From NCBI RefSeq assembly GCF_000186865.1, contig NW_008705572.1:83384-147383 (forward strand): 64,000 nt of DNA, read 5' to 3'. Under the pieces are notes generated by a model. That model searched no databases and was not told the DNA's origin. It saw nothing but the letters and a program-made list of their open reading frames with translations. Both the position numbers and the translations under genes were made by a program. The stretch comes from Aureococcus anophagefferens. Lineage: Eukaryota > Sar > Pelagophyceae > Pelagomonadales > Pelagomonadaceae. The stretch's first letter is position 1. Each line of letters starts with the position of its first letter. Below, piece after piece: positions 1-64,000 of the stretch.

Positions 1-7
1 CCGCGCG

Positions 8-199
8 CAGGGCAGGACAAGAGAGCGAAATTCCCAACTTCAAAGCCTCATATCTCGGCCGTTTTCCACTCGTTTCGGCTGATTTTTGGACGAGCGATCA
101 TCTCTCGGAACGCTCTCGAAGCGTGGATGCTTTTCCCGGAACGCGCGCGCGCGGAACACTCACGTTGAAGCGACGTTGAATCACCCTTGTCCTGCCCAG
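8..199 (+). mobile_element. Family A introner (intron-forming DNA element), copy 1
   Basis: A 192-bp element with terminal inverted repeats: it opens cagggcaggacaag and closes cttgtcctgcccag. The 8 bases after it (200-207, gccgcgcg) are repeated before it; seven of them (1-7) lie inside the window and the first would be the base just outside. The element is the body of an intron ending in AG at 198-199. Close relatives lie at 36195-36386, 58538-58729 and 60163-60353. Introner elements with inverted repeats and target duplications are described for Aureococcus; the family assignment is from pattern, not a search. Strand is set by convention so that this copy is plus. Confidence 0.9.
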
Positions 200-950
200 G
201 CCGCGCGAGGAGCCGACGGAGCCGCCGCCGACGCTCGCGCCGCCGAAGACCTTCGCGGACTACATCAAGGAGCGCGACGCGCCGACGCCGGGGCCCGCCG
301 TGGGGGCGCGGGCCGTGCCCGTCGAGGACCTGGGGGTCGTCGAGGACGAGGACGAGGACGACGTCGCGGCGGCGCCCCAGAAGCCGCCGGTCGCTCCGGA
401 CATCGACGACGACGACCCGATCCAAATGCCGCCGCTGGCCGAGGACCTCGGCGTCCTCGACGACGACAGCGAGGACGAGGCGGCCGCGCCCGCGCCGCCG
501 CCCGCCCCGGCGCCCGCGCCCGCGCCGAAGCCGCCGCCGCCCGTCGCGCCGGACCTCGACGACGACGACCCGATCGAAATGCCGCCGCTCGCCTCGCCCT
601 TCGTTCCGTCGTCGCCCGCCTCGTCCCCGCGCGCGACCGCGCCCGCGCCCCGGGCGAGGCCGACGCCCTCGTCCGCGCCGCCGCCGCACTCGTCGTCGGA
701 CTCGGACGAGCCCGCGCCGCCGGCGCCCAAGCAGCGGTCGACGTCCCGGTGGGCCATCCACAAGCCGGAGGGCTGGGTGCCGAAGTCGCAAAGGACGCCC
801 GAGGCGGCCTCGCCGCCGCCGCGCAAACAGAAGCATCCCATATCGCCCCAGGCGACGACGCCGGTGCCGCCGCGGTCCTTCGCCGCCTTCATGAAGTCCC
901 GGAAGCCCGGGGAGACGCCGACGACGCCGAAGAGTCGGACCGTGCGGTAA
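200..950 (+). CDS. Acidic Pro/Asp-rich repeat protein, 3' exon (5' part outside window)
   Basis: The 3' exon of a gene that starts before the window and is interrupted by the introner ending at 199. The frame is open from the splice acceptor to a stop at 948-950, giving about 249 residues. The protein is low-complexity: Glu/Asp runs, poly-Pro/Ala stretches, and a duplicated block of the form PVAPD(I/L)DDDDPI(Q/E)MPPL. Two related short motifs bracket it, KTFADYIKER near the exon start and RSFAAFMKSRK near the end, which may be a repeated peptide motif. No enzyme domain is visible. The stop overlaps a possible GTAAGC donor at 947 with a TTGCAG acceptor ending at 1028; using that intron would extend the protein by about 35 residues. 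Function unknown. Confidence 0.6.
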
Positions 951-1409
951 GCGTAGTCTTGTGAGTACCTAGGCGTGTACCTTGCGACGTCGTCTTCAAG
1001 ACCTTCTTCAACAATCCTGACCTTGCAGACTCCTTGAGTCAGATCGCAAACGGCGGCCCGAGTCGCTCGCGAGCCAGATCGTCGTCGCCGGCGTCCCCCT
1101 GACCACTCTAAATCTTAATGTGTGTTGTGAATGATCGTCGTTAACTAACGTTTTCGAGACGTGATCGTTGAGAATCGATCGTCAAGAAGCGTGCGATTGT
1201 CTAAACGTCGAGCGCCAAGAGTTGTCTAGGACTCAACGCTCCGAGCTCTCAACTTCGGCGGACGTCGGGATAACCTCGCGCCACGCCTCCGAGAGAGCGC
1301 CCGGGACGCATTTGAACGCGCGCCGCGCCGCAAGCCGCTCTGAGAGGCCGCGGGACGGGGAAAACGCGAAGCGGTTTCGCGAGACCGCCGACCCGCGCAG
1401 GCGTACACC
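951..1409. other. Intergenic region between two plus-strand genes
   Basis: 459 bp with lower GC than the flanking genes. It holds the possible 3' intron of the upstream gene (947-1028) and otherwise only unstructured sequence with a few short inverted motifs such as gatcgtcgttaactaacg. It must contain the terminator of the upstream gene and the promoter of the gene at 1410. I see no RNA gene in it. Confidence 0.5.
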
Positions 1410-2498
1410 ATGGCCTCCAAGATCCCGACCTGGGCGGGCGCGGCGTCCTTCGCGGTGCCCATCGCCGTCGCCTACGCCGCCGACAAGGCGTCGAGCCGCT
1501 GCGAGACGTGCCTCGCCGTCGAGCTCGGCATCCTCTGCCACCTGCTCCACCGCCTCGCGCGCGTCGCGGCGGCGCCCGAGGGCGTCCTCGGCGAGTTCGG
1601 CCCGCTCTGCGCGGCCCTCGCCGCCATCTTCTTCAAGCCCGCCTGGGAGTCGACGTCGACGATCGCGGCCGTGACGCTCGTCGGCGCTCTGCTCGCGGCC
1701 GAGGTCTGGCGCGCCGGCTTCGCCGACGGCTCCGCGCGCGAGGGCGCGCACGACACCTGGCTCACGCTCTGCGGCGCCGCCTGGACCTACGCCCTCTACG
1801 AGAGCCCCGTGGCGGCCCTGCTCGTCCTCCTCCCGCTCAGCACGATCATCCGCCAGGATCTCGTCGAATCGATCAACGAGCTCAAGCCCGTCGCGCTCCG
1901 CTTCGGCGTCGTCCCCGGCGGCCTCGCCGCCTACATGGCCGCCACGGGGGGCCTCGTGCCCACGGCGACGGCCCTCGCCGCCGGCGTCGGGGCGCCGTCC
2001 GCCGACACCGCGGCCGCGGCCGTCGCCGGCGCGGTCGCGACGTTCGGCTCCGTGGAGCTCGCGGCCGCCGCGGCCGCGCTCGTCGCCGCCGCGGCGTTCC
2101 GGCTCAAGAAGCGCGGCGCGTCGGCGCTCTACCAGAACGTCGCCCTGGCCCAGCTCGTCGTCGTCCCCGGCGCCTACGCGCTCGTCGCGGAGCCCGACTT
2201 CGCGTTTGCCGCGGTCGTCGCCGTCGCCGTCGCGGGCGCCGTCGTCGCGACGGAGCTCCTCGACGTCGCCGAGTCCAAGTCCGACGTCCTCCTCGTCCTC
2301 GCCCTCGCCCTCGTCCTCGTGGGCCCCGCGCTCCAGACGTCGGCCATCTTCGGCGGCGCCGCGCCCGTGGCCAAGCCCGCGGCGTACCAGGCGAAGACGA
2401 CGACGACCTACGCGCCGCCGCCGCCGCCGCCGCCGGAGCCCGAGGCCGCCTACGCCCAGGCCCCGCAGAGCGGCGAGGACGACGACGACGACGAGTGA
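1410..2498 (+). CDS. Multi-span membrane protein of unknown function
   Basis: 362 residues from an ATG at 1410. The chain is mostly Ala/Val/Leu-rich hydrophobic segments, roughly eight to ten potential membrane spans between residues 10 and 320, separated by short charged loops. A cytosol-like tail follows with a run of seven prolines, a YAPPPPPPP-type motif and an Asp-rich end. No signal peptide with a clear cleavage site and no recognised transporter motif. The spacing of the spans and the Pro/Asp tail resemble many uncharacterised algal membrane proteins. Function unknown. The frame is single-exon and has the codon bias of its neighbours, so that it is a gene is well supported. Confidence 0.7.
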   Translation: MASKIPTWAGAASFAVPIAVAYAADKASSRCETCLAVELGILCHLLHRLARVAAAPEGVLGEFGPLCAALAAIFFKPAWESTSTIAAVTLVGALLAAEVWRAGFADGSAREGAHDTWLTLCGAAWTYALYESPVAALLVLLPLSTIIRQDLVESINELKPVALRFGVVPGGLAAYMAATGGLVPTATALAAGVGAPSADTAAAAVAGAVATFGSVELAAAAAALVAAAAFRLKKRGASALYQNVALAQLVVVPGAYALVAEPDFAFAAVVAVAVAGAVVATELLDVAESKSDVLLVLALALVLVGPALQTSAIFGGAAPVAKPAAYQAKTTTTYAPPPPPPPEPEAAYAQAPQSGEDDDDDE

Positions 2499-2662
2499 GC
2501 GCCCGCGCCACCTCCAAGCGGCCGCGACCACGCGCCACCTCCGCGGAGACGATCCCCCACCCCCGCCCCGTCGAGCCGAGCTCCGGACGCCCCCTAACCC
2601 CCATCCGCATCGAAGATCCGAATTGTTACGAGCGAGGGGCGGGCGCGGGGTCGTCGGTCGGC

Positions 2663-3253
2663 TCAGAGGAAATTTGGTTGCGAATTCTCCGTCACGTCGG
2701 CCTCGCAGCCGCAGCCGTCGGGCGCGTTGCCGACGAAGCAGCCGAGCGCGGCCTCGGAGAAGGACTGGCGGGCGGGCCCCTCGCCGGTGATGTCGACGCG
2801 GCGGAGCGCGTCCTGGCTCCAGACCTCGGGCGCGTCGTCCGTCGCGTCGCGCGGCCGCGCGGGGACGGACGCGGTCTCGTCGTAGGCCACGGGCTCGAGG
2901 GGCTCCTTGATGTCCGGCGGGATGAAGATCTCGGCCGCGTCCTCGTCCGACGGCGGCTCGATGGCCTCGGCGGCGGCGGCGGGCGGCGCCTCGACCGGGC
3001 GGCGCCTCGTCCGGCGGCGGCTCAAGGCCCGGACGATGTGATCGTCCTTGGCCTCGCGCGCCTTGGCCTCGTAGAGCTTGACGAGGGCCGCGCCGTACTT
3101 GCCCTTCCGTTTCAGCTCGACGGCTTCGAGCTTGAGCTGGGCGATGGTCTGCTCGTGGCCGACGGCGTGCGCGGCGTGGCCGTCGTTGTGGCGGTGGCCA
3201 TGGAACGCGCCGCGCCCGTCGTTGTGGCGGTGGCCATGGCGCGGGCTACCCAT
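2663..3253 (-). CDS. His-rich N-terminus, acidic C-terminus protein, unknown
   Basis: About 196 residues, starting at the ATG at 3253; a longer frame upstream would run into the divergent gene at 3322. The N-terminus carries two copies of HGHRHNDG (a 24-bp duplication), giving a His-rich, possibly metal-binding segment. Residues about 33-70 form a charged helix with the segment KRKGKYGAALVKLYEAKARE, which looks like a short TPR- or MIT-like helix pair, but this is not firm. The rest is acidic and Pro-rich and ends with three closely spaced cysteines. It shares a 68-bp divergent promoter region with the CFAP77-like gene. Confidence 0.55.
   Translation of the reverse strand: MGSPRHGHRHNDGRGAFHGHRHNDGHAAHAVGHEQTIAQLKLEAVELKRKGKYGAALVKLYEAKAREAKDDHIVRALSRRRTRRRPVEAPPAAAAEAIEPPSDEDAAEIFIPPDIKEPLEPVAYDETASVPARPRDATDDAPEVWSQDALRRVDITGEGPARQSFSEAALGCFVGNAPDGCGCEADVTENSQPNFL
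3180..3240 (-). repeat. 24-bp coding duplication (His-rich motif)
   Basis: The 24-bp unit beginning ccgtcgttgtggcggtgg occurs at 3180-3203 and 3217-3240. In the minus-strand frame each copy encodes HGHRHNDG. The two copies are identical and 37 bp apart, so the duplication looks recent. Confidence 0.8.
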
Positions 3254-3321
3254 ACTGCGCCTCGACCCAGCCTCTATGAATTGTGCGATACTAGTATTGT
3301 TGAGGCCAATCATCCCCCTCC
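3254..3321. promoter_or_regulatory. Short divergent promoter region
   Basis: Only 68 bp separate the ATG of the minus-strand His-rich protein from the ATG of the plus-strand CFAP77-like protein, so both promoters and 5' leaders must overlap here. The stretch is relatively AT-rich. No obvious TATA box. Confidence 0.45.
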
Positions 3322-4026
3322 ATGAAGATATACATCGCAACAACGCGCGAGGTGCGAGAGGCCGGGGCTGTAACGAGCGCAGACCGCCGCACGATGCTGC
3401 CCGCGCGCGCCGCCGTGGAGATCCCCGGCGCGCCGCCGGGCCACCTGAAGAAGAAGACGATGATCAAGGACCGCGTGGGGTCCGTGCGCACGACGTCCTA
3501 CGAGCTGCCGGAGGAGACGCACGTCTACGGCAAGGCGGACATCAAGGACAGCGAGAACGCGGGCGTCGTCATGTCGCGATGGATCGCGAGCACGCCGTCG
3601 CAGCCCAAGGAGTCGCAGCGGTCCTTCATCAAGACGAACAAGCTCGCCCTCAAGGAGGGCTGCCTCACGGCCAAGTCGCAGCGGGCCTACGCGCAGGACC
3701 ACCAGGACATCCGGTTCACGCAGCCCAGCGGCAAGCCCACGGCGACGCGGAGCGAGCCGCCCTTCAAGGGGCCCTACGGGGCCGTCACGAAGCAGCAGGG
3801 CGAGTCCATCCGGGGCTTGATCGAGGCGGGCTACACGGAGTGGCTCGAGGACGGCGTCGACTACCCGGACCTGAGCGCGCTCGAGCAGAAGCGGCGCCTC
3901 AAGGCGCCCAAGGCGACGAAGGCGTCCTTCGGCCACGACATCCGCAACAAGGAGGAGGACGTCGTCAAGGAGCCCTTCAAGATGAAGCGCTTCGCCAAGG
4001 TCCAGAGCCGAGTCAAGTTCGGCTAG
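3322..4026 (+). CDS. CFAP77: CFAP77-like axonemal protein
   Basis: 234 residues. CFAP77 is known as a small ciliary-axoneme protein of doublet microtubules. The match rests on the conserved middle: a YG motif (HVYGKADIKDSENAG), then a tryptophan (SRWIASTPSQP), then an N-x-A-x-K-x-G block (NKLALKEGCLTAKSQRAY) and DHQDIRF, in the same order and spacing as in the family. A second conserved stretch near residues 150-200 has PYGAVTK and a YTEWLEDG segment. Length fits the family. No signal peptide or membrane span. Pelagophytes such as Aureococcus are usually seen as non-flagellate cells, so an intact axonemal gene would hint at a motile stage. The alternative is a related short microtubule-associated protein. 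Confidence 0.7.
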   Translation: MKIYIATTREVREAGAVTSADRRTMLPARAAVEIPGAPPGHLKKKTMIKDRVGSVRTTSYELPEETHVYGKADIKDSENAGVVMSRWIASTPSQPKESQRSFIKTNKLALKEGCLTAKSQRAYAQDHQDIRFTQPSGKPTATRSEPPFKGPYGAVTKQQGESIRGLIEAGYTEWLEDGVDYPDLSALEQKRRLKAPKATKASFGHDIRNKEEDVVKEPFKMKRFAKVQSRVKFG

Positions 4027-4102
4027 GCCGCGGAGGGCGGCCGCGCGCGGACGTACTAGTAAGAACAAGGGACATTGGAAAGTGCAAAGGCGGCTCCACG
4101 TA

Positions 4103-5761
4103 TTACAGCAGCGTCGTACAGTAGGGACAGGTGGGGATCTTCGTCTGCTTCGCGCACTGCTGGACCCAGAGCTGGAGGCAGTCCGCGTGGAAGACGTGGG
4201 CGCAGGGGTCGATGCGCTTCGTCGCGTCGCCGGGCTCGAACTCGCCCATGCAGACGCTGCACGTGCCGTAGGCGTCGCCGAAGGCGCCGAGGAGCTCCGC
4301 GCGCGTCGGCGGCGGCGCGTCGCGCGGCCGGACGAAGCCCGCCGCCTCGACCCGCGACCGCAGCGCCGCGTCCTCGAGCAGCTCCGGCGCCTCGTAGGTG
4401 ACGACCTCGAGGCCGGCGACGCGCGCGAGCACGCGGTCGACCTCGGGCGCGTGCTCGGGCCGCGGCGCGAGGCCCGCGTCCGCGAGCGCGCCGCCGAGCG
4501 CCGAGAGCGCGGCCTCGCGCACGGGCCGCACGGCGACGAGCACCACGGCGGCGCCCGCGAGCAGGGAGAAGAGGTGCTCCTCGAGGAACGACGACAGGTA
4601 GGACCAGAACAGCCAGGGCAACAGTGTCCACGCGGCCGCGGACGCGACCTTTTTCGCGCCCGCGAGGCCGCGCGACGCCGCGCGGCGCGTCGCGGCGGCG
4701 GCCGCGCGCAGCGAGGCCCCGGGCGTCGTCGCCACGCGGGCCAGGGGCTTCGCGACCTTGGCGGCGACGGCCGCGGCCGCGACGCATTTCGCGACTCGGA
4801 CGGCGTTCGGCCCCGGGAGCGCGCTCGCGGACACCGCGCCCGCCAGGACGCGCCCGACGTAGGCGGCGCCGACGGCCAGCACGAGGATGACGCCCGCGCA
4901 GGACTCGGGCGCGAGCACGACGACCGCGACGACGTACTCCCACCGCGGCTTCCACCGCTTCACGCCCGCGCCCAATCGGTCGCGCCAGCCCGCGACGCGC
5001 GCGCCGCCCGACAGCTTCGCCAGCACCGCACATACGAGCCAGAGGCCGCCGGCGGCGCAGAACAGGCACGCGTAGGCCGCGGCGAGCGCGCCGAGCGCGA
5101 AGACGACGAACGTCCCGAGGAACCGCGCGAGCGCGGCGCGCCACGTGCTCGACCGCGCGACGTCCTCCGCGTAGGCCGCGGCGCGCTCGCGCTCCTGGGC
5201 GTCGTAGGCGCCGCGCGTCGCCGCGTCGCCGAGCGTCGACGACGCCTCGTGGAGCGTCGCGAACGTCGACGTCGCGAGGAGATGCGCCGCGCTCGCGAAG
5301 TACGACGCCCGCTTCGCGCGCGGCAGCGTCTTCGCGCGCCAGGCGTCGACGGCCGCGGCGGCGTCGGCGTCGCCCGTGAAGCCTAATGACTCTAAAAGCT
5401 CCGACGCCTCGGACGCGTTGAGCGCGCCGTCGGCGTCCGCGTCCAACGCCGCGAAGACGAGCTCGTAGATGCGGCCGCGGTCCTTCTGGGACGCGAACCA
5501 GGCGTCGGGGTCGCGCCGCAGGCTCTTCTCGAGGGCCTGGACCTTCGACTTGTAGGCCGCGGCGACGGCGGCCTGCGTCGCGTTCCACGGCAGGTCGAGG
5601 GCGGCGTAGAGCGTGTGCGTGGCGGCGCTGTCCTGGTACCAGTCGGCCTCGCCCTTGGGCTCCGCGGATTTCGTCTCGGCGCGCCCTCGTCTCGCCTGGG
5701 TGGCGTGAAACGTCGCGACGAGCGCGACGAGGGCGGTGCGGCGCCACGCGGCTCGAGCCAT
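4103..5761 (-). CDS. Membrane RING-H2 protein with EF-hand inside a J-like domain
   Basis: 552 residues from the ATG at 5761, chosen because it opens a signal peptide (RRTALVALVATFHA); a further 46 codons upstream are open. Residues 48-78 resemble the first half of a J domain (HTLYAALDLPWNATQ... AAYKSKVQAL), without an HPD motif. A canonical EF-hand loop follows at 107-118 (DADADGALNASE), and then at about 168-190 comes what looks like the end of a J domain (ASSTLGDAATRGAYD). Four or more membrane spans fill the middle. The C-terminus is a RING-H2 finger: CSVC, then CAHVFHADC, then CPYC. Such proteins are usually membrane E3 ubiquitin ligases; an ER or endomembrane site is inferred from the signal peptide. 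The split J-like domain is the odd part. Confidence 0.75.
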   Translation of the reverse strand: MARAAWRRTALVALVATFHATQARRGRAETKSAEPKGEADWYQDSAATHTLYAALDLPWNATQAAVAAAYKSKVQALEKSLRRDPDAWFASQKDRGRIYELVFAALDADADGALNASEASELLESLGFTGDADAAAAVDAWRAKTLPRAKRASYFASAAHLLATSTFATLHEASSTLGDAATRGAYDAQERERAAAYAEDVARSSTWRAALARFLGTFVVFALGALAAAYACLFCAAGGLWLVCAVLAKLSGGARVAGWRDRLGAGVKRWKPRWEYVVAVVVLAPESCAGVILVLAVGAAYVGRVLAGAVSASALPGPNAVRVAKCVAAAAVAAKVAKPLARVATTPGASLRAAAAATRRAASRGLAGAKKVASAAAWTLLPWLFWSYLSSFLEEHLFSLLAGAAVVLVAVRPVREAALSALGGALADAGLAPRPEHAPEVDRVLARVAGLEVVTYEAPELLEDAALRSRVEAAGFVRPRDAPPPTRAELLGAFGDAYGTCSVCMGEFEPGDATKRIDPCAHVFHADCLQLWVQQCAKQTKIPTCPYCTTLL

Positions 5762-5915
5762 CGTTGGCGGCGCGCGCGCCGCGAAGCCGAGCCAGGCCGG
5801 AGCTGCCGCAAGCGCTTCGTCGGCTTGGCGACATCGATGGGCAGCCACTGAAGTCGACTTTCGCCTCGTCATCTGGCGCGTCCGACGCATTACGTGCACG
5901 AAAAACTAGCCAACG

Positions 5916-8900
5916 ATGAGCGCGCCGGCCGATGCTACGAACATCGACCCGGCGTCGGTCGTCGCCGTGCTCCTGGGCACGTTCTCGCCCGTGGCGGAGA
6001 CGCGCAAGGCCGCGGAGCTGCAGATCGCGCAGCTCACGGCGATGCGCGGGTCCATCTTCGTGCTGCTGCGCGTGAGCGCGGAGCAGGGCGTCCAGTTCGA
6101 GGCGCGCCAGGCCGCGGCCATCGCCGTGAAGAATCTCGTGAAGAAGCGCTGGGGCGACGACGCGGTCTTCGGCGGCGCCGAGGACCGGTCGCGCGCGCGC
6201 GCGACCGCGCTCGACGCGCTGCTCCTGCCGTCGACGACGGGCGCCATCCGCGAGCAGCTCGCGGAGTGCGTCAACGAGCTCGCGCTGCGCGACTTCCCGG
6301 ACCGCTGGCCCGAGCTCGTGCCGCGCGTCATGGCCGCGCTGCGCGCGCAGGCCGACGCCGCGTCCGTGCACAACGCGCTCCTCGCGCTGCGCAAGGTGTC
6401 GAAGCGCTTCGAGTACAAGAGCCGCGAGGACGGCGCGCGGCTGCCGCTGGACGCCCTCATCGGCGAGAGCTTCCCGTTATTAAGGGACATGCTCGCGCGC
6501 TTCGTGCCCGCGTCCGGCGCGCACGCGGACGCGGCGATCCTCGCCAAGCTCATCCTCAAGATCTTCTGGAGCTGCACGCAGTTCGCCCTGCCCAACTGCG
6601 CGCTGCGGGACCACGCCTTCATCCTCGACTGGTTCGACTTGGTGAAGGCGGCGTTGGAGTGCGACTCTCCCTCGCCCGAGGCCGCGCGCGGCGCGCTGCC
6701 CGCGGGCGACGCCCAGGCCCTGGAGGCGCTGCCCCAGTGGAAGCTCAAGAAGTGGGCCGCGCAGATCGCGACGCGCTTCCTCACGCGCTACGCGCGCGCC
6801 AAGTACGTCGACGACGCCGTCAAGCCCTTCGCGCGCGTCTTCGCGCGCGACGTCGCGCCCAAGTGCCTCGAGTCCATGCTCGGCCTCCTCGCCGCGGCGT
6901 CGCGGGGGCGCTACGTGTCCAAGCGCGTCGCCCAGCTCGCCTTCAGCTTCCTCGACGCGGCCGTCGACATCGGCGGCCTCTACAAACTCCTCAAACCGCA
7001 CCTCGACTTCGTGCTCTTCGAGTGCGCGCTGCCGACCCTCGAAGCGACGCTCGAGGACGTGGACCAGTTCGAGAGCGACCCGGGCGAGTTCGTGCGCAAG
7101 AGCCACGACCCCATGGAGGACTTCTTCGAGCCGCGCGCGGCGGCGATGTCGCTGCTCTCCGATTTGGTGCGGTCGCGGTCCAAGGACGTGCTCGAGAAGC
7201 TGTTGACCAGGCTCTCGCAGACCCTGGAAGCCTACGCGGCTTTAGCACCCGCGGCCGTGACCCTGGACTGGGCGCGCGCGAAAGACGGCGCGCTCGGCGC
7301 GCTCGGCGCGCTGAGCGAGGATTTGAAGCCCCGCAAGGCGCTGGCCGCCGCCGTCGACCGCCTCTTGGAGGTCCACGTGCTCCCGGAGATCGTCGCCGTG
7401 GCCGGCGCGCCGGCGCACTGCGGCAGTTTCGGCTTCCTGCGGAGCCGGGCCGTCTGGGTCGTCATGCGCTTCGCGGACCACGCGGAAACGTTGTCCCCCG
7501 CGCGCGTCGAGCAGTGCTGCGGCTCCGTGCTGCGCGCCCTGGAAGACGCGGCGCTGCCCGTGCGCGTCGAGGCCGCGTCGGCGCTGCGCCAGCTGCTGGC
7601 GAACGAGCACGCGATCATCGAGCGTCTGTTCAAGCCGCAGCTGCCGAACATCCTCGAGGCGTGCTTCCGCATCATGGCCGACGTGGGCAGCGACGACGTG
7701 GTGCAGGCTCTCGAGATCGTCATCGACAAGTTCGGCGACGCCATCGCGCCCTACGCCGTCGCGCTCGCGGCGAAACTCGCGGACGCGTTCGCCAACTACG
7801 CGTCGCACGCGGACGACGACGACGAGGCGTCCATGGCCGCGGCCCAGTGCGTCGAGGCCATGGCGGCGCTGCTGAGCGCTCTGGACGACAACGCGGGCAA
7901 CATCTACGGCGCCATCGAGCCCCACCTCGTCGGGCCCCTGGCGAAGATCTTCCGGAAGGACGGCGACTTCGTGGAGTACTTCGAGAACGGCATCGAGGTG
8001 CTGTCCTACCTGACCTACCACGGCGACGCGCCCTTCTCGGCGCCCCTCTGGTCCCTCTTCGAGATGCTCATCGACGCCTTCCACCAGTGGGCCTACGACT
8101 ACCTCCCGGACCTCGTCGCGCCGCTCGACAACTTCGTGTCGCGCGACCCGGAGGCCTTTTTGCGCGGCGCGACGGCGGGGGGGCAGCGCCTCGTGGACGC
8201 CCTCGCGGGCGTCGCCGCGCGCCTGCTGGCGCCGGAGCACCAGCGGCGCGCGTGCGAGCGCGACTGCGTCAAGGCGACGCACGTGCTTCTTTCCATATTC
8301 CACAACTGCCGCGGCCGCGTCGACGACGTCGCGCTGGGCACGCTGCCGCTCCTCGCCGCGGCCTTCGAGTGCGCCGACGGCCCGCCGCCGGCCGAGGAGA
8401 TCCGGGGCCGCGAGGCCGCGGGCAACGTCGGCGACGACGCGCACCGCGTCGTCTACCGGAAGTCGCTCGCGCTGGCGCTCCTCGACGTGCTCAACTCGCT
8501 GCTCTTCTACGACCCGCGGCTCGTGCTCGACGGCCTCTTCGACGCGAACCGCGTGCCCCCGCGCGCGGCGGAGCTGCTGCTGACGAAGTGGCTCGCGTAC
8601 GCGGCCGACGTCAAAACGAACTTGGGCAAGAAGCTCGCGGCGCTCGGCTTCGCGGCCGTGCTGGCCATGGAGCCGCCCCACGGCGCCGTCGCCGCGGCGC
8701 TGCCCCGCGTGTTCGCCGCCAACGTCGCGGCGCTCCTCGCGATCCAGAGCGATTCGCGCGACGACGTCGACGACGGCGACGACGACGACGACGACGCGTT
8801 CGACGACGTCGACGACGACGACGACGAGCCCGAGGACGCCGACGACGACGACGACGACGACGACGTGCCGGACAACATCGGCGAGAACTACGGCAACGAG

Positions 8901-9173
8901 CTCTCGGCGATCCGCGGCGCGCTCGCGTCCTTTGCGGACGCGGACGACTGGGACGACGACGACGACGACGCCGAGGGCTACTACACGTCGCCCATCGACC
9001 ACGAGGAGGAATTGCTCCACTTCCTCCGGGCGCTGCAGGTCGCCCAGGGCCGCGGCGACGCGGAGCGGTGGGCCGCGGGGCTGGGCGACGAGCAGCGCGG
9101 CCACCTGCCCGCGCTCGTCCAGGCCGCGGAGGAGAAGGCCCACCAGGCGGCGCTCCCGACGCCCCCGTCGTAA
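5916..9173 (+). CDS. IPO7: Importin-7/8-type karyopherin beta
   Basis: 1085 residues in one exon. The N-terminus has the importin-beta arrangement (residues 25-105: AETRKAAELQIAQL then ARQAAAIAVKNLVKKRW), followed by HEAT-like helical repeats along the whole length. The segment LRDFPDRWPELVP and the later KVSKRFEYKSREDG are typical of the importin-7/8/Nmd5 branch. Near the C-terminus (about 945-985) lies a long Asp-rich acidic loop, then DNIGENYGNE, as in importin-7 homologues. It would bind cargo and RanGTP and carry nuclear proteins and ribosomal proteins through the pore. The divergent neighbour is the RING-H2 protein. A human-style split between importin 7 and 8 cannot be made here. Confidence 0.85.
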   Translation: MSAPADATNIDPASVVAVLLGTFSPVAETRKAAELQIAQLTAMRGSIFVLLRVSAEQGVQFEARQAAAIAVKNLVKKRWGDDAVFGGAEDRSRARATALDALLLPSTTGAIREQLAECVNELALRDFPDRWPELVPRVMAALRAQADAASVHNALLALRKVSKRFEYKSREDGARLPLDALIGESFPLLRDMLARFVPASGAHADAAILAKLILKIFWSCTQFALPNCALRDHAFILDWFDLVKAALECDSPSPEAARGALPAGDAQALEALPQWKLKKWAAQIATRFLTRYARAKYVDDAVKPFARVFARDVAPKCLESMLGLLAAASRGRYVSKRVAQLAFSFLDAAVDIGGLYKLLKPHLDFVLFECALPTLEATLEDVDQFESDPGEFVRKSHDPMEDFFEPRAAAMSLLSDLVRSRSKDVLEKLLTRLSQTLEAYAALAPAAVTLDWARAKDGALGALGALSEDLKPRKALAAAVDRLLEVHVLPEIVAVAGAPAHCGSFGFLRSRAVWVVMRFADHAETLSPARVEQCCGSVLRALEDAALPVRVEAASALRQLLANEHAIIERLFKPQLPNILEACFRIMADVGSDDVVQALEIVIDKFGDAIAPYAVALAAKLADAFANYASHADDDDEASMAAAQCVEAMAALLSALDDNAGNIYGAIEPHLVGPLAKIFRKDGDFVEYFENGIEVLSYLTYHGDAPFSAPLWSLFEMLIDAFHQWAYDYLPDLVAPLDNFVSRDPEAFLRGATAGGQRLVDALAGVAARLLAPEHQRRACERDCVKATHVLLSIFHNCRGRVDDVALGTLPLLAAAFECADGPPPAEEIRGREAAGNVGDDAHRVVYRKSLALALLDVLNSLLFYDPRLVLDGLFDANRVPPRAAELLLTKWLAYAADVKTNLGKKLAALGFAAVLAMEPPHGAVAAALPRVFAANVAALLAIQSDSRDDVDDGDDDDDDAFDDVDDDDDEPEDADDDDDDDDVPDNIGENYGNELSAIRGALASFADADDWDDDDDDAEGYYTSPIDHEEELLHFLRALQVAQGRGDAERWAAGLGDEQRGHLPALVQAAEEKAHQAALPTPPS

Positions 9174-9188
9174 GAGGACTATGCTAGT

Positions 9189-9305
9189 CCGTGGCAGCAC
9201 ACGCCCTCCGGCCGGCTTAGAAGGCGAAGCAGCCAAGAGGGCCATGCAACTGGAGCCGTGGCAGCACGCCCCGCCGGCCGGCTTAGCCTTAGAAGGCGAA
9301 GCAGC
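9189..9305. repeat. Direct duplication of the 3' end of the gene at 9289
   Basis: A segment of about 45 bp beginning ccgtggcagcac and ending gaagcagc occurs at 9189-9233 and again, with a 6-bp insertion and a few changes, at 9256-9305. The second copy holds the last codons and stop of the minus-strand PDZ-like gene. The first copy lies just downstream of that stop and would encode the same C-terminal residues and stop. Confidence 0.8.
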
Positions 9306-10294
9306 AGCGGTCCGCGCGGCAGTCGCGGCGCGCGGGCTCCGCGCGCGCGTCGCCGCCGCCGTCGTCGTCCTCGAGGGGGTCCTCGTCGAGGCGCGTCACG
9401 GCGAGGTTCAGCGGCGCGACGTCCAAGGGCGGCGTGTTGAAGGCCTCCTCCTTCGCGAGGCGCGTCTCCTCCTGGACCGCGAAGGCCGCGTCGCGGTGCC
9501 TGTGTGGAAATCAACCACTGGTTTGGGACGTGCTGACCAAACTTTGAAATTCTCTCGCTCGGTCACATCGAAGTCGATTCGGCTGATTTTTGGACGAATC
9601 GATGGCTCTCGTCGAGTTCTCGAAGCACGGCTGAAGATCCTGGTCCAAACCGTTCGATTACGCGCACATTGAAGTCAGCGTGAAGATTTGAGTTCCACAC
9701 GGCGCGGTGCATGCCCTGGACGAACTTGAGCGTGATGGGCCGCGCGCCCTCGCGGACGCGGCGCTGCAGGTTCCGGAAGAAGCCCGGCCGGTGGACGTCG
9801 ACGAGCAGGACGCCGTCGACAGCAACCAACTCGTCGCGCGGCCGGAGCGCCGCGCAGTCGCAGTCGAGGCCCGTGGAATCGACCTCGACGAACTCGCGGC
9901 CCTTGGCGCCGTAGCGCGCGAGCGCGACGGTGAACCGGAGCCGCGGCGCCCGGAACGTGTGCTCAAAGGTCAGCCCGCGCTCGTCCATGCGCGCGACGTG
10001 CTTTTTCAGGAGTCGGGTCACGCGCTCGACGGCCTCGGCCCGCGCGCCCGCCTTGGCCTCGTCGAACGCGTCGTCGAGGAGGTCGCGCGACTTCGCGGGC
10101 ACGGGCGACGTCGACGGCAGGAAGGGCGACGTCGGGGGCGGCGACCCGAAGGCGTCCGGCGACGTCGGGGGCGGCGGCGACCGCGACCGTGATGCGTCTC
10201 TAAACAGCGACCGCGCCGATTTGGGTATGATCGGCGGGGGCGAATCGCTCCGGGGGCCTCCACCGCCCTCGCCGCCGCCCGTGCCGCCGCCCAT
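9289..10294 (-). CDS. PDZ-like protein with CaaX-type C-terminus (introner-containing)
   Basis: Two exons, 10294-9711 and 9499-9289, give 264 residues; the joined length is a whole number of codons. The intron is the family B introner with a GC donor supplied by the target duplication gcaccgcg. The first 65 residues are Gly/Pro/Ser-rich with repeated SPPPTSP motifs. A folded region follows; residues about 150-195 (RPRDELVAVDGVLLVDVHRPGF ... RPITLKFVQG, quoted as two pieces) resemble the second half of a PDZ domain, with the ligand-binding first half unclear. The protein ends DRCCFAF, so its last four residues form a C-a-a-X box that could be prenylated. A membrane-attached scaffold is plausible but inferred. 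Confidence 0.65.
9500..9702 (+). mobile_element. Family B introner, copy 1
   Basis: A 203-bp element inside the minus-strand PDZ-like gene, flanked by an exact 8-bp duplication (cgcggtgc at 9492-9499 and 9703-9710). Read on the minus strand it opens ccgtgtggaactcaaatc and closes gatttccacacag, so the ends are inverted repeats. The core at about 9577-9625 (ttcggctgatttttggacga) is identical over 20 bases to family A and similar further on, while the ends are different. The intron runs from 9710 to 9500 and is GC-AG. Confidence 0.88.
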
Positions 10295-10460
10295 CGTATT
10301 ATTGATGCGGTGAGATGCCGAGGCGCGTCGCGCAAGCCGTGAAGAGGTCGCGGCTCCTTGCGCTCTCGAGAGTTTGGCTTGCTAAACGTCCACAGGCTGG
10401 CACAATGACGCTCGCTCACGCTGATCCAGCACGTCCTCCGAGGCCTCCTCCGCTAGCTCA

Positions 10461-11204
10461 TTACTCATAGACGGCGTGGTGGTGCTCCTGCACGAACGAG
10501 TCGCGGCCGTCGGCGCTCCAGAACTCGCCCCGCCGCGCCGCCTCCGAGGGACTCAGGCAGGGCTTCGGGCCGGTGATGGTCGCCTTGAGCTGCGACGCGC
10601 CGATCAAGAGGAGGACGAGCGCGAAGATCGCGGCGATGCCGCCGAAGACGAGGACGGCGGCGGCGGCGAAGGTGACGCGCGGGCTCAGGCTGTGGAGCTT
10701 CTTCTTCTTCGACCCGTGGAAGGTCTCGTTCGTCGACGGCGCTGGCGTCGGCGCGCGCGACGCCGTCGGTCCGAGCGTCCGGTACGACGGCGGCGGCGTC
10801 GGCGCGCGGCTCGGCGGCGCCGTCGAGGGCGGAAGCGACGGCGCCGGCGCCGTCGCGTTCGGCGCCGTCGGCGCGGCGCTCGGGCGCGGCGCGGACGGCG
10901 CGCGCGTCGGCGCGGCGCCGGTCGGCGCGCGCGCGGGCGCGGCGGACGGCGCCGCGCTGCAGCCGCAGGCGCGCTCGCAGGCGTCGTAGGCGACCGCGTC
11001 GTCCTCGCCGACGACGGCGCAGCGCGTCGCGTAGTCCGCCACCCAGGCGCAGTCCTTGGCGGGGGCCCCTCTCTTGTGCCAGGACGCGGAGTCGTGGCAC
11101 GCCGCCGTCGGGACCCAGGACGCCGTCGGGCCCAGGCTCGGCGCCGCGCTGGGGTCGCAGCGCGCGACGGACGCAAGCGCGACGGCCAGGAGCCTCCTGC
11201 GCAT
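10461..11204 (-). CDS. Single-pass membrane protein with Cys-rich extracellular domain
   Basis: 247 residues from the ATG at 11204, chosen because it opens a signal peptide (RRRLLAVALASVARCDPS). Residues about 33-82 form a six-cysteine segment (ACHDSASWHKRG, DCAWVADYATRC, ACERACGC). This is a pattern common in stramenopile surface proteins, with some likeness to ShK-type toxin-fold domains in spacing only. A long linker of APT/APS repeats follows, typical of O-glycosylated stalks in these algae. A KKKK stop, a span (about 180-200, FGGIAAIFALVLLLIGA) and a tail of about 45 residues complete it. It is likely a plasma-membrane or endomembrane protein with its Cys-rich head outside. Ligand unknown. 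Confidence 0.65.
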   Translation of the reverse strand: MRRRLLAVALASVARCDPSAAPSLGPTASWVPTAACHDSASWHKRGAPAKDCAWVADYATRCAVVGEDDAVAYDACERACGCSAAPSAAPARAPTGAAPTRAPSAPRPSAAPTAPNATAPAPSLPPSTAPPSRAPTPPPSYRTLGPTASRAPTPAPSTNETFHGSKKKKLHSLSPRVTFAAAAVLVFGGIAAIFALVLLLIGASQLKATITGPKPCLSPSEAARRGEFWSADGRDSFVQEHHHAVYE

Positions 11205-11335
11205 CACCGGATTATCTTCGGGCGGGCTCCATCGTCTGGAACAAGAGGCTGCCCTTGAACATGTCAACAGCTTGATTGCAGCCCCTCGGGAGTTATGGGA
11301 TAGCACCAATATGACGCGTCTCGACGGCTGACGCG

Positions 11336-12507
11336 ATGGTCTACACGCGCATCGTGCAGCCGGGCATCCGCAAAAAGTACCACTACGTGCCCGGCGAGCG
11401 CACGCTCTTCCGCGTCGAAGGCACGATCATCCCCAAGGTCTGGAAGACGGCGGTCCTCGTCGCGCTGCTCACGCTCGCGCTGTGCTTCGCGCGTCCGGGC
11501 GTCGTCCGACGAAGTCTGCTCGTCCAGCGGCGCTGTAGGTCTACGACGAGCTGCACCACCGCGAGCGGCACACGCCCGCGGCGCTGTCGTCGCGCGAGCG
11601 GCTCGCGCTCCACCTCTTCCGCGACGCGGAGAAGATCCTCGCGTACCTCACGGGCTTCCTCACGTTCATCCTCGGCTTTTTCAACTCCATCGTCTTCGCG
11701 CGCTGGTGGCGGATGAGGGAACTGTGCGGCAACGTCATCGAAGCCGCGCAGAACAGCGCGATGCACATCGCGATCTTCGTCGTACGGAGGCCCGCGGACG
11801 ACGCCGCGGGCGAGGCGGAGCTGGAGCGGACGCGCCACGAGCTCGTCCGCCTCATCGGCCTGGCCGTGGCGCTCGTGCTCCAGGCCTGCCACCGCGTGAG
11901 AGACCTGGACTGGCTCGCGGAGAACGAGCTGCTCGAGCGCGGGTCCGCGGAGCACGCGGCGCTCGAGGAGATCGCGGGGCCGGGCTACAACGAGGTCATC
12001 GGCTGGGCCGTCGACGCGACCTACGAGGCCGGCGCGCGGAAGATGGTCGCGCCGGAGGTGCTCAGCTCCGTGCTCTACAGCGTCCGCTGGGCGCTCATGT
12101 ACGTGTCGAACCACGCCGAGGACCTCATGATGCACCTGAACCAGCCCATCCCGCTCGCCTACTACAACCTGCTCGAGACCATGGTCTGCATCTACATCGC
12201 CGTCGCCGCCGCGGCGCTCGTGCCGTCGCTCCTCTGGGCCGCCGTCGCGGTGTCGCCCGTCGTGACGCTGTTCTTCTACGGGTTCTTCACGTTGGGCACG
12301 AGCATGCTCATGGACCCCTTCGTCAAGGACTCGGGCTTCGACACGCTGGCTTTCATCAAAGCGACCATGCTGTCCATGGACTCGCTCGAGCGGAACGTGC
12401 CGCTGCGCCGCCGCGTCGCGAGCCCGAAGCGCGGCAGCTTCAACGTCTTCGCCGACGACCCCGCGAAGGCCTTCGACGACGACCCAGGGCCGAAGAAGGA
12501 GAGGTGA
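11336..12507 (+). CDS. Bestrophin-like anion channel
   Basis: About 375 residues in two exons. Exon 1 starts at the ATG at 11336 and ends near 11488-11503; exon 2 starts at 11539 in phase 0, after a TGTAG acceptor. The donor cannot be fixed by eye: GC at 11489, or GT at 11501 or 11504, all give the right phase with a very short intron. The layout fits bestrophins: a first span after an arginine-rich N-terminus, then a second span followed by FARWW, then late spans with FFYGFFTLGTSML and DPFVKDSGFDT, matching the conserved Asn/Asp-Pro-Phe acidic cluster of that family. Plastid or plasma membrane location is open. Chloride or bicarbonate transport is the family role. Confidence 0.7.
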
Positions 12508-12756
12508 TCGCCTAAGGGCTCAAGCTTCATGTCGGCGCTCATGTTGGACTAGTTATTGAAGGGGACGCGCGCTCGACTGCGTCGTCTCCACCGGGAAAGT
12601 TTCCCTGCAAGTGCCGTCGTGTTGCCGCGCGGCGTCGTCGAGGTGGTAGAGCTGGTTTGGCAGCGTCGCTCCCGCGTCGCGCCGCCGCCGTACCCAGCGC
12701 CGTTCCACCGCTCCAAGCCCGCGCGCGCGCGCGACGGTCGCCTGCGTCGCGCACCC

Positions 12757-13230
12757 ATGAATTTCAGCGGCGCGAAGAGTCAGTCGACGCCGCCGGAGCG
12801 CGGCTCCTTCCCGCTGGACCACGGTGCGTCCGCGGCCCGCATTCGCCGCGCCCGCAGCGCCGCGCCCTCGTCGCAGGCGGCGAGTGCAAGGCGCTCAAGA
12901 CGAAATTCATCGCGTGCCTCAAGGCCGAGGGCAGCGAGCACGTCGCGTGCAAACAGCTCTCGAAGGCGTATTTGGAGTGCCGCATGGACCGCGGCTTGAT
13001 GGCGCGCGCGCGCCGGCGTCCACCGCGACGCGCGGCGCGCCCTCCGACGACGCGCGCGCGCAGGCGACGACATGAAAAACATCGGCATGGACGATTCGCA
13101 GACGCGGGGCAATCGCGTCGACCACGAGGGCGTGCGCGAGAGCGGGGGCTTCGTCGCCGGCCTCCACATCGACGAGCGCAAGTCGATACTCCCCTTCCGA
13201 GGACCCGCGGGCAAAGGGGGGCACGCGTAA
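12757..13230 (+). CDS. COX19: COX19, cytochrome c oxidase assembly protein
   Basis: Three exons, 12757-12823, 12877-13017 and 13064-13230, joining in phase to 124 residues. COX19 is a small twin-CX9C protein of the mitochondrial intermembrane space that takes part in copper delivery and cytochrome c oxidase assembly. The signature is complete: GSFPLDH before the first pair, then CKALKTKFIAC and CKQLSKAYLEC, each C-x9-C, followed by RMDRGLM. The first intron is GT-AG (GTGCGT). The second is taken as GT at 13018, but nearby GC donors also keep the frame. The C-terminal tail of about 45 residues is longer than in yeast. Import would use the MIA40 disulfide relay rather than a presequence. Confidence 0.88.
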
Positions 13231-13360
13231 ACTTGGCGCTCCTGTGAGGAGTCGTCTGGCGCGCGGTCGCTTGTCCGCATCCCTGCGGCAATTCCGGTGA
13301 GCTCACCGGTTTGCGATCATCCGATTCGTTCATTGTTTGCCGCGTCGTGAAACGAAGGAG

Positions 13361-14667
13361 ATGCAGGAGCAGCGCGAGGATCCTCAGAAGGAGAACGCCG
13401 TGAGCGGCAACGACGCGGACGACGCCGACGAGCTCGCCTGCAAGCCCAACGCGACGTCCCAGGAGGCGGATCGTTCGCCGAAGCCGGCGGCGCTCGGGCG
13501 CGAGGGCGGCGGCCTCGCCGACCTGCTCGCCACGGGCACGCCGAAGGCGCCCGAGCCCGCCGCGCCGCGCCGCGACGGCGAGTCGCGCGGCGTCGAAGGT
13601 GGGGGGTCCGCGCGCGCGTCGCCGCGCGACGTCGATCGATCGGTTCCGCCGCGCGGAGCCGCGCGAAATCTCCCTCGCAGGCGGCGGCGAGACCAAGGAC
13701 GCGAAAAAGTCGCGCAAGGAGTCCCTCGGCGCGGACGCGCCGCGCAAGAAGAAGAAGGCCAAGAAGGCGCGGCGCCTCCCCGCGGACCCGTTCGCCGCCG
13801 CCGAGCAGGAGGCGGGCGCGAACGGCCGCAAGGTCCTCTGCTCCATGACGGGCACGATCAAGGGCCACCACGGCCTCGAGTTCAAGTACGGCGCCGCGCT
13901 CACGGGCGTCTGGGCCTACCGCCAGGAGCACCTCGAGACGACGCACGCGCTCAAGCGCGCGGCCGGCGCGGTTCCGCGGAATCGCGACCGCGCCCGCGAG
14001 TGCCCCCCCGCGCCCAGGTTCACCATGACGGTCCTCGAGAAGGAGCCCGGGACCCTCGTCTGCCAGGGCACCTTCACGGACGACCCGGCGCTCTGGGGCC
14101 ACGGCGCGGCGCCGGCGCGCTCGCGGGGATTTTCACGACTCGCCCGGAGTCCCACCGCCCCGCGCAGGCAAGGACCGCCGCGACTCGTTCGTCGTCACCG
14201 TCGGCCCCGACGGCCGCACGCGCGCCGGCCGCGTCCGCGCGGCCGGCGAACTCCCCCGCGCGCCCGCCCGGAACGACCCCGCGCGCGCGCGCGGGCGACG
14301 ACGCCCCGCCCCGCGACGAGCGCACGCGCGTCCCGCGCACCGCAGGATCACGGGCGCGGGCAAGTCGCACTACGGCGACTACGACGTCACGGGCACGCTC
14401 GCGCGCGCGCCCGGCGACACGCACGCGAAGCTCCGCCTGACGAAGTTCAAGAAGCCCAAGCCCTGGTACTACGACCCCTGCGTCGTCTGCGGCGAGGAGG
14501 GCGACACGGCGACGCTCCTCCTCTGCGACGGCCAGGACAAGCACTGCAAGAACGCCGCGCACCTCGCGTGCGTCGGCCTCGACGCGGTCCCGGACGGCGA
14601 GTGGTTCTGCCCGGACTGCGCCAAGCCCCAGTGCGCCGCGTCCTGCGTCTGCCGCCGCCGCCTCTAG
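13361..14667 (+). CDS. PHD-finger protein, probable chromatin reader
   Basis: At least four exons. Exon 1 13361-13598 ends with a GT donor, exon 2 starts 13681, a GC-AG intron 14104-14167 follows, and the last exon starts at 14346. The donor of the last intron is ambiguous. The N-terminus is acidic, then Lys-rich (residues about 95-120, KKKKAKKARR), suiting a nuclear protein. The middle has Gly-rich beta segments of the type GTIKGHHGLEFKYG and GAGKSHYGDYDVTGTL, perhaps two copies of one fold. The C-terminus is a PHD finger with C4HC3 spacing: CVVCGEEGD, CDGQDKHC, HLAC, EWFCPDC. PHD fingers usually read histone H3 tails. The stop lies in a perfect 35-bp tandem duplication. Confidence 0.7.
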
Positions 14668-14702
14668 GCGCCGCGTCCTGCGTCTGCCGCCGCCGCCTCT
14701 AG
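14633..14702 (+). repeat. Perfect 35-bp tandem duplication containing the stop codon
   Basis: The 35-bp unit beginning gcgccgcgtcctgcg and ending cctctag occurs twice head to tail (14633-14667 and 14668-14702), followed by the first 8 bases of a third copy. Each full copy ends with the TAG. The PHD-finger gene stops at the first. Confidence 0.92.
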
Positions 14703-14830
14703 GCGCCGCGACGAGGTCGCCCCCGAGCACCCATCGAAGCCGCATGTTCCCGACTGTGCCCTCCCCCCCTTCATCACGCCCTTCATATATAGACACGAAC
14801 TGTATGTGCGGCGGCGGCGCGTGGATCGGC

Positions 14831-16186
14831 CTAGAAGTAGCTCTTGGCCGTGATGAAGCCGCCGAGGCTCATGAACGCGAAGCCCGCGGCGGTGATGAGC
14901 TTGCAGGCGCCCTTCTCGAGCTTGGACAGGGCGTCGCCCTTGGTCTTGAGGAGGAGGAGGGACGGGATGACGTAGGTCAGCGCCGAGCCGAGCGTCGCGC
15001 CCGCGAAGGCGACGACGAAGCCCGCGTCCGTGACGTAGTGCGCCGCGACGCCGAGGCCGCCGAGCATGCCCAGCGTCAGCGCCTTCTTCGCCGGCGGGGT
15101 CCAGGCACCGGGCGTGACGCCGTCCTTGAGGCCCGCGAAGGCGAAGGGGAAGGACGTGAGGAAGGAGAAGAAGAAGACCGCGCGCGCCGCGTCCGCCAGG
15201 GTATCCACCACCTTCGACGTCGCGGACCCGTAGGCGTTGAGCACGAAGCCCGGGATGTCCGGCCGGCCGGTGCCGAAGGTCGCGACGCCCAGCGCGGCCA
15301 CGAGGCCGTTGACCAGGGTTGTCAGCGCGAACGCGCCCGCGACGGCCTTGGCGAAGCGCCGGTTCGCCGTCGGGCCCTGCGGGTCCGCGAGCTCCGCGCG
15401 GAACGCGGGCGCGTTGTAGTGCGCCAGCGTCGCCGTCGCCAGCGTCGACAGCAGGATGATCGTCGCCCCCGAGCCCGCCGCGGCGGCCGCGGGCGCCGCG
15501 GCGACGGCGACCCTGTCGGGCGTGAAGCAGCGGAGGCCCATGAACGCGACGACCAATAACGTCGACGCGAGGCCCGCGAGGGAGAAGGGCTTGAGGGAAT
15601 CCAGCGTCGGCGCGAGGCAGAGCGGCGCGGCGACGGCCATGGTCGCGGCGAGCACGCGCGCGCGCGTCGCGAGCGCGGGCACCGCCGACGCGACGAGCGG
15701 CACGCCCAAATCCGCCAACACGATGCCGTACATCAAGCACGCCGACGCGCACTTGAGGACCGTGCCCCCCTTGATGAGCCAGGACGTCGACCCGAGCCCC
15801 GCGGCCTCCCAGGCCTCGCCGAGCGTCGCCCGCTCGCCGTTCGTCGCGCGGCCGATCATGTTGAAGCAGTACGCCGACATCGACGCGAGCGCGACCATCA
15901 TCGCCAGGGGCGCCGCGAGGCCGCCGGCGAGCGACGCGCCGGGCGCCATGGTCCGCGACATGGCCGCGGGCATGGCGAAGGTGCCCGCGCCGATCAGGTT
16001 CTTGGCCACGCCCAGCGTCGTCGCGGGCACGCTCGCGCCCGTCTGCTTTTGTTCCCCGGCGGCGGCGGCGAGCAGGCGGCCCGGTTTCTTACCGAGCGCG
16101 CCGGGCTTCAGCGGGCGCAGCGGCTGCTGGAAGGCATGCGCGGTTGCTATGAGCAATGCGAGCGGTGCGAACCGCATGATCATCAT
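14831..16186 (-). CDS. Predicted plastid-targeted AAAP-type amino acid transporter
   Basis: 451 residues. The start (16186, or 16177) opens a signal peptide that ends ATAHAFQQPLRP; cleavage before Phe followed by a basic, Ser/Pro-type stretch is the bipartite plastid-import signal of stramenopiles. After residue 55 the chain has about eleven membrane spans. The first contains GVAKNLIGAGTFAMPAA, the K-x-x-I-G-x-G-x-x-x-x-P motif of the amino acid/auxin permease and aromatic amino acid permease superfamily. The role would be amino acid movement across a plastid membrane; substrate not predictable. It is divergently paired with another predicted plastid membrane protein at 16316, 129 bp away. 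Confidence 0.75.
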   Translation of the reverse strand: MMIMRFAPLALLIATAHAFQQPLRPLKPGALGKKPGRLLAAAAGEQKQTGASVPATTLGVAKNLIGAGTFAMPAAMSRTMAPGASLAGGLAAPLAMMVALASMSAYCFNMIGRATNGERATLGEAWEAAGLGSTSWLIKGGTVLKCASACLMYGIVLADLGVPLVASAVPALATRARVLAATMAVAAPLCLAPTLDSLKPFSLAGLASTLLVVAFMGLRCFTPDRVAVAAAPAAAAAGSGATIILLSTLATATLAHYNAPAFRAELADPQGPTANRRFAKAVAGAFALTTLVNGLVAALGVATFGTGRPDIPGFVLNAYGSATSKVVDTLADAARAVFFFSFLTSFPFAFAGLKDGVTPGAWTPPAKKALTLGMLGGLGVAAHYVTDAGFVVAFAGATLGSALTYVIPSLLLLKTKGDALSKLEKGACKLITAAGFAFMSLGGFITAKSYF

Positions 16187-16315
16187 ACACGCGCGCTCCG
16201 AGCTGCTACTGCCACAAGCCTCAACACCTCAATTTGAACTTCAGGGTCTCATTCAACAACGAGCCGCGGCAAGAAGGTCCTCTCCTTCGAAGAAATCGAA
16301 CTGCTGCCGCTGATC
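16187..16315. promoter_or_regulatory. Divergent promoter between two plastid-protein genes
   Basis: 129 bp between the start codons of the AAAP-type transporter (minus) and the unknown plastid membrane protein (plus). It is moderately AT-rich (tcaatttgaacttcag) with no recognisable TATA box. Shared control of the two genes is an inference from layout. Confidence 0.45.
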
Positions 16316-17578
16316 ATGGCGCGAATCCTCGCGCTGTCAGCCATGGTGGCGGCCGCGACCGCCTTCCTCCAACCCCCACAACGCATCGCGCGCACCGCGC
16401 TGCGCGCGGAGAGTTTGAACCGCGGGAGCAAGCCGCCCATGTCCGACGCGGACAAGGAGGCGGCCATGAAGCGCATGGGCTACGTCTTCGACGCGTCGCG
16501 CAACACGTGGACGCGGCCGCCGCCGAACCGGCCGGCGCGGAAGCCGGCCATCGCGCGGTCGCCGGCGAGCGCGCGGCTGCTCGAGGTGCGCCTCGGCGAC
16601 GGCGCGTCGGACGAGGACGTCGCCGCGGCGCGCGGCGCCGCGGACAAGTTCAAGGGCGCCCTGAAGGCCGCCGGCGCCGTCGAGGCCGCCGCGCCGACGC
16701 CGCGCCAGACGCTGGAAGCCCTGGGCATGAGTCTGGCGGCGGCCAAAGTCGTCGGCCCCGTAGCTTTAGCGCTGGCCCAGCTCGGCCTCTGGGCGCTGTG
16801 CCGCGACGCGGCCGCGGATTTCGTCGTCGGCGACTTCTTCGCCGGCGACGTCCTCCCCGCGTCCCTCGGCGACTGGCGCCTCGCGGGCCTGGCGGCGGCC
16901 TTCGCGGTCTTCGGCGCGGACCCGACGGCGTCGGCGCGGCCGTGGAACGCGCGCGCGCTGAGCGGCGCGCTCGAGGGCGTCGCGGCCGACGCGGCGTCCG
17001 GCGGCGCCCTGCGCCTGCCCGCGCCCGACGCCTGGCGCGCCTCCGAGCCGTCCTGGCGCGCCGCGGCCGCGGGGCTCGACCTCCTCGCGGCGTGTCCCCG
17101 CGTCGCGGCGCTGCACGGAGCGATGCAGGCGCAGCTCTGGGCCGAGCTCGCGGCGACGCAGCCCTTCCGGGACGCCCGGGGCGACGCCTGGGTCGCCGTC
17201 GGGGCGTGCGCCGCCGTCGCGGCCTTCGCGGCCGCCGCGGACGCCGTGGCGGCCGAGCGCGGCGACGCGGTCCTCGACGCGGAGCGCGCCGCCGTCGCCG
17301 CGTCGCTCGACGACCACGACGGCGACCCGGTCTACGGCGCGCTCTGCGCCGCCTGGCTCGCGGAGTTCCCCAGCGGCGGGAGGGGGGGGGACAGGCTCGC
17401 GCCCGCGGCCGCCGGCGGCCGCGCGGCGGCCGCGGCCGGCGCCTACGCGCTCACGGGCGCCCTCGCCGCGCCCCTCGCGCTCCACGCCCTCGCCGCCGCC
17501 GTCGCCGTCGCCGCGCCCCTCGCGCCGGACGCCGACGACGCCCCGGACCCGGACCGCTGCGTCGTCACCATCGAGTGA
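16316..17578 (+). CDS. Predicted plastid membrane protein of unknown function
   Basis: 420 residues. The N-terminus (residues 1-20, ARILALSAMVAAATAFLQP) is a signal peptide ending Ala-Thr-Ala-Phe, followed by a basic stretch: a stramenopile plastid-targeting presequence. A short mature head has a SDADKEAAMKRMGYVFD segment. The rest is extremely Ala-rich, with several hydrophobic stretches that could be spans (near 150-165, 180-200, 295-312, 375-410), and ends in an acidic tail. No known domain recognised. The run gggagggggggg near 17381-17391 sits inside the frame without breaking it. The gene is single-exon. Confidence 0.65.
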   Translation: MARILALSAMVAAATAFLQPPQRIARTALRAESLNRGSKPPMSDADKEAAMKRMGYVFDASRNTWTRPPPNRPARKPAIARSPASARLLEVRLGDGASDEDVAAARGAADKFKGALKAAGAVEAAAPTPRQTLEALGMSLAAAKVVGPVALALAQLGLWALCRDAAADFVVGDFFAGDVLPASLGDWRLAGLAAAFAVFGADPTASARPWNARALSGALEGVAADAASGGALRLPAPDAWRASEPSWRAAAAGLDLLAACPRVAALHGAMQAQLWAELAATQPFRDARGDAWVAVGACAAVAAFAAAADAVAAERGDAVLDAERAAVAASLDDHDGDPVYGALCAAWLAEFPSGGRGGDRLAPAAAGGRAAAAAGAYALTGALAAPLALHALAAAVAVAAPLAPDADDAPDPDRCVVTIE

Positions 17579-18254
17579 CCGACCGAGGGTTCCCCTTGCA
17601 CATAACGCCCCCTTGGATATACAGGCCGGGAGAGTTCCCCGTGCGCCCTTTTTTGAACGCCCCTCTTAGGCGCTCCCTCGCTCCCTCGCCAGGCTATCCA
17701 TAGACCGACTGTCCGTCGACGACGCCGAGTACCGCCACCGTCTGTAGCAGAAGGGCCGTGTGAGAGGTGTCGAAATTTCAGAGAGGATCTCACCGACCCC
17801 CGGCCAGCAAATCGGTCGAAACTGTTTCGACGCAATAATTACCCCGGGCTGGACTCGATTTCAGCACCTCCGATCCATCACCGTCTCGCGCGCGCCGGCG
17901 CGGGCTTTGCACGCGCTCTCGCGCCGTTTTAGGGGTTGGATCGCGTCGCTCGCTCCCCTCAGAGTGCATCGCCCGCCGCGCGCCTCCGGGGAGGACCCCG
18001 AAGGCGTTGAGAACGGCGAAGGCGCCGAAGACTCCGTTGAGCTCGCGAAACTCGACCGCAAAAGCCCCCTGGCGCGCCGCCGCCCGCGCGTACCCGCCAA
18101 AACGCGGCTTCCATACTTGCAGCGGCGTGAGCGCGCCTCGGATCCCCCCCCCGAAGGCGACGCGCGCGCGCGCTCGGTCGTTCGGCGACGACGTCGAACC
18201 GGCTCGAGCGGCTTCGCCGACATCGCGGCGCAGGTCCAGAACGCCCTCGACATC
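17579..18254. other. Intergenic region and possible upstream exons of the LRR gene
   Basis: 676 bp. The frame of the LRR gene stays open upstream to about 17760 without any ATG, and a good acceptor (gcggcgcag) lies near 18234, so one or more 5' exons may be hidden here. A 30-bp stretch around 17754-17781 (core gtgagaggtgtcga) recurs at 20344-20370 on the far side of the LRR gene. Minus-strand open frames in this stretch look like compositional shadows. Confidence 0.4.
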
Positions 18255-20008
18255 ATGCTGCGCCACCTCAAGAAGTTCACGGTCTACTCCTCGGTGATCG
18301 TTGCTGGCCAGGCCTCTCGCGCCCTCGACAACGCGCCCGCCGGGCAAGATGAGTCCGAGGACGCCGAGGACCTGCTCCGTCGACTCTCCGAGTGCGAGGA
18401 CGCTTCCTACGTCCAGATCTTCGGCGACTGCTACGACCCGGATACGACGGACCTGCGAGCTGCCCCCGCGCCCCCGATGCGCGCCGCGCGACCGACCCTC
18501 GGCGTCGCAGGGACCTAGTGAATTTCTACTACGGTGGCTACTACTACGGCCGCCCCGATATCACCGGCACGATCCCGACCGAGATCGGCCTGCTCACGGC
18601 GCTGACGTCCCTGCGAGTTTCCCCCGCGTCCCCGACGCCCGGCGCGGCGCGCGACCGCCCCTCGGCGTCGCAGGGACCTCCCCGGCGGCGATATCTCCGG
18701 CACGTTCCCGACCGAGATCGGCCAGCTCACGGCGCTGACGTCCCTGCGAGTTCCACCCGCGTCCCCCGACGCCCGGCGCGGCGCGCGACCGCCCCTCGGC
18801 GTCGCAGGGGTCTCCGCGACAACAAGATCACCGGCCGGATCCCGACCGAGATCGGCCAGCTCTCGGCGCTGACGAAGCTGCGAGTTCCCCCCGCGTCCCC
18901 GACGCCCGGCGCGCCGCGCGACCGACCCTCGGCGTCGCAGGTGGCTCAACGACAATCAGCTCGACGGCCCGATCCCGACCGAGATCGGCCAGCTCACGGC
19001 GCTGACGTCCCTGCGAGTTCCACCCGCGTCCCCCGACGCCCGGCGCGCCGCGCGACCGACCCTCGGCGTCGCAGGTGGCTCGACGGCAACAAGATCACCG
19101 GCCCGATCCCGACCGTGATCGGCCAGCTCACGGCGCTGACGTACCTGCGAGTTCCCCCGCGTCCACGACGCGCGGCGCGCCGCGCGATCGCCCCTCGGCG
19201 TCGCAGGTGGCTCAACGACAATCAGCTCGACGGCCCGATCCCGACCGAGATCGGCCAGCTCACGAAACTGGACTTCCTGCGAGTTCCCCCCGCGTCCCCG
19301 ACGCCCGGCGCGGCGCGCGACCGCCCCTCGGCGTCGCAGGTTCCTCGAAGACAACGAGATCACCGGCCCGATCCCGACCGATATCGGCCAGCTCACGGCA
19401 CTGAATTCCCTGCGAGTTCCCCCCGCGTCCCCGACGCCCGGCGCGCCGCGCGACCATCCCTCGGCGTCGCAGGCATCTCGGAGACAACCAGATCACCGGC
19501 CCGATCCCGACGGAGATGGGCATGCTCACGAAGCTGGGGTACCTGCGAGTTCCCCCCGCGTCCCCGACGCCCGGCGCGCCGCGCGACCGCCCCTCGGTGT
19601 CGCAGGTACCTCGAAGACAACAAGATCACCGGCACGTTCCCGCTCGCCCTCTGCGACGCCGAGCATTGTTCCGCCAAGTCCGGCAACGACCTCGTCGCGC
19701 CGTGCGGCACGACGGGCTGCTGCGATCTCGCTTCTCGTCCGGCGGCCTGCTCCTCGTCCGGCGGCGGCGACGCGTGCTCGGGACTCGCGAAGAAGACCTG
19801 CAAGAAGTCCGCGGGCTGCGCGTACAAGAAGAAGACGTGCATCTCGTGCTCCGAGCTGTCGAAGAAAAAGTGCAAGAAGACCGACGGCTGCGACTACAAG
19901 AAGAAGCAGTGCACCTACTCGTGCTCGAGACTGTCGAAGAAAAAGTGCAAGAAGACCGACCGCTGCAAGTACAAGAAAAAGAAGGACAAGTGCCTCGCCA
20001 AGAAGTAG
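18255..20008 (+). CDS. Leucine-rich-repeat protein with Cys/Lys-rich C-terminal repeats
   Basis: Ten exons from the first in-frame ATG at 18255 (true start may be upstream): 18255-18454, 18511-18612, then seven 72-bp exons from 18674 to 19544, and 19606-20008; 402 residues. All nine introns are 56-62 bp, phase 2, start GCGAG and end GTCGCAG or GTGTCGCAG. Each 72-bp exon is exactly one 24-residue plant-type LRR (pattern WLNDNQLDGPIPTEIGQLTA). Using the GT four bases inside each intron would destroy the LRR frame, so the GC donors are required. After the LRRs come three copies of a Cys/Lys motif (CSELSKKKCKKTDGCDYKKK type). No membrane span or kinase is visible. A recognition or adhesion role is typical of the fold, but not shown. 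Confidence 0.8.
18674..19605 (+). repeat. Tandem exon+intron units of the LRR gene
   Basis: Seven consecutive units of about 133 bp, each a 72-bp LRR exon plus a nearly identical 60-62-bp intron (gcgagttcc ... ctcggcgtcgcag). Introns as well as exons are conserved between units, so whole exon+intron blocks were duplicated. One exon type (WLNDNQLDGPIPT) occurs twice almost unchanged, at 18941-19012 and 19207-19278, suggesting a recent two-unit duplication. Confidence 0.9.
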
Positions 20009-20418
20009 TGCGCCCTAGGGCCAAGGAATCGGGCGCGCGAGGTCTCAACGACCCCCGCCCGCCGAGGCCCGCGTCGGGCCACCAGCCCGCCGCCAGGCGC
20101 CTCCACCGAAAGTCACCCCGCGCGCCACACCCCCACTCTCCGAGCCTCGCGCCGACCGCCCGCGTCGTCGTCGCCTCCTCTTCGGAGGAGCGCGGCCGTT
20201 CGACGCGGCGCGCGAGGCGCGTCGCTCCGTTATATCCGCGCGCCTCCCAAGTGTATATATACTAGTACTTCCGCACGCGTCGGCGCTGGGTGCCTGCCCT
20301 CCAAACGGACCCGGGCTTTGGAGGAACCATGCGTGAGGAAAGGGGTCGTGAGAGGTGTCGAGATTCCAGCGATTGACGGAGCATCTCTCGACGTCGTTTG
20401 CTTTTTATCCCAGGGCCA
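20009..20418. other. Convergent intergenic region
   Basis: 410 bp between the 3' ends of the LRR gene (plus) and the translin/TRAX gene (minus). It contains the second copy of the gtgagaggtgtcga repeat at about 20344-20370 and a short AT-rich patch (gtatatatactagtac) near 20253. I see no gene. Confidence 0.5.
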
Positions 20419-21753
20419 TTACTCGTCGTCGTCGTCGGGCTTGCCGCGCTTCGCCTCGTGGCCGTCGTCGCCCGCGGACGAGAGGGGCCGCTTGCCGCCG
20501 TGGAGCGCGAGCTCGTAGAGGATGGCCTCGATCTTCTTCACGGCCGTCGACAGGGGGTCGAGCTTCTTGCCGAGCTTGGGCGGCAGCGCGAGGCCGCCGA
20601 GCTGCTCGAGGACCGCGACGTCCGTCGCGTAGACGCGGTGGACCGCGTCGACGTCGCGCTTCGTCGCCGCGGCGACGGCGACGCGGCCGATCTCGCCCGT
20701 GAGGTCGCAGACGCCGCCGAGGTACTCCTCGTCGCTCAGCGGCAGGCCGAGCGCGTCCGGCGCGGCGACGGCGCCGTCGTGCGCGAGCCAGTGCGCGAAG
20801 AGCGCGGCCTCGGCCCACTCCTCGAGCGCGCTGCTCAGCGCGCCGTAGCGGAGCTGGGGCCACTTGGTCACGAGCTCCGGGTCGTCGAGGATGGCCTCGG
20901 CCGCGGCCGTCGCCGCGGCGAGCAGCGCGTCGGCCTTCTTGCCGTCGCCGCGGTGGCACGCGAAGATGGCCTGCTTGGCGCCCTTCTGCACGTCGCGGCT
21001 CAGCTTGATGACGCGCTCGCGCGCGGCGTCGGAGGCGTCCATGCGCGCCTTGACGGCCGCGAGCGACGCGAGGCACGGCGCCGGCGCGGCCTCCTCCGCG
21101 GCGGCCTCGGACGCCTTCCCCGCGAGCGACTGCTCGTAGAGCACGTCCTCGAGGCGCCGCAGCGCGTACTTCAGGCCGTCGTACTTGCGCCGGAGCGGGC
21201 CGTTGCGGAAGTCGAAGTCGAGGAGCGCGCCGTTGAGCTCCGCGACGCCGTCGCGGCAGATCGCCACGGACGCGGCGTCGCCGACGGTCGCGCGCCGCGT
21301 CGCGTAGCGCACGAGCTCCTGCGCCGCGCCCAGGAGGCCGCCGACGTACTCGTTGTCGACGTCCGCGTCCGACTCGGGCAGCGCCGGGAAGCGGCCCGTC
21401 GTCACGAACGCGAGCGCCGCGCCGACGACGGCGGTGGCCTCGCCGCAGTCCCGCAGGGGGAAGCTCCGCTGCCGCGTCGCCGGATTGAAGCCCGCGACCG
21501 CGGGCACGGCGGCGAGCGCCGCGGCCGCGCGCGCGTGCGCCGCCGACGCGCACTCGAGCTCGCCGAGCTGGAACTGCAGCGCCGCGAGGGTGGCGTCCTT
21601 GCGCACCTCGCGCGCGTGATCTCCGGCGACGCGGTGCTGCTCGCGCTCCGCCTCGAGGCGCGCGGCGAGCGGCGCCCAGCCTTGTAGGGCCGCGAGGCGC
21701 GGAATAATCGTCGGCGGCGCGGGGATGCGAGCGGATGCGAGTGCCATTGCCAT
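20419..21753 (-). CDS. Translin-TRAX fusion protein (single-chain C3PO)
   Basis: 444 residues in one exon. Translin and TRAX (translin-associated factor X) are normally separate proteins that assemble into C3PO, an RNase acting in small-RNA and tRNA processing. Here both lie in one chain. Residues about 45-215 match translin, best in the segment NGPLRRKYDGLKYALRRLED. Residues about 230-425 match TRAX: EEWAEA followed by EEYLGGVCDLTGEIGR, which keep the E-x-x-E and D-L-T-G-E acidic residues that form the TRAX active site. The translin half has no equivalent of the acid residues, as expected. The C-terminal tail is basic then acidic (AKRGKPDDDDE), perhaps a nuclear signal. No intron or frameshift separates the halves. 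Confidence 0.85.
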   Translation of the reverse strand: MAMALASARIPAPPTIIPRLAALQGWAPLAARLEAEREQHRVAGDHAREVRKDATLAALQFQLGELECASAAHARAAAALAAVPAVAGFNPATRQRSFPLRDCGEATAVVGAALAFVTTGRFPALPESDADVDNEYVGGLLGAAQELVRYATRRATVGDAASVAICRDGVAELNGALLDFDFRNGPLRRKYDGLKYALRRLEDVLYEQSLAGKASEAAAEEAAPAPCLASLAAVKARMDASDAARERVIKLSRDVQKGAKQAIFACHRGDGKKADALLAAATAAAEAILDDPELVTKWPQLRYGALSSALEEWAEAALFAHWLAHDGAVAAPDALGLPLSDEEYLGGVCDLTGEIGRVAVAAATKRDVDAVHRVYATDVAVLEQLGGLALPPKLGKKLDPLSTAVKKIEAILYELALHGGKRPLSSAGDDGHEAKRGKPDDDDE

Positions 21754-22019
21754 TGGGCGATGCGAGAAGTTGATCGTGTTGTGGCGGTCGCGACTTCGCG
21801 ATGTCGGCCTTCGACGGCGTCCGCGCAGCCTCCGCGCCGATGTCGTCGCCGCGTGGGGGTCCCGGACCCATGAGTAGACGAATACACGTGGGTCAGTTTA
21901 TTGCTCGTCGAACCATTGGCCGCTGGGATGTCAAGCGAGGCGTTCGAAGAACTGCGTCGTCCTACCCGCTCCTCAACAGCGGCTCGACGCTCTAGTCGGG
22001 AGTAAACATTACTACGAGT

Positions 22020-22688
22020 CTAGTAGCCGCCGCGGAGCATGTAGAATTCCGCGACGGCGGACATCACGTCGCGCGGGCGGTCGCCGAAACACTTCGTGAG
22101 GATGGAGACGTGGACGTCCAGTTGCCGCGCCGCGTACTCGTCGAAGCCGCCCGCTTTCTTGACGGCGTCGACGAGCGCCCAGGCGGAAGCGCTGCGAAAA
22201 TCTCTCGCAGGGGGGGCAATGCTACTGACCGCGGCCCCGGCGCGGAGGAGATCGAGCAGGATGAATCGATGGCCGTCGTGAAGGGCTCTACCGAATGGCG
22301 TCACGGTCATGATTCCTCTTCCGGTACCCGCGTCGACATCGGCGCCCGCCTCTATGAGAGCAAGGATCAGCGCACGGTGGGCCCGCTTGCACAATCTGCC
22401 GTCAGGTGAGTAACCAGTAGTAGCCAGAAGTAACGGAGTCATATTATCGACAGGGGTTCGGGCGTTTACATGCGCGCCCGCTGACAAGAGAAGCTTGACA
22501 GCTTCAACACGCTTAAAAAAAGCAGCCAACTGCAACGGTGCATACTGATCGGCGCCTTCATAACGGGGGGGTTCACGCCGATTCGGGTCGGCGCCCGCAG
22601 CGAGCGCACTTCGCATGCTTAACGTGTCTCCAGACCTCGCAGCAAGTAGAAGGATAGCATCATTTCGGAGCATCGCGCTCGTCTCCAT
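22020..22688 (-). CDS. Ankyrin-repeat protein
   Basis: 222 residues from the ATG at 22688 (the open frame upstream begins with TTG). Three to four ankyrin repeats fill residues 8-150: LLLAARSGDTLSMRSALAAG, then APLQLAAFFKRVEAVKLLLS, then an expanded repeat with TPLLLATTGYS, then TPFGRALHDGHRFILLDLLR. The C-terminal 70 residues are a different helical region with FGDRPRDVM. Base composition is clearly less GC-rich than the neighbours. It may belong to an expanded family of ankyrin genes, or have been acquired. The role of such proteins is usually protein binding, nothing more specific. Confidence 0.7.
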   Translation of the reverse strand: METSAMLRNDAILLLAARSGDTLSMRSALAAGADPNRREPPRYEGADQYAPLQLAAFFKRVEAVKLLLSAGAHVNARTPVDNMTPLLLATTGYSPDGRLCKRAHRALILALIEAGADVDAGTGRGIMTVTPFGRALHDGHRFILLDLLRAGAAVSSIAPPARDFRSASAWALVDAVKKAGGFDEYAARQLDVHVSILTKCFGDRPRDVMSAVAEFYMLRGGY

Positions 22689-22852
22689 CGCTCGGTTTTT
22701 CCACGGATTTGCACACAAGCTCTTTGTCGACAGGAATTTGGGGTCGAAGAGGGCCGGACGAGGCCCTATGCTTCAATGGCGGCGGCGACTCGGCGCGATC
22801 GCCGACAAAATTTCCACAAGGACCCCGCGCTTACCAAGCGCCTCGTCTAGCC

Positions 22853-22915
22853 GGTGTGGTCGTCCACGTCGTGTAGTTGTCCGCGTCGTGTGGTTGTCCG
22901 CGCGTCGTGTGGAGG
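22853..22915 (+). repeat. Short tandem repeats upstream of the fusion gene at 22938
   Basis: Three to four imperfect copies of a 17-19-bp unit (gtcgtgtggttgtccgc) end 23 bp before the ATG of the sulfotransferase/GT90 gene. They sit where the core promoter or 5' leader is expected. Confidence 0.7.
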
Positions 22916-22937
22916 GACAAATTATCACCTGACCACA

Positions 22938-25900
22938 ATGCGATGGCTCGTGGTCGCCGTCGCGCTCTGCGTCGCGAGCGCAGAGGACGAGCCGCTCGAG
23001 TGCCCCTGCGGCCTCGACGACAAGCCCTGGCCGTCGACGCCGCCGAAGGACCAGGCCCTCGTCTTTTTGCACGTGCCTAAAGCGGGCACGTCCTGGACCG
23101 TCACCATGGCCCAGGTGCCCGCGGCCTGCCACGGCGTGTCGTCCGCGGGCCTCGGCGCGGCGATGCGGCGGTGCGTCCGCGAGGGCAACAACTTCCAGGA
23201 GGAGTGCGCGTTCGAGGTGCTCCACGGGCGGAGCCCGCGGTGCATGAACGCGCTGAAGCGGTCCGTGCGCGCGCACCAGCCGCTCAGCGCCGCGCGCGCG
23301 CCGCCGGACCGCTACGTGGCCATGTTCCGCGAGCCGGTCCAGCGCCTCGCGTCGCTCGCGCGCGCGGCCCGGCGCCGGAAAAAAAAAGGGCGATCGCGAA
23401 GCATTCACACCTGATCGCTCGTCCGCGCAGGCATGGCCCAGGCGAACCAGGCGCGGGGCTCCCGGAACCTGCCCGGCGCCGGGTCGTCGACCTACGCCGA
23501 CGTTTTGTACGCGCGGCTGCCGAATTTGACGCGCGCGACGTTCTCCGAGCAGCCCGAGGTCCTGGGCTGCGCGACGCGCATGCTGACGGGCGTCCCCTGC
23601 GTGGGACCGACAACGGTCCTCGCGGAGGACGTCCGCGCGGCCGTCGCCGCGGTGTCGAAGCTCGGCTTCGTCGGACTCACGGAGCGCTGGACGGAATCCG
23701 TGTGCCTCTTCCACCGGACCTTCGGGCTCCCGAGACCGAAGAGGGCGCAGGCGCTCAACTCGCGCGCGGGAAATATCTACGGCGAAGCAGAGCGCGGCGC
23801 CGCGCGGGACCCGGCGGACGAAGCGGTCTACGCCGAGGCCGCGCGCGTCTTCGCCGCGAGGCTCCGGGAACGCGGCGCGGCCGCGTCCTGCGTCGCCGAC
23901 GCGGAAGCGCTGGCCGTCGCGCCGCCGCGACCCGGGGAAAAAACGGTGCGCTACGACGAGCCCGGCGACGAAGCGCCGGAGCTTCCCCCCTTGGACTGGG
24001 CGTCCGCGCCGCGGGCCTGGCGCTTCTTGGAGCGCGACGCCGCGGCCTTCTCGCGCTTCGACCGGGCCGCCGTCGCCCGGGCCTTCCACGAGCCCGCGGA
24101 CCCGACGCGGCGCGGCGCGCGCGCGACGACGGCCGGCGGCCGCCTCTTCGTCGAGTACGCGCGCGACCGCGATCTGATGGGCGTCGCGCACTGGTACCGC
24201 GTGCCGACCTTCGCCGCGGCCCTGCTCGAGGTGCTCCGGCGCGCGCCGGACCTGCCCGCCGTCGACTTCGTGCTCCTGCCCATGGACGTGCCCGGGATCA
24301 CGCGCGCCGGCGACCCGCCGCTCTTCGCGGAGGCGCGGTCGCGGCGCGAGCCGCCGGACGCGCGCCAGTGGCTGCTGCCGTCCTTCGACACGTTCCGCCT
24401 CGAGGGCGGCGACGTCGGCGACGTGGCGCCCGCGGCGACGCGCGAGGCGTCCGGCGCGTACTGGCGGGGCACCGTGCGCCTCTTCTACGGCTACGCGCGC
24501 GACACCTTCGTCGTCGCGCGGAAGGCTTTGATGTCCCTCGGCCAGGACGCCGTCGGCGGCGACGCGCTGGCGGAGCCCGTGGACCGGCGGCTCCAGTTCA
24601 GCGGCGGCGCGGGCACCTGGCGGCGCTGGACCGTGTCGACGGCCTGCGATCGAAGCGACGGCCGCCTCGATCTGGTCGAACCGCGCGGCGTCGAGCTGAG
24701 CGTCGGCTCCGCGTCCGAGCCGCAGCGCACGTCGCTCGTCGCCGACGTCAAAGAGCTGCGTGCGACGCTCCTCGCCGACGCGGCGGGCGGAAACGCGCCG
24801 ACGAACGCGAAGCTGCGGAACTACGGCTTCGGCGACCACGGCGCCGCGTGCGCCAAGGAGGCGCTCCTCTATCTGGACGGCATCTCGACGTCCAACGGGC
24901 TCAAGTACTACCTGGCCTGCGGCGTGCCCGTGCTCATGGACGAGGCGGCGACCTTCGAGGATCTGATCACGGCGGCCTGGGCGTCGACGACGCCCGGGGG
25001 GCGGTTGCGGCCCGGCGTCGACTACGCGTCCGTCGGGCGGCGCGGCGACACGTTCCGGGGCGACGCGGACGGCGTCGCGGCCCTGGAGCGGCGCTTCTGC
25101 GACGACGTCGCCGGCGCCGTCGACGGCCTGCGCGCGGACCCCGCGGCCGCGGCGGCCATGGGCCAAAGGGGCCGCGCGGTGGCCCTCGAGGTCGGCTCCG
25201 CGCGCGCGGCGCTCGAGTACCTCGAACTGGCGCTCCGGGCCTACGCGCGGCTCCAGAACTTCGGCGCGCCGCCCGGCGGCGCGCGGCCGCGTTTGAGGGA
25301 TGGCCGGGGGGTTCCCGCGGCCGCGCGGGAGACGCGGCTCGACGACGACGCGGACGTCCGCCACGCGTACGCGGAGCTCCAAATCGTGCTCCTCGGCGAC
25401 GGCGACCCCGAGGCGCTCTTCGCGCCGGCGGCGGGCCCCTCGAAAGCGTCCCCGCGGCCCGGCGCGTGCGCGGGGCGGTCCGGCACGCCGCCCGTCGTCG
25501 TCGCCGGCCAGTCCGTCGGCTCGCGCGCCTCGGCCGTCGCGTTTCTCCTCCGCGCGGCGGGCCTGCGCCTCAACGGCCTCGACGACGACGGCACAAACTC
25601 GGCGGCGCGCACGGTCGTCGCGAAGACCGCGGGCCGCGACAAGGGCGCGAACAAGGCGCGTCGCAGCGACGCGGCCGCGCCGGACCCGGTCGACGCCGCG
25701 GCCGTCGCGCTCGCGGGCTTCGACGGCCTGCGGACGTTGGCGACGGCGGGGCGGCTCAAGTCCCTGCTGTACGACGTGGAGGAGCTGCCGGTAGCGGACC
25801 GGCGCGCGGAGCTCGCGGCCGCGTGCGCGTTCGCGCTCGACGTTTCCGCGCTCGCCGCGGGCGACGGCCCCTGGGGCTGGCGGTCGACGCGCAACGCGTT

Positions 25901-26864
25901 CCACCTGCCGGCCTTCCAGGTCGCCTTCCCGGGCTTCCGCCTGCTCCACGTCGTCCGCGACGTCCGCCGCGTCGTCGCGCCGGGCGCCGAGGGCGCGCCC
26001 GCCGCGTGGCGCCGCTACGGCCTCGCCGTCGCCTTCGCGCCGGCCGGCGGCCGCTGCGACCGCGTCTACGGCGGCGTCGTCGCCTGGCGGAAGACCTTCG
26101 AGGCGTTCTGGGCCGAGCAGCAGACGGCGCTCGCCGCCGCCGGCGCGGCGCTCGGGCCCGCGCGCTACCGCCTCGCGCGCGTCGAGGACCTCGCCGCGGG
26201 CGACGCCGAGGCGGACGCGGCGGTCGCGTGGGCCCTCGGCGACAGCCCCCCGGCGCCCGGCGCCCGGGTCGCCGCCTTTGGCGACGCGCCGGAGCCCGCA
26301 AATGCGCCGCACGCCTGCGACGTTCTGGTCGACGGCGTCTTCGAGGGCCGCGGCGCCGCGTTCCTGCGGACGCAGCTCCGCGGCGTCGGCCGCGCGCCGC
26401 TGTCCCTCGCGCCGGAGACGTCCGTCGTCGACTTCCTCCGCGAGACGGGGGCCTGGTCGCCGCAGGACGACGCCGCGGCGGAGGCCTTCTTCTCGGACGT
26501 CGCGTTCGGAGACGGCGGCGAGCGGCGTCTCGAGCTCAAGTCGAGCTTCGCGCGGCGCCTCGCGGCCGCGCCGCGCCTCGCGGCCGTCGCGGCCGTCAAG
26601 GCGCGCTGCGCCGACGGCGCCCGGGACCTCGCGGCGCCCGTCGCGGCGGCGCTTGCGGCGCTCGGCTACGCGGCGACCGTCGCCGTCGCGCCGCGCGCGT
26701 ACGCGGCGCGCGGCGCGGCGACGGCGGCCCAGCGGCTCTACGCGGACGTCCCCGCGGCGTCCTACTGCGCCGGCGACGACGCGGCGCCGGCCGTGCCGCC
26801 GGCGTCCAAGGGGGGCGGCGGCCGGCGGCGGCGGGGGCGGCGCGGGAAGAAGGGGCCCGGGTGA
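22938..26864 (+). CDS. Sulfotransferase / GT90 / sulfotransferase-like fusion protein
   Basis: 1285 residues, exons 22938-23361 and 23431-26864, joined by a GC-AG intron (no phase-compatible GT exists). A signal peptide (RWLVVAVALCVASA) points to the secretory pathway. Residues about 38-245 are sulfotransferase-like: FLHVPKAGTSW is the PAPS 5'-phosphosulfate loop, RYVAMFREPVQRL the 3'-phosphate site, and GLTERWTESVCLF a later conserved helix. Residues about 340-670 resemble the CAP10/GT90 glycosyltransferases, with LLPSFDTF, AYWRGT and LDGISTSNGLKYYLACG. Residues about 820-1090 look like a second, divergent sulfotransferase (VVAGQSVGSRASAVAFLLRA, LLHVVRDVRRVV). A Golgi enzyme building a sulfated glycan is the natural inference. 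The Arg/Gly-rich C-terminus is unexplained. Confidence 0.75.
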
Positions 26865-26910
26865 TGGGTCGCAAACTATCCTTCGAAGTATGTACTAGGA
26901 CGTATTAGCA

Positions 26911-28242
26911 CTAATAATCGCCGTCGTCGCCCCTGTTGAGTGTGTAGTTCGCCTCGAGATATCCGACTTCATCATCTATGAAATCGGACTCGGAGTCGGT
27001 CTGGTCCTCCCACTCGGAGATCCACCGGCGCCGGCGGGGAATGTCGTAGTACCGCCATTCGAATTCGCGCTTGAATTCGTCGTCGTCGAGGATCATCTCG
27101 AAGATACCTCCTTTTTCTTCGTCGAGATGGATGTAGTCCTCGTGATGATCGTTCCAATGGATGTCCTGATGCTCATCGTCGACGAAGGATCGCAGCGTCG
27201 GTTTGAGGCGGCGGCCGGAGGCGCGATCGTTCCAGTAGCGCGCGGGATTGCGTCGGTAGACGTTGAGACTCGTCGCGCCGGGCCCGCCCTGGCGGGCGAG
27301 CGCGCCTCGGATGTGCTTGAGCACGTACTGCTCCACTTGCCTTTGGCCGAAGCGCGCGACGACCATCGCATTCGTGAAGCCGTGCAGCACGATCATGGGC
27401 TCGCACGCGGTAGAGGCGGCGGCGGCGATGGCGATCTGTTCCCTGTGCGCGGCGGCGGCGACTGCAAGCTTCACGGCCGCGTCCGCGGCGGCGGTCACGG
27501 CGTCACGCACCTTCGCAGTCAGCTCAGCCTTGCGCTGAGCATCCGAGCCATCGTCCTCGGCGACTCGTTCCCGCGCCCTCTGCTCGTAGTACTCCGCCGT
27601 GTCCGCGTCGCCGGCCGCCTTTTCGAAGGCGCGCCGCGCCACGCTCAGTGCCGGGGGCCGCTCGAATTCCTCGTCGGAGTCCGAATGGACGGCGCTCGCG
27701 TCGGAGTCCGAATGGACGGCGCTCGCGTCCTCGCCCATGCCCACGGAGGGGCAGCTCCTCGCGGGGCACACGACAAACGCGGTCGCGTCGCAGCGCCCGC
27801 AGGCCATGCAAACCCAGAGGGGGAGGACGGCCGCGAGCTGGCGCGCGGGCGATGGCGCGGCGGTGGCGGGCGCATCGTCGTCCACCTCGTCGTCGGAGGA
27901 ATCCAAAGCCGCCTCGAGCTCGTCGAGCCGCGCCAACCCGTCGCGGTCGAACCGATCGACCGCGTCCAACGTCATGTGGAGGAAAGCTTTGTTGACGTAC
28001 CAGAGCTGATACACCTGGAGCGTGTTCCAGAGACTGCGCCCACGAGACGGCGCGACGACGCCACAGAACTCGAGGATGTTTGCCGTCGCATCCTCGTTGT
28101 GCAGCAGGGTCGAGAGCGTCCCGCAGACCGCCAAATCCGCGGCGCACAGTCGCGGGAGCTTTTCGATGGGCTCGTCGTCGTCCGATTCATCAGTCGTCGT
28201 CGCGGCGACGCCCCCAAATATACGGGCTCGAAGCCACTCCAT
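26911..28242 (-). CDS. Acidic F-box-like protein, unknown
   Basis: 443 residues from the ATG at 28242 (upstream open frame starts with GTG). Residues about 45-105 (LLHNEDATANILEFC, then LWNTLQVYQLWYVNKAFLHM) look like a degenerate F-box. A short Cys cluster (CMACGRCDATAFVVC) could bind zinc. A 9-residue acidic motif, DASAVHSDS, is perfectly duplicated. The remainder is a helical Ala-rich stretch and a strongly acidic, Tyr-containing C-terminus. Composition is less GC-rich than that of neighbours, like the ankyrin gene and the F-box gene at 56981. If the F-box is real it would be an SCF ubiquitin-ligase subunit; I hold this loosely. Confidence 0.5.
   Translation of the reverse strand: MEWLRARIFGGVAATTTDESDDDEPIEKLPRLCAADLAVCGTLSTLLHNEDATANILEFCGVVAPSRGRSLWNTLQVYQLWYVNKAFLHMTLDAVDRFDRDGLARLDELEAALDSSDDEVDDDAPATAAPSPARQLAAVLPLWVCMACGRCDATAFVVCPARSCPSVGMGEDASAVHSDSDASAVHSDSDEEFERPPALSVARRAFEKAAGDADTAEYYEQRARERVAEDDGSDAQRKAELTAKVRDAVTAAADAAVKLAVAAAAHREQIAIAAAASTACEPMIVLHGFTNAMVVARFGQRQVEQYVLKHIRGALARQGGPGATSLNVYRRNPARYWNDRASGRRLKPTLRSFVDDEHQDIHWNDHHEDYIHLDEEKGGIFEMILDDDEFKREFEWRYYDIPRRRRWISEWEDQTDSESDFIDDEVGYLEANYTLNRGDDGDY
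27673..27726 (-). repeat. 27-bp in-frame tandem duplication
   Basis: Two identical adjacent copies of a 27-bp unit (gtcggagtccgaatggac...), each encoding nine residues (DASAVHSDS) of the acidic F-box-like protein. Identity of the copies suggests a recent slippage or duplication event. Confidence 0.9.
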
Positions 28243-28423
28243 CCTCACGCCGCCCTGTGGCGATCTTGTGGCGACGCCGAGCGCGCCAAGGCGACGCCGA
28301 GCTCTCGAGGCGTTCGATTCGACTCGAAGACTAAGTCCTTCCGAGTCCGAGGCAAGTGAAACGTCCCCACGGACCCCGTATAAAAACAACAGAGCCACTT
28401 ACCGGACTGGAGCTTTGTTCAAG

Positions 28424-31066
28424 CTAGAGCCTCCGCGGCGGGCTCTGGGGCGTGTTGGCGACGTCGGCGACCTCGAGCGTGGCCTGGTTCGAGAACGTGT
28501 GGCGGATCTTGCCGTTCTCGACCGTCGTCTTGTTCGGGTTCACGTCCTCCTTGGCGAAGAGGGACCCCCGGCGGCGGAGCGGCGCGGGCGGCGAGTCCCT
28601 GAAGGGGTCCGGCGCGACGGGCGACGCGGGCGCGGCGCCGCCGGCGAGCATGTTGAAGATGCTGTTCTTGCGCCGCGGCGGCGGCGCGCCCTCGGCCGCG
28701 GCGCCGGGCGTCGACAGCGTCTGGGACGCGCGGCGGAGGAGCTTGGACAGGGAGCCGCGGCGCTTCGCGCCGGCCGCGGGCGCGGCCGCGGGCGCGGCGG
28801 CGCCGTCGTCGCCCTTGCCGAAGAACTTGGAGAGCGACGACCGGCGGCGGCTCGACGCCGTCGGCGCGGCGGCGGGCGCGGCGCCGCCGTCGTTCTTGGC
28901 GAAGAACTTGGACAGGGACGTGCGCCGCTGGCTGCCCCGGGGCGGCCCCGCCGGCGCGTCGGCCTTGTCCGCGGCCTTCTTCGCGAAGAACTTCGAGATG
29001 GACGACCGCCGCGCGCCCTCGCGGTTCGCGCCGCCCTGGCGCTGGAGGTGCGCGGGCTTTTGCGGCGCCGGTTCGTCGGGCGCCCGGTCGAGGAGCGCGC
29101 GCTGCGACTCGCGGCGGCCGAACGTCGACGTCGACCGCGTGAGGAACTCGGAGATCGTGCCGCGGTTCGTCGCGCGGCGGCTCGCGGCCGCGCGGCCCAC
29201 GGAGTCGGCCTCGTCCTCGTCGTCGGAGTCGTCGACCTTGGCCGCCTCGTCCTCGTCGGACTTGCGGTTGAATAGGATCTCGCGCGCGCGCTTCGTCCAG
29301 ATGCCGATGCGCGACGTCTCCTTGGACTCGACGAGGTCGTTGAGGCACGTGAAGTCGCCGCCGGGCGCGACGCCGCGCCGCGCCTCGTGGTACTCGATGG
29401 CGTAGGTCAGCACGCACGCGAACAGGTCCACGAGGCCCGTCATCGCGGCCTCGTCGCGCGCGGAGTAGGGGATCACGTGGATCGCGCGCGTCGCGTCGCC
29501 GTCGCGCACGGCGAGGGTCTCGACGTGCTCGGGCATGGCGAGGTCGTCGATCTTGAAGGCCGTCTCGTCGACGCGGACGCGCGCGTCCGCCTCGGGGTCC
29601 GCGAAGGGCAGCACACTACTCGTCGCGTGGCCCTCGTCGTCCTCGCTGTCCGCGTCGCTGTCCTCGTCGGCGTCGGGCGACCAGACGCGGTTGATGAACT
29701 GGGCGACGCCGATGGGCGCCGTGCCCGGCGCGCCGAAGGGCAGCGTGAGCACGCTCCGCGTCACGTAGCCCGTCGTCCGGTCGACGCGGTCGCTGTAGTT
29801 CGGGTCCATGCGCGCGTCGGGCGTGTTCGACGGCGCCGCGGCGGCGAAGGCCGCGCCGGCCATGCCGTCGCCGTCCTTGATCTTGATGTAGTCGCGCGCG
29901 TTCTTCTTGATGTTCGCCGGCAGCTTCGACGCCCACCGCGTGTAGAGCACGCCGTCCTTGGGCTCGTGGAGCCAGACCGTGACGATGTCGCTGGGCGCGA
30001 CGCCCCCGAAGTTGCCGAAGATGCCGCCGTTCTCCGGCGCGGACCGCATGGCCACCTGGAGCAGGCGGCCCAGGAGCTTGCCCGTCGTGAGGACGCCGCC
30101 CGCGCCGTCGCCGCCGCCGTCCTCCGCCGGGTAGTCCTTCATGGTCCGGAGGAACTGGATCATGGCCTCGCCGGCGCTCTCGAAGGCGCGGATGCGCGTC
30201 CGCTGCCAGTGCTTCTTCCGGCGGCGCTCGTCGCGCGCGTCGGGCCGGTACGTCGCGGGAGGCCGCGCGTCGTTGAGCACGAACGTCTCGTAGTGGCCCA
30301 TCTCGAGCATGATCTCGTTGGAGAGGCCGAGGCTCGCGTCGGGCATGGCGCCCTCGAACCAGCGGTCGCCGTAGCGCGCGGCGCTCATGCGCCGCGCCGC
30401 GCTCCCGCGGCGGCCCGCGGCCGACGCGCGGCGGCCGCCCGGCGCCGCGACGACGCTGCCCGACCGGCCGCGGTAGTCGGGGCCCGCGATGATGGACCCC
30501 GTGCGCTTGCGGTCCGCGCCCGCGGCCTCCTTTGCCGCCGCCGCCTCGGCGGCGGCCTTCTCCTCGGCCTTGGCCTTGCGCTTGGCCTCGCGCTTCGCCT
30601 CCCTGGCCGCGGCGGCCTCGCCCTTGGACGCGCCGTCGGGGCTCAGGTCGCCGAGGACGCTCCGCGCGCTCGCCGGGCCCGCCGCCTTCTTCGGCTTCGC
30701 CTTCTTCGGCGCGGCCTTGGTGAGGTCCTCGTCGAGGCCCGCGTTGAGCAGGTCCATGATGCCGCCGGTCGTCAGGTCCTCGGCGTCGCCGTCGTCGTCA
30801 CCGGCGCCGGCCGCGGGCTCGACCCGGGCGCCGTTCTTGCCCTTGGCGCCCTTGTTCAGCGACTTCTTCTTGCCCCCGCCGCCGTTCACCGTCTTCTTCG
30901 TGCCCCCGCCCTTGCCGGCCTTGCTCACGCGCAGGCTGCCCGCCTGCTCCTTGAGCGAGTTCCGCACGGCGCGGGGCTTGTCGGCGCTCCGCACCTCGTC
31001 CTCGTCGTCGCCCTCGTCGCGCTTCAGCTCGCGCGACGCGCCCGTCAGCGCCTCCGCGTCCGCCAT
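28424..31066 (-). CDS. GAF-like protein with arrays of RRxS phosphorylation motifs
   Basis: 880 residues in one exon. The N-terminal third is Lys/Ala-rich, with a cluster of basic-Ser motifs at about residues 185-225 (RKRTGS, GRRAS, GRRGS, RRMS). Residues about 320-470 resemble a GAF domain: RTTGYVTRSVLTLPF followed by APIGVAQFINRVW matches the end of GAF domains of cyclic-nucleotide phosphodiesterases. No catalytic HD domain follows. The C-terminal 200 residues hold six spaced repeats of basic-basic-x-Ser-Leu-Ser-Lys-Phe-Phe (RRSSISKFFAK, RRTSLSKFFAK, RRRSSLSKFFGK and three divergent copies). RRxS is the classic protein kinase A target. A cyclic-nucleotide or light signalling scaffold is inferred, not shown. 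Confidence 0.6.
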   Translation of the reverse strand: MADAEALTGASRELKRDEGDDEDEVRSADKPRAVRNSLKEQAGSLRVSKAGKGGGTKKTVNGGGGKKKSLNKGAKGKNGARVEPAAGAGDDDGDAEDLTTGGIMDLLNAGLDEDLTKAAPKKAKPKKAAGPASARSVLGDLSPDGASKGEAAAAREAKREAKRKAKAEEKAAAEAAAAKEAAGADRKRTGSIIAGPDYRGRSGSVVAAPGGRRASAAGRRGSAARRMSAARYGDRWFEGAMPDASLGLSNEIMLEMGHYETFVLNDARPPATYRPDARDERRRKKHWQRTRIRAFESAGEAMIQFLRTMKDYPAEDGGGDGAGGVLTTGKLLGRLLQVAMRSAPENGGIFGNFGGVAPSDIVTVWLHEPKDGVLYTRWASKLPANIKKNARDYIKIKDGDGMAGAAFAAAAPSNTPDARMDPNYSDRVDRTTGYVTRSVLTLPFGAPGTAPIGVAQFINRVWSPDADEDSDADSEDDEGHATSSVLPFADPEADARVRVDETAFKIDDLAMPEHVETLAVRDGDATRAIHVIPYSARDEAAMTGLVDLFACVLTYAIEYHEARRGVAPGGDFTCLNDLVESKETSRIGIWTKRAREILFNRKSDEDEAAKVDDSDDEDEADSVGRAAASRRATNRGTISEFLTRSTSTFGRRESQRALLDRAPDEPAPQKPAHLQRQGGANREGARRSSISKFFAKKAADKADAPAGPPRGSQRRTSLSKFFAKNDGGAAPAAAPTASSRRRSSLSKFFGKGDDGAAAPAAAPAAGAKRRGSLSKLLRRASQTLSTPGAAAEGAPPPRRKNSIFNMLAGGAAPASPVAPDPFRDSPPAPLRRRGSLFAKEDVNPNKTTVENGKIRHTFSNQATLEVADVANTPQSPPRRL

Positions 31067-31311
31067 GACGCGGCGTGAAGAAACCGCGCCACCAACAGCA
31101 GCAGAGACGCGAACTAGGACAGGGCAGCTCTTCGTTTCAGGGTGGTTTTTTACCTTTTGTAAAATTGCATGACAGGGAAAGGTAGGTGTTGTACACGACG
31201 GTGATTCTCTATCTCAAACATGCCCGGTAATATCTTCCGAGATCGTGTGTGCTGTGCGGACGTCGGCTGGTTTGTTCTTGGTCGGGCTGGACACGGTTCC
31301 CCGGGGAGATC

Positions 31312-32217
31312 ATGGGGCGGGGCCTCCTCGTCGTCCTCCTGGCCGCGGCCGTCTCGGCCTCGAACGACCGGGAGCTCCTGGGCGCGCCCCCGCGGACCGC
31401 GGTCTTCGACGACGCGCGCCTCCCGGCCGCCGGCGCCCTCGAGCGCCTGATCTACCTCGCGGAGAGCTCCTACTGCGTGGGCAACGCGAGCGCGCCCCTG
31501 CTGCCGTCGAAGCTCGCCGCGGGCTCGGACCGGATCCTCGCCGTCGTCGAGGCGCGGGGCGCGCGCGTCGTCGTCGGCGCGGCGGGCGACGGCGGCTCGC
31601 TCTGGGTGTCGTTCCGGGGCACGGAGAACTACGAGAACTGGATCGACAACGTCAAGTTCGTCCGCGTCCACCCCTACGACGACCCGGACGTCGGCGTCGA
31701 GGACGGGTTCCTGCGGTGGTACGAGGGCCTCAAGGGCGGCGTCGCGGCGGCGCTCGCCGCGGCCGCGCCGGGCGTCGCCGCCGCGCGCGCGCCCGTGCAC
31801 CTCGTGGGCCACTCGGCGGGGGGCGCCGTCGCGACGCTCGCGGCCTACGACTTCCTCCGCGGCGGCGTCTTCTCGGACGCGCTCGCGCTCGCGAGCCACG
31901 CAACGTTCGGGAGCCCGCGCGTCGGCAACGCGGAATTCGTCGCGGACTTTTCCGCGCGGCTCGGAGACGTGCCGTCGTTCCGCGTCACGCACGCCGACGA
32001 CGTCATCCCCCACCTGCCCCAGACGGAGCTCGGCTTCCTCCACGTGCCCGGCGAGCTCTGGCAGGCGAACGACACCGCAGCGCTCGTCAACTGCGACGAC
32101 GACGACACCAAGGAGGACCCGACGTGCTCCAACTCGTGCGCGCCCCTCCGCTGCACGTCGAAGGCCGACCACCTCCGCTACCTCGGCGAGCCCCTCGGCA
32201 TCGCCGGCTGCGTCTGA
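31312..32217 (+). CDS. Secreted class-3 lipase
   Basis: 301 residues from the ATG at 31312 that opens a signal peptide (GRGLLVVLLAAAVSAS). Class-3 (fungal-type) triacylglycerol lipases hydrolyse ester bonds of lipids with a Ser-Asp-His triad. All three are visible: the nucleophile in GHSAGG (Ser168), the acid in HADDVIPHLP (Asp229 or Asp230) and the histidine in KADHLRYLG (His287). The oxyanion strand SLWVSFRGTENYENWIDN is typical, and SHATFGSPRVGN is the usual motif between nucleophile and acid. Four cysteines near the C-terminus could form disulfides, fitting secretion or a vacuolar site. Single exon. Confidence 0.88.
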   Translation: MGRGLLVVLLAAAVSASNDRELLGAPPRTAVFDDARLPAAGALERLIYLAESSYCVGNASAPLLPSKLAAGSDRILAVVEARGARVVVGAAGDGGSLWVSFRGTENYENWIDNVKFVRVHPYDDPDVGVEDGFLRWYEGLKGGVAAALAAAAPGVAAARAPVHLVGHSAGGAVATLAAYDFLRGGVFSDALALASHATFGSPRVGNAEFVADFSARLGDVPSFRVTHADDVIPHLPQTELGFLHVPGELWQANDTAALVNCDDDDTKEDPTCSNSCAPLRCTSKADHLRYLGEPLGIAGCV

Positions 32218-32249
32218 GCGCGCGCCTGCTCAGTGTACATACGACCCGC

Positions 32250-35200
32250 TCACTTCTTAGCGTCGTTGGGCGGGATGGAGAAGCGGTCGTTCTGGGCCTG
32301 GAGCCAGGCGTCGATGCCGTCGTCGTGGTCCTGCTTGAGGCCCTGGCGCACCTGGATGGTGACGAAGCGCTCCCGGAGCCGCGCCTCCTCCTTGGGGCTG
32401 AAGTCGCCCGTGACGACGATGCGCGGCACCTCGAGGATGACGCGCTCGAGGAGATAGTCCTCGATGACGTTCTTCGTCAGGTCCTCGGTCCGCGGCGCGC
32501 CGTCCTTGCCCCGGCGCTCCGCGAGCTTCTTCTGCTGGCCCGGCGGCGCGGCGCCGCGCGACGCGTCGATGAGCAGGAGGAGCCGCCCGCCGTAGAGGGC
32601 CTGCATGAGCATGCGGTAGCGGGGCTGCTGGTTGCGGCCGTAGGCCGCCTCGAGGTAGTGCTCGATGACGGACGGCCCGTCGGTCGGGTGGTGGTGGCCC
32701 GCGGCGACGTGCGCCGCGATGCGGTTCAGCGTCGACGCCTTGATGAGGTAGGGCACGAGGTGCGTCGTCTCGTGGCCGTACTGCTGCGTCGCGCTCAGGG
32801 AGAGCAGGAGCACGCGGAGCTGGCCCTTGGCCGTGCGGACGTCCGCGTAGTGCGCCATCGACTTGCGGATCCACGCGTTGCCGATCTTCGACGCCGCGGC
32901 GCGCACGGCGGCGTCCGTGGCGAGTTTTTTGGATTGCTCCCCAAAGGTCGCGATGGGGATGGCCTCGAAGAGCGCGTTGACGCGCGACTTGCGGTCCTCG
33001 GCCGCGGGCGTCGCGTCGCGCGACGGCGGCGCGGGCGCCTCCTGCGACGCCTCGGACAGGGACCGCCGCCGCCCCTGCTCCTCGGCGAGCTTGCGCCGCG
33101 ACTCGCGGCGCTGCATGAGCAGCAATCTTTGGTCCTCCTTGGGGCCCTCGACGAGCAGCAGGCGCGCGGGCCGCACCGCGCCGCGCGCGCGGTCCGGGCA
33201 CCGGTAGAGGAGCGCCTGCGTGAGCACGCGGAGGTCGTGGACGTCGCGCCACAGGGACCCGTCCGGCGCGCGGCACCGCTGGGCGATGTCGGCGGCGCCG
33301 TTGTCCTGCCACGTGTAGACGCGCGGCGTCTCGACGACGGGGTCGCGCGGCGCCGCCGGCCGGTCCGCGCTTTGTGCCGCGCCGTCGCCGGTGCGCGCCC
33401 AGGCCGGCGGCGCCGCGCCGATGCCCGCGACGAGGCCGTGGTAGGAGACAGACCGCTCCAGCGTCGCGTGGGCCCGCTGCGCGCAGCGCCGGCGCACGGC
33501 CTCGAACATGTCGCCCCACTCGTTGCGCTCCGCGCGCCACACCTTGAGCTGCTCGACGTAGTCCGACGCGTCCATGAAGTGGTAGCCGTGGTTCGCCTTG
33601 TTGAGGTTCATCGTCGCCGTCTCCACGGCGGAATTGTCGTCGCCGAGGAAGACGCGGAGCCGCGTCCGCGTCGCGTCGGACACGAGCACGGCCTCGTCGT
33701 TCGTGCGCTGCGGCTGGGGCCGCAGGACGATGGCGTCGTGCCAGCGCGTGCGGTACAACACGCTGAGCCGCTGGCCGCTCTCGTAGCGCACGCCCGGCCG
33801 GCAGAGCTCGTGGACGAGGACTTCGAAGTCGACGTCGACGTGGCGGACGTGGTCGTCGTAGAAGAGGCGCTTCACGGCCGCGCCCAGGTTCGCGCGGCCC
33901 TTGGCCGTCGACCCGCCGAGACGCGTCACGACCCAGCCGTGCATGACGCCGAGCTTCTCCGCCCTGGAGCCCGCGTCGACGCGGACGACGACGTTCTCCT
34001 CGTCGACGGCGAAGCCCAGAAAGTCGACGAGCGCGTCGCCGTCGGCGAGCGCCTCGTCGAGGACGATGGGCCGCATCGAGCCGCCCGTCGCGTGGCGGTC
34101 GTAGGTCAGGGACCCCGGCAGCGCCGGCAGCCCGCCGAAGGCCTGCCGCCGCCGGACCTGCGACGGGTCGAGGAGCGCGAAGCCCAGGCGCCGCCGCCGC
34201 TGGCCCGACGGGTCAAATTTCAAGCCCGCGCCGTTGTCCGTGTAGAGGTGGTAGTAGCCCGTGATGCGGTCGAGGCTCACGACGGTCGCCATGGCCCAGA
34301 CGACGTCGTGGGGCATGCGGCCCCGCATCAGCGCGAGGCGCTGGCCCACGCGGAGGCACCACAGGAGCTTCGCGCCCGGCGGCTCGCCCGTGGGCTTGCC
34401 CGACGCCTCGTCGACGATCTGGTAGCCGTCGGCCCGGTTCCAGCGCACGGTCGACAGCGTCGTCCGCGCGGCGACGGCCGACCGGGGCTCGTCCTCGGGC
34501 CGCGGCGGCGGGCTCATGGGCACGGGCGTCACCGGCCCGTCGGCCGCCTCCTCGGCCACGGGCGCGCAGGGCGCCGCGACCTTGATGGCGTAGACGCCGC
34601 TGAGCTTCTTGCCGTCCCAGTGGCGCGCGCGCGCGGCCGCGCGCGCGCGCGCGGCCGTCGGCCCGATGCCGTCGCCGTCGACGGACGGCACGGGCGGCAG
34701 CGCGTCGCGCAGCATGAGGCCGTGGGGCGTCGCCTCGTAGTGGCAGGGCACGTCGGCCAACTTGAAGCTGTGGCTCAGGTCCACGAGCGGCTGGTGTTGC
34801 CGCGTCGTCTTCGACGCGAGGACGTTGGACACGAGCTGCGCGTCGTCGGGCAGCTCCTGCGCCAGCAGGCCCGTCACGTTCCGCGTCAGGGCGCCGTGGC
34901 GCCGCCGCGCGCGCTGCTTCGCCGCGCGGTCCTTGGAGCGGTGGTGCGACGCGCGGATGCCCGCGAGGACGCCCGTCTCGGCGGCGTCGCCGGGCCCCTG
35001 CTTCTTGAGGCGGAAGGACCGCTGGAGCCGCCGCGCGGCGACGGCGTGCGACTGGTCGTCGATTTTCTGCGTCGCCTTGGCCGCCATGTGCTTGGCCGTG
35101 ATCCCCGCGCGCACGGCCGCGCCGGCCGTCGCGAGCGCGGACTTTTTTTTCTTCGCGGGCGATCCGGGGGATTTCTCCGGCGACGCGGCGTCCGGCGGCG

Positions 35201-37019
35201 GCTCCGGGCCCTCGAGCAGCTGCTCCTCGCGGCGGTGGCTCCGCACGACGCCGCGGAGCCGGTCCGCCGTCGTGCCCGACGCCGTCACGCGGAGCGTCCG
35301 CTCCGCGGCCTCGAGCGCCGCGGGCCCCTTGTGGAGGCCCGCGCCGTGGTAGACGCCGCACGCGGCCAACACCACCGGCGCGTCGGCGAGCCGCGGCAGC
35401 CAGCGCAGCATGGGCAGGTCCACCAGCCCCCGCCCGAGACGCACCTGCTCCCGGGAGACGACCAATTGAAGCGCGGGCTCCTCGAGGAGCGACCGCCGCG
35501 CCTCTCCGAAATCCGCGTCGCCCGTCGCGTCGACCGCGGCCGCGAAGGCCTTCGGCTGGGAGAAGAAGCTCCAGACGGTGGACGCCGCGGCGTCGCCGGC
35601 GGCGGCGCGGTCGCCGCCGTCGCCGCCGAGGTCCAGCGTCGCCCTGATCCACCGCTGGAGCACGTCGCGGCCCGCGGCCTCGTCGCGCTTCCGCCGCGCG
35701 CGCGCGTCGCGGCTCCCCGGCGGCGGGCTCCCGAACCAGACCAGGTTCGTCTCCGCGCCGCGCTTCCAGGGCTGCATGACGGTGCCCAGGGCGGCCCGCA
35801 GCGCGCCCCGGCCGGACGTCGCGCCCTCGAGGAACCGGAGGTCCGTCGTGCACTTGGTCAGGTAGCACGCGCCCTTCCAGAGGAACGCGCCCGGCCGCCA
35901 CTGGTAGCAGCGCCAGGCGGCGACGGCGCCGACGACGCGCGCCGTGCTCACGTTCACGGCGGCGAGGGCGCCCCTGAGCTCCTCGAAGACCAGGGCCGCC
36001 GCCGACGACGGGTCGTCGACGAGAGAGTCGTCCTCGTCCTCGGGCGCGGAGAGGCCGCCGCGCCCCGGCGCGGCGCTCCCCAAGGTGACGAGGCGCCGGT
36101 AGCACGCCTTGATCTCGCGGACCTGCTCCTCGCGGCGCCGCACCTCGCGCAGCACCCGGAGCGTCGCCGCGCGGAACCGGACCAGGAGCTGCACCTGGGC
36201 AGGACAAGAGAGATTCAACGTCGCTTCAACGTGAGTGTTCCGCGCGCGCGCGTCCCGGAAAAAGCATCCACGCTTCGAGACCGTTCCGAGAGATGATCGC
36301 TCGTCCAAAAATCAGCCGAGACGAGTGGAAAACGGCCGAGAAAGGAGCCTTTGAAGTTGGGAATTTCGCTCTCTTGTCCTGCCCTGAGCTGCACGTGCGC
36401 CGCCAAAGGGCCGCACCGCGCGTCCGGCGGCCCGCGCTCCGCGTCGTTGTGGTTCCAGATGTGGCCGCCGAGCGTCGCGTCCGGCGGCGGCGTGCGGCTC
36501 CGGCTCGCCGACGGCTTCTGCTTCTTCTTCTGGGACGACTTCTTTTTGGTCCCCGACGCGGGAGGCGGCGAGCCGACGCGCGCGCGGTCGAGGAGCGTCG
36601 GCGCGCGCCGCGCGGGCGTCCCGAGGGCCGGCGACGGCGACCGGCCCCGAGCCGGCGCGCTCTTCGGCCGCCGCGTCGGCGTCGTCCCGGCGAGCGCCGC
36701 GTTCTGCCGCGCGATCTGCCGCCGCCGGCCCGCGGACGCGGGGCGGCCCGCGCCGTCGACGTGGACCTCGACGCGCCGCGCGGCCATGATCGCCGTCAGC
36801 GACCGCTCGGGCAGCCCGAGGCTGCCCAGGAACAGCTTCTGGTCCTTGGCCGGCACCTTGAGCTCCTGCCACAGCGCCTCGGCCTACGCGGGGTCGTGTG
36901 TGAGGTGTCATATTTTGATCGCTGATTCTCACCCAGCAGAGCAGCGCCTCGATCTTGTGCGGGTGCTTCTGCGCACCCGTGTCCATGGAGATCTCCAGCG
37001 GCGGCGTCGCCGCGCCCAT
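32250..37019 (-). CDS. Large scaffold-like protein with IQ-like and PDZ-like segments (introner-containing)
   Basis: Three exons, 37019-36933, 36883-36395 and 36194-32250, joining to 1506 residues in phase. The first intron is GT-AG (GTGAGA); the second is a family A introner with GT from the target duplication. The N-terminal 190 residues are basic and low-complexity apart from a conserved-looking start (IEALLCWAEALWQELKVPAK). The middle includes an IQ-like helix (AARRLQRSFRLKK), possibly binding calmodulin, and a PDZ-like stretch (VVVRVDAGSRAEKLGVMHGW). A long region rich in aromatic and charged residues follows, with RLLLLIDASRG and IPRIVV-type beta strands near the C-terminus that look like a Rossmann or NTPase-like fold without a clear P-loop. 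Function unknown; a cytoskeletal or signalling scaffold is a guess. Confidence 0.65.
36195..36386 (-). mobile_element. Family A introner, copy 2
   Basis: 192 bp inside the large minus-strand gene, flanked by an exact 8-bp duplication (agctgcac at 36187-36194 and 36387-36394). Read on the minus strand it has the same orientation and ends as the copy at the window start. The intron (36394-36195) begins with GT, the first two bases of the duplication, and ends with the AG of the inverted repeat. Removing it restores one copy of the target and an unbroken frame. Confidence 0.93.
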
Positions 37020-37140
37020 CGCGCCGGCCGCGGCGTCGTCGCGCGCTAATCTAAACGATGCACGCCGCTAGATTGAACTTGGCAATAGTGGATGTTGAAT
37101 TGCTCTTTTCATCCACAGCGTGCTTTGACATCAGAGCTTG

Positions 37141-38511
37141 ATGATGCCCGCGCGCCCGACCATGTGCAGGACCTTGCGCGCCTTCGCGGCCAAGCCGCGG
37201 TCCCCGCTATCGCGCGCGGCCGTGCGCGCCTACTCGGCGAAGCCCGCCGCGAACAAGTCCTACGAGGGCGAGCCTTTGGGCCCGAAGAGCGCCGCCGCCG
37301 TCGCGCGCGAGGCCAAGGTCGGCGCGGAGAACTACGCGCCCCTGCCCGTGGTGCTGAGCAAGGGCCTGGGCTGCCGGGTCTGGGACGCCGACGGCCGCGA
37401 GTACCTCGACTTCCTCTCCGCGTACAGCGCGGTCAACCAGGGCCACTGCCACCCGAAGATCACGGCGGCGCTGAGCGCGCAGGCGTCGACGCTCGCGCTC
37501 ACGTCCCGCGCGTTCCACAACGACGTCCTCGGCGAGTGGTGCGAATACGCGACCAAGCTCTTCGGCTACGACCGCCTGCTGCCCATGAACACGGGCGTGG
37601 AAGGCGGCGAAACGGCCGTGAAGCTCGCGCGGCGCTGGGCCTACGACAAGAAGGGCGTAGCGCCCGGCGATGCCGTGGTGATCATGGCGACGGACAACTT
37701 CTGGGGCCGGTCCATCGCGGCGCTGAGCTCGTCGAGCGACCCGACCTGCCGCGGCGGCTTCGGGCCGTACGCGCCCGGTTTCGAGCTCGTGCCCTACGAC
37801 GACCTCGGCGCTTTGTCGGCGCTCCTCGACGACATCGGCCACCGGACGGCGGCGGTCTTCCTCGAGCCCATCCAGGGCGAGGCCGGCGTCGTCGTGCCCG
37901 GCGACGCCTACCTGCCCGGCGTGAAGGCGCTCTGCGAAAAGCACGGGTGTTTGTTCGTGGCCGACGAGGTGCAGACGGGCATCGGCCGCACGGGCGAGCT
38001 CCTCGCCGTGGACCGCGTCGGCGTGCGGCCCGACATGCTCGTCCTCGGCAAGGCGCTGAGCGGCGGCGCCTACCCCGTGTCGGCCGTGCTCTGCGACGAC
38101 GACGTCATGCTCAACGTGCGCCCGGGCGAGCACGGGTCGACCTACGGCGGCAACCCCGTCGCCTGCAAGGTCGGCCTCGCGGCGCTGTCCTGCCTCATCG
38201 ACGAGGGCATGATCGCCAACGCCAAGGCCATGGGCGACGCGCTCGACGCGCGGCTCAAAGCGTGCGTCGCCGACCGGCGCATCGCGCTCGCGACGCGCGG
38301 CGCGGGGCTGCTGCGCGCGTTGATCATCGACGACGCGGACAAGCCGGGGGCGCTGGCCTACGACGTCTGCCTCGCGCTCCGCGACCGCGGCGTCCTCGCC
38401 AAGCCCACGCACGGCAACATCATCCGCCTCGCGCCGCCGCTCGTCATCGCCCAGGCGGACATCGACGAGGCCGCGGACGCGCTCGACGACGCCCTGAAGC
38501 TCTTCGACTAG
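37141..38511 (+). CDS. OAT: Ornithine aminotransferase, mitochondrial
   Basis: About 456 residues from the ATG at 37141 (or the next codon). It transfers the delta-amino group of ornithine to 2-oxoglutarate, giving glutamate semialdehyde, with pyridoxal phosphate. The N-terminal 40 residues are basic with no acids (TLRAFAAKPRSPLSRAAVRAY), a mitochondrial presequence. Class-III aminotransferase marks are present in order: YLDFLSAYSAVNQGHCHP, NTGVEGGETAVKLARRW, FLEPIQGEAGVVVP, LFVADEVQTGIGRTG, and the PLP lysine in LVLGKALSGGAYPVSA. The motif VEGGETAVK rather than generic class-III motifs, and the overall closeness, favour ornithine aminotransferase. Single exon. Confidence 0.9.
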   Translation: MMPARPTMCRTLRAFAAKPRSPLSRAAVRAYSAKPAANKSYEGEPLGPKSAAAVAREAKVGAENYAPLPVVLSKGLGCRVWDADGREYLDFLSAYSAVNQGHCHPKITAALSAQASTLALTSRAFHNDVLGEWCEYATKLFGYDRLLPMNTGVEGGETAVKLARRWAYDKKGVAPGDAVVIMATDNFWGRSIAALSSSSDPTCRGGFGPYAPGFELVPYDDLGALSALLDDIGHRTAAVFLEPIQGEAGVVVPGDAYLPGVKALCEKHGCLFVADEVQTGIGRTGELLAVDRVGVRPDMLVLGKALSGGAYPVSAVLCDDDVMLNVRPGEHGSTYGGNPVACKVGLAALSCLIDEGMIANAKAMGDALDARLKACVADRRIALATRGAGLLRALIIDDADKPGALAYDVCLALRDRGVLAKPTHGNIIRLAPPLVIAQADIDEAADALDDALKLFD

Positions 38512-38563
38512 CGGGGGACCACCGCGCGCGTCCCCGTCCTCGCTAACGCCCGAATTTACGGCC

Positions 38564-39076
38564 CTAGCCGCGCTTCTTGTCCATGGGGTCCTCCTTGCCC
38601 TTGATGAGGAGCTCCTTGGCCTCGTTGACCTTGGCGCTCAGGAAGGCGGAGCCGCCCATGTCCGGGTGGTTGATGCGCAAAATTCGCCGGTGCGCGTCCT
38701 TGATGCGCTGCGCCGTCGCGCTCTCGCGGACGCCGAGGATGAGCGCCGCCTCGCGCCGCGTCATCGCGGCCTCGAAGGGGCCCTCGTAGTAGCGCTTCCC
38801 GAAGGAGTCGAACCAGGACGCCGACTCCGCCTTCGCGCCCTCGGTCTCTGGTTCGGGGTTCGCCACCGCCGCCGCCTTGCGCGCCTCCATGATCTTCATG
38901 ACCTCCCTCGCGCCGATGGCGCCCGCCGCCACCGCGCAGCCGCCGACGACGAGGAACGAGTTGTGTCGCTGCGCCAGCGCGACGTTTTGTGCATGTATGA
39001 TTCCTGTCGCTGTTCCCGGCGCGCGGCGGCCGGCCAGCCGAAGGGCGTGGCGCGTCGTCGTCGAGGGCATCATCAT
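38564..39076 (-). CDS. PAM18: PAM18/TIM14, J-protein of the mitochondrial import motor
   Basis: 170 residues from the ATG at 39076. PAM18 (TIM14) stimulates mitochondrial Hsp70 at the inner-membrane TIM23 channel. A single hydrophobic span (about residues 33-50, FLVVGGCAVAAGAIGA) is followed by a linker and a C-terminal J domain with the family hallmark: MTRREAALILGVRESAT, then KDAHRRILRINHPDMGGS containing the HPD tripeptide, then SAKVNEAKELL. The order membrane anchor then C-terminal J domain identifies PAM18 rather than a general DnaJ. It is transcribed away from NUP62 with 67 bp between start codons. Confidence 0.92.
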   Translation of the reverse strand: MMMPSTTTRHALRLAGRRAPGTATGIIHAQNVALAQRHNSFLVVGGCAVAAGAIGAREVMKIMEARKAAAVANPEPETEGAKAESASWFDSFGKRYYEGPFEAAMTRREAALILGVRESATAQRIKDAHRRILRINHPDMGGSAFLSAKVNEAKELLIKGKEDPMDKKRG

Positions 39077-39143
39077 CGTCGCCGCTCGATCGGCAGCGAG
39101 CTCGACGCCGTCGTCGCCTCGCGCGCGCGCTGCGCCACCCACG
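39077..39143. promoter_or_regulatory. 67-bp divergent promoter, PAM18 / NUP62
   Basis: The start codons of PAM18 (minus, 39076) and NUP62 (plus, 39144) are 67 bp apart, so both promoters overlap. The stretch is GC-rich with an alternating gcgcgcgcgcgc tract and no TATA-like sequence. Confidence 0.45.
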
Positions 39144-40941
39144 ATGGCGTTCTCTTTCGGCAAGCCCGCTGCAGGCGCGCCCGCGGCCGGCGCCGGCCTC
39201 TTCGGCGCACCCGCGGCGACGACGCCGTCCTTCGGCGCGCCGGCGGCGGCGACGACGCCGGCGCCCGCCGCCGGCGCGTTCAGCTTTGGCGCCGCGGCCC
39301 CTGCGGCGGGCGCCGCCGCGACGCCGTCCTTCGGCGCGCCCGCGGCGACGACGCCCGGCGGCGGCGGCTTCTCCTTCGGCGGCGCGGCGACGCCGGCCGC
39401 GGCGCCCGCGGCCCCGCTCTTCGGCGCCCCGGCCGCCGCGCCGGCCGCGGCCGCGACGACGCNNNNNNNNNNNNNNNNNNNNNNNNNNNNNNNNNNNNNN
39501 NNNNNNNNNNNNNNNNNNNNNNNNNNNNNNNNNNNNNNNNNNNNNNNNNNNNNNNNNNNNNNNNNNNNNNNNNNNNNNNNNNNNNNNNNNNNNNNNNNNN
39601 NNNNNNNNNNNNNNNNNNNNNNNNNNNNNNNNNNNNNNNNNNNNNNNNNNNNNNNNNNNNNNNNNNNNNNNNNNNNNNNNNNNNNNNNNNNNNNNNNNNN
39701 NNNNNNNNNNNNNNNNNNNNNNNNNNNNNNNNNNNNNNNNNNNNNNNNNNNNNNNNNNNNNNNNNNNNNNNNNNNNNNNNNNNNNNNNNNNNNNNNNNNN
39801 NNNNNNNNNNNNNNNNNNNNNNNNNNNNNNNNNNNNNNNNNNNNNNNNNNNNNNNNNNNNNNNNNNNNNNNNNNNNNNNNNNNNNNNNNNNNNNNNNNNN
39901 NNNNNNNNNNNNNNNNNNNNNNNNNNNNNNNNNNNNNNNNNNNNNNNNNNNNNNNNNNNNNNNNNNNNNNNNNNNNNNNNNNNCTTCGGCGCGGCCGCGA
40001 CGCCCGCGGCCGCGCCCGCGGCCGGGCTCTCGTTCGGCGCGGCCGCGGCGACGCCCGCGTCGGCCGCGGCGCCGGCGCTGTCCTTCGGCGCGCCCGCGGC
40101 GGCGACGCCCGCGGCCGCGCCGGCCGGCGGCCTGTCCTTCGGCGCGCCCGCGGCGACGCCCGCGGCGGCGACGGCCGCGGCCGCGGCCGCGCCGTCCTTC
40201 GGCGCCGCGCCCGCGTCCGCCGCGGCCGCGGCGCCGTCCTTCGGCGCCGCGCCGGCGGCGAGCTCCGCGCTCACCGTCGCCCCGACGACGTCGGCCCTCG
40301 CGACCACAACGACGCCCGCGGCCGCCGCGGCGCCCGCGGCGGCCGTGCCCGCGCCGCCCGCGGATTGCCGGAACAAGAGCGTCGAGGAGATCATCAACGG
40401 CTGGAAGAAGAGCTTGGAGAGCGACTGCGCGGCCTTCCAGCTCCAGGCGGAGAAGCTGCGGTCCTGGGAGAACGAGATCCGGAGCTCGCAGGCGGAGATC
40501 GTCGAGGTGTCGTCGTACGCCGAGAAGCTCGTCATCTCGCAGCAGCGCACGGAGAAGGTGCTCACGGAGGTCCGCGCGTACCAGGACGACCTCGACGCGG
40601 ACCTCGACGCCATGGAGCGCCACGTCGACGACCTCTTCGCGCGGTCCGCGACGCGGCCGCCCCTCGACGCCGACGTCGAGCGCGAGCACGCGTACGACCT
40701 CTCGGTCAAGCTCGAGAACCAGCTCGGCGCGATGCTCGACCAGCTCAAGGACCTCGTCGTCAAGCTCAACGTCCAGCACGACAGCGCCCTCGGCGAGGAG
40801 CCCGCGCGCGACATCATGAAGATCGTCAACGCGCACCACCAGAGCCTCGCCTACCTCAACGCAAAGGCCCAGAAGATGGACGCGGACGTCTCCGCCCTCG
40901 AGGCCGACGTCGAGCAGCTCCGCCGCCAGGCGCCGCCCTAG
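39144..40941 (+). CDS. NUP62: Nucleoporin NUP62-like (interrupted by assembly gap)
   Basis: NUP62/Nsp1 lines the central channel of the nuclear pore. The N-terminal part (39144-39462) is a run of Phe-Gly repeats of the type SFGAPAA and LFGAPAA in an Ala/Pro-rich context. A gap of N follows. The frame resumes at 39985 with more FG repeats, then a Thr/Ala-rich linker, and from about 40365 a coiled-coil domain: CRNKSVEEIINGWKKSLESD, then KLRSWENEIRSSQ, as in the conserved Nsp1/NUP62 C-terminal region. The reading frames on the two sides do not agree through the stated gap length, so the gap is misestimated or hides an intron. The stop is at 40939-40941. Confidence 0.85.
39463..39983. other. Assembly gap (run of N)
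   Basis: 521 N within the FG-repeat region of NUP62. Repetitive, very GC-rich coding DNA probably defeated assembly. Flanking frames require the true distance to differ by one base less or two more (modulo three), unless an intron is hidden. Confidence 0.99.
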
Positions 40942-41132
40942 GACGCGGCCGCGGGGGGTCCCCTGTAACGACGCGCGGGGATGTCGGGCGGCGGCGTTTA
41001 CAACCCGACGACGTTTGTTGAACTTGGGTGGTTTCTTGACCAGTTCTTGACCTTGAAATTGCAAGCCTACGTGCAAGCCTTCTCGGTTTCGATCGCTGGG
41101 CTTCCACACGCTGGAGGCAGCCCATCGTCTCA

Positions 41133-44100
41133 ATGGAAGACCCCAAGGCGCCGCTCGTCGGCACGGAGATGGTCGCCCTGGAGGATAAAGTGCCCCCGAC
41201 GAAGGCCGCGCCGATCCTGGAAAAGCAGCCGCCCGCGCACCGCTGCCGCAAGATCGTCGGCGCCTTCGTCGTCGTCGCCGCGATCGTTTCGGGCCTCGGG
41301 CTCATCCTCGCGAGCAAGAGCACGAGCGGCAGCGCCTCGGCCCCCTCGCCGACGCGCGCGCCGAGCCTCGCGCCCGTCGCGCTCGTCGCCTGCAGCCTTG
41401 CTCTCGGCGGCGACGCGACGGCCGACGAGCTCGACGACGACGCGTCGCGCGCGGTCATCACGAGCGCCATCGCCGCGACGCTCGACGTCGACGAGGCGTC
41501 GATCGTCAACCTCGCCATCGCCGACGCGCGGCGGCGGCGGCGGCTCCTGGCCGTCGTCGCGACCTTCGACGTCGTCGTCGTCGCGTCCGAGGGCGACGCG
41601 ACGGAGGCGCTCCTCGAGGAGGCCGTGGCGTCCGGCGACCTGACGGCGACGATCCAGGCGACGGCCGTCGATCAGGGCGTCGCCGTCCTCGAGGAGGCGA
41701 CGGCCGACGCCGTCGCGGTCACCGTCGCGGAGGTGCCCGCGCCGACGCCGCGGCCGACGCCGGCGACGGCGCCGGCGCCGACGGCGACGGCCTACGCCTG
41801 GTCCTGCGCCGAGGACGCCGACTGCTGCAGCGACGAGGGCGGCGCCTGCGACTGCGAGAGCGGTCCCCGTGCCCGCGTCCGAAAAAAAAATCGTTCCCCG
41901 CGCGACGCGTGTTTCCCGCAGGCTACGTCGCGTTCGGCAGCAACGGCATGGAATGGGAGGGCTACAAGCCCATGTGGTTTTATGCGGCGTCGCCGGCGGA
42001 CTGCACGTCGGGCGCCTTCGGCGGCGACCCGGCGCCGGGGTACGCGAAGTGGTGCGCGTGCGTCGCCGCGGATCTGAGCCCGACGGCCGCGCCCGTCGCG
42101 GACCGGCCGAGCCCGGCGCCGAGCGCGGCGCCGACGACGGGCGCGCCGACGAGCGCGGCGCCGAGCGCGGCGCCGACGACGGGCGCGCCGACGAGCGCGG
42201 CGCCGAGCGCGGCGCCGACGACGGGCGCGCCGACGAGCGCGGCGCCGAGCGCGGCGCCGACGATCGTCTTCGCGTGGGACTGCGCCGGCGACGCGCGGTG
42301 CTGCGCCGAGGAGGGCGGGACCTGCGCGTGCGACACGGGCTTCGCGGCCTGGGGGAGCAACGGCATGGACTGGGAGGGCTACAAGCCCATGTGGGTCTAC
42401 GCGGTCGCCGACTCGATCGAGTGCTCGACGGCGGCGTTCGGCGACGACCCGGCGGGCGGCTACGCCAAGTGGTGCGCCTGCGTCGACGGCGTGCCCGATC
42501 CCACGGCCGCGCCGTCGGGCGGGCCGTCCGCCCCCCCGACGCCCGCGCCGCTGCCCGCGCCGACGATCCTCCCGACGTCGGCGCCGACGACGGCCGCGCC
42601 GACGTCGGCGCCGCCGACGCTCGCGACGTTCTGGGCCTGCTCCGACGACCCCCAGTGCTGCGCCGAGGACGGCGCCACCTGCGCCTGCGATTCGGGCTTC
42701 GCGGGCTACGGCAGCAACGGCAACAACTGGGCCGGCTACGAGCCGGGCCTCTGGGTCTACGCGGCGGGCGACTCGCTCGAGTGCTCCAAGGACGGCTTCG
42801 GCCAGGGCGACCCGGCGCCCGGCTACGCCAAGTGGTGCCGGTGCGTCGGGGGCGTCCCGTCCGCAATGCCGACGACGGCCGCGCCGTCGGGCAGCCCGGC
42901 GCCGAGTCGCGAGTACCCCTGGGACTGCGCGCGCGACGCCTCTTGCTGCGCCGAGGAGGGCGAGACCTGCGCGTGCGACTCCGGCGCCGCGGGCTTCGGG
43001 AGCAACGGCAACGAGGGCACGGGCTACGTGCTCGGCATGTGGACCTACGCGGCCTCCGACTCCATCGAGTGCTCCGTCGCGGCGTTCGGCGAGGACCCGG
43101 CGGGCGGCTACGCCAAGTGGTGCGCGTGCGTCGGCGCGGTGCCGACGGTCGAGCCGTCGCTCGCGCCGACGACGGTGTCGCCGTCGCTCGCGCCGACGAC
43201 GGTTTCGCCGACGACGGTTTCGCCGACGACGGCGTCGCCGGTCCCTCCGCCGTCGGCCCCGCCGACGACGGCGGCGCCGTCGACGGCGCCGCCGTCGTCG
43301 TCGTCGGCGCCGACGACGGCGGCGCCGTCGGCGTTCGACGTCTGGGACTGCGACTCGGATCCGAACTGCTGCGCCGAGTCGGGCGACACCTGCGCCTGCG
43401 ACTCGGGCTGGATGGCCTACGGCAGCAACGGCATGGAGTGGCGGGGCCGCGGCGTCCGCCGGCGCGCGCGCGACGCTCGCGCGAGGGGCGCGCGATCCCG
43501 CCGCTTTCCCTAGGCAGGGCTATACGCCCATGTGGGTCTATCTCGAGGCCGACTCGGCGACGTGCAACACGGAGACCTTCGACCAGGGCGACCCCGCGGG
43601 CGGCTACAGCAAGTGGTGCAGATGCGTCGGCGGCGTGCCGACGCTGCGCCCGTCGACCCCCGCGCCGTCGCGCGTCCCGACGGTTCTGGAGCCGACGGCC
43701 TCCGCCCCGCCGACGGTCTCGCCGCCGCCGTCGGGTCTGCCGACGACGGCGGCGCCGTCGGCGTTCAGCTTCTGGGACTGCGACTCGGATCCGAACTGCT
43801 GCGCCGAGGAGGGCGGGTCGTGCGCCTGCGACGGCGACTGGGCCTCGTACGGATCCAACGGCAACATTTGGGCGGGCACGCCGGACCCCATGTGGACCAC
43901 GATGCACATCCTCGGCCTCAAGGACGCGGACGGCGCCGTGGAGTGCAGCAGCGACTTCTTCGGCGGCGATCCGGCCGGCGGCTACCCCAAGTGGCGAGCG
44001 CCGGCGTCGCGTGTGCTTCCGAGAGGCGTCGGCGGGGACGCGAGCCGCGCGCAGGTGCCGCTGCGCGGACGGCCAGCCGACGGCGCCGCCGACGCCGGCC

Positions 44101-46912
44101 TTCTCCTGCCTCTGCTTCGAGGACGACGGCGACGGGTGCACGGTCATCGGCGCGCCCGCGCCCGCGCCGACGTTCGCGTACTCGGCGGACGACTGCGCGG
44201 CGGCCCAGGGCTACGCGCTCGACATCGTCACGCGCACCTGCAAGCCGGACGTCGCCGTCAAGGACCGCGGCTGCTACCCGCGGGCCAACTGCGACGCGGA
44301 CTACGCGGCGCGCTTCTGCGACTCCATGACCTGCATCCCGCAGGGCTTTGAGCAGGAGTGCACGGGCGCGGCCCGGCGCCCCGAGTTTCGAGAGACTCCG
44401 ACGGAACGCCCCGCGGCTCCGACGAGTCTCGAGAGAGTTCGGCCGGGAACCCGATCGACGCGCGGTAGGCATGGCCTCGTTCTCCGGCCACGGCCCCCGG
44501 CCCCAGCTCTACCGCTCCGACATGTTCGACACGTCCAACTCCGTCGGGGGCCAGTCGAACCAATACGCGGACCTGGCGCAGACGACGCGCGAGTACTACG
44601 GCCTCACGATGTACACGCGCATTTTACGGGTCATGGAGAAGGACATCGGCGAGCCCGTGTCGAGCGCCGCGGCGGACATGGCCCAGTTCGGCTACCTGGG
44701 CCAATGGGTCGCGCCCTTGGCGCGGACGGAGTTCGACATCGCCGGGAGCTACCACGCGACGGCCATGGCGTCCATCGAGGGCGGCGTCTACAACAACAAC
44801 AACCTCGGCGCCAGCCGCCTCCCCAAGTACGTCTTTTCCCAACAAATCGGCGGCGGCCGACGGTTTCCGCGTAGGTACCTCGCCGGCGGATCCATGTACG
44901 GCTACACGCCCGTCTCCGACGTCGGCCGCGGCTGGGGCTTCCAGGAGATGGGCATCGCCTGCAAGCGCGGCTCCGCCGTGTTTTTTTTTTGGGGGGGGGT
45001 CGTTTTGTTTCCGCTGTCGTGCCCGCCACACGATGACCACGGTCCCTCTACGCGCAGGTACCTGGGCCTCGTCACCATGGCGAACCGGGTCATCGTCCCC
45101 GTGTCGGGCTACGGCTTCGAGGCGACGCAGGACGAGCACGAGGACGACGGCGGCATCTTCCTCGGCGCGGGCTGGGTCGTGTTGCCCATCTTCCCCGGAG
45201 GCAAGATCCGCAACCGGACGACGTTTCTCGGCGACGAGGACTTTGGGCTGACGACGTGGACCCACGTCATCGACACGGCGCAGTACAGCGGCCCGCTCCT
45301 CGCGTACGCGCCGCAGTTCTGGATCCGGCGCCTCGAGGGCTGGTGCGAGCAGAGCGAGGCCTACTACGGTGACGGAGGGCTGGGCGAATTGGACTTCTCC
45401 TACCCCGGCGACACCTGCCCGCGCGATTTCTACGAGTACGAGCCGGACGCGTGCTGCGTGAACCCGTCGGTCTACGACACGTTCGCCTATCGCGGGGCGG
45501 ACTGGTGGCCGTCGACGGGCGGCGAGTTCCCGGGGCTCGAGGGCATCTTCGAGGACTACACGGACAGCGGCGAGGATCTGCCGGACTCGTACGAGGGGCC
45601 GACCTACTGGAAGATCCCGCAGATCAACTACCCGAACTACACGGACTCGGAGCTGTGGCAGGCGAACGCGCGGACGTACAACGCGGACACGTACGACCGT
45701 TGGCTCGAGGTCTTCGCCTACGCCGGCGAGTCCGACGACGAGCTCGAGGCGCTCTTCGCGAACTTCGACACGCGCTTCAACGGGTCCTACCACATGAACA
45801 CCTACGGCGCCTACTTCGACCTGGGCCTCACGTCCCTGGTCTACGAGGACGCCATGTACATGGACATCGAGAACGGCGTGTCCTCGGACGAGTACTACGA
45901 GGACGTCGGCACCGGCGACGACCTCGACCCCGTCGAGACGAACATCTTCTACGAGTGGGAGGGCGCCGAGGACCGCGTCTGGACCCGCTACTACAAGACG
46001 ACCTACACGCCGGGCCGCAAGACGCGCTACGGCAACCAACCGGGGGAGAACCAGTCCTACTACGCCGCCGAGCCCATCGACGAGAGCGAGGCGCCGGAGA
46101 GCCTCCGGGACGCGGAGTACACGCTGCCGCTGTGGGGCCGCGCGAACTACGTCAACCACGAGCGCCAGGAGAACGCGACCTTCGACTACGACGACACGAC
46201 AAACAAACGCGGCTGGAACGAGACGGATCACTGGTGCTGGGTGCGTCCCAGCGTCCCGTGGCATCGAGAGATGTTGACGACGCGAAACCGGAGATAATCG
46301 CGACGCGCAACCGGAGATGTTCGCGACGCGAAACCGGAGATGTTCGCGTCGCGCGAAACCGGAGATGTTCGCGACGCGCGAAACCGGAGATGTTCGCGAC
46401 GCGCGAAACCGGAGATGTTCGTGACGCGCGAAACCGGAGATGTTCGCGACGCGCGAAACCGGAGATGTTCGCGACGCGCGAAACCGGAGATGTTCGCGAC
46501 GCGAAACCGTCGCGCCCGGTAGGTCTGCACGGACTCGAGCGAGTGCGAGCTCGAGACGCGGACCCTCGTCCTCGAGTCGACGGCGACGCTCTACTACCGC
46601 TGGTACCGCTGGCGCGACCAGCCGGCCATGAAGCAGCTCACGCAAGAGTACCCCGACGTGTACACCGAAGAGGTCCTCGCGTCCATGCAGAAGCGCGTCG
46701 AGCTCATGCACGAGTACTGGCAGGAGAAGGACTTCATCAAGAAGGCCACCAAGGTCAACCACAAGGTCGAGCTCGACTACCGCATGATAATCGACATCCC
46801 CGACAACATCCCCGACTACGGCTGGGTCCCCATCTCGGTCGCGGAGATCTACGAGGACAGCACCGGCTACGGACCCGGGAACTCGGCCGGCTTCCAACCC
46901 AACATTTGGTGA
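41133..46912 (+). CDS. Membrane-anchored protein with six eight-cysteine modules
   Basis: Eight exons: 41133-41862, 41922-43440, 43514-43993, 44055-44365, 44469-44826, 44875-44979, 45058-46240, 46523-46912. They join in phase to 1691 residues. A membrane span near residues 40-62 (IVGAFVVVAAIVSGLGLILA) with no signal peptide before it suggests a type II protein. Next is a SEA-like or stramenopile surface domain, then six modules of about 70 residues with pattern C-x5-CC-x5-C-x-C, GSNG, W-x-GY, then C and a closing CxC (GGYAKWCACV type), separated by PT/PS linkers. The last 680 residues form an Asp/Tyr-rich domain I do not recognise (starting MASFSGHGPRPQLYRSDMF). Introns two, three and four appear to be GC-AG. 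A cell-surface, matrix or binding role is inferred. Confidence 0.75.
42118..42259 (+). repeat. 42-bp tandem repeat in a PT-rich linker
   Basis: Three near-perfect copies of a 42-bp unit encode the 14-residue repeat SAAPTTGAPTSAAP in the linker between the first and second Cys module. A minisatellite inside coding sequence, kept in frame because the unit is a multiple of three. Confidence 0.85.
46279..46509 (+). repeat. Minisatellite inside intron 7 of the gene at 41133
   Basis: Nine copies of a unit of about 25 bp with core gaaaccggagatgttcgcga. Copies are nearly identical. Between adjacent cores lies ttcgcgacgcgcgaa, a small inverted repeat (six-base arms, three-base loop), so the array could form a row of hairpins. 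The host intron (46241-46522) has a consensus GTGCGT donor and GGTAG acceptor. Confidence 0.92.
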
Positions 46913-47059
46913 TCGCGCGCGACGACGACGCGGCGGCGGTCCGCGTGCTTTCCCTCCCGCGCTTCCTTTCGCATCGCACGACGACGGTCCGCATCGACGA
47001 TGGCGGTCCGCGCGCTTCCGCTCCCGCGCGCTTCCTCCGACCCGACGTTTCTGTTAGCT

Positions 47060-47884
47060 TTAGCTCTGCGGAGGAGGCCACGCGGGCGGAGGCGCGGGGG
47101 GCGCTCCGGATCCGAGACGCGGGAAGTCGCCCGGGCCCGGGATCGCCTGGTCGCCGGCCGCGGGCGGCGGAGGTCGCCTGGTCTCCGACCCGGGCCGGCG
47201 CCGCCGGAATGGAGACGAATACCGCCGCTCCTCCGGCAGGAAGGCGGGGTAGGTCCCGAGGGAGCCGAGGAAGCCGAAGACGTCGCCGGAGAGCTTGGCG
47301 ACGGCCGCCTCGTCGAGCGCGAGCGCCGCGAAGACGCGCGCGATGTCCTTTTTGAGGTCGAGGACGCGCTTATCTACGGCGTAGGCGCGCTTCAGGAAGC
47401 GCGCGTCCTTCGCATCGGGCGCGAACTCCGCGGCGCGGCGCAGCCCGAGCGCGAGCCCCCGGAGCGCGAGGTCCGCCGACGTCTCGTCGTCGATGGGAAC
47501 GACGTCTTCGAGCTCGGCGCAGAGCGCGCGGCCGTCGTTGCGCGGCGACGCGGCCTCGGCGGCGATCGCGCGTCGCAGGAACGTCGTCTTCGGCGGCGAA
47601 GGAGACGCACGTCCGCCCGTCGCCGCCTCGAGCCGCGCCCGGACCTCGGGAGCGACGCCGTCGAGAGAGACGTCGCCGTCGGACGCGAGGGCCAGCGCGT
47701 GGCAGAAGTCCAGCACCTCCTGGCAGGGCGCGATCGCAGCCTCCAGGTCCTGGTGCTTGTCGAAGACGCTCTGGTGGAACGCCGCGCCGTCGACGGCCAA
47801 GTGCTGCTTGCGCGCGGCCTGCTGGCGATTGCGAGAAGGTAGGTCGTCGGCGACGCAGTCGGCGCGGCGCGCGCGGCGGCGCAT
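47060..47884 (-). CDS. Helical protein of unknown function
   Basis: 274 residues from the ATG at 47884 (the frame continues upstream only to a GTG). The first 200 residues look all-helical, with amphipathic stretches (FHQSVFDKHQDLEAAIAP, then EVLDFCHALALAS) and a later YAVDKRVLDLKKDIARVFAA. The last 65 residues are Pro/Arg-rich and disordered. No signal peptide, no membrane span, no recognised motif. The first 25 codons are Arg-rich and may include an unrecognised intron. Function unknown. Confidence 0.5.
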   Translation of the reverse strand: MRRRARRADCVADDLPSRNRQQAARKQHLAVDGAAFHQSVFDKHQDLEAAIAPCQEVLDFCHALALASDGDVSLDGVAPEVRARLEAATGGRASPSPPKTTFLRRAIAAEAASPRNDGRALCAELEDVVPIDDETSADLALRGLALGLRRAAEFAPDAKDARFLKRAYAVDKRVLDLKKDIARVFAALALDEAAVAKLSGDVFGFLGSLGTYPAFLPEERRYSSPFRRRRPGSETRRPPPPAAGDQAIPGPGDFPRLGSGAPPAPPPAWPPPQS

Positions 47885-48079
47885 GGTGTCGTGTTTAGCT
47901 GGCGCGCCGCTCACGCGATCGCGGCTCGCGCCATGCTCTCCTTCACCGTCTTCATCATCAACTTTCGCCAAAACGTTGATGATTGCCACACCGATCTCAC
48001 AAGCTGCTCAGAGCTGGAGATGACCACGGAAGCGCACTGAATTCTCTTCGAGTCTGGGGTGTAATCAAGGTTCGACGCG

Positions 48080-50010
48080 ATGAATTCGCGGCCCCCGCGC
48101 GACGCCCGCTGCGGCTCGTGCGGCTCGGACCCCGGCTTCCACCTGTCCTCGCCCACGGAGCCCGTCCCGGCGCTGGCGCCGCCCTTCGGGGGCGCCGCGC
48201 AGGCCATGGGCGAGTGCAGCCTCTGCCTCATGCCCTACAGCGACACCATCGTGCTCCGCTGCGGCCACCGCTTCGACACGGCGTGCCTCGCGCGGTGCCA
48301 CGCGCACGACATGGACCGGTGCCCCATCTGCCGGCGGCGCCACGAGCTCGACCCCGGCGCGCTGCGGTCGCGGCTCAAGCAGCACCGCGACGGCTACCGC
48401 AACTGGCGCATGGGCGCGTCCAAGGGCGCGAGCGGCCAGCTCGGCGGGCCCAGCGGCATCTTCCGGTCCTCGCCGGAGAAGGAGGCGCCGCCGCGGGCCG
48501 CACCGGCGCGCGCGCCGCGCGCGCTCGGCGACCCCGTCGGCGCCGCGCTCCGCGGCGTGCAGGCGCGCCGCCCCCGCGTCCGCCGGCCCCGCGCCCCCCG
48601 ACCCGCGCCGCCCGCAGGTCTTGGATTTTGGCCAGTACGTCGCCGGCCCGCTCTGCGCGTCGCTCCTCGGGGACCAGGGCGCGACCGTCGTCCGCATCGA
48701 CCCGCCGGGCGGGCCGCGCCGCGGCTGCGGGCCGGGTTTAGGCGCGCTGCGAAGCCGCGCGCGCGCGGCCGTGCGCCTCGACCTGCGGCGCTTCGGCCAC
48801 CGCGTCCTCGCCGCCGCGCTCCTGCTCCGCGCGGACGTCCTCGTCGAGAACTTCGCGCCCCGGGTCCTCGCGTCGCTGCTCCTCGGCGGCGAGAACGACG
48901 GCCGCGGCAGCCCGGAGGCCGTCGTCGCGAGGCTCGCACCGCGCTGCGTCTGGCTGGCCATGCCGGGCTTCGCGTCGTCGGACCCGACGCCGCGGCCCGA
49001 GGCCTGGGACGGCGTCGTGCTCGCCGAGTCGGGCGTGCTCCGCGACGCGGGCCTCAACCGCCCCCTCCGGGGCGTGCCCGTGTCCTACACGTCCCTGCCC
49101 CTGCCGTCGGCGCGCGCGCGGCGTCCGCCCTGCGCGCGGCGCCGCCGAAACCCACGCAAAACGTAGGTCTACGCGGCGATCCTCGGCGCCGTCGGCGCGG
49201 TCTTCGCGCTGAACGCGCGGCCGCGCCGCGCGCTCGAAGGGCGCAAGGTCGTCGGCGACGTCGTCGAGGTGCCCCTCGCGTCCGCGACGCTCGAGGCCCT
49301 CGTGCACAACTCGCTCGAGTTCGCGGCGCCCGCGGACTACGCGGACGACCGCGCGGCGGCGCGCCGCGTGGAACTCAAATCTTCAACCCGACTTCAATGT
49401 GAGCGCATGCGACACAAGCTTCGAGAAGTCGACGAGAGCCATCAATTCGTCCAAAACTCAGCCGAGCTGGAGAATGTCAAAGTTCCCAGCTTCACCGGTC
49501 GATTTCCGCGCAGGCGGCGCTCCGCGACCGGCCGCCCGGCGCGCGGCCCTGGACGGCGCGCGAGCTCGACGACGTCGCCGACCCCTTTTATCGGGTCTAC
49601 GCCTGCGCCGACGGCCGGTCGGTCTACCTCGTCGCGCCCGCGCACGCGGGCCACCAGGCGCGGTGCCTCGAGGCGGTGCTCGGCGAGGCCAAGCTCCCGG
49701 TCGCGGACCCCTACGCCGCGAACGGCGCGCGCCACGGCCTCGGCGGCATGCGGTCCACGGCGTCGCCGGAGGCGCGGCGCGCGCTCGCCGCGGCGCTCGA
49801 GGCGGCCTTCGCGACGCGGACCGCGGACCGGTGGACGGCGATCCTCGCGGACGCGCGCGTGCCCGCGGCGCCCGTGCAGACCGTCGACGAGTGGCGCGCC
49901 TCGGCCCACGCGCGCGACGCGGGCCTCTGCGTCGACGGCGCCTGCGGCCGCCTCGCCTGGCTCCGGGAGACGGAGCTCGCGGCGCCCGCGGCGCCGCTCG
50001 AGCGCGCGGT

Positions 50011-50047
<37 letters not shown>

Positions 50048-51385
50048 GACCCGTCCCAGAAGACGCGGAAGAAGAAGGGCTGGCTCCGGGGCTGCCGCGT
50101 GCTCGACCTCTGCAACGTCATCGCGGGGCCGACCGTCGGCGAGCTCCTCGCGCGCTTCGGCGCGGACGTCGTCAAGGTCGACCCGCCGAAGCCGACCTAC
50201 GGCCCGTCCATCGCGCTCAAGTACGGCGCCGTCGTCGACCGCGGCAAGCGGTCCGTGCTCCTGGACCTGGAGCGGGGCCGCGGCGCGCTCGACGCGCTGC
50301 TGCGGACGGCGGACGTCGTCACGGTCAACGCGCCCCACGTCCAGCTCGAGAAGCTCGGCCTGAGCCCCGCGCGCCTCCAGACCGTGAACCCGAAGCTCGT
50401 CCTCCTCCACTTCGACGCCTACGGCGGCCCCCGCGAGCGCCGCGGCGACCGCGCCGCGCACGTGTCGTACGACGACAACCTGCAGGCCGCGCTGGGCATC
50501 ATGGCCTACTTCGGGGGCTCCGTGGCGACGCCCGAGGAGCACATGCACGTCGGCACCATCGACGTCTCGGCGGGCTTCGCGGGGGCCTTCGCCTGCGGGC
50601 TCGCGCTCCGGGAGCGCGACGCGCGCCGCGCCGCGGGCTTCGACGACCGCGTCCTGGTCGCGCGGACCTCGCTCGCGGCCGCGGGGCAATTGCTCGTGCT
50701 GCCCTGGCTCGGGCTCGGCGACGAGCGGCGCGACGACGCGACGCCCTTCGAGCGGCCTCTGGGCGGCGGCGGGCCGGGCTGCCGCGGCGAGCACGCCGCG
50801 TACCGCGCGTACGAGGCGCGCGACGGCCATTGGGTCTTCGTCGCCGCCGCGGGGCCCCTCGCGCGCGAGCCGGCGCGGCGCGCGGCGCTGAAGAAGCTGG
50901 CCATGGCGCTGGGCGGCGCGCCCGTGGACGCCGCCGACTCGCGGGATCCCGCGGGCGCGGCCGCGGCGGCCGTCGCGGCCGAGGTCCGCGGCTTCGACGC
51001 GGGCGACGTCGTGAAGGTCCTGCGGTCCCACGGCGTCGCCGCGACGCTCTGCCGGTCCCTGCGCGCGTTGCCCGAGGACGCGACGACCCACAGCGCGCCG
51101 ACGCGGAAGAAGGGCGACCCGAGCCCGCCGGGCGTGAAGCGGCGGTCCTCGCTGCCGTCCGCCCAGACCTACATCTTCGCCGACGACGGCGCGACGCACG
51201 GCGTCAAGCTCTTCGCGCCCTGCGGGTTGCGGAGCCACCTCGGCGGCGGCGTCGTGCCCACGCCGCCCGCGCCCAAGCCGGGCAAGCACACCGTCGCCGT
51301 CCTCGCGGACGCCGGCGTCGACGCCCACGCGCTCGTCGCCGCGGGCGTCGCCGCGACGCAATGGTCCGAGGCCCGCTTCCCCTGA
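48080..51385 (+). CDS. RING-finger fused to tandem class-III CoA-transferase domains
   Basis: Four exons, 48080-48562, 48618-49109, 49167-49355 and 49514-51385, all phase 0, give 1011 residues. All three introns are GC-AG; the third holds a family B introner. Residues about 43-90 form a RING finger (CSLCLMPYS, CGHRFDTAC, RCPICRRR). Then, directly in frame, comes a CaiB/BaiF-type CoA-transferase N-terminus (VLDFGQYVAGPLCASLLGDQ, RIDPPGG). After a run of 12 serines a second copy follows (CRVLDLCNVIAGPTVGELLA, VKVDPPKP, then GTIDVSAGFAGAFACGLAL). The Asp expected in the active site is present in the second copy (TIDVSAG) but not evident in the first (SYTSLPLPS), so only one half may be catalytic. 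These enzymes move CoA between carboxylic acids or racemise 2-methylacyl-CoA. A RING partner is unusual. Confidence 0.78.
49364..49513 (-). mobile_element. Family B introner, copy 2
   Basis: 150 bp within the RING/CoA-transferase gene. It opens ccgcgtggaactcaaatc and closes gatttccgcgcag, and aligns along its length with the reverse complement of the copy at 9500-9702, with about 50 bp missing. Flanking duplication is gcggcgcg (49356-49363) against gcggcgct (49514-49521), seven of eight matching. The intron runs 49356-49513 with a GC donor; splicing joins Asp-Arg-Ala to Ala-Leu-Arg in frame. Confidence 0.85.
50012..50047 (+). repeat. (TCG)12 microsatellite encoding poly-Ser
   Basis: Twelve consecutive tcg codons form a serine linker between the two CoA-transferase domains. 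Length variation here would not break the frame. Confidence 0.95.
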
Positions 51386-51414
51386 GCGCGTTTTTTCCCG
51401 CTTCCTCCCGCCCT

Positions 51415-51577
51415 CTTCCTGTGCATACGCGTGTGTCCCCATCTCGTGTGCGGGCCCCGGGCTCTGGGGGGAGGCGGCATCGCCTGAGGTCGACCTTGGC
51501 AACACCTTCCTGTGCATACGCGTGTGTCCCCATGTCGTGTGCGGGCCCCGGGCGCTTGAGGTCGACCTTGGCAACAG
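51415..51577 (+). repeat. Direct repeat in the 51386-51702 intergenic region
   Basis: A block starting cttcctgtgcatacgcgtgt and ending ttgaggtcgaccttggcaac is present twice, at 51415-51504 and 51506-51577. The first copy has an extra stretch of about 20 bp (tctggggggaggcggcatcg). The repeat fills about half of the 317-bp intergenic region upstream of the P-loop kinase. I see no gene in the rest. Confidence 0.88.
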
Positions 51578-51702
51578 CAGCAGCGCCAGCGGCGCGTGCG
51601 ATCTGTGATATCGCTCGAGGAGGATGGTGTGACTGTGGCCGAAGCGGAGGAGGAGCGCTACACCCACCAAACCAACGCGCCGCCGCACGCACGACTCGCG
51701 CC

Positions 51703-52617
51703 ATGCTGCTCGGCCGCGCCGCCCGCCACGTCGTGGCCCGGCGCCTGGTGCCGACGTGTCCGCGGCGCACGTCGCTCTGGAGCGGCGCGCTCACCATGTT
51801 CTACACGGGGACGAAGCCCGTCATGGTCTTCACGGCGGGCGCCCCCGGCGCGGGCAAGACCTACACGCTCCACCGCCTCTTCGGCCTCGAGACCATCGAG
51901 ATGCTCGACACGGTCGAGATGCTCGATTTGGACACGGTCATGAAGTCGCACGACGAGTTCGACGAGACGGCGCCCGCGGCGCTCTACGGGCGCAACGACG
52001 CCTACCAGTGGGCCAACGCCAAGGTCGAGCGCAAGTTCCAGACCATCCTCCGCACGCCGCGCCACGTCGACGGCCGGGGGCGCATCGTCTGCTTCGACGG
52101 CACGGGCACGCACGTCGACCGCCAGCTCCGGCGCATGCGCGAGGCCAAGGACGCGGGCTTCACGGTCGTCCAGCTCTACGTCGAGGTGAGCCTGGAGACG
52201 GCCCTCCGGCGCAACGCGGAGCGCGAGCGCACGGTGCCCGAAAACGTGCTCGCGGCGTACCTCGACCGCCTCGACGGCGCCGTCGAGGCGACCATGTCCG
52301 CGCCGGACCTCGTGGACGCGGCCATCGTCGCGAACAACGACTCCGACGACGAGTTCCAGTCCGGCGCCGACCGCTGGGGGAAGCGCTTCGACTGGGTCGT
52401 CGCGACGTCGCGGAAGCACGAGGCGCTCTTCGGGACGGGCTTCCGCCACACGTTCGCGCCGGGCGAGATCCTCGAGCCGCCGCCGCGCGTCGCCGACGAC
52501 GCCATCTTCGACGACAGCGACCTGTCCTGGCGCGGGAGGGTCGGGCCCTGCGAGGACCGCGTCGAGGACATCGTCTGGGACGCGGACAGCAAGACCCTGC
52601 GACGGCGCGAGAGCTGA
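51703..52617 (+). CDS. P-loop kinase of the zeta-type family, organelle-targeted
   Basis: 304 residues. The first 30 residues are Arg-rich without acids (LLGRAARHVVARRLVPTC), a likely mitochondrial or plastid presequence. A Walker A loop follows (GAPGAGKT, residues 46-53). Then LDLDTVMKSHDEF, CFDGTGTHVDRQLRRM and ETALRRNAERERTVP fit the fold of P-loop kinases related to the zeta family and to polynucleotide/shikimate-type kinases, with the arginines of the lid near residue 168. Eukaryotic algae have many such housekeeping-type kinases; substrate not predictable. Nothing suggests a toxin-antitoxin pair, as no partner gene is adjacent. Confidence 0.65.
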   Translation: MLLGRAARHVVARRLVPTCPRRTSLWSGALTMFYTGTKPVMVFTAGAPGAGKTYTLHRLFGLETIEMLDTVEMLDLDTVMKSHDEFDETAPAALYGRNDAYQWANAKVERKFQTILRTPRHVDGRGRIVCFDGTGTHVDRQLRRMREAKDAGFTVVQLYVEVSLETALRRNAERERTVPENVLAAYLDRLDGAVEATMSAPDLVDAAIVANNDSDDEFQSGADRWGKRFDWVVATSRKHEALFGTGFRHTFAPGEILEPPPRVADDAIFDDSDLSWRGRVGPCEDRVEDIVWDADSKTLRRRES

Positions 52618-52653
52618 GCGCCGCGGCGGGTTTTAACCGGTGTCCGTACTTAG

Positions 52654-52780
52654 CGGCAGGGCGCGAGCGACAGGCGGTCCTCGACGAGCCGCGCGGCCTC
52701 GGCGTAGGGTTCTCACTCGTGTTTATCGGCAGGGCGCGAGCGACAGGCGGTCCTCGACGAGCCGCGCGGCCTCGGCGTAG
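52654..52780. repeat. 54-bp direct duplication of the 3' end of the gene at 52723
   Basis: A 54-bp block (cggcagggcgcgagcg ... cggcgtag) occurs at 52654-52707 and 52727-52780. The right-hand copy is the last coding part of the minus-strand sulfotransferase. The left-hand copy lies past the stop and would encode the same residues (EAARLVEDRLSLAPCR) with its own stop. The copies are identical and separated by 19 bp. Confidence 0.92.
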
Positions 52781-53560
52781 ACGCGCGTGTCCGCGTCCGC
52801 GTAGTCGGCGAGCCAGGCGACGCCCGAGTTGCTCCGGTCGTAGGCGCCCGCGTTCGCGACGCGCGCGGCGTCGTCGGGCCGGAGCGTCGCGCCCCGGATC
52901 GTCCGGTTGAAGAGGCCCACGGACGCCGCCCAGCGCTCCGTCACCCCGACGAAGGCGAAGCACTCGCGAAGCACTCGCGTCGCCTCGGCGACGTCCAGCT
53001 CCGCGACGGCGTCGAAGCGGCCGTAGCCCAGGAGCATCTTCGTCTGCACGTTCCGGACCCGGGAGTCGTTCGCGTACGCGAGGAGCTGCTCGCGCTCCGG
53101 CAGCGCCCGCAGCCGCCGGCAGTCGCCGTCGTCGCGGATGCCCATGAGGGAAGCACGCGCGGGGCTTGCCGCGGCCCGTCGGCAGGCCGTCGCGGTGGTA
53201 GTGGAACGCGGAGACGAGGCGCGCGCGCGGCTCCCGCAGGAGCGCGAGGCCGCTGCCGCAGGATGTCGTATTGAAGCTCCGGTGCTCGACGAGCGACGCC
53301 TCGTCGTAGGCGTGCGCGCAGGGCGTCTTCTCCCGCGCCAGCGTGCGCACGTAGGACGCCTCGAACTTCCGCCGGCCGCGCGGCCGCCGGTGCCGCGGGC
53401 ACGCGACACTGACGACGTGGAGCCGGAACGTCGTGCCCGTCTTCGGCGCGTGCATCCAGAAGAGCGGCGGCGGCGTCGCGTCGCGCGGCGGCCACTGGCG
53501 CAGGCAAGCCTCGCGCGCCGCGGCGGCGGCGGCGAGGAGGCAGCAGAGGCGTCTCAGCAT
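52723..53560 (-). CDS. Sulfotransferase-family protein with an apparent frameshift
   Basis: A signal peptide (RRLCCLLAAAAAAREACL) is followed by MHAPKTGTTFRLHV, the PAPS-binding loop, and LLREPRARLVSAFHYH, the second PAPS motif. The frame then breaks: the rest (MGIRDDGDCRRL ... FAFVGVTERWAASVGLFNRT, ending LSLAPCR) is in another frame from about 53150. No GT/GC-AG intron fits between, so there is a one-base sequence error, a real frameshift, or an unusual intron. The segments GVTERW and YAEAARL match the N-terminal domain of the fusion protein at 22938, so the two genes are related. Product: a secretory-pathway carbohydrate sulfotransferase, if intact. Confidence 0.65.
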
Positions 53561-53564
53561 GCGG

Positions 53565-53697
53565 CTAGTCGGAGAGGTGTGGCTGCCCGGCCTGCGTGTT
53601 ATCTCAGCGCGTCGTCGAGGGCTGCTTGGCCGCGCATGCGTTCATCTCATTGCGGTGTCGAGGGCTGCCCGCCGTGTATTCATCTGAGCGCATCGAC
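53565..53697. repeat. Imperfect triple repeat in a divergent promoter
   Basis: Three degenerate copies of a 40-45-bp unit (gtcgagggctgcc ... cgttcatctcagcgc) lie between the sulfotransferase (minus, 53560) and the coiled-coil gene (plus, 53825). The shared parts are gagggctgc and ttcatctcagcgc. Most of the 264-bp divergent region is taken up by them. Confidence 0.7.
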
Positions 53698-53824
53698 ATG
53701 CCTTGCTGAAGAAGTAAACGTCGTCAACGTTGACGAACCCACTCGAGTGTTCAAACGCGCCGCCTCGCGTCGTCCGAACACGCCGCGCGCGGCGCCCACC
53801 AACAAGCAAAAGGCGCCCGACACC

Positions 53825-55036
53825 ATGTCGGACAACCTCTCGTCGTTCATGAACCTGCCGCGGCTCGAGCAGCTCTTCGGCCAGCTCATGGCGCAGCTCG
53901 CGCAGCAGGAGGGCGAGATCGCGGCGCTCAAGGATCGTTGCGCGGCCGCGGAGACGACGGCGGCGCGCGTGGGCGACCTCGAGGCCCAGCTCCTGCGGCT
54001 CGAGACCGTGGCGGCCCTGCCCGGCGGCGGGAGCCTGGGCCGCCGCGTCGTCGAGAACGGCGCCGCCGTCGCGCGGCTCGCGGACGTCGTCGACCGCCTC
54101 GGCCGCGACGTCGCGGGCTTCGGCGCGAGCCACGAGGGCCACGTCGCGTCGGCCGCGGAGCGGCACGCGGCCTTGGAGGGCGCCGTCGCGCGCAAGGACC
54201 ACGCCATCGCGCTCGAGGCGCGGCTCGAGGCCGTGAACGCGCGCGTCGACCTGTGCGCGTCCGGCCTCGCGACCAAGGTCGACGCGGCGGACGCCGCGGG
54301 CCTGAGCGCGACCTGCGAGCGGCTGCGCGGCATCGACGGCTTCGTCGGCGAGGCGCGGGGCCGCCTGGGCGTGCTCGAGGGCCGCGCGCGCGACGCGGAC
54401 GTCGACCGGTCGCGCCTCGAGGACCGCGCGGCCGCGGCGGCCGCGGCGCAGGCGTCGGCCCTCGCGGACGCGGAGGCCCGGGCCGCGGCGCTCGACGACC
54501 TGGGCGAGCGCCACGAGGCGCGCGCGCGCGCGGTCGACGCCGCGCTCGAGCGCCGCGCGACGACGGCCGCGCTCGCCGCGACGCGCGCGGCCGCGGCCAA
54601 GGCCCAGGACGACGTCGACGCGCTCGCGGCGTCGGCGGCGGAGCGCTTCGCCGCCGCGGCCGACGCGGCGGACGCGGACGCGGCGCGCCACGAGGACCGC
54701 GCGGACGCGGACCGCCGGCGGCTCACGGCCGCCGTCGCGGCGGCGAACGACCTCGCGCGGAAGCTCGTCGACGCGGCGGTCCGCGAGCTCCTGTCGCCGC
54801 CGGGCGGCGCCGTCGCCGAGTGCCGCCGGCGCCTCGCGAGCCTCGAGTCGAAGCACGCGGTCGCGACGCACAAGGTCGACCTCGCGCTCAAGTTCGTCGA
54901 CTGGTTCCACGACCGCGGCGACGCCTACGAGCACAACATGTCCGCCATCGACCGCCGCCTCGACGGCATGGTCGTCAAGCAGCAGCTCCAGCGGGACCGG
55001 GACGCGTTCTCCCCCGAGCTCCGCATCTCCCCCTAA
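53825..55036 (+). CDS. Long coiled-coil protein, unknown
   Basis: 403 residues from the ATG at 53825. After a short start (SFMNLPRLEQLFGQLMAQL) nearly the whole chain is predicted helix with a heptad pattern and an Ala/Glu/Arg/Asp composition typical of coiled coils, broken near residue 60 by a Gly-rich turn (LPGGGSLG). The end (KFVDWFHDRGDAYEHNMSAI) is less repetitive and more conserved-looking. No signal peptide or membrane span. Possible roles include centriole, flagellar base or vesicle tether, but nothing specific is visible. Confidence 0.6.
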   Translation: MSDNLSSFMNLPRLEQLFGQLMAQLAQQEGEIAALKDRCAAAETTAARVGDLEAQLLRLETVAALPGGGSLGRRVVENGAAVARLADVVDRLGRDVAGFGASHEGHVASAAERHAALEGAVARKDHAIALEARLEAVNARVDLCASGLATKVDAADAAGLSATCERLRGIDGFVGEARGRLGVLEGRARDADVDRSRLEDRAAAAAAAQASALADAEARAAALDDLGERHEARARAVDAALERRATTAALAATRAAAAKAQDDVDALAASAAERFAAAADAADADAARHEDRADADRRRLTAAVAAANDLARKLVDAAVRELLSPPGGAVAECRRRLASLESKHAVATHKVDLALKFVDWFHDRGDAYEHNMSAIDRRLDGMVVKQQLQRDRDAFSPELRISP

Positions 55037-55242
55037 GCGAAGTGCGCAGACTGACGGAGCTTGAGATGCACCAGCCGATGTCCTGATCGAAGGCGCTGGC
55101 ACCTCGGCACATTAGCGCGGTGCCGGGAGCGGCGCGGCGCCACATGTGAGCGACTTCGTCGAAGCCTTCGTCGGGACGATGCTGCCGGCTCGAAGCATGG
55201 TTGCCCCCCAAATCCGGACGCAGCCCTTCCACCAAAATTGCG

Positions 55243-56802
55243 ATGGCGGCTTTCACCGAGTGGCCCAAGGAGCTCGAGGACAACAAGGTGTCCACGACGA
55301 AGCACGGGAAGCGCATCTTCGGCGCGGCCTTCAAGGCCCTGGGCAAGACCGACGCGATCAAGCGCATGGACGCCGAGAAGGACTGGCGCCACCAGTAATG
55401 CCTCGGCGTCGCTTTCGAGACGCGCATTCGACGCGACTTTTCTAGGTACGGCAAGTACATGGAGGAGCTCGCCGAGGCCATGGCCGCGTCGCCCGACGCG
55501 GCCCGCGCGGCGGCCATGGCGGGCCTCACGGCCGTGCACAGCGCCTTTGGGTCCACGGCGAAGATGCAGAAGCCCGGCCGCGCGTTCGAGACGCTCGTCG
55601 TCGACGGCGACGGCGGCGGCGCGGACGGCGTGCTCGTGGACCTGGAGCAGGTCAAGGCCTGGAGCGACCACGGCGCCTGCGAGCCGAGCGTGCTCACGCG
55701 CTGCGAGGCCATGTCGTCGAGCGCGGTCGGGCTCCGCGTGCCCGACCGCGTCCTCGGGTCGTCGGGCAACGCGTTCGTCGTGCTCGGCGCGACGGCGGAG
55801 ATGGGGCCGACGAAGACGCTCCTGACGCTGGGCTGCACGGTCGTCGCCGTCGCGCGGCGCGGCGTCGACGTCGGGTCGACGAAGTGGAAGGACCTCATCG
55901 CGTTCGCGAAGGCGTCGCCGGGGACGCTCGTCGCGCCGTGCGAGAAGGTCGCCGCGGACCTCGACAACCAGCCCGTCCACTGCGGCGCCGACGTCCTCGC
56001 CGACGCGCCGGCCATCGCGCGCTGGCTCCTCGCCGACGACGTCATCCGCTCCTTCAAGACGCTCGTCGTCGGGTCCTACGTCTACCTCGACGGCGAGAAG
56101 CACGTCCGCGCGTCCGTGGCCTGCGACGCCATCGTGACGGAGCTCTTCAAGTCGCGCGGCGCGGGCGGCCTCTGCCTCGCGTACCTCGCGAGCCCGGGCA
56201 CGGTCTACCCCATCTCCCAGGAGATGCAGATCGACTCGCTCCACCGCTACACGACGGCGCCGGCCTGGCAGGGCCGCTGGTCCGCGCTCGGCTCCCTCGG
56301 CGGCGCGGGCTTCGCCAAGAACGCGCGCGCGCCCGTCGTCGGCGACGACGGCGCGAAGATCTACCTCACGTCGGGCCTCGTCACCGTCCAGGGCCCGAAC
56401 TACGCGCTCGCGAAGACGCTCCAGAACTGGCGCTGCGTCGTGAGCCACTACGCGGGCTGCACCGTGTCCGCGAACATGGCGCCGCCCGCGCGGACCAAGT
56501 CCATGACGGGCACGAACCCGAACATCGCGCGCTGGCTCGACGGCGTCGCCAACTTCGAGCCCAACGGCGCCTTCGACCCCGCCGTCGCGTCCGTCGTCAT
56601 GACGGCGCTCCTCCTCTACGACCTGAGCACCGTGGACTGCGTCGCGTCGCCCAAGGGCCACGACGCGCTCCCGAACCCCATGATGGTCCTCCAGCCCGCG
56701 TTCCACGGCGGCAGCCCCCGCTGCGCCTTCACCTCCGACTCCATCGGCACGGCCGCGGCCATCGCCTCCTTCCCCATCTTCAACGGCGGCGAGTTCTGGT
56801 GA
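55243..56802 (+). CDS. Rossmann-fold dehydrogenase-like protein
   Basis: 502 residues from exons 55243-55394 and 55446-56802, joined by a GT-AG intron (GTAATG donor). The start is the first ATG; an upstream TTG frame is not used. The N-terminal 60 residues are charged (EWPKELEDNKVST). From about residue 150, NAFVVLGATAEMGPTKTLL and the following TLGCTVVAVARRG form a nucleotide-binding Rossmann start with a modified glycine motif (G-A-T-A-x-M-G). Further beta-alpha segments (LASPGTVYPISQEM, SALGSLGGAGF) follow. The substrate is unclear and the usual Ser-Tyr-Lys short-chain-dehydrogenase triad is not obvious. It looks like a widely conserved algal protein of unknown reaction. Confidence 0.6.
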
Positions 56803-56980
56803 GCGAGGCGCGCGCATCGCGTAAGTTGCGACGCCCGCAGGCGTACATTGAAGTCATGTTGACTTTAAATTGAATTTTCATGATTGCAAGGTGTCGAGCC
56901 TGCTCGAGCTGTGCTTCGCGCGCGCGCCGTCCCTGTCGACTGCTACGTCTCGCGCACGAGACACTCGCTCAGCTGCGCGT

Positions 56981-58162
56981 ATGGGAGGAGCCACGCGATC
57001 CAAAGTCCCCAAGAACGCGGCGTCGCCGCGCGGTCGTCGCTCGTCGGCGGTTGTGCCGCTCCCCGGCGATGTCGTGCCGCTCGTGCTCTCGTACTCAGAC
57101 CCGTTCTTCGCCGGCATAGCCGCCGTCGTCTGCAGCGCCTGGCGCAAGGTGGTGACCGCGGACAAGTTCTGGGCGGAGCGCCGCGCGGCGCTCCAGCTGA
57201 CGGAGAAGGACAGACGGGAGCTGGAGTACCAGGGATGGTCCCACACGCGCTCGGGTGTGTACCGCGGGCCGCACAAGAACGGGCCCTTCGGCTCGCCTCG
57301 GACTCCTCTCGAGCTCGCATACCAGCGGACGGACCGATGCTTGGTCCTCGGCCTCGCGAATCAGCGCCACAAACTCGACCATATCGCCGACCTGTGGCGC
57401 GACGGCCATGCCGGCGTGCGGCTTCCGGGCGCGGGCAGCTCCGTGGCTCTCGATTCGCCCGTGGGCCTCGAAGACCAGCTCGCCTGGATTCGCCGGGTCA
57501 AGGAGCTGTCGGGCATCGTCGTGAGTCGAATGCTCCCGGAGACGCTCGCCCGCCTCGGCGGGTCGCAGATATGGAACGCGGCTTCCGGCGTGAAGCTCCG
57601 AGTCTTCACGCTCGACGAGACGCTCGCGTTTCTCGAGGCCGGGAGCGAGAGCGCCACGGGTAGCCGAGAGCCGGCCTCCGTGCCTCTCTTCGGGGGCCGC
57701 ACGCGCGGGTCCAAGCCGCCGCTCCGGCCTTCCGTCTGGCCGCTCGCACCGTGGAAGCTCTGGATCCCCGTAGCAGACTTCGAATTCGGCGAGCCCCTGC
57801 CCAAGAGTCGGCCGAGCATGGAGCCCCTTCGCAATCACGCCGCTCTCGTCGCGGTCACCTACGACGTCACACCATATGAGCCGACGGCGTCGGGCGTCGT
57901 CTACTACACGAAGGACAAGAACGGTTACACGCACACGGAACACATGACGCCCTTCGTCAACATCTGCCACTTCATGGAGATTGCCACCTTCCTGAACAAC
58001 GACCCCGCCGCTTTTCTCGAAGACAAACCGGACACGAGCTCCGACGACGACGAGTCCGAACTTCCCGAGTCCGAGTACGACTCCGACGAGATCGATCCCC
58101 TGGCGGCCGCGGAGTTCGGGGTGTACGACGACGACGACGACGTCGACGGCGACGATGACTAA
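56981..58162 (+). CDS. F-box protein with acidic tail
   Basis: 393 residues from the ATG at 56981 (a longer frame upstream starts with TTG). Residues about 24-70 (LPGDVVPLVLSYSDPFFAGI, then VVCSAWRKVVTADKFW) fit an F-box, which docks onto SKP1 in SCF ubiquitin ligases. The rest has no known substrate-binding repeats; a Trp/Tyr/charged middle is followed by a C-terminal tail of Asp/Glu (residues about 345-393). Composition is less GC-rich than the neighbours and resembles the gene at 26911, which also has an F-box-like N-terminus and an acidic C-terminus, so they may be members of one expanded family. Confidence 0.65.
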   Translation: MGGATRSKVPKNAASPRGRRSSAVVPLPGDVVPLVLSYSDPFFAGIAAVVCSAWRKVVTADKFWAERRAALQLTEKDRRELEYQGWSHTRSGVYRGPHKNGPFGSPRTPLELAYQRTDRCLVLGLANQRHKLDHIADLWRDGHAGVRLPGAGSSVALDSPVGLEDQLAWIRRVKELSGIVVSRMLPETLARLGGSQIWNAASGVKLRVFTLDETLAFLEAGSESATGSREPASVPLFGGRTRGSKPPLRPSVWPLAPWKLWIPVADFEFGEPLPKSRPSMEPLRNHAALVAVTYDVTPYEPTASGVVYYTKDKNGYTHTEHMTPFVNICHFMEIATFLNNDPAAFLEDKPDTSSDDDESELPESEYDSDEIDPLAAAEFGVYDDDDDVDGDDD

Positions 58163-58174
58163 AAAAAGGAATTA

Positions 58175-59235
58175 CTACCCGAGGTCCTTCAGGGCGACGT
58201 CGGCCCAGGCCGCGGCGACGCGCGGGAGCTCGGCCGCGAGCGCCGCGGCGGCGGCGGACGCGTCGCGCCGCGCGCCGGCGTCCTCGAGGAGCGCGAGGGC
58301 CGCGCGCGGGAGGTCGCCGTAGGCCGCGAAGCGCACGCCGCGCGCGTAGAGCGCGTCGAGGTCGCGGTCCGCGGAGGGCTCCGAGAGCACGCACGCGCCG
58401 CGCTGGAGCAGGTAGTTGAGGCGGTGCGTCTCGAGGGCCGCGCCCTCGTAGAAGTGGGCGTTGAGCACGACCGTCGCCCGCCGCGCGGCGTCGTCGCGCG
58501 CGGCGCCGAAGAGGTCGAAGCCGAGGCGGAAGTCGACCTGGCAGGAAAAGAGTGCGACATTCCCAACTTTGGAGACTGATATCTCGGTCAGTTTCCACTC
58601 GTTTCGGCTAATTTTTGGACGAGCGATCATCTCTCGGAGCGTTCTCGAAGCGTGGATGCTTTTTCCGGAACGGTCGCGCGCGGAACACTCACGTTGAAGC
58701 GAACTTGAATCACCCTTTTCCTGCCCCGGAAGTCGACGCGGTAGCCCCGCGGCGCGAGCAGCGCGGCGCACGCGTCCCGCAGCGCGGCGCGCCGCGCGTT
58801 GCCGCAGCCGTAGAAGAGCAGGTCCGCCGCCGGCGCCGGCGACGGCGGCGGCGCCGGCCCGAGGTCCGGCGGCGCGAGCGGCACGTAGGCGACGCGCCGC
58901 GCGGCGGCCGCCCAGCGCGGCGCGTGCGACGGCGCGAACTCCCAGAGCGCGTCCGCGCGCGCGACGAGGGCCAGGTAGGCCGGCGTGAGCCAGGCGCTCC
59001 CGAGCTGCTCCATCTGGTAGACGACGAAGCGCCGCGGCGGCGGCCAGGGCGCGTCGCTCGGCGCGACGCCGGGCAGAAGCGTCGCGCCGACGAGGACCCA
59101 GAGCTCGTCGTCGGAGACCCAGGGGCAGGCCTCGACGCCGACGTCGACGCGCGCGGCGACGCCCAGGAGGCGCAGCGCCGACCGCAGGCCCTCGGCGGCC
59201 TCGAGGAAGACGACGTTGCCCGCCCAGAGCCTCAT
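58175..59235 (-). CDS. Glycosyltransferase-like protein (introner-containing)
   Basis: 286 residues from exons 59235-58738 and 58537-58175, split by a family A introner. The joined frame is continuous through GYR and VDFRLGFDLFG. The second half (VVLNAHFYEGAALETHRLNY, then LLQRGACVLSEPS, then VRFAAYGDL) resembles the C-terminal nucleotide-sugar-binding half of GT-B-type glycosyltransferases of the kind that act on cell-surface glycans; the E near the end of such a stretch is typical. The first half has a WTPPAYLALVARADALWEFA-like region without a recognised motif. No signal peptide, so a cytosolic active site is likely. The start codon overlaps the stop of a short upstream frame. Confidence 0.65.
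58538..58729 (+). mobile_element. Family A introner, copy 3
   Basis: 192 bp between two copies of aagtcgac (58530-58537 and 58730-58737). In plus orientation it resembles the window-start copy, so relative to its minus-strand host gene it is inserted the opposite way to copies 1 and 2. Ends have drifted (ctggcaggaaaag and cttttcctgcccc). The intron (58737-58538) is GT-AG, with GT from the duplication. Confidence 0.92.
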
Positions 59236-59579
59236 CCGTCGCGCTCGCGGCGGAACGCCTCGAAGGCCGTCAGGTCGATGGGCGCGCGCCGGCCGTCGCG
59301 CCGCCGCGTCGGCGCCGCCGCGACCTCGGGCGGGTCGAGGGCCGGCGCCTCGTCGACGTCGACGGCCGCCGCTTCGACGTCGACGGCCGCCGCTTCGACG
59401 TCGACGGCCGCCGCCGCGTCGTCCTCTGTTATTTTTCTGCGCTTCGGTTGCGTCTCCTCCGCGCCGGCGTCGACGCCGCGCTTCGCGGCGCTCTCAGGAG
59501 CCGCCGTGGCTGCGAGGCTGCGCGTGAGATGAGCCGCTGCGGCTGTCAGGTCTGCACGAGCGCCGACAGGATCGAGCAT
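59232..59579 (-). CDS. Small basic/acidic protein, doubtful gene
   Basis: 115 residues from the ATG at 59579. Ala-rich, with three copies of AAAVDVE (a 21-bp tandem repeat at about 59361-59411), a basic stretch (PKRRK) that could be a nuclear signal, and a C-terminal FEAFRRERDG. Its TGA overlaps the ATG of the glycosyltransferase-like gene (GGATGAGG). In a eukaryote this overlap more likely means that this is a 5' exon or untranslated leader, or not a gene. If it is not coding, the 463 bp between 59236 and 59698 hold only this repeat and the promoter of the gene at 59699. Confidence 0.3.
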   Translation of the reverse strand: MLDPVGARADLTAAAAHLTRSLAATAAPESAAKRGVDAGAEETQPKRRKITEDDAAAAVDVEAAAVDVEAAAVDVDEAPALDPPEVAAAPTRRRDGRRAPIDLTAFEAFRRERDG

Positions 59580-59698
59580 ACGATCTCGATCGAACGGCAC
59601 CTTTGCTTGATTGACATGTGTTGCACTTTGGGCAGCTCGATGTCCGCCGACAATTCGTTTGGGCAGCCCTCGATGGCTGCCGAAGTCGCGGGCCCGCG

Positions 59699-60635
59699 AT
59701 GAGCGCCCTTGCCAACACCATTGAAACGCCCTACCTCGACCTGACGAAGTTCGTGCCGGCCGCGGCGCTCGACGAGCTCGATCGCTATCTGCTGGAAGAG
59801 GGCATCGGCGGCGCAAACAACGCAGCCCAGTGGTCGGCCTTCCTCGCCGATGATTCGAAGCACAGCGAATGCGTGGAGCTCTGCGACAAAGATACGTCGA
59901 GCTGGCCGGAACTCCGCCGCGACGCCGAGGAGGCCTTCGCGACGTGCCGGCGGCGCCGGGGCGACGCGCGGACGTGGCGGCCGAACGCGAACGGCGAACG
60001 GCTGCCCGGCGTCTTCGACTTCGTCCGAGCGTCGCCGATCTTCAGCAGCACGGGGAAAATTGCGATCCTCAAGAACGAGCGCGGCTGCCGCGGCGTGGAG
60101 CACGTCGACCACCGCCTGCCGGACCTCGTCTCCGAGTTCGTGTGGGTCCGGCCCGCGTGGTCCAGGGCAGCAAAAGGGTGATTCAATGTCTCTTCAACGT
60201 GAGTGTTCGCACGCGCGCGTTCTAGGAAAAGCATCCACGCTTCGAGAGCGCTCCGAGAGATGATCGCTCGTCCAAAAATCAGCCGAAACGAGCGGAAAAC
60301 GACCGAGATAGGAGCCTTTGAAGTTGGGAATTTCGCACCCTTTTGCTGCCCAGGCGTGGTCGACGAAACAGTTCTTCGTCAAGGACGCGTGCCTGCGGAC
60401 GCACGTCGTGCCGCCGTCGGTGCGCGTGCTCTGGTTCGACGACCACCTGCCGCACGGCATCCATCCCGTCGACGCGGACGCGCAGGTCTCCATCCGCGTC
60501 GACGGCGTCTTCCGGCCGCTCTTCCGCGAGTACGTCTGCCGGTTCGGGATGTTCGGCGATGTCGGATTCGACGGCGTTTCGCTGGCGGCGGTGCTCTGGG
60601 CGCAGGCGCCGCCGGAGGGCGACGATGGTGGCTAA
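59699..60635 (+). CDS. 2-oxoglutarate/Fe(II) oxygenase-like protein (introner-containing)
   Basis: 245 residues from exons 59699-60154 and 60354-60635. The GC-AG intron is a family A introner between Pro and Ala-Trp-Ser. The residues that would bind iron are HVD (in GVEHVDHRL, exon 1) and a distal His in LPHGIHP (exon 2), followed by an Arg for 2-oxoglutarate (SIRVDG). This is the H-x-D ... H ... R layout of the superfamily. Sequence identity to any named member is not evident, so the assignment is tentative. No targeting signal. The introner separates the two halves of the metal site. Confidence 0.5.
60163..60353 (-). mobile_element. Family A introner, copy 4
   Basis: 191 bp between exact 8-bp duplications (gcgtggtc at 60155-60162 and 60354-60361). 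In plus orientation it opens cagggcagcaaaagggtg and closes cacccttttgctgcccag, the reverse of copy 1. It is therefore inserted antisense to its plus-strand host gene, yet still ends in AG. The intron 60155-60353 is GC-AG; using the internal GT would shift the frame. Confidence 0.93.
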
Positions 60636-60688
60636 GGACAGCATAGCCCGCCGGCGGGATACGCGAAGGATCAGCGCTCGTTAGTCCC

Positions 60689-63151
60689 CTAGTTGATCGC
60701 GGCGCCGTCGGGCACGGGCGCCGTGCAGTTCGCGCCGTTGACGGCGAAGGGCTTGTCCTTGTAGAAGCAGACGCCGCCCCTCGTGACGAAGTGCTGCTGG
60801 GCCTTGGGGAAGAGCTTGCCCTTGTCGACCTGGCGGTCCGACGCGGGGGGGTTGTCGAGGCCCGGGAGCGCGACGCGGTCGCCGGGCTTCGCGCCCGCGG
60901 GCACCTCGACGAACTTGGGGCCGTCGTCGCCGTGCGTCGCGCAGAGGACCATGCCGTTGGAGGGGAAGCCCGCGAGCTTCTTGGCCTTGAGGTTCGCGGC
61001 CACGAGCACGAGGCGGCCCTCGAGGTCCGCCCGCGCGTAGTGCTTCTGGAGGCCCGACGCGACCTCGCGCACGCCGCCGAAGGCCTCGCCGCAGTCGATC
61101 TTCTCGCAGAAGAGCTTGTCGCTGTCCGGGTGGGGCCAGACGTCGACGATCTTGCCGACGACGAGCGCGAGGCGGCTCGCGGCCGTGTCGTCCTCGCCCG
61201 ACGGGTGGTCCTTGTGCGGCGGCGGCGCGGGCGCCTTCTTCGACGCCGGGCCCTTGGCCTTCTTCTCCTTGGCCAGGGCGTCCTTGACGTTGCCCTCGCC
61301 GGGCAGCTCGCGCTGCGCGAAGAGGGGCGCGCCCGGCGTCACGGCGCCGCCCGGCGCGAGGTTGTCGAACGTCGGCCGCAGCGCGGAGACGGGCGCGGGC
61401 GCGCCGCCCACGCGCCGCAGCGCGAAGGTCGCCGCGCGCGGCACGAGGGGCGCCAGGAGCAGCGCGAGCGCGTAGCAGGCCTCGAGGAGCAGCCGGAGCG
61501 TCTCCGTGCGCTTGGCCGCGAGGTCGTCCTTCATCTTCCACGGCTCGAGGTCCGTGACCCACTTGTTGCAGCCCCGCGCGGCGGCCATGGCCGCCTGGGC
61601 GTAGGCCGCGACGTCCAATTTCTCCATGGCCTCGCCGAGCTGGGCCCGGAGCGCGTCGAGGTCGAAGGGCCGGCCGAGGCCCGCGACGGCCTGTGGCGCG
61701 GGCACCTTGCCGCCGCACTTGGACTGCGCGAAGGCCGTCGCGCGGTGCACGAGGTTCCCGAAGGCGTCGGCGAGCTCGTTGTTGTGCGCGAGGATGAGCG
61801 ACGTCTCCGAGAACTTGACGTCCGCGCCCGGCGACGCGTCCTTGACGCAGAAGTAGCGGAAGCTGTCGGAGCCGTGCGCGTCGAGCAAGGCGTTCGGGTC
61901 GAGGACGTTGCCCAGCGTCTTCGACATCTTCGTGCCCGCCGCGTCGAGCACGAAGCCGTGGCAGAAGACGGACCTGGGCAGCGGCAGGCCCGCGGACATG
62001 AGGAACGCGGGCCAGTAGATCGCGTGGAACCGGACGATGTCCTTGCCGATGACGTGGATGTCCGCGGGCCACTTGCCCGCCGCTTCGAGGCAGGGGTCGC
62101 CGGCGGCCTTCTTCTCGGCGAGGCCGCCCGCGCCCGTGACGTAGTTCGTCAGCGCGTCGATCCAGACGTACATGACGTGGCCCGCGTCGAAGCCCTCGGG
62201 CAGGCCGACGCCCCAGTCGAAGGTCGTGCGGCTAATGGAAAGCTTCTCGATGTCCTCGGCGTCGTCGAGCATGAGCAGGACCTCCTTGCGCCGGCTCTCG
62301 GGCTCGACGAAGTGCGGGTTCGCGAGGACGTGCGCGCGGATCGCCGGCGCGTACTTGCCGAGCTTGAAGAAGTAGCACTCCTCGCTCGTGCGCTTCAGCG
62401 GGATGCCGTCGGCGTCGCAGAAGTTCTGGAGCTGGGCGTCGGACGCCTTGACGAAGCACTCCGCGCGCTCGTCGTACCAGCCGTCGTAGCGCTCGAGGAA
62501 GACGTCGCCCGAGGCCGAGCACCGGCGCCAGAGCTCGCGGCAGCACGCCTTGTGCCGCTCCGACGTCGTGCGCAGGTAGTCGTCGTAGGACACGTCGAGG
62601 CGCGCGTCCAGGGCCTTGAACTTGGCGACGCACTCGTCGACGAGCTCGATGGGCCGCTTGCCCTCCTTGGCCGCCGTGTTCGCGATCTTCTGGCCGTGCT
62701 CGTCCGCGCCCGTGAGGAAGTGGGTCTCCGCGCCCCAGAGGCGCCAGTAGCGCGCGACGACGTCCGTGACCAGCGCCTCGTAGGCGTGGCCCATGTGGGG
62801 CGACCCGTTCGCGTAGTTGATCGCCGTCGTCACGTAGAACGTGCGGTCCTTGGCCGCGCCGAGCCGCGCGTCGTCGCGCGGGAAGTTCACCGACCCGAGG
62901 AGCTCGCGCGCGGGCAGGGCCGCCTCCATGGGCGGGCCCTCGCCCTTGCCCTTGCCCTTGCCCTTGCCCTTCTTCTCCGCGGGCGCCGGTGCCGCGCCGC
63001 CCGTCCCGGCGGCCGGGGCCTTGCCCGCGGCCTTGGCCGCAGCGGCGGGCGGCGCGGGCGGCGCGTCGGCGGCAAGGAGGCCGTAGGTGAGGCCGAGCCG
63101 GCCCGCCGCCTCGTCGTACTTGAGGTCGTCGGCTGCGCGCGCCGGTGCCAT
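60689..63151 (-). CDS. MARS: Methionyl-tRNA synthetase with C-terminal tRNA-binding domain
   Basis: 820 residues from the ATG at 63151. It charges tRNA-Met, so it is essential for initiation and elongation. The class-I signature is present: HIGH-type SPHMGHAYEAL and the KMSKS-type GTKMSKTLGN. TAINYANG, GADEHGQKI and FDWGVGLPE also fit the MetRS family. The anticodon-binding helical domain follows, then a Lys/Pro linker and an EMAPII-like tRNA-binding OB fold (RLALVVGKIVDVWPHPDSDK, then VREVASGLQKHY). The C-terminal domain is as in plant or cytosolic forms. An Ala-rich, Lys/Gly-repeat N-terminus (GKGKGKGKG) replaces a clear transit peptide, which favours the cytosol. No introns. Confidence 0.93.
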   Translation of the reverse strand: MAPARAADDLKYDEAAGRLGLTYGLLAADAPPAPPAAAAKAAGKAPAAGTGGAAPAPAEKKGKGKGKGKGEGPPMEAALPARELLGSVNFPRDDARLGAAKDRTFYVTTAINYANGSPHMGHAYEALVTDVVARYWRLWGAETHFLTGADEHGQKIANTAAKEGKRPIELVDECVAKFKALDARLDVSYDDYLRTTSERHKACCRELWRRCSASGDVFLERYDGWYDERAECFVKASDAQLQNFCDADGIPLKRTSEECYFFKLGKYAPAIRAHVLANPHFVEPESRRKEVLLMLDDAEDIEKLSISRTTFDWGVGLPEGFDAGHVMYVWIDALTNYVTGAGGLAEKKAAGDPCLEAAGKWPADIHVIGKDIVRFHAIYWPAFLMSAGLPLPRSVFCHGFVLDAAGTKMSKTLGNVLDPNALLDAHGSDSFRYFCVKDASPGADVKFSETSLILAHNNELADAFGNLVHRATAFAQSKCGGKVPAPQAVAGLGRPFDLDALRAQLGEAMEKLDVAAYAQAAMAAARGCNKWVTDLEPWKMKDDLAAKRTETLRLLLEACYALALLLAPLVPRAATFALRRVGGAPAPVSALRPTFDNLAPGGAVTPGAPLFAQRELPGEGNVKDALAKEKKAKGPASKKAPAPPPHKDHPSGEDDTAASRLALVVGKIVDVWPHPDSDKLFCEKIDCGEAFGGVREVASGLQKHYARADLEGRLVLVAANLKAKKLAGFPSNGMVLCATHGDDGPKFVEVPAGAKPGDRVALPGLDNPPASDRQVDKGKLFPKAQQHFVTRGGVCFYKDKPFAVNGANCTAPVPDGAAIN

Positions 63152-63503
63152 CGCGCAGCTGCAGGCGAGTAGCTCTCGATCGGTGCTTTGCCTCGGTGCC
63201 GCCGCTGCAGGCGAGAGCTCTGCGATCGGTGCTTTGCCTCGGTGCCTCTCGCGAGCTCGCCGGCAATGCCGGCCTCGGCGATTATTGATCCGGGTGGTTG
63301 AAGTCGCACGAAACGGCCGCGCCATCGAGCTCTCCGCAAGCTCGGGCAGCGCGAACAACGTCGCGCGACCGCAACGTTGCCACCAAACCACGCGCATAAA
63401 CGTCGCGCGCCCACCGCAATAACTTTGCCACCAAACCACGCGCATACACGCTCAACGCTCGCGCACGCGCCACCAAACAACACGCATAAACGCTCAACCA
63501 ACC
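63152..63503. promoter_or_regulatory. Divergent promoter with two sets of repeats
   Basis: 352 bp between MetRS (minus) and the gene at 63504 (plus). Set one: a 40-bp block (gcaggcgag ... gctttgcctcggtgcc) twice at 63161-63200 and 63207-63246. Set two: three copies of gccaccaaaccacgcgcata at 63379, 63427 and 63469, about 42-48 bp apart, ending 11 bp before the ATG. Their spacing and place suggest a transcription-factor or core-promoter motif, but this is inferred. Confidence 0.6.
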
Positions 63504-64000
63504 ATGCCCGCGCGCCCGAAGACCGCGACGCTCATGATGCGCATGATGCTGGCCCAGCGCACGGGCCGCGAGCTCGCCGAGGAGGAGCGGCCCAGCGGCG
63601 TCGAGCACGTCACGGAAACGTCGTGCGCGATCTTCGCCCAGTCGCTGGCGCCGGCGCTGCGGGGCCGCGCGTGGGTCGCGTTCGAGTGCGACGACGGCGC
63701 GGCGGGCGACTGGAGCCACTTCAGCATGCCGCACGACGCGGAGCGGTACGCGCGGTGCCGGCGGCGCTGCGCGGCGGCGATCCAGGAGCTCTTCCGCCGC
63801 GCGGGGCTCGCCGACGAGACCTTCGCCGAGGCGACGACGCGCTGGGGCGGCCGCCCCGGCCTGCCCGCGCCCGTCTTCGCGAACGACGTCCGCGACGAGC
63901 GGCCGCGGCTCGGCGCGCTCGAGATCTACTTCGTCGTCGCCGCGGACGCGTCGCCGGGCGCCGAGCTCCGGACCGTGCTCCTCCACTCGAAGCTCAACAG
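63504..64000 (+). CDS. Unknown protein, 3' end outside window
   Basis: An open frame from the ATG at 63504 to the last base, 165 codons so far. The start is rich in Met and Arg (TLMMRMMLAQRTGRELAEEE). The remainder is a folded-looking sequence with two close tryptophans and His/Asp residues (GDWSHFSMPHDAERYARC) and a beta stretch (GALEIYFVVAADA). I do not recognise the family. Codon use matches the neighbours. The strand and start follow from the 11-bp distance to the last copy of the repeated promoter motif. Confidence 0.5.
   Translation, partial: MPARPKTATLMMRMMLAQRTGRELAEEERPSGVEHVTETSCAIFAQSLAPALRGRAWVAFECDDGAAGDWSHFSMPHDAERYARCRRRCAAAIQELFRRAGLADETFAEATTRWGGRPGLPAPVFANDVRDERPRLGALEIYFVVAADASPGAELRTVLLHSKLN

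Follow-up and report, generated by a model that had tools for sequence, protein, structure and literature searches.

Introns that probably arose by insertion of a mobile DNA element in Aureococcus anophagefferens

Four closely similar segments recur in different genes of a 64,000-nucleotide stretch of Aureococcus anophagefferens DNA, the whole of which is referred to here as the window. A first-pass annotation read them as introns created by the insertion of a transposon-like element, and the question that the locus raises is whether a jump of mobile DNA can have made an intron in a single step. Introners are a leading explanation for bursts of intron gain. Our analysis indicates that the four copies are very probably introners, specifically non-autonomous, MITE-like DNA transposons of A. 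anophagefferens or a very close relative, with splicing predicted from the sequence. New introns in this genome would thus probably come from jumping pieces of DNA that are spliced from the message.

The four copies, which we call family A, were found where they had been annotated, at lengths of 192, 192, 192 and 191 bp (Table 1). A pairwise repeat search of the window paired them at 86-95% over 143-196 nt, in direct or inverted orientation. The proposed 8-bp direct repeats are exact at 8/8 positions around copies 2 (AGCTGCAC), 3 (AAGTCGAC) and 4 (GCGTGGTC). The left repeat of copy 1 is cut by the window start, and seven of its eight bases are visible; the first base, the would-be donor G, lies before the window start and is N in the genome record. 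Inverted-repeat ends had been claimed for every copy. Copies 1 and 2 have the terminal inverted repeat (TIR) GGGCAGGAC/GTCCTGCCC in its exact form, variants of it (GGCAGGAAAAG.. and GGGCAGCAAAAG..) are present in copies 3 and 4, and the terminal CAG is not inverted. Two tandem arrays also occur in the window, one of about nine 133-bp units at 18479-19689 and one of mostly 25-bp units built on CGCGAAACCGGAGATGTTCGCGACG at 46261-46528.

Table 1. Positions in the window of the family A copies, their target duplications and the copies of a second introner family
Feature	Position	Strand	Description
Copy 1	8..199	+	192 bp; inside left-half-first in gene sense; ends CAGGGCAGGACAAG..CTTGTCCTGCCCAG; predicted 3' splice AG 198-199
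Copy 1, left target duplication	1..7	+	CCGCGCG, 7/8 bases visible
Copy 1, right target duplication	200..207	+	GCCGCGCG
Copy 2	36195..36386	-	192 bp; predicted intron 36195-36394, minus strand (GT..AG)
Copy 2, target duplication	36187..36194	.	AGCTGCAC; exon side in gene sense
Copy 2, target duplication	36387..36394	.	AGCTGCAC; minus strand GTGCAGCT, predicted 5' splice site
Copy 3	58538..58729	-	192 bp; inside right-half-first in gene sense; predicted intron 58538-58737 (GT..AG)
Copy 3, target duplication	58530..58537	.	AAGTCGAC; exon side
Copy 3, target duplication	58730..58737	.	minus strand GTCGACTT, predicted 5' splice site
Copy 4	60163..60353	+	191 bp; inside right-half-first; predicted intron 60155-60353 (GC..AG)
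Copy 4, target duplication	60155..60162	+	GCGTGGTC, predicted GC 5' splice site
Copy 4, target duplication	60354..60361	+	GCGTGGTC; exon side
Second introner family, copy one	9500-9702		203 bp; exact 8-bp duplication CGCGGTGC
Second introner family, copy two	about 49350-49530		core match

A search of the 49.05-Mb assembly (86 contigs) with a 19-base core of the element gave 1,415 exact matches and none for the reversed control, which excludes chance. A second core word was matched six times in the window at up to 3 mismatches and never in shuffles; four of these matches lie in the family A copies and two in the related second family. The exact 14-base end CAGGGCAGGACAAG is present at 327 places in the genome, and each of the 50 that were fetched (L009-L058) holds a full-length element of 189-192 bp, so longer relatives with exactly the same end are uncommon at best. 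The fetched loci and the window together yielded 127 copies, with copy 1 counted through locus L001; nine other BLAST pieces, cut off or from a related family, were set aside. The target duplication agrees at 8/8 positions in 108 of the 127, at 7/8 in 12 and at fewer in 7. A genome-wide search had been proposed as the check on the introner claim, and it returned both the abundance and the target duplications. Copies with poorly matching duplications may be old or recombined. At L018, L060, L063, L064, L094, L109 and L112 the 8-bp flanks agree at only 4-6 positions and both begin with G plus a pyrimidine in gene sense; these are possibly chimeras produced by recombination between introners.

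For all further counts the copies were oriented by their ends alone, which succeeded for 120 of the 127. Left out were five copies with CTG..CAG ends and two odd ones, one of them window copy 3, where automatic anchoring was one base off. The 120 were obtained through the exact 14-base end (55), intact CAG..CAG ends (53), similarity to copy 1 (8), the window (2) and CTG..CAG loci (2). The last two, L117 and L118, are anchored one base off and belong to the seven CTG..CAG loci that were fetched deliberately.

If the elements are introns, their removal should restore a gene. Excision of the element with one repeat was said to leave a continuous frame, and for copies 2, 3 and 4 it does, with joined exons open over 663, 372 and 273 aa; the upstream exon of copy 1 lies outside the readable sequence. 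Unspliced, the frames of copies 2, 3 and 4 reach a stop 177, 108 and 24 nt beyond the junction. Pfam scans of four host proteins returned no match. Across the genome, removal of the element and one target copy (199-200 nt) brought together flanks that are coding in the sense direction in 115 of the 120 sampled copies. The codon model learned from 25 long, high-GC3 frames and made no use of the element ends; an earlier model had trained itself on antisense shadow frames and was dropped, and the model was rebuilt by GC3. The other five copies comprised one scored as antisense (the misanchored L118) and four scored as neither, two of which have a neighbouring introner within the flank. By comparison, random 248-nt stretches of the window (n = 3,000) were scored as coding on the plus strand in 46.7% of cases, on the minus strand in 30.9% and as neither in 22.4%, and shuffled stretches (n = 1,500) were coding in 0% at the same threshold. 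A second sample was drawn by the core alone, from the first 100 of the 1,415 places: 60 lay in elements already listed with CAG..CAG ends, and of the other 40, which were fetched, 37 were judged by eye to sit within coding DNA of the predicted sense (exceptions L241, L272 and L279). One locus, L278, belongs both to these 40 and to the 127. Many similar copies exist, each a predicted intron, and those of the window lie in different genes.

Homologous proteins were compared at the predicted junctions. The search with the copy 4 host found 18 homologues, and eight of the nine that were aligned run without a gap across the junction VWVRPAW/STK, among them a protein of Pelagophyceae sp. CCMP2097; the exception, P0005, diverges upstream. 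For the copy 3 host, ten were found and nine aligned, and five of these have no gap at the junction R/VDFRLGFD: P0019 (98%), P0021, P0022, P0025 and P0027, the last from Chrysophaeum taylorii and with a 2-residue gap three residues ahead of the junction. The remaining four are not clean, P0020, P0023 and P0026 having element-derived residues and P0024 diverging. Four annotated A. anophagefferens proteins match this host gene at 60-98%. The near-identical proteins may derive from transcripts, gene models or empty alleles. The homologues without a gap lend indirect support to exact splicing.

The splice sites themselves appear to have two sources. Read in gene sense, the exon-side target duplication begins with G in 119 of 119 copies (L118 left out), as GC in 70, GT in 46, GA in 3 and GG in none. 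From the frequencies of dinucleotides starting with G in the sense coding DNA of the window, 52.3, 14.0, 22.4 and 30.4 would be expected, respectively, so that GT is enriched 3.3-fold and GG is absent. Positions 3-8 of the duplication and the flanks depart little from background; the largest departure is a modest surplus of G at position 6 (p = 0.002, uncorrected). At the other border, the outgoing end of the element in gene sense is CAG, a predicted 3' splice site. One splice site is therefore predicted to reside in the element and the other to come from the duplication. Such a one-sided, donor-like spectrum would not come from a symmetric transposase preference, and an internal donor would not require it. 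Among the sampled copies, a spliceosome-like donor preference (GT > GC >> GA, no GG) acts as a filter on transposon insertions.

These features fit a simple mechanism. A transposase, whose role and kind we infer, would act in trans and insert the 191-192-bp element by an 8-bp staggered cut. Where the duplicated 8 bp start with GT or GC in gene sense they would provide the 5' splice site, and the outgoing CAG of the element would provide the 3' splice site. The excised intron would consist of one target copy and the element, leaving the message unchanged. The sequence supports the first-pass view on each point: an introner, TIRs, an 8-bp target duplication and an intron made by the insertion.

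A different 5' splice site could be used in part of the family. In right-half-first copies (e.g. 58538-58729, minus strand) a consensus donor, GTGAGT, lies 45 nt into the intron (CTTCAAC/GTGAGT); were it the main 5' site in these copies, 45 nt would be added in frame. GTGAGT is a strong donor consensus, and one annotated A. anophagefferens protein, JL720_5183 (P0020; transcript basis unstated), has at the copy 3 junction an exact 15-residue insert, GRKRVIQVRFNVDFR, that is encoded by the initial 45 nt of the intron and is equivalent to use of this donor. However, the duplications of right-half-first copies keep the G-pyrimidine start as strictly as the others (GT or GC in 42 of 43, GA in 1), and P0019, 98% identical, lacks the insert. 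We regard GTGAGT as an improbable main site; it is likely a source of annotation errors or alternative splicing.

Still less probable is that the element carries both splice sites, with a donor at CAGG/GCAGG and 12 nt added to the message at each insertion. This arrangement has a precedent in another Aureococcus sp. introner family, where the part of PMC9860276 available to us (Fig. 2F) gives 4 bp of introner plus the 8-bp duplication, and GC stands at the proposed donor place in window copies 1, 2 and 4. Yet with such a donor no G-pyrimidine would be needed at the start of the duplication, where it is found in 116 of 119 copies. The resulting 4-residue insert is absent from the homologues that run through the copy 3 and copy 4 junctions, and the 5'-terminal CAG can vary to CGG or CCG.

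Two further explanations fare worst. Spread through RNA, with excised introns reverse-spliced into messages and returned to the genome, would agree with the near confinement of sampled copies to coding DNA in the splice-competent sense, but it is largely refuted and has very little probability left: the duplication differs between insertions and is the same on both sides of each, whereas reverse splicing would bring along the first 8 nt of the donor intron, and the TIRs are conserved while the inside faces either way. Equally hard to credit is that these are ordinary MITEs lying unspliced and by chance in open frames, since TIRs and target duplications are common to any MITE but the G-pyrimidine/AG constraint, the stop codons that the frames of copies 2, 3 and 4 reach when unspliced, the 115 of 120 sense-coding locations and the gapless homologues are not expected of them.

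Under the preferred reading, insertion of an element that brings the 3' splice site and borrows the 5' one, the ends of the element deserve attention. Exact counts over the whole genome, for elements of 176-206 bp, found intact CAGGGCAG..CTGCCCAG ends (CAG..CAG) at 1,136 places and CAG..CTG ends at none. CTG..CAG ends occur at 14 places; by eye, seven are genuine and seven are another 5' end following a chance CTGGG. The pattern C(G/C)G..CAG has 244 places, of which the first 100, inspected by eye, comprised 80 with G, 12 with C, seven overlaps of the kind just described and one unrelated sequence. Window copy 3 has CCG at its 5' and CAG at its 3' end in gene sense. Wherever the ends are resolvable the outgoing end is CAG in gene sense, except in one odd copy (L031_2548), and the incoming base is most often A, less often G, more rarely C and almost never T.

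The inside of the element can face either way between these ends: of the 120 copies, 77 are left-half-first and 43 right-half-first. On a tree of the insides (119 rows; no branch starred) the orientation label needs 6 changes, against ~35 in shuffles, which indicates that each orientation corresponds mainly to a lineage of its own, with a few switches. An origin of the equal ends from a circle junction was considered and dropped, because the 5' base is also G or C and the end type is mostly inherited, as those label changes attest.

Folding offers one explanation for the shortage of T. In predicted folds of 60 introns, drawn from 97 that were eligible, the 3' splice site had its A unpaired with a probability of 0.92, 0.96, 0.91 and 0.03 when the incoming base was A, C, G and T, respectively, and with an incoming T this splice site would be buried in all 60 folds. 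The G of the 3' AG was paired more than the A in each case (unpaired 0.35 with A, 0.07 with C, 0.37 with G and 0.07 with T). Against the interior mutation spectrum (8 T among 47 changes from A), T is depleted at the incoming base with p about 2e-11, for ~231 non-A copies scaled from the first 100 of the 244 places and subject to the caveat that the copies with G may form a subfamily that inherited it; set against C alone (~29 copies, scaled in the same way) the depletion is borderline (p = 0.05). Two copies of the related family B retain a T-A pair. These mixed results suggest that an end mismatch keeps the 3' splice site open.

The distribution of copies between coding and non-coding DNA is also uneven. 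G-pyrimidine makes up ~20% of sense coding dinucleotides. In a neutral model in which one exonic insertion in two is wrongly oriented and survival requires a G-pyrimidine target, exonic survival would be ~10%, and non-coding DNA at 5-22% of the genome would hold 35-74% of the surviving copies. The classifier placed 4 of 120 copies in non-coding DNA (P = 3.9e-9 even against a plain 22.4%), a comparison in which most of the 120 had been selected for intact ends and the non-coding share comes from the window alone; the 40 loci of the second sample had been selected for an intact core. The count ranges from 0 to 6 of 120 across thresholds of 5 to 20, with 6 at the strictest. The direction of this bias was already known: the part of Gozashti et al. 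(PMC9860276) available to us gives 161 of 175 genomes with introners as enriched for them in genes. Its size suggests either that insertion is aimed or that copies in non-coding DNA are lost rapidly, and so low a number there is hard to square with neutral non-coding insertions.

Taken together, the ends and the distribution allow a tentative proposal, which we consider possible rather than probable: family A consists of one-way introners, in which a single non-inverted end base sets the usable sense (C(A/G/C)G..CAG), with two mirror lineages that fill the genome, each usable in one direction only, and a related family that has two-way copies, and with insertion, as well as survival, aimed at coding exons. 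In such introners the 5' base would mispair with the splice-site A at the 3' end, so that this A stays out of the TIR hairpin.

A source of transposase was sought with protein profiles. Neither the hAT profile PF05699 nor the KDZ profile PF18758 matched the genome, and the controls for both were also silent, so these absences weigh little. The MULE profile PF10551 had no genome match, with its control positive in 4 of 14 genomes, and the best Merlin-type match (E = 0.097) fell below the cut-off. PF21787 (TNP-like RNase H), which we take to be of P/THAP9 type, detected a single relic on contig 25 (178372-178818, L280/L282; E 1.4e-9) with three TAG inside. No introner end (CTGCCC) is present on its readable right side; on the left, 3,862 of 9,501 bases are N. 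Among the hAT, KDZ, MULE, P-type and Merlin-type profiles only this relic passed the cut-off, and none tied a mobilising transposase to family A. A viral origin was considered and rejected. The 19-base core matched one IMG/VR contig (L119) over 20 bases, and the contig reads as phage by its tail-like genes. The TIR 14-mer occurs in at least 120 viral stretches, but 121 viral loci had neither an inverted partner within 6 kb nor any of four interior words, and these matches were taken as chance for that reason.

Among known transposons, the hAT and P superfamilies make 8-bp duplications, and hAT ends are CAGGG. Family A resembles them in the length of the duplication and in a CAGGG-like 5' terminus; it differs in that the genome has no hAT profile match (control silent) and that the P-type relic shares no TIR on its readable side. 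Closer to hand, the second family in the window shares with family A the 8-bp duplication and the core TCGGCTGATTTTTGGACGA but has a different TIR, TGTGGAA/TTCCACA. Of seven copies examined, with ends resolvable in all but three (the window copy at 49 kb, L012 and L024), two (L029 and L034) have CTG..CAG ends, with AG outward both ways.

The A. anophagefferens introners that Huff, Zilberman and Roy described in Nature in 2016 are reportedly a short non-autonomous DNA transposon with TIRs and a target duplication, one splice site being carried by the element and the other, it is said, co-opted from the duplication. Family A agrees with that description in each of these respects. The window copies match this Aureococcus introner (Huff et al. 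2016) and are in that sense already known; the first-pass annotation was right that introners are established for Aureococcus, so the four copies exemplify a type of element already described. The portions of later papers available to us state that, as reported by Huff et al., the elements insert in either orientation and between nucleosomes (PMC10228655) and that the characteristic length is about 210 bp (PMC9481584). In the excerpts of the introner literature that we covered, a set apart from the source work on A. anophagefferens (Huff et al. 2016), we found no mention of the CAG..CAG end rule. Introner family 4 of Aureococcus sp. TARA_AOS_82_MAG_00129 (Gozashti et al. 2022, PMC9860276) is, in the part of that paper available to us, like family A a spliced transposon of Aureococcus with an 8-bp duplication; it carries both splice sites and adds 12 nt, whereas family A appears to borrow its 5' site and to add nothing. 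What the present analysis adds is the non-inverted terminal bases, the two mostly separate orientation lineages and a scarcity of copies in non-coding DNA well beyond the prediction for neutral insertion.
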